Shown: positions 1-38,727 of the stretch, one piece after another
Numbering within the stretch: position 1 is the stretch's first letter
Layout of the letters: each line of letters starts with the position of its first letter
Program-made: the position numbers and the translations under genes
The notes under the pieces: model-generated
Databases searched by the model: none
Told to the model about the DNA's origin: nothing
What the model saw: only the letters and a program-made list of their open reading frames with translations
Assembly: GCA_030430915.1 (NCBI GenBank)
Contig: JAUIKH010000007.1
Coordinates: 1-38,727 of the forward strand
DNA: 38,727 nt
Direction of reading: 5' to 3'
From: a bacterium
Lineage (GTDB): Bacteria; Patescibacteriota; Saccharimonadia; Saccharimonadales; SZUA-47

Positions 1-172
1 AGAGAGGCTTTTTAAAAGCTTTATGTTTCTTGTTTTTAATCACGAAAGCCGATAACAGTAGCAAAACAACTAAAGCTAATGACGCTATAAGAACAGAATT
101 AATATTAAACGCATTTATTTCTGTTTCTAAATCCGACTCGATAGCTGTTGCAAGTAGGGGTGTTATGTTCAT
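1..172 (-). CDS. N-terminal fragment of a membrane protein, truncated by the window edge
   Basis: Reverse strand from ATG (170-172) is open to base 1: MNITPLLATAIESDLETEINAFNINSVLIASLALVVLLLLSAFVIKNKKHKAFKKPL..., one clear TM helix; divergent from the ATPase gene. Confidence 0.65.
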   Translation of the reverse strand, partial: MNITPLLATAIESDLETEINAFNINSVLIASLALVVLLLLSAFVIKNKKHKAFKKPL

Positions 173-258
173 TATTTATTTGTCCACCGTTTTTAATAAT
201 TGCTTATGCTTGAGTTTCACTATAACATGTAAGAAATAAGGGGGCAATTTTATTAGTT

Positions 259-3081
259 ATGGGATGGTTTCAAAAGGATGCCGACAAAGTTCTTAAAGAA
301 CAAAAAGTTGATATTGGTTCTGGTCTTAGTTCTCAAGAAGCAAAAAGTAGGCTAGAAAAATACGGCGAAAATGCCCTGGAAGCTGGCAAAAAAATAAACC
401 CAATTAGTTTATTTTTAAGTCAGTTTAAAGACGTTCTTATCATTATATTACTTATTGCTGCTTTAGTTTCTTGGGGGCTAAGCCTTGTTCATAGTTCAGA
501 AAAAACTGATGTAAACCCTGTAGATAGTGAATGTGCTGTTATTCAAGAAAAACGAGTCTGTCCAAGTGAAGACGTTAAGGGTGCTCAAACTTCTGAAGTA
601 CATAAAGATGAAGAAGAGTCTGAAGGTGCTCGTGAAGCCCTATTAATTTTTGCAATCGTTATAGCAATTGCAGTTATAGGGTTCTTTAATGAATATAAAG
701 CTGAAAAAACTGTCGAGGCTCTAAAAAAATTAGTCGGATCAAAAACGACGGTAAGACGAGACGGCAAGCCTACAGAAATTGATGCAAACGAAGTAGTGCC
801 TGGGGACATAGTTCTGCTAGAGGAAGGTCAAAAGGTGCCAGCAGATGCGAGGTTGATTCAAATTAGGAATCTACAAATTAATGAAGCAAGTCTAACAGGC
901 GAAAGTCTACCAGTAACTAAAAACGATAAAACAATTAGTAAAGATGTTTCACTTGGTGATCAAAAAAACATGGTGTTTGCAGGGACGTTTGTCACACAAG
1001 GAACAGCCGAAGCAGTAATAGTTGAAACAGCTCAAAATACAGAGCTCGGTAAGATAGCTACGTTGGTAAATGATGTAGAAACTGAACAGACACCTATGCA
1101 GAAAAAACTGGATAATTTAGGTAAAAAGCTAGGTATTCTAATACTTGGAATATGTGCTGTTGTTTTTGTGATTGTGCTGTTCTTGGTTGATGAAGCTCAA
1201 GATAAAGATATGCTAACACGATTAGTCTTTGCATTTACTGCTGCGGTTGCTCTAGCAGTTGCAGCTATACCTGAGGGTTTAGCATTTGTTGTGAGAATTA
1301 GTTTAGCTTTTGGGGCTAGAAGAATGGCGGCTAAAAATGCCCTAGTCCGTAAGCTTAGCGCAGTTGAAGCCTTGGGCAGTACAGATGTAATTTGTTCAGA
1401 TAAAACAGGGACGCTAACTAAAGGTGAGATGACGGTTAGGCATCTAGTTACAGGGGGCAAGCAAATTGATATAACTGGTACCGGATATGGTTTTGATGGG
1501 GGATTTCAAGTTTCGGGGAAAAATGTAAAATTAGACAATAATTCAAAAGAGCTATTGCTTTTGGGCTCCATATGCAACAATGCACGACTTAAAAAAGACA
1601 TGGTCTTGGGTGATCCAACTGAAGGAGCATTATTAGTATCTGCAGGAAAGGCTGGCATGCAATATGAAAGTCTGCAGGATGAGTACAAAAGAGTCAATGA
1701 GGTGCCTTTCACTAGTGATAGAAAATTTATGAGCACTGTTAACAAAACTAAAAAAGGCTATATTGTGGCTGCCAAGGGTTCATTAGAGGCTACTTTAGAT
1801 AGATGTACGCACTTCCTTGATGGTAGTGGTAAAACAGTGAAAATGAACAATAAAGATAGGAAATTTATATTAGATAAAAACCAGAAAATGGCTAGTGAGG
1901 CTCTTAGGGTGTTGGCGTTTGCCAAGAAAGAACTAAAGAAAGAGCCAAAGTCGAATAAAGAAATCGAATCAAACTTAACGTTTGTTGGTTTACAGGCTAT
2001 GATGGATCCACCACGTGAAGAAGTTATAGAGGTGGTACATAGGGTTCAATCAGAAGCAGGGATGCGGGTTGTAATGATAACCGGTGATTATATAGAAACG
2101 GCAAAGGCTGTTGCTAAGGAAATAGGTATAGCGGGCGAGGCTATTAATGGCGTTGAACTTGAATCGATGAGTCAAAAAGAGTTTGAGAAACAAGTAGAAA
2201 ATATTTCAGTTTATGCAAGGGTGAATCCAGAGCATAAAATAAGGATAGTTAAAGCTCTAAAAAAACATGGCCATCAGGTTGCAATGACTGGTGATGGGGT
2301 CAATGATGCTCCGGCTATAAAAGCAGCAGACATTGGGATAGCAATGGGCGTAAATGGTACAGATGCGGCAAAAGAGGCAGCAGACCTAATACTTCTAGAT
2401 GATCAATTCCTGACTATAATAAATGCGATTGAAGAAGGTAGAGGGATTTTCGATAATGTTAGGAAGTTTGTAAACTTTTTGATTTCTTGTAATATTGCGG
2501 AAGTACTAGTGATACTTTTTGGAATATTGATTTTCAATAACCTTTTGCTTACTGCCGCTCAGTTACTGTTTATCAATATTGTTACGGACGGACTACCAGC
2601 TATTGCGCTAGGCTCAGACCCTACTCGCGCTGATGCATTAAAAGCTAAGCCAAAGGTATTCCAGGAGGCGATTCTTACAAAGAGAGTTTGGGCAGAGATA
2701 TTTATATTTGGCTTCTTGATGACAGGAGTATTGTTACTTCAATATTGGTACAACAGAAACAATTTTGGTGAAGTAGCAGCTGTATCTGCTGCATTTACAG
2801 CCATGGTTATATACGAAATAGTACGCCTAGTTGATATTAGAACTGACTATAAAATTAAATGGTTTAGTAACCCAATGCTGACTGTGGCCATACTAATATC
2901 TGTAGTACTGCAGCTTTCTGTTTTATATGTTCCATCTTTTGCTGAGTACTTCCAAGTTGGACCAATTGCAGCACACGACTGGGTGATAATGGCAGCTGGC
3001 TCAGTTGTATTATTTGTGGCTATGAAACTTATTAACCCTGTTCTAGACAGGACAATTGGCAAAGAAATAGTAGCTCACTAG
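259..3081 (+). CDS. P-type cation-transporting ATPase (P2-type, Ca2+-ATPase-like)
   Basis: LTGES, CSDKTGTLTKGE, MTGDGVNDAPA and NIVTDGLPAIALG motifs; full-length 940 aa. Confidence 0.95.
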   Translation: MGWFQKDADKVLKEQKVDIGSGLSSQEAKSRLEKYGENALEAGKKINPISLFLSQFKDVLIIILLIAALVSWGLSLVHSSEKTDVNPVDSECAVIQEKRVCPSEDVKGAQTSEVHKDEEESEGAREALLIFAIVIAIAVIGFFNEYKAEKTVEALKKLVGSKTTVRRDGKPTEIDANEVVPGDIVLLEEGQKVPADARLIQIRNLQINEASLTGESLPVTKNDKTISKDVSLGDQKNMVFAGTFVTQGTAEAVIVETAQNTELGKIATLVNDVETEQTPMQKKLDNLGKKLGILILGICAVVFVIVLFLVDEAQDKDMLTRLVFAFTAAVALAVAAIPEGLAFVVRISLAFGARRMAAKNALVRKLSAVEALGSTDVICSDKTGTLTKGEMTVRHLVTGGKQIDITGTGYGFDGGFQVSGKNVKLDNNSKELLLLGSICNNARLKKDMVLGDPTEGALLVSAGKAGMQYESLQDEYKRVNEVPFTSDRKFMSTVNKTKKGYIVAAKGSLEATLDRCTHFLDGSGKTVKMNNKDRKFILDKNQKMASEALRVLAFAKKELKKEPKSNKEIESNLTFVGLQAMMDPPREEVIEVVHRVQSEAGMRVVMITGDYIETAKAVAKEIGIAGEAINGVELESMSQKEFEKQVENISVYARVNPEHKIRIVKALKKHGHQVAMTGDGVNDAPAIKAADIGIAMGVNGTDAAKEAADLILLDDQFLTIINAIEEGRGIFDNVRKFVNFLISCNIAEVLVILFGILIFNNLLLTAAQLLFINIVTDGLPAIALGSDPTRADALKAKPKVFQEAILTKRVWAEIFIFGFLMTGVLLLQYWYNRNNFGEVAAVSAAFTAMVIYEIVRLVDIRTDYKIKWFSNPMLTVAILISVVLQLSVLYVPSFAEYFQVGPIAAHDWVIMAAGSVVLFVAMKLINPVLDRTIGKEIVAH

Positions 3082-3101
3082 AGAGTTTTAATAAAATACT
3101 A

Positions 3102-3130
3102 TTGACAAAAATTAAAGCATAAGCTATAAT
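3102..3130 (+). promoter_or_regulatory. Consensus sigma70-type promoter
   Basis: TTGACA (3102-3107), 17-nt spacer, TATAAT (3125-3130). Confidence 0.85.
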
Positions 3131-3193
3131 AGTGTCTAGTTGATAATAAAATAAAAAATCAACAAACAAAAATAAAATATAAAAAAAGAAAGG

Positions 3194-3271
3194 CAATGTA
3201 AATTATAAATCTTAAATAAAGATTATAAATATTAGATAAAACAAAAAAAGTTTAATCTAAAAATTACATTG
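3194..3271 (+). ncRNA. Structured 5' leader, possible three-way junction
   Basis: Outer inverted repeat CAATGTAA (3194-3201)/TTACATTG (3264-3271) encloses two imperfect hairpins (3203-3229 and 3233-3259). Confidence 0.5.
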
Positions 3272-3278
3272 AAAAACT

Positions 3279-3425
3279 ATGGTTTTAGGACTATCAGATA
3301 AGAAATCCAAAAACTCTAAAGTTAAGTCTTCAAAAAAGAAGCAAAGTACACAAGCTCAAGAAGCTGCGGAAATGCTTAAAAAAATGGAAGACAAAAAAGC
3401 AGCTGGCGATTGCCCGTTTTGTTAG
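3279..3425 (+). CDS. Small Lys-rich protein (48 aa) with C-terminal CPFC motif
   Basis: ATG...TAG: MVLGLSDKKSKNSKVKSSKKKQSTQAQEAAEMLKKMEDKKAAGDCPFC*; preceded by a consensus promoter; below the ORF-track length cutoff. Confidence 0.6.
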   Translation: MVLGLSDKKSKNSKVKSSKKKQSTQAQEAAEMLKKMEDKKAAGDCPFC

Positions 3426-3434
3426 ACGCTGTCG

Positions 3435-3517
3435 CTTATGAGAGGAGGTGAATCCTCCTCTCATCGAGCAGAGAAACTGTATAAAAACAGATTTCTCTGT
3501 CTGCTCACCTCCCATAA
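3435..3517 (+). ncRNA. Hairpin-rich RNA with mutually exclusive pairings
   Basis: Perfect 11-bp stem ATGAGAGGAGG/CCTCCTCTCAT (3438-3464); second hairpin GAGCAGAGAAA..TTTCTCTGTCTGCTC (about 3466-3506); CACCTCCCATAAG (about 3505-3517) can instead pair with CTTATGAGAGGAGGTG. Confidence 0.45.
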
Positions 3518-3564
3518 GGACAATATTTTTATAAGTAAATAATAAAAATATTAATAAAAATTTT

Positions 3565-3609
3565 GGTTGGAACGAGTAATTTTATAGTCGACTAGAATTG
3601 CTCGCAACC
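3565..3609 (+). ncRNA. Stable hairpin
   Basis: GGTTG..CGAGTAATT..(TAGTCGACTA)..AATTGCTCG..CAACC; nested stems with one G-U pair. Confidence 0.4.
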
Positions 3610-3741
3610 CATCAAAAGATTTCATAATGAAAAACAATAATTTAAATTTGTTTTTAGAAATCTAAATGTGTAATAATGTTTATGTTAAATAAACAAAACA
3701 CAAAAAACATTAAAAATAAAAAACACAAAAAAGAAAGGAGT

Positions 3742-3774
3742 ATGCTCTATTGCTTAAAATTTAGCCAAAAATAG
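3742..3774 (+). CDS. Putative 10-aa leader ORF
   Basis: AAAGGAG just upstream of ATG CTC TAT TGC TTA AAA TTT AGC CAA AAA TAG; overlaps the first hairpin of the leader. Confidence 0.25.
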   Translation: MLYCLKFSQK

Positions 3775-3827
3775 CTAAATTATCGAGCTAGATACTTAAA
3801 AAATATCTAAAAAACGCAACAAAAAAT

Positions 3828-3899
3828 ATGATGAGCTACGAACGATCAGATTCAAAGAATCTTTTAGTCAAACTATATGACAAAATCTTTGAAGCCTAG
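3828..3899 (+). CDS. Putative 23-aa small ORF
   Basis: ATGATG...TAG: MMSYERSDSKNLLVKLYDKIFEA*; lies between the structured leader and a terminator hairpin. Confidence 0.35.
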   Translation: MMSYERSDSKNLLVKLYDKIFEA

Positions 3900-3918
3900 A
3901 AATAGGTAATAAACCAAG

Positions 3919-3978
3919 AACTTCTTCGGTGACAAATTCAGTAAAAAGAATTGGTCAGTCAAAACCGAAGAAGTTTTT
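3919..3978 (+). terminator. Intrinsic terminator or attenuator
   Basis: AACTTCTTCGGT (3919-3930)/ACCGAAGAAGTT (3964-3975) followed by TTT, inner stem GACAAATTC/GAATTGGTC; 23 nt before the next CDS. Confidence 0.75.
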
Positions 3979-4000
3979 ATTTACATGATAGAATTTAAAC

Positions 4001-4309
4001 ATGGGTCTAGATTTTACACACATTAAGGACGAACCAGGGTCAGCCATCTTTTTTATTCATGATGGAACTGAAGAAGGTGAAACTGATTTCAAACAACTAG
4101 TTAAAGAAGTCGCTAGAAGAACAAAAAAACAGATTATTCTGCTCTCTGCAGACGAAGAAAAGGCTATTAAAATTATAGATTTCTATGACTTAAGAGGTAC
4201 TAAGTTTGTAATAATTGTAAGAGATGATGACCAGCTACATCATGTATGGTCAGATGGCGAAAGATTTGATCCTTCAGTTATTGCATACACAGCTCAGCGT
4301 GCTGGTTAA
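4001..4309 (+). CDS. Hypothetical protein, possibly a thioredoxin-fold-like domain without CXXC
   Basis: 102-aa ORF; alternating hydrophobic strands (SAIFFIHDG, QIILLSADE, KFVIIVRDDDQ); fold assignment is a guess. Confidence 0.65.
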   Translation: MGLDFTHIKDEPGSAIFFIHDGTEEGETDFKQLVKEVARRTKKQIILLSADEEKAIKIIDFYDLRGTKFVIIVRDDDQLHHVWSDGERFDPSVIAYTAQRAG

Positions 4310-4376
4310 TTTAGACTAGAATATATTATTATAAAGTGTTAAAATTTACCCCTGTTGGTAACTACTGTTACTAAAC

Positions 4377-4402
4377 AAATTCGAGAGAGGATTCTCGAAT
4401 TT
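4377..4402. repeat. Perfect inverted repeat (10-bp arms)
   Basis: AAATTCGAGA (4377-4386)/TCTCGAATTT (4393-4402). Confidence 0.8.
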
Positions 4403-4425
4403 GAGAGGAAAAGGCTTGATTGTAC

Positions 4426-4468
4426 AGCCAACACTGTCAGGAAACTTATTTTACTGACAGTGTTGGCT
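4426..4468. repeat. Perfect inverted repeat (15-bp arms)
   Basis: AGCCAACACTGTCAG (4426-4440)/CTGACAGTGTTGGCT (4454-4468). Confidence 0.9.
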
Positions 4469-4492
4469 GAATAGTCATCACACTTTGACGAG

Positions 4493-4512
4493 AGGCAGGA
4501 TAGCTCAGTTGG
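4493..4512 (+). repeat. Partial copy of the 5' end of the downstream tRNA(CAU)
   Basis: AGGCAGGATAGCTCAGTTGG, identical to 4590-4609. Confidence 0.9.
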
Positions 4513-4590
4513 ACAGCCTTGAGCCAAGAATAAAATATAGCGCATTCGCTCTAGCCAACTGACAATATGTACGTTAAACTTTCAATTTAA

Positions 4591-4667
4591 GGCAGGATAG
4601 CTCAGTTGGTTAGAGCGCAGGACTCATAAGCCTGAGGTCGCGAGTTCAAATCTCGCTCCTGCTACCA
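4591..4667 (+). tRNA. tRNA with CAU anticodon (Met, or Ile2 as a TilS substrate)
   Basis: Cloverleaf GGCAGGA-TA-GCTC..GAGC-G-CAGGA-CTCATAA-GCCTG-..GCGAG-TTCAAAT-CTCGC-TCCTGCT-ACCA; encoded CCA. Confidence 0.93.
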
Positions 4668-4673
4668 CTTTAG

Positions 4674-4696
4674 ACCTCACAATATGTGGGGTTTTT
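4674..4696 (+). terminator. Intrinsic terminator after tRNA(CAU)
   Basis: ACCTCACA-ATA-TGTGGGGT-TTTT. Confidence 0.8.
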
Positions 4697-4726
4697 AATT
4701 TGTAGTAAGTCATGAAATAGTTGTTT

Positions 4727-4939
4727 TTATCTTTTAAATTTTAATTCACATGTTTCAATGTTCGTATTTTTGTCAATGCATTCGTTGTACTGTAGTTCTC
4801 TGTATTCATATTTAAAATCATCATCAATAAATAAAAAGTTTATTATCAAAGAAATTAACAGTAGAAACAAACCAGAAAACAATAGAATCATTCCAAGTTT
4901 CCTGAACTTTATATTGTGTTTATGTTTTTTGGATTTCAT
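4727..4939 (-). CDS. Small single-TM membrane protein
   Basis: 70-aa ORF with basic N-terminus and hydrophobic segment GMILLFSGLFLLLISLIINFLF; divergent from the next gene. Confidence 0.55.
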   Translation of the reverse strand: MKSKKHKHNIKFRKLGMILLFSGLFLLLISLIINFLFIDDDFKYEYRELQYNECIDKNTNIETCELKFKR

Positions 4940-4957
4940 AATCTATAATTATATTGT

Positions 4958-5368
4958 ATGGCAAAAAGCAAAATATCAAATAAAAAAATCGTTGGCACCT
5001 CTATGCTTTTTGTCGGCGTATTAATGCCGCTAACTCAGTTACCCCAAATAGTCACACTCTACACAACAAAAGTAACCACTGGTCTTTCTTTAGAAACTTG
5101 GTTAATGTATTTAGTTTTGTGCTGTGTGCCTATTATCTACGGAATAGTGTATAAGCTGCCTCCGTTAATTATTTCTAATGTGTTGTGGACTATTGTTAAT
5201 CTAGTAGTTATCATAGGCATAATTAAATTCGGTGTAATCCAAGATAGCTCTTCTTTTGAAACTTTAATTGCAGTTAATTCCATTGGAAAGTTTTTGAGTT
5301 TGATGAGTTTGTTTTTTATCAGCTCTGCATTCGTATTATTATCAATTGATTTATTAAAACCAGAATGA
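4958..5368 (+). CDS. PQ-loop/SemiSWEET-like membrane protein
   Basis: LTQLPQIVTLYTTKVTTGLSLETWLMYLV PQ-loop signature, multiple TM helices. Confidence 0.75.
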   Translation: MAKSKISNKKIVGTSMLFVGVLMPLTQLPQIVTLYTTKVTTGLSLETWLMYLVLCCVPIIYGIVYKLPPLIISNVLWTIVNLVVIIGIIKFGVIQDSSSFETLIAVNSIGKFLSLMSLFFISSAFVLLSIDLLKPE

Positions 5369-5805
5369 AAAAGATTTCAAAGATAACCAGTAAGCAGTTA
5401 GATAAATATTTTCTAGCTATTGCCGTATTTGGAATAATTGGCAGTGTAACTGTGTTTCGTAGTTATGCTAAAAGTAATTACTATGATATCCAACAGCCTG
5501 GTAGATATAATATTGGCGAAGCATTAGGTATTGATTTAAATGCCTATTATCTTGACAAAGGTGAGGAATTAAATATAAAGACTATTATAAATAGTAATCT
5601 CACTTATTGTTTGTATGGTTCATCGAAAGAAGAAGCCAAGGTAACATTTTCTTTTGGAAATATTACCAAAGAGAATAACTTTACCAATAATGGAGATAAA
5701 GTAAGTAAAATAATCTGTATTGAACCAGAAACTTCTGAAAATAAAGGTGAGTTTACCGTAAAGTCTAGTTCAGGGCTATTTATTTATAATATCCAAGTAA
5801 ATTAA
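5365..5805 (+). CDS. Hypothetical membrane-anchored extracytoplasmic protein
   Basis: ATGA overlap with the upstream gene; N-terminal TM followed by a polar domain. Confidence 0.7.
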   Translation: MKKISKITSKQLDKYFLAIAVFGIIGSVTVFRSYAKSNYYDIQQPGRYNIGEALGIDLNAYYLDKGEELNIKTIINSNLTYCLYGSSKEEAKVTFSFGNITKENNFTNNGDKVSKIICIEPETSENKGEFTVKSSSGLFIYNIQVN

Positions 5806-5939
5806 AATTTTCTAAAACGATAGAACTATATAGTGTATTAACAGCGTGAGCCCGACATGTAACTAACAATGATTTTATTTATAAACCAAAAATATCTTGC
5901 TTTGTGTTATTTTAATATATTTCAAGTTATCATTGTGTA

Positions 5940-6809
5940 ATGAGCAGTAAGACTTATGTGTTAGCTATATCTGGTGGTGTAGATTCTGTTGTTTTGTTAG
6001 ACAAACTTATTAAAAAACAGCCATCAAATATTAAGTATATTGTGGCACATTTTGATCATGGCATTAGAGATAATTCATATTTAGATGCAGAATTCGTTAA
6101 AACCTTGGCTGAAAAATATAAACTTGAATACGAAAAAGGATTAGGCTCTTTAGAATCAGATGTAAGTGAGGAGTCAGCTAGAAATGCTAGGTATGAATTT
6201 CTTAGGGAAGTAAAAAGTAAATACCAAGCAGAGGCTATAATAACGGCTCATCATCAAGATGATGTATTAGAGACTGTAGTACTAAATATTTTAAGAAATG
6301 CTAGCCCAAGAGGCCTAATAGGTTACAGTCAGCCTGATGTTTTAAGGCCGTTTATTAATAAAACAAAAGCTGAAATTTTAAAATACGCCAAGAATAATAA
6401 ATTAAAATGGCAGGAGGACATTACCAACGAAAACACCGACTATACCAGGAATTATATTAGAAAAAACATAATTCCTAAGCTTGAAAATAATAGGCAGGAC
6501 TTTTTATCAATTCGAGAAAGAGTTGCAGAAAACTACCAAGAAATTGATTATTTATCGAAAAAACTACTAGTTCAAATTATGCAAGATGGTCAAATCATAA
6601 GATCTAAATTCGTTAACCTGCCATTTGTCGTGCAAAAGCAGCTGTTTGCAACTTATTTTAAGATAAACAATATTGAATACACTAAAAATATGGTTGTAAA
6701 TGCTGCAATTGCAGTTAAAGTATTACTGCCCAACAAGCATGTAGAGCTAAGCAAAAATGTAAAAATATATTCAAACAAGCAATCAGTTCTAATAAAATAC
6801 CACCCTTGA
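5940..6809 (+). CDS. tilS: tRNA(Ile)-lysidine synthase
   Basis: SGGVDSVVLL PP-loop, HFDHGIR, HHQDDVLETVVLNILR. Confidence 0.92.
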   Translation: MSSKTYVLAISGGVDSVVLLDKLIKKQPSNIKYIVAHFDHGIRDNSYLDAEFVKTLAEKYKLEYEKGLGSLESDVSEESARNARYEFLREVKSKYQAEAIITAHHQDDVLETVVLNILRNASPRGLIGYSQPDVLRPFINKTKAEILKYAKNNKLKWQEDITNENTDYTRNYIRKNIIPKLENNRQDFLSIRERVAENYQEIDYLSKKLLVQIMQDGQIIRSKFVNLPFVVQKQLFATYFKINNIEYTKNMVVNAAIAVKVLLPNKHVELSKNVKIYSNKQSVLIKYHP

Positions 6810-6906
6810 CATGTATAATTGTTATATTGGACGTATAAGGAGTTTAATAAACTTTTTGTAGTGCAGAGCTATTTTAACAGGAAAGATATCTAAGGAAACA
6901 TAATTA

Positions 6907-8781
6907 ATGGATAAAAAAAAGGCTAAAAGACCGCCACAAAAAAACAATAAACGTAACTTTAAAACAATAATTTTTGCAATTTTAATTGGTGGTTTCTTGC
7001 TGTTAGGACTATCTAGCTATAGCCAGAGTGAAGAACTTGAAAGTGTTGCATTATCTGAAGTTGTAAGTAGTGCGAATAATGGCGAAGTCAGTGAGATTGA
7101 AGTAATTGGTGATGAGCTAAAGGTGACTAAAAAGGGTGAGGAAGACCCAAGTGTTAAATCACTAAAAGAATCTGGCTCTACTCTGTACGAGCAGGGCTTA
7201 GAGACAAATGAACAAAATCAAGATATGGTGGTGTCTGTCACCAAGCCTGACAATAGTGGTGAAATTTGGACAAACGTATTATTTACATTAGCTCCCGTAA
7301 TTTTACTTGGTGGTCTACTTTTTTGGATGATGAGAAGTGCTCAGGGCCAAGGTAATCAAGCTATGAGCTTCGGAAGAAGTAAGGCTAGGCTTTATGGAAA
7401 CGAAAAAGAAAAAGTAATGTTCAAGAACATTGCAGGAAGCAACGAAGCCAAAGAAGATTTGGAAGAAATTGTAGACTTTCTAAAACATCCTAAAAAGTAT
7501 GAAAATGTCGGGGCAAAAATTCCTAAAGGTATGTTACTAGTTGGTCCCCCAGGAACAGGTAAAACAATGTTGGCAAGAGCTGTGGCTGGCGAAGCTGATG
7601 TGCCATTCTTCAGTATTTCGGGTTCAGAATTCGTCGAGATGTTTGTGGGTGTTGGAGCATCTAGAGTTAGAGATTTGTTTGGTAAAGCTAAAAAGAATGC
7701 ACCATGCATAATATTTGTTGATGAGATAGATGCAGTTGGCCGTAAACGTGGCTCAGGAATGGGTGGAGGTCATGATGAAAGAGAGCAAACACTTAACCAA
7801 ATTCTAGTAGAGATGGATGGATTTGAACAAGGAGTTAACGTAATTGTATTAGCAGCAACAAATAGAGCTGATGTGCTCGACCCTGCCCTACTCCGTCCAG
7901 GAAGATTCGACAGGAGAGTAAACATTAGTTTGCCTGACCGAAAAGATAGAGAAGCAATATTAAAAGTTCACTTTGATAAAAAACCTTTGGAAAAACAAGT
8001 TAACCTAGATGCGCTAGCTGCAAAAACTGCGGGAACAAGTGGGGCTGATTTAGCTAATATTGCAAATGAATCCGCAATTATCGCTGCTAAACACAATAGA
8101 AAAACTATTACCCAAGAAGACGCTACTTCTGCTTTTGAGAAAGTAGCCATCGGACCTGAACGTAAAAGTAAGGTTATGAGTGATGAAGAAAAAGAATTAA
8201 CTGCCTATCACGAAGCAGGCCATGCCATAGTTGGCCATGTATTACCAGATAGTGATGATGTACATAAGGTTACAATAATACCTAGAGGTGGTACGGGTGG
8301 AGTAACTTGGTTTATCCCAATTAAAGACAAGGTGCACCAAAGTATTGTCGAGTACAAGGATATACTTGCCAGAATGCTTGGCGGAAGGATAGCTGAAGAA
8401 ATTGTTTATGGTCCAGATAGAGTAACAACAGGAGCAGGTAATGATTTACAGAAAGCTGCAGAACTTGCTAGAGAAATGATTACAAATCAAGGAATGGGAG
8501 ACAAGCTTAGAAACCAAGTCTTTCATGTAGATGATGGAATGATGATGGACCGAATGATGCATGAACGTCAATATTCTGAAGAGACTGCAAAGATTATAGA
8601 CAATGAGGTTGAGGATTTGATTTCTGAAGCCGCTAAACGTGCAAAAACAGTGATAAAACATAATATGAAAAAACTAGAAGAACTAAAAGAGGCGTTATTA
8701 GAAAAAGAAACACTGGAAGACGAAGAAGTAAAAAAGATATTTGAAGGTACTGTAATGCCTAAAGACGCGGCTCAATACTAA
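6907..8781 (+). CDS. ftsH: ATP-dependent zinc metalloprotease FtsH
   Basis: [13 protein letters not shown] and [14 protein letters not shown] motifs; N-terminal TM segments. Confidence 0.97.
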
Positions 8782-8932
8782 AAACATTAGAAAAATTAGT
8801 TCATTTTATACCTGTAAAAGTCTATACTTATAGGTAGATGAAAGCTGTAACAAACTATTTATTGATTGGTCTTGTTTGCCATCATGAGTTGCTTACACAT
8901 TGCTATCCTTATAAGCGGGGACTTTTGGTGGT

Positions 8933-10516
8933 ATGAAAAAAACAGTAACTAAGGCTACGCGTAGGATATCATTGCCAGGAGCAGCGACTCTGCTAGTTGT
9001 ATCTATGCTATTTGCGCAGCTTTTAGGATTCTTGCGCACCATGATGGTTAATGGTAATTTTAGTCATTTGGGACCAGATAGCACTGATGCGTATTTTGCA
9101 GCTTTTAAAATACCAGACTTTTTCTTTTACACTTTAGCTGCAGGCGCTTTAGGAGTAGCTTTTATACCTATCCTCTCTGAAAGGTTGCAGAAAAACGACC
9201 GCAAAGGTATGTGGGTGCTTTCAAACAGTTTAATGAATCTTATGGCAATTATAATGTTTGTTGTAGGGTTGGGCATGCTTTTCGGTGCTAGGTGGCTAAT
9301 GAATATTGTTGCTCCAGATCTGTCTCCTGAACAAATGAATAATGCGGTGGCAATTCTTAGGATTATATCCTTTAACCCATTGTTGTTCACGATTACAGGA
9401 GTTTTAACCAGTTCTCAGCAGACTTTTGGTAGGTTTTTCTTTTTTGCTATGACTCCGATTGTTTATAACATTAGCATAATATTAAGTATTTTTATTTTTA
9501 GAGATAACATAGGGCTGGTTGGTTTAGGTGTAGGTGCCTTTATTGGCGCGTTTTTATCTTTTGTCGTAGCTACATTTGGCTTAAGGGGCTTAAACTATCA
9601 CTGGAGGCCTACTATAAAATTCAAAAATACAGACTTCCGTAGAATATTACGTCAGCTTCCACCTCGTGCACTAGACCAGGGTATTGATTCTGTAAACTCT
9701 ATCGTTGAGACAAACAGGGCAAGAGCTCTTGGTGAAGGGTTTGTGTCTTCATATGAAAATGCTTTTACCTTACATACGGCACCAATATTTTTAATAGGTT
9801 CGTCTATATCTATTGCTGCGTTTCCCCGACTAAGCGAAAGATTAGCACAGGGTAGACCTGATTTATTCAGAAAAGATTTCTTAGACGTTCTTAAAACTCT
9901 AATGTGGCTTAGCATACCTGCAGTAATTGTAGCTTACTTTTGTAGGGGCTACTTAGCTAGATTGATTTTTAAGCGTGGAGCGCCAGACATTGCATTAATA
10001 TTAGGGTTTTTATCAATAGCGATATTCTTTAGAATTATCTATACTTTGTTATCCAGATATTTTTACGCTCACAAAGATACTGTAACACCACTGCTTGTTT
10101 CAATATTTGCAATTGCTTTAAATATAATTTTAGCGTTTGCACTAGCCAGGCCTGAATCCTATGGTGCTGCTGGCTTAGCTCTGGCTCAATCAATTGTTGC
10201 AACAGCCGAAGTCACGGTTCTATTTGTCGTAATAGTTCTTAGAGATAAACTAATGTTTAATCGGGATTTCTGGTCTTATGTTAGTAAGTTAGTCAGTGTT
10301 AGTGGATTTACCTTAATATCTGCATTTATCATGGTTAGCTTAATACCACTTAATTTAAACGATACGGGATTCTTTGTTTTAGGATTTAAATTGAGTCTTA
10401 TCATTATCGTTGTATTAATGGTCCATTTATCAGTTTCTGCACTATTCGGTCTATCTCAGGCTAAATCTGTAATAAACAAAGCCAAAAATATCATTTTGTC
10501 TCCAGTTAAAATATAA
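8933..10516 (+). CDS. murJ: Lipid II flippase MurJ (MviN family)
   Basis: Multi-TM MVF family; TDAYFAAFKIPDFFFYTLAAGALGVAFIPILSE. Confidence 0.93.
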   Translation: MKKTVTKATRRISLPGAATLLVVSMLFAQLLGFLRTMMVNGNFSHLGPDSTDAYFAAFKIPDFFFYTLAAGALGVAFIPILSERLQKNDRKGMWVLSNSLMNLMAIIMFVVGLGMLFGARWLMNIVAPDLSPEQMNNAVAILRIISFNPLLFTITGVLTSSQQTFGRFFFFAMTPIVYNISIILSIFIFRDNIGLVGLGVGAFIGAFLSFVVATFGLRGLNYHWRPTIKFKNTDFRRILRQLPPRALDQGIDSVNSIVETNRARALGEGFVSSYENAFTLHTAPIFLIGSSISIAAFPRLSERLAQGRPDLFRKDFLDVLKTLMWLSIPAVIVAYFCRGYLARLIFKRGAPDIALILGFLSIAIFFRIIYTLLSRYFYAHKDTVTPLLVSIFAIALNIILAFALARPESYGAAGLALAQSIVATAEVTVLFVVIVLRDKLMFNRDFWSYVSKLVSVSGFTLISAFIMVSLIPLNLNDTGFFVLGFKLSLIIIVVLMVHLSVSALFGLSQAKSVINKAKNIILSPVKI

Positions 10517-10563
10517 GTTTCTACCTCTGTTATTTTTAATAATTAAATGGTATAATTGTGCGA

Positions 10564-12342
10564 ATGACACAAGAAAATATCAGGAACTTTTGCATTATTG
10601 CTCATATTGATCATGGTAAATCTACGCTAGCTGATAGATTATTAGAGATTACCGGCGCTGTGCAAAAACGTGAGATGAAGGAGCAACTTCTAGATAAAAT
10701 GGATCTAGAAAGAGAGCGAGGTATTACAATAAAACTAGCGCCAGTTCGCATGAACTATAAGGGTTTCCAGCTTAATTTGATTGACACGCCCGGCCATGTA
10801 GATTTTAGCTACGAAGTATCTAGGAGTCTGCAAGCTTGCGAAGGAGCAATTCTAGTTGTTGATGCAACTCAAGGTATACAAGCTCAGACTTTAGCGAACG
10901 TATACTTGGCTCTAGAGGCTGATTTAAAAATAATTCCGGTTCTTAACAAAATAGACTTACCAGCTGCTGATGTTGATAAAGTCTCAAAAGAAGTTATTTC
11001 TCTTTTAGGTTGTGACAAGGATGAAATTATCTCGATTAGTGCAAAAACAGGAGAAAAAGTCGATCAGCTACTAGATACAGTAATTGAAAAAGTTCCGTCT
11101 CCGAGCGGAACTGTAAATTCACCAACGAGGGCTTTAATTTTCGATAGTTTCTATGATGAATACAGAGGTGTTGTTTTGTACGTGAGAGTTTTTGATGGTC
11201 ATATTAATAAGTCTTCAAACATAAAAATGATAGCGACTAAGTCTGAAGGCGATGCGCTGGAAGTTGGGTCCCTAAACCCCGCTATGAGCAAGTCTGAATC
11301 ATTACAAGCAGGTGAGATTGGGTATATTGTCACAAGCTTTCATGACACATCAGAGGCAAGAGTAGGCGATACTGTTGCGTTAAAAAACCAGAATCCAGAA
11401 GCTCTAGAAGGGTACAAAGAAGTCAGGCCATTTGTATATGCAGGATTCTTTCCTAGCTCTAATGAGTTTTATCCTCAACTAAAGGATGCAATGGATAAAC
11501 TAAAGCTGAGTGATTCAGCGCTGGAATATAAGCCAGAAAACTCTCCGGTTTTAGGACATGGTTATAGAGTTGGATTTTTGGGGCTACTTCACTTAGATAT
11601 TGTGAAAGAAAGGATAGAACGAGAGTTTAGTATTGACTTAATCGTAACTAATCCATCGACTGACTATAAAGTCATAACTAGCTCTCTAGAAGAATTAGAC
11701 ATTACGTCTGCTTCGCAGATGCCTCCACAAAGTGAAATAGAAGAAATAAGTGAACCATGGATAATTGGAGAAATAGTTGTACCTAAAGACTATGTTGGGG
11801 CCGTCATACAGTTAATAAGTAATTCTAGAGGGCTACATAATAACGTAAGCTATGTTGAAGACCAGTTAGCACTAGTTAAATTTGAAGCTCCATTGGCAAA
11901 CTTACTTACTGATTTTTATGATAAATTGAAAAGCCAAACTTCTGGCTATGGTAGCTTTAATTATGAATTGGATAACTACAGGGTACAAGATTTAGTCAGA
12001 GTAGATTTCTATGTTGCTGGGGATATTGTAGAAGCATTGAGCGTAATTTGTCACAAGTCTGAAGCTCAAGCGTTAGGACGTGAAATAGTTGAAAAATTAA
12101 AAGGTATTATTCCTCGTCAAAACTTTAAAGTGGCAATCCAAGCTGCTATAGGTGGTAAATTTATAGCAAGAGAAGATATCAGTGCTTATAGAAAGGACGT
12201 GACAAGTGGACTATACGGCGGGGACGTTTCAAGAAAGAAAAAAGTTTTAGCTAAGCAAAAAAAAGGTAAAGAAAGACTAAAACGGTTTGGTAAGGTCGAT
12301 CTACCAGCAGGAGTTTTTACAGTTTTACTAAAAAGAGACTAG
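10564..12342 (+). CDS. lepA: Elongation factor 4 (LepA)
   Basis: NFCIIAHIDHGKSTLADRLLEITGAV, DTPGHVDFSYEVSRSL; the ORF track starts at GTG 10558, but ATG 10564 fits the -10 spacing and family N-terminus better. Confidence 0.96.
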   Translation: MTQENIRNFCIIAHIDHGKSTLADRLLEITGAVQKREMKEQLLDKMDLERERGITIKLAPVRMNYKGFQLNLIDTPGHVDFSYEVSRSLQACEGAILVVDATQGIQAQTLANVYLALEADLKIIPVLNKIDLPAADVDKVSKEVISLLGCDKDEIISISAKTGEKVDQLLDTVIEKVPSPSGTVNSPTRALIFDSFYDEYRGVVLYVRVFDGHINKSSNIKMIATKSEGDALEVGSLNPAMSKSESLQAGEIGYIVTSFHDTSEARVGDTVALKNQNPEALEGYKEVRPFVYAGFFPSSNEFYPQLKDAMDKLKLSDSALEYKPENSPVLGHGYRVGFLGLLHLDIVKERIEREFSIDLIVTNPSTDYKVITSSLEELDITSASQMPPQSEIEEISEPWIIGEIVVPKDYVGAVIQLISNSRGLHNNVSYVEDQLALVKFEAPLANLLTDFYDKLKSQTSGYGSFNYELDNYRVQDLVRVDFYVAGDIVEALSVICHKSEAQALGREIVEKLKGIIPRQNFKVAIQAAIGGKFIAREDISAYRKDVTSGLYGGDVSRKKKVLAKQKKGKERLKRFGKVDLPAGVFTVLLKRD

Positions 12343-12466
12343 TAACTATAACGCCAACAATTGCTACAATATAATGGATGAATCACGCTAGTAGTTTATT
12401 ATTATGCAAGACATACAAAGTAGCATACATACAGCGCATAAAAAGTAAGAGAGAACTCAAAGAATA

Positions 12467-13177
12467 ATGGACAAACAGAATTTTATAACATGGGCCAAAA
12501 AGCTGGAATCTACCTATCAAGCCAATGAAGAAGTCCGTAGTAGTTTATCTAAAATTGATCTAATAGCTATTGTAGGTCCAACAGGGGTTGGCAAAACAAC
12601 AATAATTGATTCACTAGGGTTGCCTTATGTTAAGAGTGATGTAACAAGAGCTAAAAGGCCTGGTGAAAAAAAGGATAAAAATTACCATTTTAGAGATGAC
12701 TATTTAGAAATGTTAAAAGAAATAAAAGATGGTAAGTACGTACAGTTTGTAGTAAGTGGTTCAGGAGAGTTCTACGGCACGAGAGCATCTTCTTATCCTA
12801 AGCAAGGAGCTTGTACCATGGCAATTTTGGCTCATGCAATTCCGGACTTCCAAAAAATGGGATTCAATAGAGTTTTGCCAGTGTTTATTATGCCTCCTGG
12901 TTATGTTGAATGGATGCGTAGAATTGGAAATATACGATCAGGTGATATTAATGAAAGGATTACTGAAGCTATAAAATCTATGAATATAGCAATAAGGGAT
13001 GATCACTTTAAGTTTGTGTTAAATGATAGTCTTGATCTCGCAATTAACGACATTAAAAAGATTATTGCTGGAGAACCAGTTGATAATCACAGGACATTAT
13101 TAGCAAGAGAAACAGCAGACGTATTATTAGAAAAACTCGGAGATCAAAACGATGATGTGTATTTCGAAAATGAATAA
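12467..13177 (+). CDS. Guanylate-kinase-like protein, divergent
   Basis: Walker A GPTGVGKTT, TRAKRPGEKKDKNYHF region; canonical IDVQGA replaced by ILAHAI. Confidence 0.7.
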   Translation: MDKQNFITWAKKLESTYQANEEVRSSLSKIDLIAIVGPTGVGKTTIIDSLGLPYVKSDVTRAKRPGEKKDKNYHFRDDYLEMLKEIKDGKYVQFVVSGSGEFYGTRASSYPKQGACTMAILAHAIPDFQKMGFNRVLPVFIMPPGYVEWMRRIGNIRSGDINERITEAIKSMNIAIRDDHFKFVLNDSLDLAINDIKKIIAGEPVDNHRTLLARETADVLLEKLGDQNDDVYFENE

Positions 13178-13185
13178 GAGAAAAA

Positions 13186-13908
13186 ATGATTAATCAAAAT
13201 AGCCATAAAATAATTACAGACTTACATGCTGCTGTCGCTGCTTATAAGATGCCAGAAAATGCTAAAAATTTAGTTGGTTCAGGGGAACTAATTGTTATAT
13301 GTGGAGTGACTGCTGCTGGTAAAAATACCATTGCTGACTATTTAATAGGCCACGGTAATTATCTCCATGTTGTCTCTCATACTACTAGAAAACCCAGAGA
13401 AAACCACGGAGTAAAAGAAGAAAATGGTCGAGAATATTGGTTTGTTGAACCTATAGAGATGCTAGAAATGATAAATGACCAAAATTTCATAGAAGTTAAA
13501 GCTATACACGGGGAAACATGTTATGGCACAAGTATTGAAGCAGTTAAAAACGTAATATCTGCAGGTCTACATCCAATTATGGAAATTGATGTTCAGGGTG
13601 CGTTGGAACTAACTGAGGTTGTGCCGAAGTTAAGACCCTTGTTCATATTACCGCCTACCTATGAAGTGTGGATGCAGAGACTTGGCAGTAGAGGAAATAT
13701 AAGCGATGGCGAGAAGGATAGAAGATTTCGTAGTGCAAGTATGGAGATAGAGACAGCTTTAGATCACTCTTCATTTACTTTACTTACCAACCACGAGGTG
13801 GAAATGACTGCAAGAGAAATCATGAATGGTATTGATACGAGCGATCAAGCCCAGGCTGATCGTAGTGCACTAGCAAGTGAACTACTGGAAACCTTAAGAA
13901 AAATGTAA
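13186..13908 (+). CDS. Guanylate-kinase-like protein, second copy
   Basis: VSHTTRKPRENHGVKEENGREYWFV, HGETCYGTS, PIMEIDVQGA; P-loop reads GVTAAGKNT. Confidence 0.8.
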   Translation: MINQNSHKIITDLHAAVAAYKMPENAKNLVGSGELIVICGVTAAGKNTIADYLIGHGNYLHVVSHTTRKPRENHGVKEENGREYWFVEPIEMLEMINDQNFIEVKAIHGETCYGTSIEAVKNVISAGLHPIMEIDVQGALELTEVVPKLRPLFILPPTYEVWMQRLGSRGNISDGEKDRRFRSASMEIETALDHSSFTLLTNHEVEMTAREIMNGIDTSDQAQADRSALASELLETLRKM

Positions 13909-13909
13909 T

Positions 13910-13936
13910 CTAGCACTCTTGTTCTTTGACTGCTAA
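13910..13936 (+). promoter_or_regulatory. CIRCE operator upstream of hrcA
   Basis: CTAGCACTC-N9-GACTGCTAA. Confidence 0.85.
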
Positions 13937-13956
13937 GTTGTTAAAATATATGTATT

Positions 13957-14658
13957 GTGACAGATAGACAAGAAAAAATACTAAAGTCTATAGTTGAAGA
14001 ATATGCAGAAGTAGCAAGTCCTGTTGGTTCGCAACTTCTAGCCAAAATATTTAGTGTATCAAGTGCAACTATTCGTTCAGAGATGGCTGAGCTAGAAAAG
14101 CAAGGATTTATAACACAGCCGCATACTAGCGCTGGTCGAATACCTACTGACAAAGGCTATAGGTACTATGTAAATAACTCATTAGAGGAAAAACCAGAGA
14201 AAAATACCGGAGCTGAAAGAGCGCTTACTGCTAGAATTGGCGACGGTGGTGTCCCAGACCGTGCTATTAGAAATACAGTTGATACATTAGTAGAGCTGAC
14301 GCAAAACCTAGGACTAGCCACCATAGGCAAGCAATTATATATGAGCGGATTATCGAATTTGTTCGGGCAACCAGAATTTATGTACCCGGGTCAAGTCCAA
14401 GAAGTAGCTAGATTGTTGGATAATATGGAGCCTTGGCTGCGTGAGGCAGCTCCGAACGAACCACTGAGTGTATATATTGGACATGAGAATCCTATCGGCA
14501 GAAATAGCGGATGCTCATTAATTATTTCTAGGTTTAGTAGCCCATATTCAGATAAGAGTTTTATTGGAGTTTTGGGTCCTACAAGACAAAGCTATAAGGA
14601 AGTGATGAGCTTAGTTAAAAATGCCGGGCGCATGCTGGAGGACTCTCTCCATGAGTAG
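13957..14658 (+). CDS. hrcA: Heat-inducible transcription repressor HrcA (short form)
   Basis: VTDRQEKILKSIVEEYAEVASPVGSQLL...SSATIRSEMAELEKQGFITQPHTSAGRIPTDKGYRYYV; CIRCE upstream. Confidence 0.93.
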   Translation: MTDRQEKILKSIVEEYAEVASPVGSQLLAKIFSVSSATIRSEMAELEKQGFITQPHTSAGRIPTDKGYRYYVNNSLEEKPEKNTGAERALTARIGDGGVPDRAIRNTVDTLVELTQNLGLATIGKQLYMSGLSNLFGQPEFMYPGQVQEVARLLDNMEPWLREAAPNEPLSVYIGHENPIGRNSGCSLIISRFSSPYSDKSFIGVLGPTRQSYKEVMSLVKNAGRMLEDSLHE

Positions 14659-14920
14659 CTATATAATTGACAAGCAAATGTTTGAGCAACCAGGATTTAT
14701 AACTTTATACGATGCTTGGTCGGAAGTATTTAGTAAAGATTTTGAAAGTGGAGGGTTTAAACTGTCTCCAGAAGAAGCAATAAAAATAACTAAAGACGCT
14801 AAAAAAGAAGTAGAGCTAAGTGGGGTAGAGCTACAAACTATCAGACAACTAGAATCCATAGCCTGCCGATACGCACAAGTAATGCCAACATTCATAGAAG
14901 AAAGAGTAGAGAATTTTTAA
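14651..14920 (+). CDS. Hypothetical protein in the heat-shock operon
   Basis: MSSYIIDKQMFEQPGFITLYDAWSEVF...; 8-bp overlap with the hrcA end and 1 nt before grpE; start revised from 14621 to ATG 14651. Confidence 0.75.
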   Translation: MSSYIIDKQMFEQPGFITLYDAWSEVFSKDFESGGFKLSPEEAIKITKDAKKEVELSGVELQTIRQLESIACRYAQVMPTFIEERVENF

Positions 14921-14921
14921 T

Positions 14922-15404
14922 ATGACCAAGAAAAAACAAGATAAAACTGATTATAAGAAAGTCTCTGAAGAGCTAGCACAGGAGAATGCTCAACTCAACG
15001 ACGCTCTATTAAGAGAAAGGGCAGATGCTACAAATGTTCGTAAAAGGGCAGAAGAAGAGCGGGCTAAATTAGGAAGCTTCTATAAAGCTTTGGTTATCAA
15101 AGAGCTGCTACCGGTTATTGATAATTTTGAAAGATCACTCAAGGCTGTGCCTAAAGAATTAGAAAACAACGACTACGTAAAAGGCGTGCAAGGTATTAAT
15201 AAACAATTTGAGCAAGCGCTTAATAAACTAGGTGTCGAACGAATTAAAACAGTTGGTGAGCTTTTTGACCCCGAGCTTCATGAAGCAGTTACCATGGAAG
15301 AAGGAGAAGGAACAAAAGAAGTTATTTCAGAAGAGCTACAAAGTGGATATAAGACCGAAAATGATGTTATACGCCACGCTATGGTCAGAGTAAAGCTACA
15401 ATAG
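14922..15404 (+). CDS. grpE: Co-chaperone GrpE
   Basis: LLPVIDNFERSLKAVP...GVQGINKQFEQALNKLGVERIKTVGELFDPELHEAV. Confidence 0.93.
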   Translation: MTKKKQDKTDYKKVSEELAQENAQLNDALLRERADATNVRKRAEEERAKLGSFYKALVIKELLPVIDNFERSLKAVPKELENNDYVKGVQGINKQFEQALNKLGVERIKTVGELFDPELHEAVTMEEGEGTKEVISEELQSGYKTENDVIRHAMVRVKLQ

Positions 15405-15471
15405 TCTTAGTATGCAAGAGTTTAATAATATCTATAATAGTTCTTGAGCAGAAAACAATCTAATATTTAAA

Positions 15472-15641
15472 ATGCTTGACGAAAAATAGGTGAGCATGCC
15501 GGTTATATAATTTGGGCGACTGAATTTAAGGCAATGATGAATGCTCCTCCAAGACACGGCATATTAGTTGAAGAGTCAGAAGATTCAGAAGATTTAGTAG
15601 CTTCAACCATAAATAACAACTTAGACACTTTGGAACAATAA
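15472..15641 (+). pseudogene. Small ORF apparently disrupted by a -1 frameshift at an A5 run
   Basis: Frame 1 MLDEK* (15472-) and frame 2 ...IGEHAGYIIWATEFKAMMNAPPRHGILVEESEDSEDLVASTINNNLDTLEQ* (ends 15641) join at GAAAAAT; an independent ATG at 15534 would give 35 aa. Confidence 0.4.
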
Positions 15642-15668
15642 TTAGCACTCTTAGTACTTGACTGCTAA
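15642..15668 (+). promoter_or_regulatory. CIRCE operator 1 upstream of dnaK
   Basis: TTAGCACTC-N9-GACTGCTAA. Confidence 0.9.
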
Positions 15669-15689
15669 GTTGAATGTGATAAACTAGAT

Positions 15690-15716
15690 TTAGCACAGTA
15701 CTTAATAGAGTGCTAA
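15690..15716 (+). promoter_or_regulatory. CIRCE operator 2 upstream of dnaK
   Basis: TTAGCACAG-N9-GAGTGCTAA. Confidence 0.85.
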
Positions 15717-15853
15717 CTAAAGCAAATTAATAGTAATATTTTATAGAAAGGGGCAGCTAAGGGATAAGAGTAACCCGCAGAAACGATTTATTCGGTTCTT
15801 CGGTGTGTCGAGAAAAACCGTAGGTTTGTCTTGAAAGCCTTGGCAACAAAAAA

Positions 15854-17776
15854 ATGGGGAAGATAATAGGAATAGACTTAGGAACAACGAACAGCGCTAT
15901 GGCTGTAATGCAGTCTGGTAAGCCAGAGATTATTGCTAATAGTGAAGGTAATAGAACAACACCAAGTGTTGTGGCCGTAAACAAGAAAGATGAGAGACTT
16001 GTGGGTCAGGTGGCACGTCGTCAACAGGTGACTAACGCAAAAAATACCGTTTATGAAGTTAAGCGTTTAATAGGTCGAAAATGGACAGATAAAGAAGTCC
16101 AAAAAGATATCAAGCTTATGGGCTATGAAATGGTCAAAAGCGGCAGCAGTGTAAAAGTTAAAATGGGAGACAAGGAATACAGTCCTGAAGAAATCAGTGC
16201 GATGGTGTTAGGTAAGCTTAAGGCAGACGCCGAGGCTTTCTTGGGCGAACCAGTAACAGAAGCAGTAGTAACGGTACCAGCATATTTTGATGATTCACAG
16301 CGACAGGCTACTAAAGATGCTGGTAAAATTGCGGGACTTGAAGTTAAGCGTATTATTAATGAGCCAACGGCAGCAGCGCTAGCATATGGACTAGATAAAG
16401 AAGGTAAAAAAGACGAAAAAATAGCCGTTTATGATCTTGGAGGAGGTACCTTTGATGTCTCTATCCTTGAATTGGGTGACGGGGTTTTTGAAGTTAAAAG
16501 TACAAATGGTGATACCCATTTGGGTGGAGCAGACTTTGATCGTGTAATAGTTAACTATTTGGCGGATGAATTCAAAAAAGAACACGGCATGGATATATCT
16601 GACGACAACGCAGCAATGCAGCGTCTACGTGATGAAGCAGAAAAAGCTAAAATTGAATTGTCAACTGCTCAAGAAGTTGATATTAATCTGCCTTTCTTGA
16701 CTGCAGATGCCGATGGCCCAAAGCACTTCGAACATAAATTATCACGATCAAAGCTAGAAAGCTTAGTCGGAGACTTAATAGATAAGACTGCTGCACCATG
16801 CGAAAAAGCTCTGAAAGATGCAAAAGTAAAAGCTAGCGAGATAGATGCTGTTGTATTGGTTGGTGGTATGACAAGAATGCCTTCAGTTCAGAAGAAAGTC
16901 AAAGAAATTTTTGGCAAAGAACCCATGAAAGGTGTGAATCCTGACGAAGTTGTGGCTATAGGTGCAGCAATACAGGGTGGTGTGCTAGCTGGAGATGTTA
17001 AGGATGTGTTGTTGCTTGATGTAACCCCGCTATCACTTAGTATTGAAACTATGGGTGGTATAGCTACGAAGCTAATAGAACGAAACACAACTATCCCAAG
17101 CAGTAAAAGTGAAGTTTTCTCTACTGCAGCAGACAATCAGCCACAAGTTGAAATTCATGTCGTGCAAGGTGAGCGTGAAATGGTATCTGACAATAAAACA
17201 CTAGGTAGGTTTGTTCTAGACGGGATAGCACCAGCACCTAGGGGTGTTCCTCAAATTGAAGTAACATTCAATATTGATGCCAACGGTATCTTAAATGTTA
17301 CAGCAAAAGATAAGGGAACAGGTAAAGAACAGTCAATAACCATTCAAAACAGTGGTAACTTGGACAAAGAAGAAGTAGAAAAAATGGCAAAAGATGCCGA
17401 AGCAAATGCTGAAGCGGATAAGAAAAAGCGTGAGTCTATAGAGTCTAGAAACCTGCTTGAAAATAGTGTCTATCAAACTGAAAAATTCTTGAATGACAAT
17501 AAAGATAAAGTTTCAGAAGAGGATAAAAAAACACTAGAGGATGCAGTCAAAGAAGCTAAAGAAAAGTTAAAGGATGAAAAAGCTGATAAAGATACTCTAA
17601 GTAATGCAGCTAAAGAACTCACAGATAAAATGATGCCAATAGGGGCTAAAATTTACGAACAAGAAGCTAAAGAAGGTGAAACTGAAAAAGCCGAAAAAAA
17701 GGATTCTGAAAAAAAATCTAAAGACAAAAAAGACAAAGACGGACCAGTAGAAGGCGAAGTAGTAGACGACAAGTAA
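15854..17776 (+). CDS. dnaK: Molecular chaperone DnaK
   Basis: [29 protein letters not shown], acidic/Lys-rich C-terminus ending EVVDDK. Confidence 0.98.
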
Positions 17777-17799
17777 ATAAAAGTATATAGTAACTTAAT

Positions 17800-18351
17800 G
17801 TGAATAGAGAAATCCCATCTAAATCAGAAGTGGTGGATGTGGCAGATTTGAGCATTTCGTTAATTGACAGAGTAAGTAGCTGTCAAGGGCAAACAAACAA
17901 TAACGGAGATCAGATAAGCGCTAAAAGTGAATACCAGCTTGGAGCTAGATCTGTTTTGCAACTGTGTACTTTAAACGACAGCAGTAATAAGCGTAGCTGG
18001 CCAGATTTTGAAGCTAGCTTATACGAGGGACATGGTAATGCTGACTATAATGGATGGGAAGCCAAAGAAACAAGATATAGATTCAAGAGTGAAGGGCTTG
18101 TACTGCCTAAATATTTAGTCGAGGTTGAAATATCTGATGTGGTATTAGACTTAGACAGAAAAGTAAAAAGTCGAGTACCAATGTTTGGAAACGAAGCACA
18201 AAGAAGAGTATATGCTTCAATGAAGAGGCGTGAAAGAAGAATTTTCTCAAAAATAGCAGAAACAGTTTTTGATGAATATGAGTGCAATGAATATAAACTA
18301 GCGCTAAGTAAATGTTCTAAAACAAATAGAATCAAATCAGACATTAACTAG
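17800..18351 (+). CDS. Hypothetical protein
   Basis: 183-aa ORF, GTG start, directly downstream of dnaK. Confidence 0.6.
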   Translation: MNREIPSKSEVVDVADLSISLIDRVSSCQGQTNNNGDQISAKSEYQLGARSVLQLCTLNDSSNKRSWPDFEASLYEGHGNADYNGWEAKETRYRFKSEGLVLPKYLVEVEISDVVLDLDRKVKSRVPMFGNEAQRRVYASMKRRERRIFSKIAETVFDEYECNEYKLALSKCSKTNRIKSDIN

Positions 18352-18384
18352 TAACAGAAAAGATAATTTTGCTATCATGCTTAT

Positions 18385-19248
18385 GTGGGTAAAATTAAAA
18401 AAATCAGAGTAAAGATTAAGAAGTACTTTGCTGAACAACCAAAGATGATTGTCCCTGCTGCTATTTTTCTTTTTATTGTTGTCTTATCGGGTGTTGAGTT
18501 TGTTAGGGCTAGCATTTATATTTCTAAAGCAAACGAATATAAAGAGTCTGCAAAAGTAAGTATTGTGGTGGATAGTGCAAGTAAGTTGAGCTATCAATCG
18601 GAGTATATAGAATCATCTACAATGTGTTCTATAAATCTTGATGATTTAATAGCGAAATCAAATCAAGCGTATATTGACCCCGTTAAAGAGAGTAATGACC
18701 CTGAAATTGTAATGAAAGAATTATCTAATTTAGTGAAACAGGCCGCACCATCACCAGAATTTAATTCAATTATGCAGTTCATACCAAGGGTTTATGAAGC
18801 AAGAAAAATTAGTCGACAAATGGAGTCGTCACTTTACGAAATAGCGAAACTTACGAAACAGGATGGTCGTTCTATGTATTGCTCAAATGTAGCTGGTGTT
18901 TTATCTGAAATATATTTTATTGATGATCTAAGTAAGCCCGAGGCAGTTAGCGCACTACATGTTGGTCAGGTTGAGAACTTTCAAGTTAATTCTCAAAATG
19001 CACTAGACGCAATTTCTAAAATTGAACCTCCTGAAGAATTTGTCGAGAATCACAAAGCTTTAGTAAGTCTGGTAAGTAAGCTTAAAGGTGATCTAAAAAA
19101 TAATACAAATGATTACGTAGGTTTTAGTAGAGTTATTAACGAAAATCTAAAAGTTCTAAAAACCGAGCTAGAAGATTTGAAACAAAAATCAGTTGACTTA
19201 CAATCTAGGCCACAAGAAATACTATTAAGATCTAGTTTGTTACAGTAG
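18385..19248 (+). CDS. Hypothetical protein with N-terminal TM anchor
   Basis: GTG start with upstream extended -10; TM segment MIVPAAIFLFIVVLSGVEFV. Confidence 0.65.
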   Translation: MGKIKKIRVKIKKYFAEQPKMIVPAAIFLFIVVLSGVEFVRASIYISKANEYKESAKVSIVVDSASKLSYQSEYIESSTMCSINLDDLIAKSNQAYIDPVKESNDPEIVMKELSNLVKQAAPSPEFNSIMQFIPRVYEARKISRQMESSLYEIAKLTKQDGRSMYCSNVAGVLSEIYFIDDLSKPEAVSALHVGQVENFQVNSQNALDAISKIEPPEEFVENHKALVSLVSKLKGDLKNNTNDYVGFSRVINENLKVLKTELEDLKQKSVDLQSRPQEILLRSSLLQ

Positions 19249-19249
19249 C

Positions 19250-19981
19250 TTAATCTTCAGGTACTAGGCTTTCTTCTAGAACTTTTATGTTTATGAAGTC
19301 TTGTTCAACAAGGTAGCTTTGAATTTTTTTATCATATCCAGTAGCTACAACTAACCCTACTATTATGAATAGTATAGCAATAGATTTCTGAAACAATCCT
19401 CGAGGGTCTGATAACCAGCCTATTTTATCTAGCAAACGCTTACCAAGTAGTGCAATACCTAACAAGGCGATTGCAAGACCGACACAGTACATAACCAAAT
19501 ATATCAGCCCTTTTGTTGTATTTTCAGGCAAGACGGTTGCTATTACCCATGCATACATAGGACTACAACTGCTAAATACAGGGCCTAGAGCTAACCCGGT
19601 TAGTATTGCAGATAGGTTATGATTTTTTGCTTGGCCCGCTTCTCCTAGAAGTTTTTGAGATTTTGACTGTAAACCAATTTTTATAATTATTTTATCCCAG
19701 AAGTCAGGGAACAGCATTGCTAGTCCAAGAGCAATTACAATTCCACCAGACAAATATGACCATACTTTAGGCTCAATTCCGATCAACGAAGTAGATGCTT
19801 TCAGAAGCAGTGTGAATGCTATTAAAGATAGTACTAAGCTGGCCGTAATTATGTAGGGTCGTTTTTTGTCTTCCTTGTCAGCAAAACTGCCGCCTATAAT
19901 TATTGGCAACAAAGGGAGTATACAAGGAGCAAGAACACTCAAGAAACCTGCCACTAAACTTAGTATGGCTACTAAAAACAC
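19250..19981 (-). CDS. Cytochrome c biogenesis/DsbD-type transmembrane protein CcdA
   Basis: FLSVLAPCILPLLPIIIGGSF and GPVFSSCSPMYAWVIA; about 6 TM helices; next to a thioredoxin gene. Confidence 0.88.
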   Translation of the reverse strand: MFLVAILSLVAGFLSVLAPCILPLLPIIIGGSFADKEDKKRPYIITASLVLSLIAFTLLLKASTSLIGIEPKVWSYLSGGIVIALGLAMLFPDFWDKIIIKIGLQSKSQKLLGEAGQAKNHNLSAILTGLALGPVFSSCSPMYAWVIATVLPENTTKGLIYLVMYCVGLAIALLGIALLGKRLLDKIGWLSDPRGLFQKSIAILFIIVGLVVATGYDKKIQSYLVEQDFINIKVLEESLVPED

Positions 19982-19992
19982 TTATTGTCGCC

Positions 19993-20505
19993 TTATTGAA
20001 TCCCACCGAGGGCTTTGTCTGTGCTTGTTGCTGACCACTTAGCTATTTGAGAACCATTATCATTAAACTGAACAAAAGTGTATTGTGTGGTTACGCCGAA
20101 ATCCTTACGCAGCTGAGTTTCTTTATCAAAATCTGCCTCGATTATAACTGTGTTTTCGGGTATTTGAGATAGGTCAGATTTGAAGTCTTTCTCTATTGAT
20201 TTGCATATTGGGCACCAACTAGCATGAAAAAAGTAAACTTTCTTAGAATTAGTATATTTCTCAGAATTACTCTCATATTCAGCTACTGTTATATATTCAC
20301 CCTGTGCTTTGTTGTTTTCTGCTGACTCTAAATTTTCTGGGCTAGAGGGAGAAGTTGTTTCACTCTCCGCCACACTAGCAGTACTAGATTGTGAGTTTGT
20401 AGATAGGCTTTCATCATTATTGTTATCGTTAATAAAAAAATAACCAACAACGACTAAGGCTATTAAGACGATTATTGCTATAAGAATTTTTACTGATTTA
20501 TCCAC
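19993..20505 (-). CDS. Membrane-anchored thioredoxin-family protein
   Basis: N-terminal TM then VYFFHASWCPICKSIEKDF...FGVTTQYTFVQFND. Confidence 0.88.
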   Translation of the reverse strand: MDKSVKILIAIIVLIALVVVGYFFINDNNNDESLSTNSQSSTASVAESETTSPSSPENLESAENNKAQGEYITVAEYESNSEKYTNSKKVYFFHASWCPICKSIEKDFKSDLSQIPENTVIIEADFDKETQLRKDFGVTTQYTFVQFNDNGSQIAKWSATSTDKALGGIQ

Positions 20506-20618
20506 TTAATGTACTCCATTTAGTATGACTTAATTATATACCATTAGCTATATAAAATGTGTTAAGGCTTAAGTATTCTACAACAGCATAAAACCACCTA
20601 AGTTCGTATACTGTATAT

Positions 20619-22148
20619 ATGCATCAAAACCTTAGCCTTGCTATTTTGGATAAAGGAAATTCTGTATTTTTAACCGGTCCGGCTGGTTCTGGTAAGACTT
20701 ACGTGCTAAACAAATTTATTAGACAATCAAGACAAAAAGGTAAAGTGGTGGCTGTAACAGCATCAACTGGACTGGCTGCAACTCATCTTGGGGGTAGTAC
20801 TGTGCATTCGTGGTCGGGGATAGGAATCAACGAAGAGTTAAACAAAAGATTTATTGATGAAATGAGTAAATCTAGAATGGACAATATTTCAAAAGCTGAC
20901 ATTTTAATAATTGATGAGGTTTCTATGCTTCATGATTATAGGCTTGATATGATTAATCAAGTTTGCAAACAAGTTCGAGCTGACTCGTCTCCGTTTGGAG
21001 GACTTCAGCTAGTTTTGTCTGGTGATTTTTACCAGCTACCGCCAATTAACAGAGCTGACTCAAAGCAAGGTGATTTTATAACTACAAGTGAGTCTTGGGA
21101 AGAATTAGATCCAGTGATTTGTTACTTAGAAGAACAGCACAGACAAGAGGATGATCAGCTTTTAGAAATACTTACAGCTATGAGGAATAATGACCTAAGG
21201 CGGAGGCACGCTGAGGCTTTAATGAATCGAAAAAGTGTACGTATACCTTTTGATCCTCCAGTTACTGAGCTTTATACAAAGAATATCAATGTAGACAGTG
21301 TTAACAATACAAAACTAGATGCAATGGATGGGGACGTTCACGAGTATGAAATGACCAGTACAGGCCGAAAAGGTGCAGTTGAATCGCTCAAAAAATCTTG
21401 CTTAAGTCCAGAAAAGCTACAACTCAAAAAAGGTGCTTTTGTCATGTTTGTTAAGAATTCTACAGAAAAGAAGTACGTTAACGGAACCCTAGGCACAGTT
21501 ACAGGATTTGATAAGCATACAAATTATCCAGTGGTAAAAACTAAAGACGGTAAAACAATTAATGTCGAGCCAGATACATGGGAGATGCGGGATGGGGATA
21601 AGAAGGTAGCTTCGTTGACACAAATTCCACTTAGACTGGCTTGGGCAATTACTGTTCACAAAAGTCAGGGCATGACTTTAGATGCGGCACATATTGATCT
21701 AAGTAGTGCGTTTGTACCAGGTATGGGCTACGTTGCTTTATCTAGGGTTAGAAGTTTAGACAACCTAACTCTTGGAGGTCTTAATAATATAGCTCTTAAA
21801 ATTCACGAAAACGCTTATTTAATCGATGAGCAACTTAGAAGTAAATCTAACAAAGATTCTCAGAAATATAAGCACCTAGAAAAAGACTATTTAAAAAACC
21901 TGTCAAAAATATCTGATAAAAATAATGATAAAAATAATGATAAAAATTCATGGCAATCTAAGCTAAAAAAAATGAGAAAAGATTTCCCAAACGCCTATAA
22001 GCCGTGGAAGGAAATAGAAGATAAGAGTCTTTTGAGTTTATGGGCGGAAGGCAAGACGATTAAACAATTGTCTAAAACCCTAGGAAGGCACGAAGGCAGC
22101 ATAAGAGCAAGGTTAAAAAAGCACTTTGGAGATGACATTTTTCAATAG
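20619..22148 (+). CDS. PIF1-like helicase with C-terminal DNA-binding-like tail
   Basis: FLTGPAGSGKTYVLNKFI, IIDEVSMLHDYRLDMI, GGLQLVLSGDFYQLPPI, AWAITVHKSQGMTLDAAHIDL; C-term LLSLWAEGKTIKQLSKTLGRHEGSIRARL. Confidence 0.9.
   Translation: MHQNLSLAILDKGNSVFLTGPAGSGKTYVLNKFIRQSRQKGKVVAVTASTGLAATHLGGSTVHSWSGIGINEELNKRFIDEMSKSRMDNISKADILIIDEVSMLHDYRLDMINQVCKQVRADSSPFGGLQLVLSGDFYQLPPINRADSKQGDFITTSESWEELDPVICYLEEQHRQEDDQLLEILTAMRNNDLRRRHAEALMNRKSVRIPFDPPVTELYTKNINVDSVNNTKLDAMDGDVHEYEMTSTGRKGAVESLKKSCLSPEKLQLKKGAFVMFVKNSTEKKYVNGTLGTVTGFDKHTNYPVVKTKDGKTINVEPDTWEMRDGDKKVASLTQIPLRLAWAITVHKSQGMTLDAAHIDLSSAFVPGMGYVALSRVRSLDNLTLGGLNNIALKIHENAYLIDEQLRSKSNKDSQKYKHLEKDYLKNLSKISDKNNDKNNDKNSWQSKLKKMRKDFPNAYKPWKEIEDKSLLSLWAEGKTIKQLSKTLGRHEGSIRARLKKHFGDDIFQ
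21915..21948 (+). repeat. 12-bp tandem repeat, about 2.8 copies, in frame
   Basis: GATAAAAATAAT x2 + GATAAAAATT, encoding DKNNDKNNDKN. Confidence 0.9.
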
Positions 22149-22155
22149 CTTTTAA

Positions 22156-22182
22156 CTGGCACTCTAAAGCTCGAAGTGCTAA
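22156..22182 (+). promoter_or_regulatory. CIRCE-like operator upstream of dnaJ
   Basis: CTGGCACTC-N9-AAGTGCTAA. Confidence 0.75.
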
Positions 22183-22260
22183 AATAGTGTATATGATTGA
22201 TTTCTTAGAGTATTTACCCAGTTTAGTTATGGATAACATAGAACAAAGGAAAAAACGTAG

Positions 22261-23364
22261 ATGAGTAAAAGAGATTATTACGAAGTTTTGGGCATCTCAA
22301 AGGGGGCTTCGGATGATGAGATAAAAAAAGCTTTTAGACGCAAAGCAATAGAATTACACCCAGATAAAGAGGGTGGCGATGAAGCAAAGTTCAAAGAAGT
22401 AAATGAAGCGTATGAAGTTTTAAAAGATTCTCAAAAACGTCAGAGATATGATCAGTTTGGTCACGCCGGTGTGGGTGGTGCTTCTGGTGGTGGTAATCCT
22501 TTTGCTGGATTTGGTGGTCAAGGTCAAAATGTTAATTTTGACTTTGGCGATATGGGAGGATTTGGTGATATATTTGGTAGTTTTTTTGGGGGCGGCGGTC
22601 AGCAACGTCAAAGTAGACCTAAAAGAGGTCGTGATGTTGAGATGGCTTTGGAGCTGGATTTTGAAGAGGCCGTATTTGGAGTAGAGACGGAAGTTAAGTT
22701 AAATCTGAACGATACGTGTGAACACTGCAAGGGAAAAACTGTTGAGCCGGGACATCAAATGAAAAAGTGCGACACCTGTAAGGGCTCTGGACAAGAGGTG
22801 CGAGTTGCGAAAACTATTTTTGGCAACATACAGCAGGCTGTGACGTGTCAAACTTGTAGAGGTAAAGGTGAGATTCCTGAGAAAGATTGTAGCGTATGTG
22901 GAGCTACAGGCGTTCAAAGAAAAGATAAGAATGTGAAGATTAAAATCCCGGCTGGTATTGATGATGGGGCAGTAATTAGGTTAAGAGAGTATGGTGAAGC
23001 AACTGCTAACGGTAATAAAGGTGATCTATATGTAAATATTAGGGTTAAGCCGCATAAAGAATTCACGCGTGAGGGGTTGTTAATACTGAGTAGTGTCCAT
23101 ATTGATATGGTAGATGCAGCACTAGGAACAGAAACCGAGATTAACACAGTTGATGGTCCAGTTAAAATGAAAGTCCCAGCGGGCACACAAAGCGGGACTG
23201 ACTTTAAATTATCAGGTCATGGCGTACCACACTTAAAGAGCGACAAGCGGGGCTCTCATATCGTTACTGTTGAAGTGGATACTCCTGTCAAACTAAACAA
23301 GCAACAAAAAGAGTTATTAGAACAATTTAAAAATTCAGACAAAAAGCGTGGACTTTTTAGATAG
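22261..23364 (+). CDS. dnaJ: Chaperone DnaJ
   Basis: J-domain with HPD, Gly-rich region, four CXXC zinc motifs. Confidence 0.97.
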   Translation: MSKRDYYEVLGISKGASDDEIKKAFRRKAIELHPDKEGGDEAKFKEVNEAYEVLKDSQKRQRYDQFGHAGVGGASGGGNPFAGFGGQGQNVNFDFGDMGGFGDIFGSFFGGGGQQRQSRPKRGRDVEMALELDFEEAVFGVETEVKLNLNDTCEHCKGKTVEPGHQMKKCDTCKGSGQEVRVAKTIFGNIQQAVTCQTCRGKGEIPEKDCSVCGATGVQRKDKNVKIKIPAGIDDGAVIRLREYGEATANGNKGDLYVNIRVKPHKEFTREGLLILSSVHIDMVDAALGTETEINTVDGPVKMKVPAGTQSGTDFKLSGHGVPHLKSDKRGSHIVTVEVDTPVKLNKQQKELLEQFKNSDKKRGLFR

Positions 23365-23402
23365 TATTGCTTAATTTGTTGTTAGGATATAGTATTTAGC
23401 TA

Positions 23403-23516
23403 ATGGCTAAAAACAATAAAAGCTCTCAAAGCGGATTTATAACTATGATTGTCTTAATGATTTTAGTTTTAGGGTTATTTATTTTTCTAGCGTACTCCAG
23501 AGTTAGCAATAGCTAA
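23403..23516 (+). CDS. Small single-TM protein (37 aa)
   Basis: MAKNNKSSQSGFITMIVLMILVLGLFIFLAYSRVSNS*; below the ORF-track cutoff; N-in basic segment followed by one TM helix. Confidence 0.5.
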   Translation: MAKNNKSSQSGFITMIVLMILVLGLFIFLAYSRVSNS

Positions 23517-23690
23517 ACATTGAAATACATCCATTTTCAATAGTTCAGTACAAGAAGCATACCATCTGTCGGTATTTATGACGTAGTCGATGATGCAACA
23601 TCGACAACTACGCTTTAGGCTTAATATTAAACTGGGGAGCTCCAGAGTAAAGGAGTTGAATATATTAGACGTAAGTGGTTTAATATACAT

Positions 23691-25073
23691 ATGAATATGC
23701 GCTCTATTGACGAGCTTGGCTCTTTAAAACCAAATAGCAGACCAGGTGCAGAAAGACTAACTTATGACGGGATAAACACGCCTCTATATGATGAGGGTGG
23801 TGAGCTTCATATTGGGTTAATGAACGAAAGCATCTATGAATCCGAGGCAAAAATTGCAGATTTATGGAATACAGTTGAGTCTGGCGAAGGCGTGGAGGCT
23901 GAAGCAGCCGCCCACGAGCTAGCTAGAATAAATTTAGTTAAAACAGCCAGAGAAATACATAAAACCGGCACAGATAAACTGCTTTGGTCTGAGAGATTTA
24001 GACATGCATCGATAGAATTATATGGTCAGCCGAGTGTTGAAGAGGCTGCCCAACTGCTAAAATCAATGTCTGTTGAATTTTCGGAAATTGAAATAACTAA
24101 TCAAAACCTGGCAGCTCAAAGAGATTACTTGGTGTCAGAATATAACTCTGTTTTAAAAAGAGGAGGTCATGTAATTTCCGCTTCAGTAATTGAAAATCAA
24201 AACACAATTATAGAAGATGCAAAAGAGTTTGGACAATATATTACTAATGAATATAAACCAGTATTTGATCTAGTAGAAGAGGGGCGCACCTATAATGCAT
24301 ATGAACAAAAACAGGTAATTACCGAAGCAATTATAAATCTAAGTAATAAAGAACCAAAGTGGAACAAAGTACAAGTTAGACTTGATGATAACGCTGCTCA
24401 TATGTCTGTCGGCATGAAAGATCCAGAAGATATACATGTCAGTATCGGAGTAAATAGACCAGAGGCCAGCAGTGAAGAGATGAAGGGGTTATTAGCGCAT
24501 GAAGTTATCTGGCATTTAGAGAGAGGGTTAAATGGCTGGGCTTTAAATGACCCAATGATGGGTGCAGGATTTCCTTATTATGAAGCTTTTGAAGAGGGTG
24601 GGGGTATATTTGCAGAAACAGGTGTTAGTGGTGAAATACCTAGAAAACATAAGGATAGATACCTGGATATAGCCCTGGCTTTAGGTATTTTAGACAATCA
24701 ACCTTTTTCTAGGCAGAAGCTAATTGAGCTAGCTGAAATTAGAAATTTACTAGTTGCTTACAAGGATAACAATGGTAGTTTATCCGAAAGTGATATAGTT
24801 CAAACTAAAAAAGCTGCTTATTCTCACGTTGATCGCATATACAAAGGAGGCATAGGCGATGAATCAGATGCAGGCATGGCCGGTGTTTTTACTAAAGACG
24901 TTATCTACTATGAAGGCGTAATAATGATGGATAAATTTAGTAAACTTAGAAAGTCCAAAGGAATTTCTATTGAAGCCATGTTTGGTTATCTAAAATTAGG
25001 TAAATTTAATCCTCTCAGCGAAGTTCAAACAAAGTATGTTGCAGATCATTATGGTATTAAGCTTGCCAATTAG
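23691..25073 (+). CDS. Putative DUF1704/MATCAP-like metallopeptidase
   Basis: MKGLLAHEVIWHLERGLNGWALNDPMMGAGFPYYEAFEEGGGIFAE: HExxxH followed by an EEG-type motif as in DUF1704. Confidence 0.6.
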   Translation: MNMRSIDELGSLKPNSRPGAERLTYDGINTPLYDEGGELHIGLMNESIYESEAKIADLWNTVESGEGVEAEAAAHELARINLVKTAREIHKTGTDKLLWSERFRHASIELYGQPSVEEAAQLLKSMSVEFSEIEITNQNLAAQRDYLVSEYNSVLKRGGHVISASVIENQNTIIEDAKEFGQYITNEYKPVFDLVEEGRTYNAYEQKQVITEAIINLSNKEPKWNKVQVRLDDNAAHMSVGMKDPEDIHVSIGVNRPEASSEEMKGLLAHEVIWHLERGLNGWALNDPMMGAGFPYYEAFEEGGGIFAETGVSGEIPRKHKDRYLDIALALGILDNQPFSRQKLIELAEIRNLLVAYKDNNGSLSESDIVQTKKAAYSHVDRIYKGGIGDESDAGMAGVFTKDVIYYEGVIMMDKFSKLRKSKGISIEAMFGYLKLGKFNPLSEVQTKYVADHYGIKLAN

Positions 25074-25098
25074 TTAACCATGAAATAGACTATGCAAG

Positions 25099-26385
25099 AT
25101 GAAAAAAGACTTAATTTTATTTGTTGGCTATTTTGTTTCACCAAAAGAGGTAGTGGGTGAAATAAAAAGTTTTTTTGGTGAAAATGATGTTCGAGTCGGT
25201 TTAATATACGATAAAAAATCTTTAAAAAATCAGATTATCAACACAAAAATAAATAGCTGTGTAAAGTATTGTGATATTGAATTAGCTGTAGATATGTCAT
25301 CGATTGAAGAAATTAAAAATGCGCTATTTCAAGAACAAAGCAGAATAATTGCTGTAACCACTAGAGGAGAATCATTCTTAAAAGAATTTAAGAGTGTAAT
25401 TCAAATATTACCAGAAAGCGTATTAACTCCCACTGTTAATGCCATAGATAATTGTAGTGATAAATCTAAAATGCGCGAGGCTTTAAGGGCTTATGATGAA
25501 TCTTTAACTCCTAAATCCATAGAAATTAAAAGCACTGATAAAAAACATCTTGAACAAATTTCTCAAAAAACCGGCTTTCCACTAATCATAAAACCAAGCG
25601 GTTTAAGCACCAGCATGCTAGTTACGAAATGTAGCAACTTTAAAGAACTACAAAATATGGCAAAAACAACATTTGATAAAATTCAAGAAAGCTATGAAAC
25701 TCATAAAGGCAGAGGGCAAATTAAAGTTTTGGCTGAAGAATTTATGAGTGGACCTTTGTATTCCGTTGATGCGTATATTGACAGTAAAGGTGAAGGGTTG
25801 TTTTGTCCGGCAGTCAGAACAATAACAGGTGCTGAAGCAGGCAAAAGTGACTTTTATGGCTATCTTCAAAGTATACCAGCAGGACTATCAGAGAAAGATA
25901 AGCAAAAGATGAATAATTATGCTCAAAAAGCTATCAATGCCGTTGGGCTTAAAAACAGTTCTGCCCATATAGAGCTTATACTTTCTTATAAGGGGTGGAA
26001 AATTGTAGAAATTGGTCCGAGAACAGGCGGGCAACGTACTACAATGTATCGTTTGTCTCATAACATCAAGCACAGCTTAAATGACATTTTAACTAGAACT
26101 AATATATATCAACCAAAACTCGAAAAATTTTCTAAATATGTAGCTTATCTAAAATTTTACGCAGAAGAGGAAGGTATAGTTGAAGATGTAAATGGTATTA
26201 ATGAAATTATTAAACTTAAATCCTATGCTAAACATGCAATGGTTACAGGAATTAACAACCAATTTAAATTTGCAAGACACGGTGGGCTAGGAGTTATGAA
26301 CCTGGTTCTGGCCAATAGAAATAAAAATATACTTGAAGAAGACATAAAGAACACGGAAAAAACTATAAAAATAATAATTAAATGA
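25099..26385 (+). CDS. ATP-grasp domain protein (carboxylate-amine ligase-like)
   Basis: FPLIIKPSGLSTSMLVT, VLAEEFMSGPLYSVDAYID, HIELILSYKGWKIVEIGPRTGG. Confidence 0.8.
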   Translation: MKKDLILFVGYFVSPKEVVGEIKSFFGENDVRVGLIYDKKSLKNQIINTKINSCVKYCDIELAVDMSSIEEIKNALFQEQSRIIAVTTRGESFLKEFKSVIQILPESVLTPTVNAIDNCSDKSKMREALRAYDESLTPKSIEIKSTDKKHLEQISQKTGFPLIIKPSGLSTSMLVTKCSNFKELQNMAKTTFDKIQESYETHKGRGQIKVLAEEFMSGPLYSVDAYIDSKGEGLFCPAVRTITGAEAGKSDFYGYLQSIPAGLSEKDKQKMNNYAQKAINAVGLKNSSAHIELILSYKGWKIVEIGPRTGGQRTTMYRLSHNIKHSLNDILTRTNIYQPKLEKFSKYVAYLKFYAEEEGIVEDVNGINEIIKLKSYAKHAMVTGINNQFKFARHGGLGVMNLVLANRNKNILEEDIKNTEKTIKIIIK

Positions 26386-26395
26386 TTTTTATTTA

Positions 26396-26444
26396 TTGAC
26401 AAGTAGGTATCTATACTATAAAGTCACTGTAAAAGGTACCTACT
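26396..26444 (+). promoter_or_regulatory. Promoter with flanking inverted repeat (possible operator)
   Basis: TTGACA 26396-26401 with -10-like TATAAA/TAAAGT; AGTAGGTA (26402-26409)/TACCTACT (26437-26444). Confidence 0.5.
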
Positions 26445-26477
26445 AGTATAAAAATATACAAATTATCAGGTTAAGAC

Positions 26478-27797
26478 ATGTCTTTATTTAGAGAAGCAGC
26501 ACACAGAGATACACTATTATTCATAAACGGAATAAGACCTTCAACAATTGAAGCCGTTGAAACGTACAAAGATGTTTATGAAAAGAGTGTAAATATTTTA
26601 ATTTTGGTTGATAGCCGGCAGAAATCACTATTATCTAAAGCCAAGACATACGAAAAACACAAACGAGTTAGAGTTATAACTTGCGATACTAGATCACCTA
26701 TTAAGGTCAAGCAAGCACTTAAGTCATATAAGGATAGACTGCTTGCTGTTTCAAGCCAGTTTGAAAGCTCAATTCCTTACTTGCAGAAAGTTATACCTTG
26801 TTTGCCATACCTTAATTCTCCTACTCAAGAATCTTTAGATTGGGCCACAGATAAGATAAAAATGCGTAAACTATTAAAAGCTCACAAATCATCTATATCA
26901 CCAAGATTTACCGTCATTAAAGACAAATCAATATCATCAATTGAACAGGTTGAAAAAGCAGTAGGTTATCCTGTGATAGTAAAGCCAGCTGGTCTTGCAG
27001 CTAGCATTTTGGTTTCAGTTTGTTATCACAGAGAAGAACTTGAAGAAGTGCTAGAATCAACATTTAAAAAGATTGAGAAGTTATACAAAGAAAAACTGGG
27101 TAGAGGTACGCCTCAGGTACTTGTAGAACAGTTAATGGAGGGTAGCATGTACTCTATAGATACATATGTGAATGGCAGAGGAAACGTTTACCACGCACCA
27201 CCAGTACATGTTAAGACAGGCAGGTCTATTGGTTTTGATGATTTCTTTGGTTATCAGCGAATAACACCCACTAAACTTACTAAACCAAAAATTGAAGATG
27301 CAAACCATACAGCTACTGAAGCAGTTAGAGCTTTGGGGTTACGCAGTACAACGTGCCATACGGAGCTAATGTACACTGCTAAGGGTTGGAAAATAATAGA
27401 AATAGCTCCACGTATGGGTGGTTACCGCCATACAATGTATAGCTGGTCTTTTGGTATTAATCATATTTTGAACGATATCCTTATTAGAATTCCGCAAAAA
27501 CCTGTACTACCAAAGAAAAGTAAGGGCTACACAGCAGTTTTTAATATGTATGGTGAAAAAGAAGGTAAGCTCTCCTCTATAAGAGGGGCTAAAAAGGTTA
27601 GAAATCTAAAATCCTTTGTACATATGGAGATAAATAAAAAGAAAGGCGAGACACTGCTATTTGCCAAAAACGGTGGCGGTAAGGTGTTGAGTCTTGTACT
27701 GTTTAATAAAAATAGGGCTGATTTATTAGCAGATATTAGACGTATGGAAAAATCACTAGAAATTATAGTTGAGCCTAAACGCAAATCTCGAAAATAG
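26478..27797 (+). CDS. ATP-grasp domain protein, paralog of the upstream gene
   Basis: YPVIVKPAGLAASILVSV, VLVEQLMEGSMYSIDTYVN, HTELMYTAKGWKIIEIAPRMGG. Confidence 0.8.
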   Translation: MSLFREAAHRDTLLFINGIRPSTIEAVETYKDVYEKSVNILILVDSRQKSLLSKAKTYEKHKRVRVITCDTRSPIKVKQALKSYKDRLLAVSSQFESSIPYLQKVIPCLPYLNSPTQESLDWATDKIKMRKLLKAHKSSISPRFTVIKDKSISSIEQVEKAVGYPVIVKPAGLAASILVSVCYHREELEEVLESTFKKIEKLYKEKLGRGTPQVLVEQLMEGSMYSIDTYVNGRGNVYHAPPVHVKTGRSIGFDDFFGYQRITPTKLTKPKIEDANHTATEAVRALGLRSTTCHTELMYTAKGWKIIEIAPRMGGYRHTMYSWSFGINHILNDILIRIPQKPVLPKKSKGYTAVFNMYGEKEGKLSSIRGAKKVRNLKSFVHMEINKKKGETLLFAKNGGGKVLSLVLFNKNRADLLADIRRMEKSLEIIVEPKRKSRK

Positions 27798-27835
27798 TGT
27801 TTTGTTTTCGTCTTAGAGTTTATAATTAGTTTATA

Positions 27836-28300
27836 GTGCATAAATCAAGTATTAAAAAATCTTTACCACAGCTGGTATTAGGACTACTAATGGTGATAGC
27901 CGGCGGGGCAATACTGTATAGTGGTATTTCTGGTATTACCGATAATAGGCAAAAACTTATAGCCCCTAACGAAGTCATTGAAATTGAAATTGTTGATACT
28001 CCAGAACTAAGAAAAAAGGGCTTATCAGGCAGGCAGCAATTAGAGAATAAAAAAGGCATGTTGTTTAAATATGATGAGCCGTCATTGCGTAATTGTATTT
28101 GGATGAAAGATATGAATTTTAGCCTAGATATTATCTGGCTAAATGATAAAAAAGAGGTAACGGATGTTAAAAAGGACGTTTCACCCGAAACTTTTTCTGA
28201 ATCTTTTTGCCCGAAAGGTGAAACCCAGTATGTTTTAGAGGTAAATTCTGGTAATGCTGACAGTTTTGGCATATCTGAAGGTGTTGTATTGAAGTTCTAA
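27836..28300 (+). CDS. DUF192 family protein
   Basis: VDTPELRKKGLSGRQQLENKKGMLFKYD...CIWMKDMNFSLDIIWLNDKKEV. Confidence 0.85.
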   Translation: MHKSSIKKSLPQLVLGLLMVIAGGAILYSGISGITDNRQKLIAPNEVIEIEIVDTPELRKKGLSGRQQLENKKGMLFKYDEPSLRNCIWMKDMNFSLDIIWLNDKKEVTDVKKDVSPETFSESFCPKGETQYVLEVNSGNADSFGISEGVVLKF

Positions 28301-28327
28301 AGAAAGTTCTTATGTTAGACTTATTGT

Positions 28328-28810
28328 ATGGTTTCTGCTCTGCTACCTCTGGTTATTTTTTTAGGTTTACCGCTGGCTCTATTGATAATTTATAAATCAA
28401 ATGCTGGTGTTATGTTCTTGGCAGCCTGTGCCGGTTTAGTGCTTCTAAGCAGCTTAGATGATGCTGTAGTTACGACTGCTGGCTCAGTAGTACCTGGTGA
28501 AGGTGAGGCATATGTGAGGCTTTCGGTTGTATTGCTTTCAATATTCTTTGCAGCGTTAATGTTTCGGCATACAGTGCATGGCACTAAGCTGTTTTTGCAC
28601 GGAGCAATAGTTATATTGCTGGCTGGTATGCTGTGGGTTACTGTGCCTGGTGTTACTGGTCTATCCTGGCTGCAAGAGAGTTCTGATCTAAATTTCTGGC
28701 TAGATTTATATAGTTTCAGGTCAATCATCATTGCGTTAGGATTTTCTTTGAGTCTGATAGCGGTTTTGACAAGCAGGCACAAAAGTAAGCACAAGTCGAA
28801 GAAACATTGA
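28328..28810 (+). CDS. Hypothetical multi-TM membrane protein
   Basis: 160-aa ORF, several hydrophobic helices, basic C-terminus. Confidence 0.65.
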   Translation: MVSALLPLVIFLGLPLALLIIYKSNAGVMFLAACAGLVLLSSLDDAVVTTAGSVVPGEGEAYVRLSVVLLSIFFAALMFRHTVHGTKLFLHGAIVILLAGMLWVTVPGVTGLSWLQESSDLNFWLDLYSFRSIIIALGFSLSLIAVLTSRHKSKHKSKKH

Positions 28811-28835
28811 CATTTCTTTAATTATTCTGTAAAAT
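28807..28835 (+). promoter_or_regulatory. tRNA-Lys promoter
   Basis: TTGACA (28807-28812), 17-nt spacer, TAAAAT (28830-28835). Confidence 0.8.
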
Positions 28836-28880
28836 TACCCCTGTTTTAGCTGTATAAATAAAACAACTAAAAATTTGATT

Positions 28881-28957
28881 GGGTCCATAGCTCAGCTGGT
28901 TAGAGCACCTGCCTTTTAAGCAGGGTGTCGTGGGTTCGAGTCCCACTGGACCCTCCA
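28881..28957 (+). tRNA. tRNA-Lys (UUU)
   Basis: GGGTCCA..GCTC..GAGC..CCTGC-CTTTTAA-GCAGG..GTGGG-TTCGAGT-CCCAC-TGGACCC-T-CCA. Confidence 0.97.
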
Positions 28958-28993
28958 CGAAAGAACCGTCCTTTTTGGGCGGTTTTTTCGTGG
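28955..28993 (+). terminator. Hairpin terminator immediately after tRNA-Lys
   Basis: CCACGAAAGAACCGTCC-TTTTT-GGGCGGTTTTTTCGTGG, 15/17 pairs, T-run in the 3' arm; stem begins at the tRNA CCA. Confidence 0.75.
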
Positions 28994-28999
28994 TTGAAT

Positions 29000-29216
29000 T
29001 CAATGGAATTGAACTCACGACACCCGTTGGGTGGAGTGGGTGAAACATGCCAGTGGCATGTTGCAAGGAAATCTACTCTTCAATTCGCTGTTCAGCGAAT
29101 TGTTTTGAAAGATGTAGTTTCGGGTCCGCAGAATGTGGGCGAGTCCCACTTGCTGTCAAGCGGGTGCAATGCAGAAATTCGGGAGTCGCCAGGGGTGACC
29201 GAGTCCCACTGGACGG
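29000..29216 (+). ncRNA. Hairpin-rich, tRNA-like degenerate sequence downstream of tRNA-Lys
   Basis: Serial inverted repeats (CACCC/GGGTG, AACATGCC/GGCATGTT, CAATTCGC/GCGAATTG, GTGGG/CCCAC); repeats of tRNA-Lys T-arm CGAGTCCCACT(GGAC) at 29140 and 29200. Confidence 0.4.
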
Positions 29217-29301
29217 TAGCCCTCAATGTATGAGCTAACCTACAAATTAAACTTTTACATTTTTACAAAAAAGCACTGTCGTTTGCGTAAAAACAATATT
29301 A

Positions 29302-29451
29302 TTGTGAAAAAATAACGATTATGCTATTGTTTATTTATGTTTATCAAAAATAAAAATCAGTTCTGTTGTTGCAAAAGGTGTTGTATCTAGTTATTTAAAT
29401 TATAAAGTAATAAATAACAAGCGACACCCCTGAAATGCATCAGGGGTTTTT
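29302..29451 (+). promoter_or_regulatory. Putative attenuated leader of the PIG-L gene, or a small RNA
   Basis: TTGTGA-17-TATTGT (29302-29330), about 100-nt leader, then terminator CCCCTGA-AATGCA-TCAGGGG-TTTTT ending about 20 nt before the ATG. Confidence 0.5.
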
Positions 29452-29471
29452 AATATAAAAAAAGAATAAAA

Positions 29472-30185
29472 ATGAAAACATTAAGCAAAGAAACATCATT
29501 ACCTGGAGCTCAAGCTATAGAGATAATATCTGACAGGATCAATAACGGTGAAATATCAAAAATTATAAGTTTAGGTGCACACCCTGATGACCAGCTTTTT
29601 TGGGCTGGTAGTTTGAGGCATTTAGTAGATTCTACTAAGAAATCCTCAAGCTTAATCGGAATAACTGATCTGACATTGTCTAAAGGTGAAAATGGAGAGT
29701 CACTGAGTACCAATCATAGCCCTGAAGAATTAGCTGACGCAAGAACTATGGAGAATTACCTAGGTTTTAGCGCGATTTTTGATGGAGTTCACGATAAAGT
29801 TAGCATTGATTTTAATCAAATGGATGTACCTGACGGCGCAATTTCAAGATATGAAGATGAGACTGTGAATGAAATTATAAATAACGAAGGCATTACTAGT
29901 GATAGCGTTATATTAACTTTTAACGAGGTTGGAGGAGATAATCATCCTGATCATATAGCCACCAATAGAATTGCTAGAGAGCTAGCTAAACATTATGGTG
30001 CAGCGTTGTTAGAATTTGGCCTACCAGATAACACAGACAGTACAGTTAAGCTTTCCTCGCAAAATATGAACGTTTCACGTGGTTTTGTGGCAAGTCACAG
30101 AAGTCAATTTGGGGATGAAGGCAGTAAACTCCAAGACCCGCACAATTTATTAGTAGACTACAATTCTCTTACTTTATGGCAATAA
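29472..30185 (+). CDS. PIG-L (LmbE-like) family deacetylase
   Basis: SLGAHPDDQLFWAGSL, LTFNEVGGDNHPDHIATNRI. Confidence 0.85.
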   Translation: MKTLSKETSLPGAQAIEIISDRINNGEISKIISLGAHPDDQLFWAGSLRHLVDSTKKSSSLIGITDLTLSKGENGESLSTNHSPEELADARTMENYLGFSAIFDGVHDKVSIDFNQMDVPDGAISRYEDETVNEIINNEGITSDSVILTFNEVGGDNHPDHIATNRIARELAKHYGAALLEFGLPDNTDSTVKLSSQNMNVSRGFVASHRSQFGDEGSKLQDPHNLLVDYNSLTLWQ

Positions 30186-30216
30186 TAAATGTAAGTAACG
30201 TTGATATACTTAGCTC

Positions 30217-30480
30217 ATGCTAAGAAGCATTAAAAATAAACTTTTAAAAGTTAAAAACGGCAATATAGTAATTGGTCAAAAGCCTAATTGGCCAATTATA
30301 TTATGGTTCTTTTTAATGCTAGGTGGTGCGGTCTTTAACAGAGGCATACTCACATCTTTGTCGGCAATGTTTTTGGCAATTTGGGCAATTTTAGAGTTGT
30401 TTGAGGGTGTTAATTACTTTCGAAGACTGTTAGGACTAACAGTGCTGCTATATCTGGTGGTTAGCAGGGTCATTATTTAA
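30217..30480 (+). CDS. Small membrane protein
   Basis: 87-aa ORF with 2-3 hydrophobic segments; extended -10 TGATATACT six nt upstream. Confidence 0.65.
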   Translation: MLRSIKNKLLKVKNGNIVIGQKPNWPIILWFFLMLGGAVFNRGILTSLSAMFLAIWAILELFEGVNYFRRLLGLTVLLYLVVSRVII

Positions 30481-30528
30481 GCGTTTCTATTTAAACTGTT
30501 ACAATACTATATATAATTTGAGGAATTT

Positions 30529-31230
30529 ATGGCTGGACATAATAAATGGTCAAAAATTAAAAGAGGTAAAGCAGTAGAGGATGCTAAGCGTGGAGCAGTA
30601 TTTACCAAAATTGGAAACCAAATTGCCTTAGCTGCAAGATCTGGAGCTGATCCATCTATGAACCCAGCGCTAGCCCTAGCAATTGAAAAAGCAAAAGCTG
30701 CAAATATGCCAAATGTAAATATTGAACGCTCGATAGCCAGGGTAACTGATAAAAGTGCAGCACAGCTGCAGGAAGTCACGTACGAAGGTTACGGACCAGG
30801 CGGAGTTGCAGTAATTGTAGAGTGCGCAACAGATAATGTGAATAGAACTTTTCCAGAAGTCAGAACAGTTTTTGTTAAGCGTGGGGGAAGCACTGCAGAA
30901 AAAGGTGCTGTAGCTTACCAATTTGACAGAAAAGGTATTATTACTGTTAAGGCCAGTGGAGAAGAGGCTCTACTGACTGTTTTAGATGCTGGAGTAGAAG
31001 ATGCGACAGAAGAAGATGGAGAAATTCGGGTTGTGACAAACCCTAAAGAGTTAGGGAGAGTTAGAGACGCTTTAAAAGCCTCGGGTTTAGAAGTGACAGA
31101 TGCAGAGCTGTCTTATGAGCCAAATACCACTGTAGAACTTGATGCTGACAAGCAGGAAAAAGCTGTAAATTTACTAGAAGCGCTGGAAGACTTGGATGAT
31201 GTGGTTAATACTTACACAAACCTAGCATGA
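30529..31230 (+). CDS. yebC: YebC/PmpR family protein
   Basis: MAGHNKWSKIKRGKAVEDAKRGAVFTKI, YEGYGPGGVAVIVECATDNVNRT. Confidence 0.96.
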   Translation: MAGHNKWSKIKRGKAVEDAKRGAVFTKIGNQIALAARSGADPSMNPALALAIEKAKAANMPNVNIERSIARVTDKSAAQLQEVTYEGYGPGGVAVIVECATDNVNRTFPEVRTVFVKRGGSTAEKGAVAYQFDRKGIITVKASGEEALLTVLDAGVEDATEEDGEIRVVTNPKELGRVRDALKASGLEVTDAELSYEPNTTVELDADKQEKAVNLLEALEDLDDVVNTYTNLA

Positions 31231-31700
31231 AGGTTTTAGGGATTGATCCGGGAAGTGGAATAATAGGTTTTGGTCTAATTGATAAAGCTAAAAACCCTAA
31301 AATGCTCGATGCGGGTGTGATAAAAACTACTATTGGAGATGAAACAGCTTCTAGGCTTCTCGAGCTGTATGAATCAATGAACGAATTGCTAAGCGGTATG
31401 AAGCCGGATGTAGCAGTTGTAGAAAAGCTATTTTTTGCTCAAAATGTGACAACCGCCATGACAGTTTCTCAAGCTAGAGGTGTAATATTGCTAGCTTTAG
31501 CAGAACAGAAAATTCCGATTTATGAATATACTCCACTGCAAATCAAAATGGCCATGACTGGTTACGGCAAAGCTACAAAAGCTCAAATACAAGAAATGGT
31601 ACGTGTTCAGCTAAAATTAAAGAAAAAACCAAGTCCTGACGATGCAGCCGATGCGCTAGCTGTTGCCCTGACTCACATGGCAACACTGCAGGTATCTTAA
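31227..31700 (+). CDS. ruvC: Holliday junction resolvase RuvC
   Basis: VLGIDPGSGIIGFGLI, VVEKLFFAQNVTTAMTVSQARGVILL, PDDAADALAVALTH; ATGA overlap with yebC. Confidence 0.95.
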   Translation: MKVLGIDPGSGIIGFGLIDKAKNPKMLDAGVIKTTIGDETASRLLELYESMNELLSGMKPDVAVVEKLFFAQNVTTAMTVSQARGVILLALAEQKIPIYEYTPLQIKMAMTGYGKATKAQIQEMVRVQLKLKKKPSPDDAADALAVALTHMATLQVS

Positions 31701-31703
31701 GCA

Positions 31704-31736
31704 AAATATGATTTAAATATGATTTAAATCATATTT
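31704..31736. repeat. Three tandem 11-mers: direct, direct, inverted
   Basis: AAATATGATTT (31704-31714), AAATATGATTT (31715-31725), AAATCATATTT (31726-31736); the last two form a perfect 22-bp palindrome. Confidence 0.9.
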
Positions 31737-31814
31737 AACAATTAAAGTTTATTATTTAGTACTAATATTGTTGGGTATATTAAGTAGGCTGGCAATAAGG
31801 TAAAATGTTAAGTA

Positions 31815-32390
31815 ATGATTGCTAGAATAAGAGGCGAAGTAATAGAAGTTGGATCAGATAGTGTGGTAGTTGATTGTGGCGGGGTTGGTTACGGTGTGAA
31901 TGTATGTATAGATGAGAGACAGAATCTAAGGACAGGTACAAAATGTGATTTATATATAGCAGAGCAAATTAAAGAAGATTTGCATGATCTGTTTGGCTTT
32001 AGCCAACTATCCAGAAGGCAGCTTTTTTCTTTATTAATAAGCGTAAATGGAATTGGTCCAAGAGCAGCTATGGCAATCTTAAATATTGGCAATGAATCGC
32101 AAGTCAGAACAGCCATAGCAAATGGTGATACAAAGTTCATAACTTCAGCAAAAGGAGTGGGCAAAAAAGTAGCCGAGAGAGCTGTAGTAGATTTAAAAAA
32201 TAAAGTAGGGTTAGAGGCTGGTGAAGATGCCACTGGGTTTTTAAGTGATGTTAGCGGTTCTGACGAAGCAGTCGAAGCACTGTGTGCACTTGGTTATAGT
32301 ACTCAGGATGCAGTTCAGTTATTAAGGAGTGTCGATTCTAGTTTACCTACAAATGAAAGAGTAAAATTAGCGTTAAAGGATAAAAGATGA
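31815..32390 (+). CDS. ruvA: Holliday junction DNA helicase subunit RuvA
   Basis: MIARIRGEVIEVGSDSVVVDCGGVGYGV, LLISVNGIGPRAAMAIL, VGKKVAERAVVDLK. Confidence 0.95.
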   Translation: MIARIRGEVIEVGSDSVVVDCGGVGYGVNVCIDERQNLRTGTKCDLYIAEQIKEDLHDLFGFSQLSRRQLFSLLISVNGIGPRAAMAILNIGNESQVRTAIANGDTKFITSAKGVGKKVAERAVVDLKNKVGLEAGEDATGFLSDVSGSDEAVEALCALGYSTQDAVQLLRSVDSSLPTNERVKLALKDKR

Positions 32391-33271
32391 ATATTCCAAC
32401 AAAAAAATTTATAAATGGTTTTGAGTTGCCAGTATACGGTTTAGGTACATGGCAAATGGGCGGACGTTGGGAGGCAGACTATTCTAATGATGAAATAGAA
32501 AAAATAGCTATACAAACAGCAATAGACAAGGGAATTATACATATTGATACTGCAGAGTCATATGGTGATGGACATTCTGAAGAGTTAATTGGAGAGGTGC
32601 TAAAGAGCAATGATAGAAAAAAACTTTTTATTTCATCAAAAGTTTCTGCAAATAATCAAGGCTATGATGAGCTGATTAAATCTTGCAATGACTCTTTAAA
32701 AAGACTCGGAACGGACTACATAGACTTGTATATGCTACATCGTTATCCGTTGCCCGGAACTCCAATTGAAGAAACAATGAGAGCAATGAACTATTTAGTA
32801 TCTAAAGGTAAAGTTAGAAATATAGGTGTTTGCAACATGTCTATAAATAGATTAAAAGAAGTGCAAAAACATACCGAATATCCAATTGTTTGCAATCAAG
32901 TACATTACAGTCTAGTTTGTCGTGAAATTGTCGATAAAGGAGTTCTAGAATACTGTCAAGATAATGGCATAGCTATAGTTGCCTGGGGGCCATTACAGAA
33001 AGGAGAGCTGGAAGAATCAGACATGTTGAAAGAGCTGGCTGGCAAATACAACAAAACACAATACCAAATAGCAATAAACTGGCTAATTTCTCAGAAAAAT
33101 GTGGTGACAATTCCTAAAACAACACATACTGAACATCTTGATGAAAATCTAGGGGCTTTAGGCTGGACTTTAGAAGAGGGGGACATAAAAATACTAACTG
33201 AGAAATTTCCAGGTCAAAAACTTGTTTCAGAACGAGTACCATTGGATTATGAGGCGGATGTAGAGGTTTAA
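32387..33271 (+). CDS. Aldo/keto reductase
   Basis: GLGTWQMGG, HIDTAESYGDGHSEELIGE, LFISSKV, DYIDLYMLHRYP. Confidence 0.92.
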   Translation: MNIPTKKFINGFELPVYGLGTWQMGGRWEADYSNDEIEKIAIQTAIDKGIIHIDTAESYGDGHSEELIGEVLKSNDRKKLFISSKVSANNQGYDELIKSCNDSLKRLGTDYIDLYMLHRYPLPGTPIEETMRAMNYLVSKGKVRNIGVCNMSINRLKEVQKHTEYPIVCNQVHYSLVCREIVDKGVLEYCQDNGIAIVAWGPLQKGELEESDMLKELAGKYNKTQYQIAINWLISQKNVVTIPKTTHTEHLDENLGALGWTLEEGDIKILTEKFPGQKLVSERVPLDYEADVEV

Positions 33272-34312
33272 ATGGCGATTGAGAGAATTGTAGATCCCGC
33301 TCAAGAGGATAATCAAGGTGAAGAAGAACAAAAAATTGAAAATGTTCTAAGACCTAAAGATTTTAAAAATTATATAGGTCAGGAACGCATAAAGAAAAAC
33401 TTAGAATTAGCTATAGAGGCTTCAAAAAAGAGAGATGAACCGCTTGATCATGTATTGCTATATGGCCCGCCAGGATTAGGGAAGACAACTCTAGCGAGCA
33501 TTATTGCTAACGAAATGGGAGCACAAATTCGAGTTACTAGCGGCCCAGCTATTGATAGAGCTGCAGATTTAGCCAGCATTTTGACTAATTTGGGCGATGG
33601 AGATGTATTATTTATTGATGAGATTCATAGGCTTAATAGATCAGTTGAAGAAGTTTTATATTCGGCGATGGAAGACTACGCCATAGATATAATGTTGGGC
33701 AAGGGTCCAAGTGCTAGGAGCTTAAGACTCGATGTGCCGAAATTTACTCTGATTGGTGCCACTACCAGGACGGGGGCTTTAGCAGCACCGCTGCGTGATA
33801 GGTTCGGAATGTTGCACAGACTTGAATTTTACTCACCAGAAGAAATAGCCAGGATAGTTGAGCGGTCGTCTAAAATACTAGGTTCTGACGTAAAGGGAGA
33901 TGCCGCAAAAATGCTATCTACCAGATCTAGATTAACGCCAAGAATCGCTAACAGACTTTTGAAAAGAGTTAGAGATTACGCAGATGTTAATGGTGACGGA
34001 ATTATTGATACCAACACTACTAATAAGGCGCTGGAGATGCTTGAAATAGATGAAATAGGTCTAGACCCTGCCGATAGAATGCTTCTAAAATCTATAATTG
34101 AAAATCACAGTGGTGGTCCAGTTGGACTAAACACAATAGCAGCACTACTCGGGGACGAAGTCAGTACGGTTGAAGATTTCTATGAACCATATCTAATGCA
34201 AGTTGGGTTTATAGAGCGAACACCAAGAGGTAGAAAGATAACTCCAAAAGCCTATAGCCACTTGAAAATAAAAGTTGACAACAGAGATACGCCACAAGAA
34301 AAATTACTGTAA
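33272..34312 (+). CDS. ruvB: Holliday junction DNA helicase RuvB
   Basis: [73 protein letters not shown]. Confidence 0.97.
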
Positions 34313-34369
34313 ATATATTTACAAAATATCACTCAGAGAATGGCTAAAAACAGGGTATAATGGATTCAA

Positions 34370-35002
34370 ATGCATAAGCGTCCAAACACAATGGAAATCG
34401 TCGACGCAGACGAAGAAAAGCTGATAGAAGTCCATAAGCATCCTTTTGGCATAGTTATACTTTATATTCAAGTAGCAGTTGCTATGGTTCTAGCTATTGG
34501 GCTAGGAGCATTTATTCTTCCAAGTCTAGTTGAAGATATCGAAAATGCCTTGCTCTATGGTGGTGTTTTTGCTGGGCTTGCTATTATCGCAGCTTTTGCT
34601 GTTGTGCTGTTTTCTAGCCTAATTTACCGACAGAACAGAATAGTCGTAACTGATAGAAACGTTACACAGGTGCTACAATACGGCTTGTTTAATCGGAAGA
34701 TTTCACAGCTAAACATTGTGAATGTTGAAGATGTGACCTCAATTCAGCCTGGATTTTTTTCTACAATGTTTAACTTTGGAACACTTAAAATAGAGACGGC
34801 CGGAGAGCAAAAAAACTTTGACTTCACTTACTGTCCGAATTCGGGAGTTGTGGCAAAAATTATATTGGATGCGAGAGAGAGAATGTTGGGGCAGGCTGAG
34901 GGATCAACAGGAGAGTATTCGAATAGTCAAAAAACCAAGAATAATAAGTCTAGTGTCAAAAATCTAGGTGCTGAAGTAGTTGATCACGCTTTAGACAGAT
35001 AG
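34370..35002 (+). CDS. Membrane protein with bacterial PH (YdbT/DUF304-like) domain
   Basis: Two TM helices then NRIVVTDRNVTQVLQYGLFNRKISQLNIVNVEDVTSIQPGFFSTMFNFGTLKIETAG. Confidence 0.8.
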   Translation: MHKRPNTMEIVDADEEKLIEVHKHPFGIVILYIQVAVAMVLAIGLGAFILPSLVEDIENALLYGGVFAGLAIIAAFAVVLFSSLIYRQNRIVVTDRNVTQVLQYGLFNRKISQLNIVNVEDVTSIQPGFFSTMFNFGTLKIETAGEQKNFDFTYCPNSGVVAKIILDARERMLGQAEGSTGEYSNSQKTKNNKSSVKNLGAEVVDHALDR

Positions 35003-35017
35003 TAAGCTGATTGTTGT

Positions 35018-35332
35018 TTATTCGCTGAATGGATTTTCTCTGTCTTCATCGAAGATAGGGTCAACATCTATGTTTTTGTCGTCCAGCGTAGAACTTATTT
35101 GATCAATGATCTCTTGGTCTAGTGTCTCGTAATTAATTTGTAGTTTGCCTTCTTCATATCGTTCTTGATTTACAGGTGGGTTTAGGTAAGTGCGGGATTT
35201 AAATAACGTGGCCATAAGGATTAGCCCAGAAATTATAAAAACTGTGGTATATTTGCGGTTTTTAGCAAAATCAATAAGCTTTCTAAGCGCTGCCTTTAAT
35301 GAGTTTACTATTTTTTCTGTGTCGTTTTTCAT
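35018..35332 (-). CDS. Hypothetical single-TM protein at the end of the pilus cluster
   Basis: 4-bp overlap with the pilO-like gene; TM TTVFIISGLILMATLF; acidic C-terminus. Confidence 0.7.
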   Translation of the reverse strand: MKNDTEKIVNSLKAALRKLIDFAKNRKYTTVFIISGLILMATLFKSRTYLNPPVNQERYEEGKLQINYETLDQEIIDQISSTLDDKNIDVDPIFDEDRENPFSE

Positions 35333-35898
35333 TGTTTTATATACGCTTTCATAGACAAGTTTATTCCTAATTTATCACCGGATTCAGGGTTAATAATAAT
35401 TTCACCAACCTGAATAATTCTTCCATTTTTCTCTATTTCTTGTAAGTACTTTATTAGTTGTTCATATGTAATAGATTCAATATTCATTGAAAATGGATAT
35501 TCAAATACTCCTGGGTAATCTTTTGATACTTCAGTTCCAGATAGGTCATCTGGTAAACCACTACCTTGAAAAACAAAAGACGATACTTGATTAAATGGTA
35601 TACCTGCCTCGGCCGAAGCCGTGTAAATAATGTCAGCTATTAGTTTAGCCTGATCTTTTTTAGTTGGGAGTAGGCGGTCAAGGATTTCGTTTACTGAATC
35701 TACCTCTTTGGAGTCTTGTTTAGCTTTTTGTAGTCTTACAATTGTCTCTTGCGTGACATCTCTGTCTGCTTGAAGGTCGGAGATCGTAGAAGCTTCCTTT
35801 TCAAGTTGATTTATACCCCAATAAAATGACCCAGCAATACCCAGCAGAGAGACTACTATAAGTAAGATCATTATATAAAAGTATTGTTTCGTCTTCAT
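35329..35898 (-). CDS. PilO-like type IV pilus inner-membrane protein
   Basis: Position in the pilM-N-O order, single N-terminal TM, coiled coil then ferredoxin-like region (EYPFSMNIESITYEQLIKYLQEIEKNGRIIQVGEIII). Confidence 0.75.
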   Translation of the reverse strand: MKTKQYFYIMILLIVVSLLGIAGSFYWGINQLEKEASTISDLQADRDVTQETIVRLQKAKQDSKEVDSVNEILDRLLPTKKDQAKLIADIIYTASAEAGIPFNQVSSFVFQGSGLPDDLSGTEVSKDYPGVFEYPFSMNIESITYEQLIKYLQEIEKNGRIIQVGEIIINPESGDKLGINLSMKAYIKQ

Positions 35899-36525
35899 TT
35901 ATTGTGTATCCGTGCCTTCTGACTGAGCTTGTGCTGCTTCTGCCTTAGCTTTTTCTGCAGCTGCAGCCTTTTTCTTAGCTTCAGCAGATCCTGTGAAGCT
36001 GGCAGTTACAGAGAAAGAATACGAATATTCATTTTCACTACCTGCTGGGACTATAGTTAATACGTCCGCTGCTTCAAAAACATCAGACTCAGCAAGATTT
36101 CTAATGACAACAGGTGCTAAGTTTTGGTCTTTTGCGCTTAGTTCAAGAGATAATGGATCAGTGCTGCCACCGGTTAGACTTAGGCTTTGTAGAATAACGC
36201 CCTCAGGTAGCGCGCTACCTATGCTGGGGATTAATTCGGAGAATGATATAGAATCTTGGAATAGTTTATAAGTGGTGTCGAGGCGTTTCGCAACTTTATT
36301 AAGGTTACTGGTTTCTTTTTCTAGTAAAAGAATCAGCTCTTCATTTTCACTAATGGTTTTCTGAATTTCTTGTTTGTCGGCTGCAACGAACCTAAGACTA
36401 CCAACCATAATTAAGGCAACAAGAATAGCTGTTATAAAGAACGCTACAGCATAACCAAGCAAAATGCGGTTATATCTACCAAACTTATGATCTTTTTTGA
36501 TGGCGGGAGGTAAAAGGTTAATCAT
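35899..36525 (-). CDS. PilN-like type IV pilus protein
   Basis: MINLLPPAIKKDHKFGRYNRIL N-terminus, TM, coiled coil; follows pilM. Confidence 0.82.
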   Translation of the reverse strand: MINLLPPAIKKDHKFGRYNRILLGYAVAFFITAILVALIMVGSLRFVAADKQEIQKTISENEELILLLEKETSNLNKVAKRLDTTYKLFQDSISFSELIPSIGSALPEGVILQSLSLTGGSTDPLSLELSAKDQNLAPVVIRNLAESDVFEAADVLTIVPAGSENEYSYSFSVTASFTGSAEAKKKAAAAEKAKAEAAQAQSEGTDTQ

Positions 36526-36526
36526 A

Positions 36527-37588
36527 CTAAGAAAGCTCCTCTGGCGCGACCAAGCTCAAACCACTTGCAGTTGTGTAAAGAGTTGTTTCTAGCTCATGTG
36601 GGGGCTGCAGCTTGCCAAAAGAAATATTATTCCAGGGTGCGCACATACGGGTTGGGATTCTTGCGCGGTCTGTAATGTAACTGCTCAAGCCAGGCAGATT
36701 TGCACCGCCACCCAAAATAATTATTTGACCTATTGGTGAGCCGTCGCTTCCTTTGTCGCTAAAATACCGTAAAACCTTACGAATCTCGTTTACTAGTTTA
36801 TTAAGCTCAGGTTCTATTGCTTTAATAATCTTGGCTTGTTTTTTACTAAGTTCTAGACCATACCTAGTTTTGATGCTGTGAGCTTGCTGTAGACTTACAC
36901 CTAATGAATCTGAAATCAGTTGTGTTATGCGTTCTCCTGAGCAATCAATCGTTCCTGTGACTCTAATTGATGAGCCATCATACACAGAGATGTCGCATGC
37001 TGTTGAGCCTATATCTACGATTAAAGTTGCAACTTCGTGAACTTCTGAATGAACTACAATTCTTGTGACTGCTGAAATATTTGACTCTATTAGTGCTACT
37101 TCTAACCCTAGCGCTTCAAAAACTCCCATGTATGAATCTGTAATTTTCCTAGGTGAAGCTACGAGCTGTACTTCTTGAGACCCATCTTCTAGAGTTTTAT
37201 CGATATTGTAGTCATAATATAGCTCCTCATTTGGCATTGGGATAGATTGATCAACTTCAAGCTTAATAGCCTTCGCTAGATCTTTACTGTCCATTTTAGG
37301 CAGGTTAATAACACGACTGAAGATGTATTCGTTAGGCAAGGATACAGCTACTCGGTTAGTAGTTATTGTACCCACAAGCTGAGAGCTGATTAGGCTGTGA
37401 GCGGCTTTAACCAGTACTTCATGATCAACAACAACGCCATCTTTAATGGCTTTTGGGTCAAATGATGTGGTTCCATAACCAGCAACAGTTGCAGTTTTTT
37501 TGTCATGTTTTATGTGCATGACCTTAATAGAACTTCTTCCAATGTCGAACCCGAATACTGGTTTGTCTGTGTAAAATACGCCCATCAA
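36527..37588 (-). CDS. pilM: Type IV pilus assembly protein PilM
   Basis: FGFDIGRSSIKVMHI, LIVDIGSTACDISVYDG, IIILGGGANLPGLSSYI (actin-like ATPase). Confidence 0.92.
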   Translation of the reverse strand: MMGVFYTDKPVFGFDIGRSSIKVMHIKHDKKTATVAGYGTTSFDPKAIKDGVVVDHEVLVKAAHSLISSQLVGTITTNRVAVSLPNEYIFSRVINLPKMDSKDLAKAIKLEVDQSIPMPNEELYYDYNIDKTLEDGSQEVQLVASPRKITDSYMGVFEALGLEVALIESNISAVTRIVVHSEVHEVATLIVDIGSTACDISVYDGSSIRVTGTIDCSGERITQLISDSLGVSLQQAHSIKTRYGLELSKKQAKIIKAIEPELNKLVNEIRKVLRYFSDKGSDGSPIGQIIILGGGANLPGLSSYITDRARIPTRMCAPWNNISFGKLQPPHELETTLYTTASGLSLVAPEELS

Positions 37589-37670
37589 TTTATTTCATTA
37601 ACCATTAGCATTTAATTATTCTTATTATAAACCATAAACAGTTATTAACCGACTGTTTTCTAAATAAAAA

Positions 37671-37695
37671 ACACCCACATTCAAGTGGGTGTTTT
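37671..37695 (-). terminator. Intrinsic terminator after the pilin gene
   Basis: ACACCCAC-ATTCAA-GTGGGTGT with a T-run on the minus strand. Confidence 0.8.
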
Positions 37696-37714
37696 AAGTG
37701 TTTGAAATCCTAGT

Positions 37715-38197
37715 TTAGTTTAGGCTAGTTTTTTCAAACTTATTGCCAGTTTCTCTTTCTAGATATGTAGCAAGTACATATTTAGTACAAGTAGCTCCCA
37801 CAGTTGCTTGCGCACCCGCAGTAGTACAGCCGTATGCTGCATAGATGTATTCGTTTGTGTTACCTGGTGTAAGTGTAGGTGCTGTGGTTGATGTAATGAA
37901 ACCACCCGCATAAGTGATTGCGTTACCATCTGCATCTACTAATGCTCCTGCATCAATCCCAGGTAATACTGTATCTGAAAGGTTTCCGTCTGGATAACCG
38001 CCATTTTCATTATGGTATTCCTCTAATTTTTGATAAATACTGTTAATGTCACTTTTTCTTGTTGTGTCACGTCCCTTTGCTTGTGCACCTTGGAAGTTAG
38101 TTAGTACCAAAGTAGCTAAAATACCGATAATTGCAATCACGATCAATAGCTCAATGATTGTGAAACCGGCTTGTATTCTTTTTTGTAGTTTAGGCAT
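37715..38197 (-). CDS. Type IV pilin (prepilin)
   Basis: QAGFTIIELLIVIAIIGILATLVLTNF class III signal; preceded by SD AGGAGGTGG. Confidence 0.94.
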   Translation of the reverse strand: MPKLQKRIQAGFTIIELLIVIAIIGILATLVLTNFQGAQAKGRDTTRKSDINSIYQKLEEYHNENGGYPDGNLSDTVLPGIDAGALVDADGNAITYAGGFITSTTAPTLTPGNTNEYIYAAYGCTTAGAQATVGATCTKYVLATYLERETGNKFEKTSLN

Positions 38198-38227
38198 TTG
38201 TGCCCACCTCCTGTTTAATTTATCTAT

Positions 38228-38298
38228 TAAGCCCCTCCTGCTTTTTAAGCAAGAGGCTTATGGTTATAAAGTATCTATCAGAATATTCCTATAGTCAA
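38228..38298 (-). promoter_or_regulatory. Pilin promoter and 5' UTR hairpin
   Basis: Minus strand TTGACT (38298-38293), 17-nt spacer, GATACT (38275-38270); hairpin TAAGCCTCTTGCTT..AAGCAGGAGGGGCTTA at 38260-38228. Confidence 0.65.
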
Positions 38299-38325
38299 GA
38301 GTTTTTTGTACGAAAGCTGTTATTT

Positions 38326-38727
38326 TTATATATCATTTGCTAATGAGCTTATTGGTCCAATAACACTGGCAGCTATCAAGCCAACCATTAGACCCATAAC
38401 CACAATTAGGACGGGCTCTAAAATTGAACTTAAACCCTCAACTGCATCATCAACTTCTTGTTCATAAAAATCGGCTACCTTTAACAGTACGGTATCTGTT
38501 TGGCCGGTTTCTTCGCCTATAGAAAGCATCTGGGAGACTATTGGAGGAAATATTTTACTTCTAGCTAGAGAAAGGCTAAGTTGCTCTCCATTAGCAACAT
38601 TTTTTGCAGCATCCATTAACTCTTTTTCTACTACAGCATTTCCCACTGCTTTAGAGGTTATTTCAATCGAATCAATCACGCTGACCCCGGCGCTCATTAA
38701 GCTAGCAAATATTCTCGAAAACCGAGC
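38326..38727 (-). CDS. pilC: Type IV pilus assembly protein PilC (type II secretion F), C-terminal part, truncated by the window edge
   Basis: Frame open to the window edge (ARFSRIFASLMSAGVSV...SIGEETGQTDTVLLKVADFYEQEVDDAVEGLSSILEPVLIVVMGLMVGLIAASVIGPI). Confidence 0.92.
   Translation of the reverse strand, partial: ARFSRIFASLMSAGVSVIDSIEITSKAVGNAVVEKELMDAAKNVANGEQLSLSLARSKIFPPIVSQMLSIGEETGQTDTVLLKVADFYEQEVDDAVEGLSSILEPVLIVVMGLMVGLIAASVIGPISSLANDI

Follow-up and report, generated by a model that had tools for sequence, protein, structure and literature searches.

A MATCAP-like metallopeptidase gene and two ATP-grasp genes in the rimB-rimK slot of Saccharibacteria: a possible variant module for writing and erasing peptide tails

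L-amino-acid ligases of solved structure make free dipeptides, not protein tails. In the RimABK system of Pseudomonas, RimK is a polyglutamylase and RimB a retropepsin that deglutamylates RpsF (PMC11957791). TMCPs strip C-terminal residues and polyglutamylation from tubulin, and the motif pair HExxxH and EEG has been described for human TMCP1/MATCAP (PMC10499314). In the literature searched, we found no bacterial role for the DUF1704/QEGLA/MATCAP family, no link of MATCAP/DUF1704 to RimBK (an earlier mention is possible), and no joint treatment of RimK with carboxypeptidase and polyglutamylation, or of RimK with Saccharibacteria. Here we analyze a 38,727-nucleotide stretch of DNA (the window) from a member of the Saccharibacteria, very small bacteria with a symbiont-like character, in which three intact open reading frames of the same strand encode a MATCAP-like protein and two ATP-grasp proteins, ATG1 and ATG2 (Table 1). 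The sequence matches of all three proteins are beyond chance level.

Table 1. Features of the locus and its flanks, in window positions.
Feature	Position	Strand	Basis
dnaJ, conserved upstream border of the slot	22261..23364	+	Pfam DnaJ/DnaJ_C; recurs in related loci
MATCAP/DUF1704-family metallocarboxypeptidase-like protein, 460 aa, proposed eraser	23691..25073	+	PF08014; 7Z5G profile match; tree clade
HEVIWH (HExxxH metal-binding and catalytic motif), residues 270-275	24498..24515	+	H270, E271, H275 invariant
EEG motif, residues 301-303, proposed third metal ligand	24591..24599	+	conservation; EEG motif of TMCP1
ATG1, L-amino-acid-ligase-type ATP-grasp protein 1, 428 aa, proposed writer	25099..26385	+	PF13535 1.5e-21; catalytic motif; clade I
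ATG2, L-amino-acid-ligase-type ATP-grasp protein 2, 439 aa, proposed writer	26478..27797	+	PF13535 6.4e-18; LAL_C2 1e-4
ATG2 catalytic block HTEL...EIAPRMGG (H294, E296, E308, R312, G314, G315)	27357..27422	+	invariant columns; aligned to BacD
DUF192 protein, conserved downstream border of the slot	27836..28300	+	PF02643 3.5e-27; recurs
160-aa hydrophobic (probably membrane) protein, conserved downstream border	28328..28810	+	iterated HMM
tRNA-Lys, downstream flank	28881..28957	+	ARAGORN

The three proteins of the locus

The original prediction took the first protein for a DUF1704/MATCAP-like enzyme with zinc-site motifs and the two that follow on the same strand for paralogous ATP-grasp proteins, and both assignments were confirmed. 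The 460-aa protein matches Pfam MATCAP (PF08014) at 7e-15 (55.3 bits against a curated cut-off of 27), and a profile built from its relatives matches 7Z5G, the crystal structure of MATCAP, at 3e-10, where the HExxxH and EEG motifs line up. Among 25 aligned MATCAP relatives, H270, E271, H275, E302 and G303 are invariant, and E301 is found in at least 90%. The protein falls in a tree clade with 100/99 support, composed mostly of RimK-adjacent MATCAPs; its TIGR02421 (QEGLA equivalog) score, 49.6 bits, is below the NCBI cut-off of 338.65. An AlphaFold model (pLDDT 71) built from a shallow alignment of five sequences had no significant Foldseek match, and inspection by eye revealed no signal peptide. 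A single-sequence scan of named genomes gave no match; a scan with a five-sequence alignment returned five loci, three labeled Saccharibacteria and two labeled only "bacterium." Judging by sequence, the protein is a putative carboxypeptidase.

ATG1 and ATG2 are paralogs (35% identity), both matching ATP-grasp_4 (PF13535). The catalytic motif H-x-E...E-x-G-P-R-x-G-G is retained in ATG1 and present in both window copies; in the ATG2 family alignment, the metal-binding Glu pair (E296, E308) and the Arg-x-Gly-Gly motif (R312, G314, G315) are invariant. The ATP-grasp family profile matches BacD at 9e-30, the structure model of ATG2 finds the L-amino acid ligase 3VOT (Foldseek, 7e-23), and a slot gene of genome G005 is 69% identical to ATG2. 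Both proteins score far under the curated cut-offs of the named families. A likeness to tubulin tyrosine ligase did not hold: no match to PF03133 (TTL) was found in either protein at E up to 1, and this identity was therefore rejected. ATG1 and ATG2 are of the L-amino-acid-ligase (BacD/3VOT) type, not of the tubulin-tyrosine-ligase type, and their predicted activity is that of ligases.

The chromosomal slot and its occupants

The locus lies in the slot that holds rimB-rimK in relatives, with dnaJ, the DUF192 gene, the gene for the 160-aa hydrophobic protein (30 matches among the loci searched by iterated HMM) and yebC as its flanks. Across Saccharibacteria, the MATCAP gene is found between dnaJ and the DUF192 gene, beside genes for RimB (poly-Glu endoprotease) and RimK (polyglutamylase), the latter being true RimK (PF08443 and PF18030). 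RimK is encoded within 7 kb of the MATCAP gene in 40 of the 51 MATCAP genomes, which represent many genera; additionally, in genome G009 MATCAP adjoins RimB at a contig end, and in genome G170 it is directly upstream of rpsF. About 125 of 154 slot genes (at least 120 aa) are peptide-bond makers or breakers by family, a census biased by the choice of loci, since these were selected for carrying MATCAP or the ligase.

Elsewhere in Patescibacteria, single proteins of about 800 aa join a RimK-like ligase, a RimB-like domain (97.7% in hhalign, E 2e-12) and MATCAP; they account for 28 of the phylum's 30 best PF08014 loci. The ATP-grasp part belongs to the "alpha-L-glutamate ligase-like" family TIGR02291, and most fusions have lost the catalytic Asp from their RimB-like domain. 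One locus (L211) has the same order split over two genes.

Neither RimK nor RimB was recognized in the window's genome: there was no rimK match at E <= 1e-20, a threshold at which 162 of 198 searched genomes had one, and no rimB (PF05618) match at E <= 0.1. ATP-grasp clade I, which includes both window copies and resides mostly in the RimBK slot, comes in 9 of 12 cases from genomes without canonical RimK (by the 1e-20 criterion), and all 18 members of sister clade II come from RimK-positive genomes. The C-terminal residue of S6 is Glu in 29/46 RimK-positive and 9/24 RimK-negative genomes, a weak difference (p ~0.04) calculated with kinship ignored. S6 polyglutamylation by RimK was rejected for the window's genome and is unlikely there, because RimK is absent and S6 ends in Lys (...DDEK).

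The trio expected in the original prediction to co-occur is not conserved as such. MATCAP usually has RimK and RimB as its partners, which this genome lacks, and the window's ligase family is not enriched with MATCAP at the genome level (10/35 genomes against about 9 expected); a conserved three-gene unit was thus rejected. Membership in a defense system was also rejected, with no PADLOC match.

A putative tail-editing module and its alternatives

As for the proposed pairing of removal with ligation, the slot and the fusions do tie MATCAP to ATP-grasp peptide ligases, but tubulin provides only an analogy. Slot linkage, fusions and the clade replacement pattern together support a "ligate and remove" reading, which is well supported as a module of putative enzymes. 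We consider it somewhat better than an even bet (probability about 0.55) that the window locus represents a variant form of a module for writing and erasing peptide tails, with replacement writers and a retained MATCAP. In such a module, the ATP-grasp ligases would add amino acids to the C-terminus of a peptide or protein, and the MATCAP-type metallopeptidase would take C-terminal residues off again. The slot writer in most Saccharibacteria would be RimK, adding poly-Glu to ribosomal protein S6 (by homology) and accompanied by the endoprotease RimB, with MATCAP as an accessory exopeptidase that about one genome in four carries. The window's species would no longer have RimB and RimK, two L-amino-acid-ligase-type ATP-grasps would act as replacement writers, and the MATCAP eraser would be kept; the writer thus seems to have been swapped while the eraser stayed. 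MATCAP and the ligases would act on one substrate, presumably a protein C-terminus; our best guess for the candidate substrate is a peptide C-terminus, with S6 the most probable target in genomes that have RimK.

In favor of the tail module we count the slot linkage (including G009), the fusions, the clade I/II pattern, the tree clade of RimK-adjacent MATCAPs, the slot census, the S6-tail statistics and the MATCAP-rpsF adjacency, along with the published activities of RimB and TMCPs. Against it we count the free dipeptides made by L-amino-acid ligases of solved structure, the lack of MATCAP-ligase enrichment at the genome level, the loss of the RimB-like Asp in most fusions, the absence of RimK from the window's genome, and the lack of a fold match for the MATCAP model. 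A broader version of the module is more doubtful: bacterial MATCAP could be an eraser of ATP-grasp-made C-terminal tails, coupled or fused to RimK/RimB-type enzymes, with tubulin trimming a late redeployment, and the L-amino-acid-ligase-type enzymes here could have replaced the polyglutamylase and write a different tail.

Small-molecule peptide metabolism is the strongest alternative, and we regard it as rather unlikely: ATG1 and ATG2 could make a free di- or oligopeptide or poly-amino-acid, and MATCAP could be its hydrolase, with no protein tagged. Their nearest solved structures are indeed dipeptide ligases (BacD, BL00235), S51 (cyanophycinase/PepE-type) and C26 (gamma-glutamyl-hydrolase-type) genes occur elsewhere among the slots, and RimK itself makes free poly-Glu (PMC11957791). 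However, the MATCAP gene is linked most strongly to RimK and RimB, the enzymes best known for having the C-terminus of S6 as their substrate; protein tails are the substrates of eukaryotic MATCAPs; and the slot showed no recognizable gene for a transporter or a precursor peptide. Distinctly less probable is that the dnaJ-DUF192 interval tolerates insertions, MATCAP and the ligases being neighbors with independent functions. This would fit the variable slot content (GGDEF, GNAT, methyltransferase and glycosyltransferase-like genes), the differing orientation (L031, L038, L043) and the missing genome-level enrichment, but a glutamate-ligase-type ATP-grasp, a RimB-like domain and MATCAP are fused in one polypeptide elsewhere in the phylum, peptide-bond making and breaking accounts for the majority of slot genes, and MATCAP stays with RimK even under changed gene order (L038, L070). 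Editing of peptidoglycan or an envelope peptide by a ligase and a peptidase, as in Pseudomonas RloABC, is very improbable: the fusion ATP-grasp is of the TIGR02291 family and resembles RloC by annotation, and rlo mutants show envelope phenotypes (PMC12239564), but the slot had no recognizable inactive-transglutaminase membrane partner, true RimK rather than RloC is the canonical partner in Saccharibacteria, and the window MATCAP has no evident signal peptide.

The tail-module reading gives the family a specific function, editing of an ATP-grasp-made C-terminal tail with S6 as the first candidate, on the basis of the RimK/RimB linkage and the ligase-protease-MATCAP fusions. It suggests that tails are put on proteins and taken off again in bacteria as well. 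If this is correct, modification of ribosomes or peptide tags offers a bacterial precedent for the removal half of the tubulin cycle, and the tail-editing locus of Saccharibacteria is modular, with exchangeable parts.

Comparison with known systems

The window MATCAP resembles MATCAP/TMCP1 and TMCP2 (KIAA0895L, KIAA0895; PF08014) in the profile homology of the catalytic region and in the HExxxH and EEG metal site. It differs in being bacterial, about 20-30% identical even to its own relatives, genetically linked to ATP-grasp ligases and without a tubulin partner, and no fold match was obtained from its shallow-alignment model. The cycle of tubulin tyrosine ligase and MATCAP is an analogous removal/ligation pair only, not homologous as a system. 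BacD/YwfE and BL00235 (PDB 3VMM, 3VOT) are the best profile and fold matches of ATG1 and ATG2, with the metal-binding Glu and Arg-x-Gly-Gly kept; the known members make free dipeptides, whereas ATG1 and ATG2 are encoded at a putative protein-tail-modification locus. In relation to RloABC of Pseudomonas aeruginosa and TIGR02291/TIGR02421 (QEGLA), the Patescibacteria fusions bring an ATP-grasp of the TIGR02291 type together with two domains, one retropepsin-like and one of the QEGLA/MATCAP kind; RloABC itself has an inactive transglutaminase and secreted proteases, and the available part of its description mentions no MATCAP subunit. Unlike Pseudomonas RimABK, the window's genome has neither RimK nor RimB, its candidate writers are L-amino-acid-ligase-type ATP-grasps, and its peptidase is a MATCAP zincin rather than an aspartic protease. 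Still, the logic of an ATP-grasp writer and a peptidase eraser is the same, RimK and RimB are the actual MATCAP neighbors in the window's relatives, and the c-di-GMP link of RimABK has a parallel in the GGDEF genes that about 10 related slots contain.

A MATCAP-family peptidase and two ATP-grasp ligases

The three genes of the proposed trimming and ligation locus are open reading frames lying where the original prediction had placed them, with spacers of 25 and 92 bp, in an assembly (G000) of 869 kb in 63 contigs that is 99.1% complete. Coordinates are collected in the table; G and L numbers denote genomes and loci compared.

Coordinates of the window genes and of related genes in other loci
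Feature	Location	Strand	Length (aa)
Protein 1, MATCAP-family metallopeptidase	window 23691-25073	+	460
ATG1, ATP-grasp ligase	window 25099-26385	+	428
ATG2, ATP-grasp ligase	window 26478-27797	+	439
PIG-L deacetylase-like gene	window 29472-30185
HELTH protein	L119:1979-4009
HELTH protein	L121:2926-4761
MATCAP gene of G170	L069:6707-8697

The assignment of the first protein to DUF1704/MATCAP holds: it matches PF08014 (Pfam profile, 7e-15), and the profile of its relatives matches the human MATCAP structures 7Z5G (3e-10) and 7Z6S, with HExxxH and EEG, the metal-binding features of TMCP1 (PMC10499314), aligned. H270, E271, H275, E302 and G303 are invariant among 25 relatives. The match to TIGR02421 (QEGLA, 3e-13) is far under the equivalog cut-off, and a fold search with the AlphaFold model (pLDDT 71, built from five sequences only) returned no match.

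ATG1 and ATG2 are paralogous ATP-grasp proteins, as predicted; both match ATP-grasp_4 (Pfam) and share 35% identity. Their family profile matches BacD (9e-30) and 3VOT (2.5e-28), an L-amino acid ligase that is also the top PDB match of the moderate-confidence ATG2 model (7e-23); both keep the catalytic pattern H-x-E...E-x-x-x-R-x-G-G, and neither has a tubulin tyrosine ligase (TTL) match in the Pfam search. They are therefore assigned to the L-amino-acid ligase (LAL) type, closest to BacD and 3VOT, and the suggested likeness to TTL is abandoned.

Linkage of MATCAP to RimB and RimK

PF08014 was found in 43 of 198 genomes with the Pfam profile, and MATCAP in 51 of 198 with a profile built in this analysis. 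The recurrent gene order is dnaJ, MATCAP, RimB (PF05618), RimK (PF08443 plus PF18030), DUF192, a 160-aa protein and yebC. By coordinate comparison and examination of loci, MATCAP lies less than 7 kb from RimK in 40/51 genomes, spread over many genera (p about 1e-58 for a conservative 39/49 against a chance of 15/800 per genome, independence being assumed and the value inflated by kinship). The two are unlinked in, among others, G078, G080, G085, G102, G106, G117 and G136, and G061 has MATCAP and lacks RimK.

Across Patescibacteria, the top PF08014 matches are mostly proteins of ~800 aa; 28 of the 30 best loci (within L199-L228) encode a triple fusion. In L200 and L210 a TIGR02291/PF14397 ATP-grasp domain (2.4e-85 and 5.3e-75) is followed by a middle domain of ~110 aa and then by MATCAP (2.8e-60 and 8.5e-53); L211 has the same domain order in two separate genes. 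The middle domain matches the RimB family alignment (97.7% probability, E 2e-12), its catalytic D-T/S-G being gone in most fusions. These fusions, independent of the Saccharibacteria slot between dnaJ and DUF192, are evidence that MATCAP probably works with a glutamate-ligase-type ATP-grasp and a RimB-like domain.

The idea of a removal/ligation pair thus appears right as a module of MATCAP and ATP-grasp ligases, supported by linkage and fusion, with catalysis and substrate predicted. The neighbourhood comparison does not support the exact trio, as the recurrent neighbours of MATCAP are RimB and RimK. The TTL-likeness and a tubulin-like substrate are likewise unsupported.

Proposed displacement of RimBK in the window genome and candidate substrates

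RimK, found in 162 of the 198 genomes searched, was not found in G000 at E <= 1e-20, nor was RimB by profile search; the contig is unbroken across the slot, so their absence there is no assembly gap. The ATG family occurs in 35/198 genomes, mostly at this slot, and forms two fully supported clades. Clade II genes come from 18 genomes, all RimK-positive, and typically adjoin RimB-RimK on the opposite strand. Clade I comprises ATG1, ATG2 and genes of 11 other genomes; it mostly occupies the slot instead of RimB-RimK (G005, G010, G021, G045, G079), and canonical RimK is missing in 9/12 of its genomes, or 10/12 with a weak G100 match discounted (Fisher p 2e-6 for 10/12 against 0/18; calculated by hand, 9/12 gives about 1.5e-5). 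ATG2 and the G005 slot gene share 69% identity, and ATG1 is divergent. The window MATCAP clusters with MATCAPs mostly adjoining RimK. The simplest reading is that in G000 LAL-type ligases would have taken over the slot from the RimBK writer, MATCAP being retained. This replacement and the MATCAP-RimBK association appear undescribed in the literature searched, an earlier mention being possible; the component families are individually already known.

RimK appends Glu to the C-terminus of ribosomal protein S6 (RpsF), and RimB, which stimulates RimK, strips Glu from polyglutamylated RpsF (PMC11957791). S6 ends in Glu in 29/46 RimK-positive versus 9/24 RimK-negative genomes sampled (p 0.048) and in 2/9 clade I genomes (p 0.03), both values being kinship-uncorrected; the ends are ...SDDEE in G001 (RimK present) and ...NDDEK in G000 (RimK absent). 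In G170 MATCAP lies immediately 5' of rpsF and an ssb-resembling gene. S6 is a tentative substrate candidate where RimK is present, and a less likely one in the window genome. In G106, relatives of the G170 MATCAP have an S6 fragment about 5 kb away, where the locus ends.

Accompanying genes of the slot

A census of 37 slots (genes of 120 aa or more), descriptive since loci were picked for MATCAP or ligase, gave RimK 38, MATCAP 27, RimB 27, LAL-type 17, GGDEF 11, other ATP-grasp 9, C26 5, S51 2 and others or unknown 18. The slot or its immediate surroundings repeatedly contain genes of the class-I GATase/C26 and peptidase S51 (PepE/cyanophycinase-type) kinds (L037, L047, L068, L121, L060, L111, L112). 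The near-slot HELTH (HExxH) proteins of L119 and L121 (611-676 aa) match the MATCAP HMM weakly (31-35 bits) and are possibly a separate zincin family. MATCAP is interrupted by stops or frameshifts in L050 (G158) and L046 (G143), which suggests that it is dispensable or decaying in those genomes. The PIG-L-like gene of the window, downstream beyond tRNA-Lys, was not found in the related slots examined.

In L061, L039, L038 and L053 stand-alone RimB is replaced by ATP-grasp plus RimB fusions of about 440-500 aa (confirmed with Pfam in L061 and L039), comparable to the reported Desulfotalea RimBK hybrid. Diguanylate cyclase-type GGDEF genes in the slot (L035, L037, L052, L058, L061, L062, L070, L112, L119, L123) are of note because Pseudomonas RimK is bound and activated by c-di-GMP (PMC4741518), a control that they echo.
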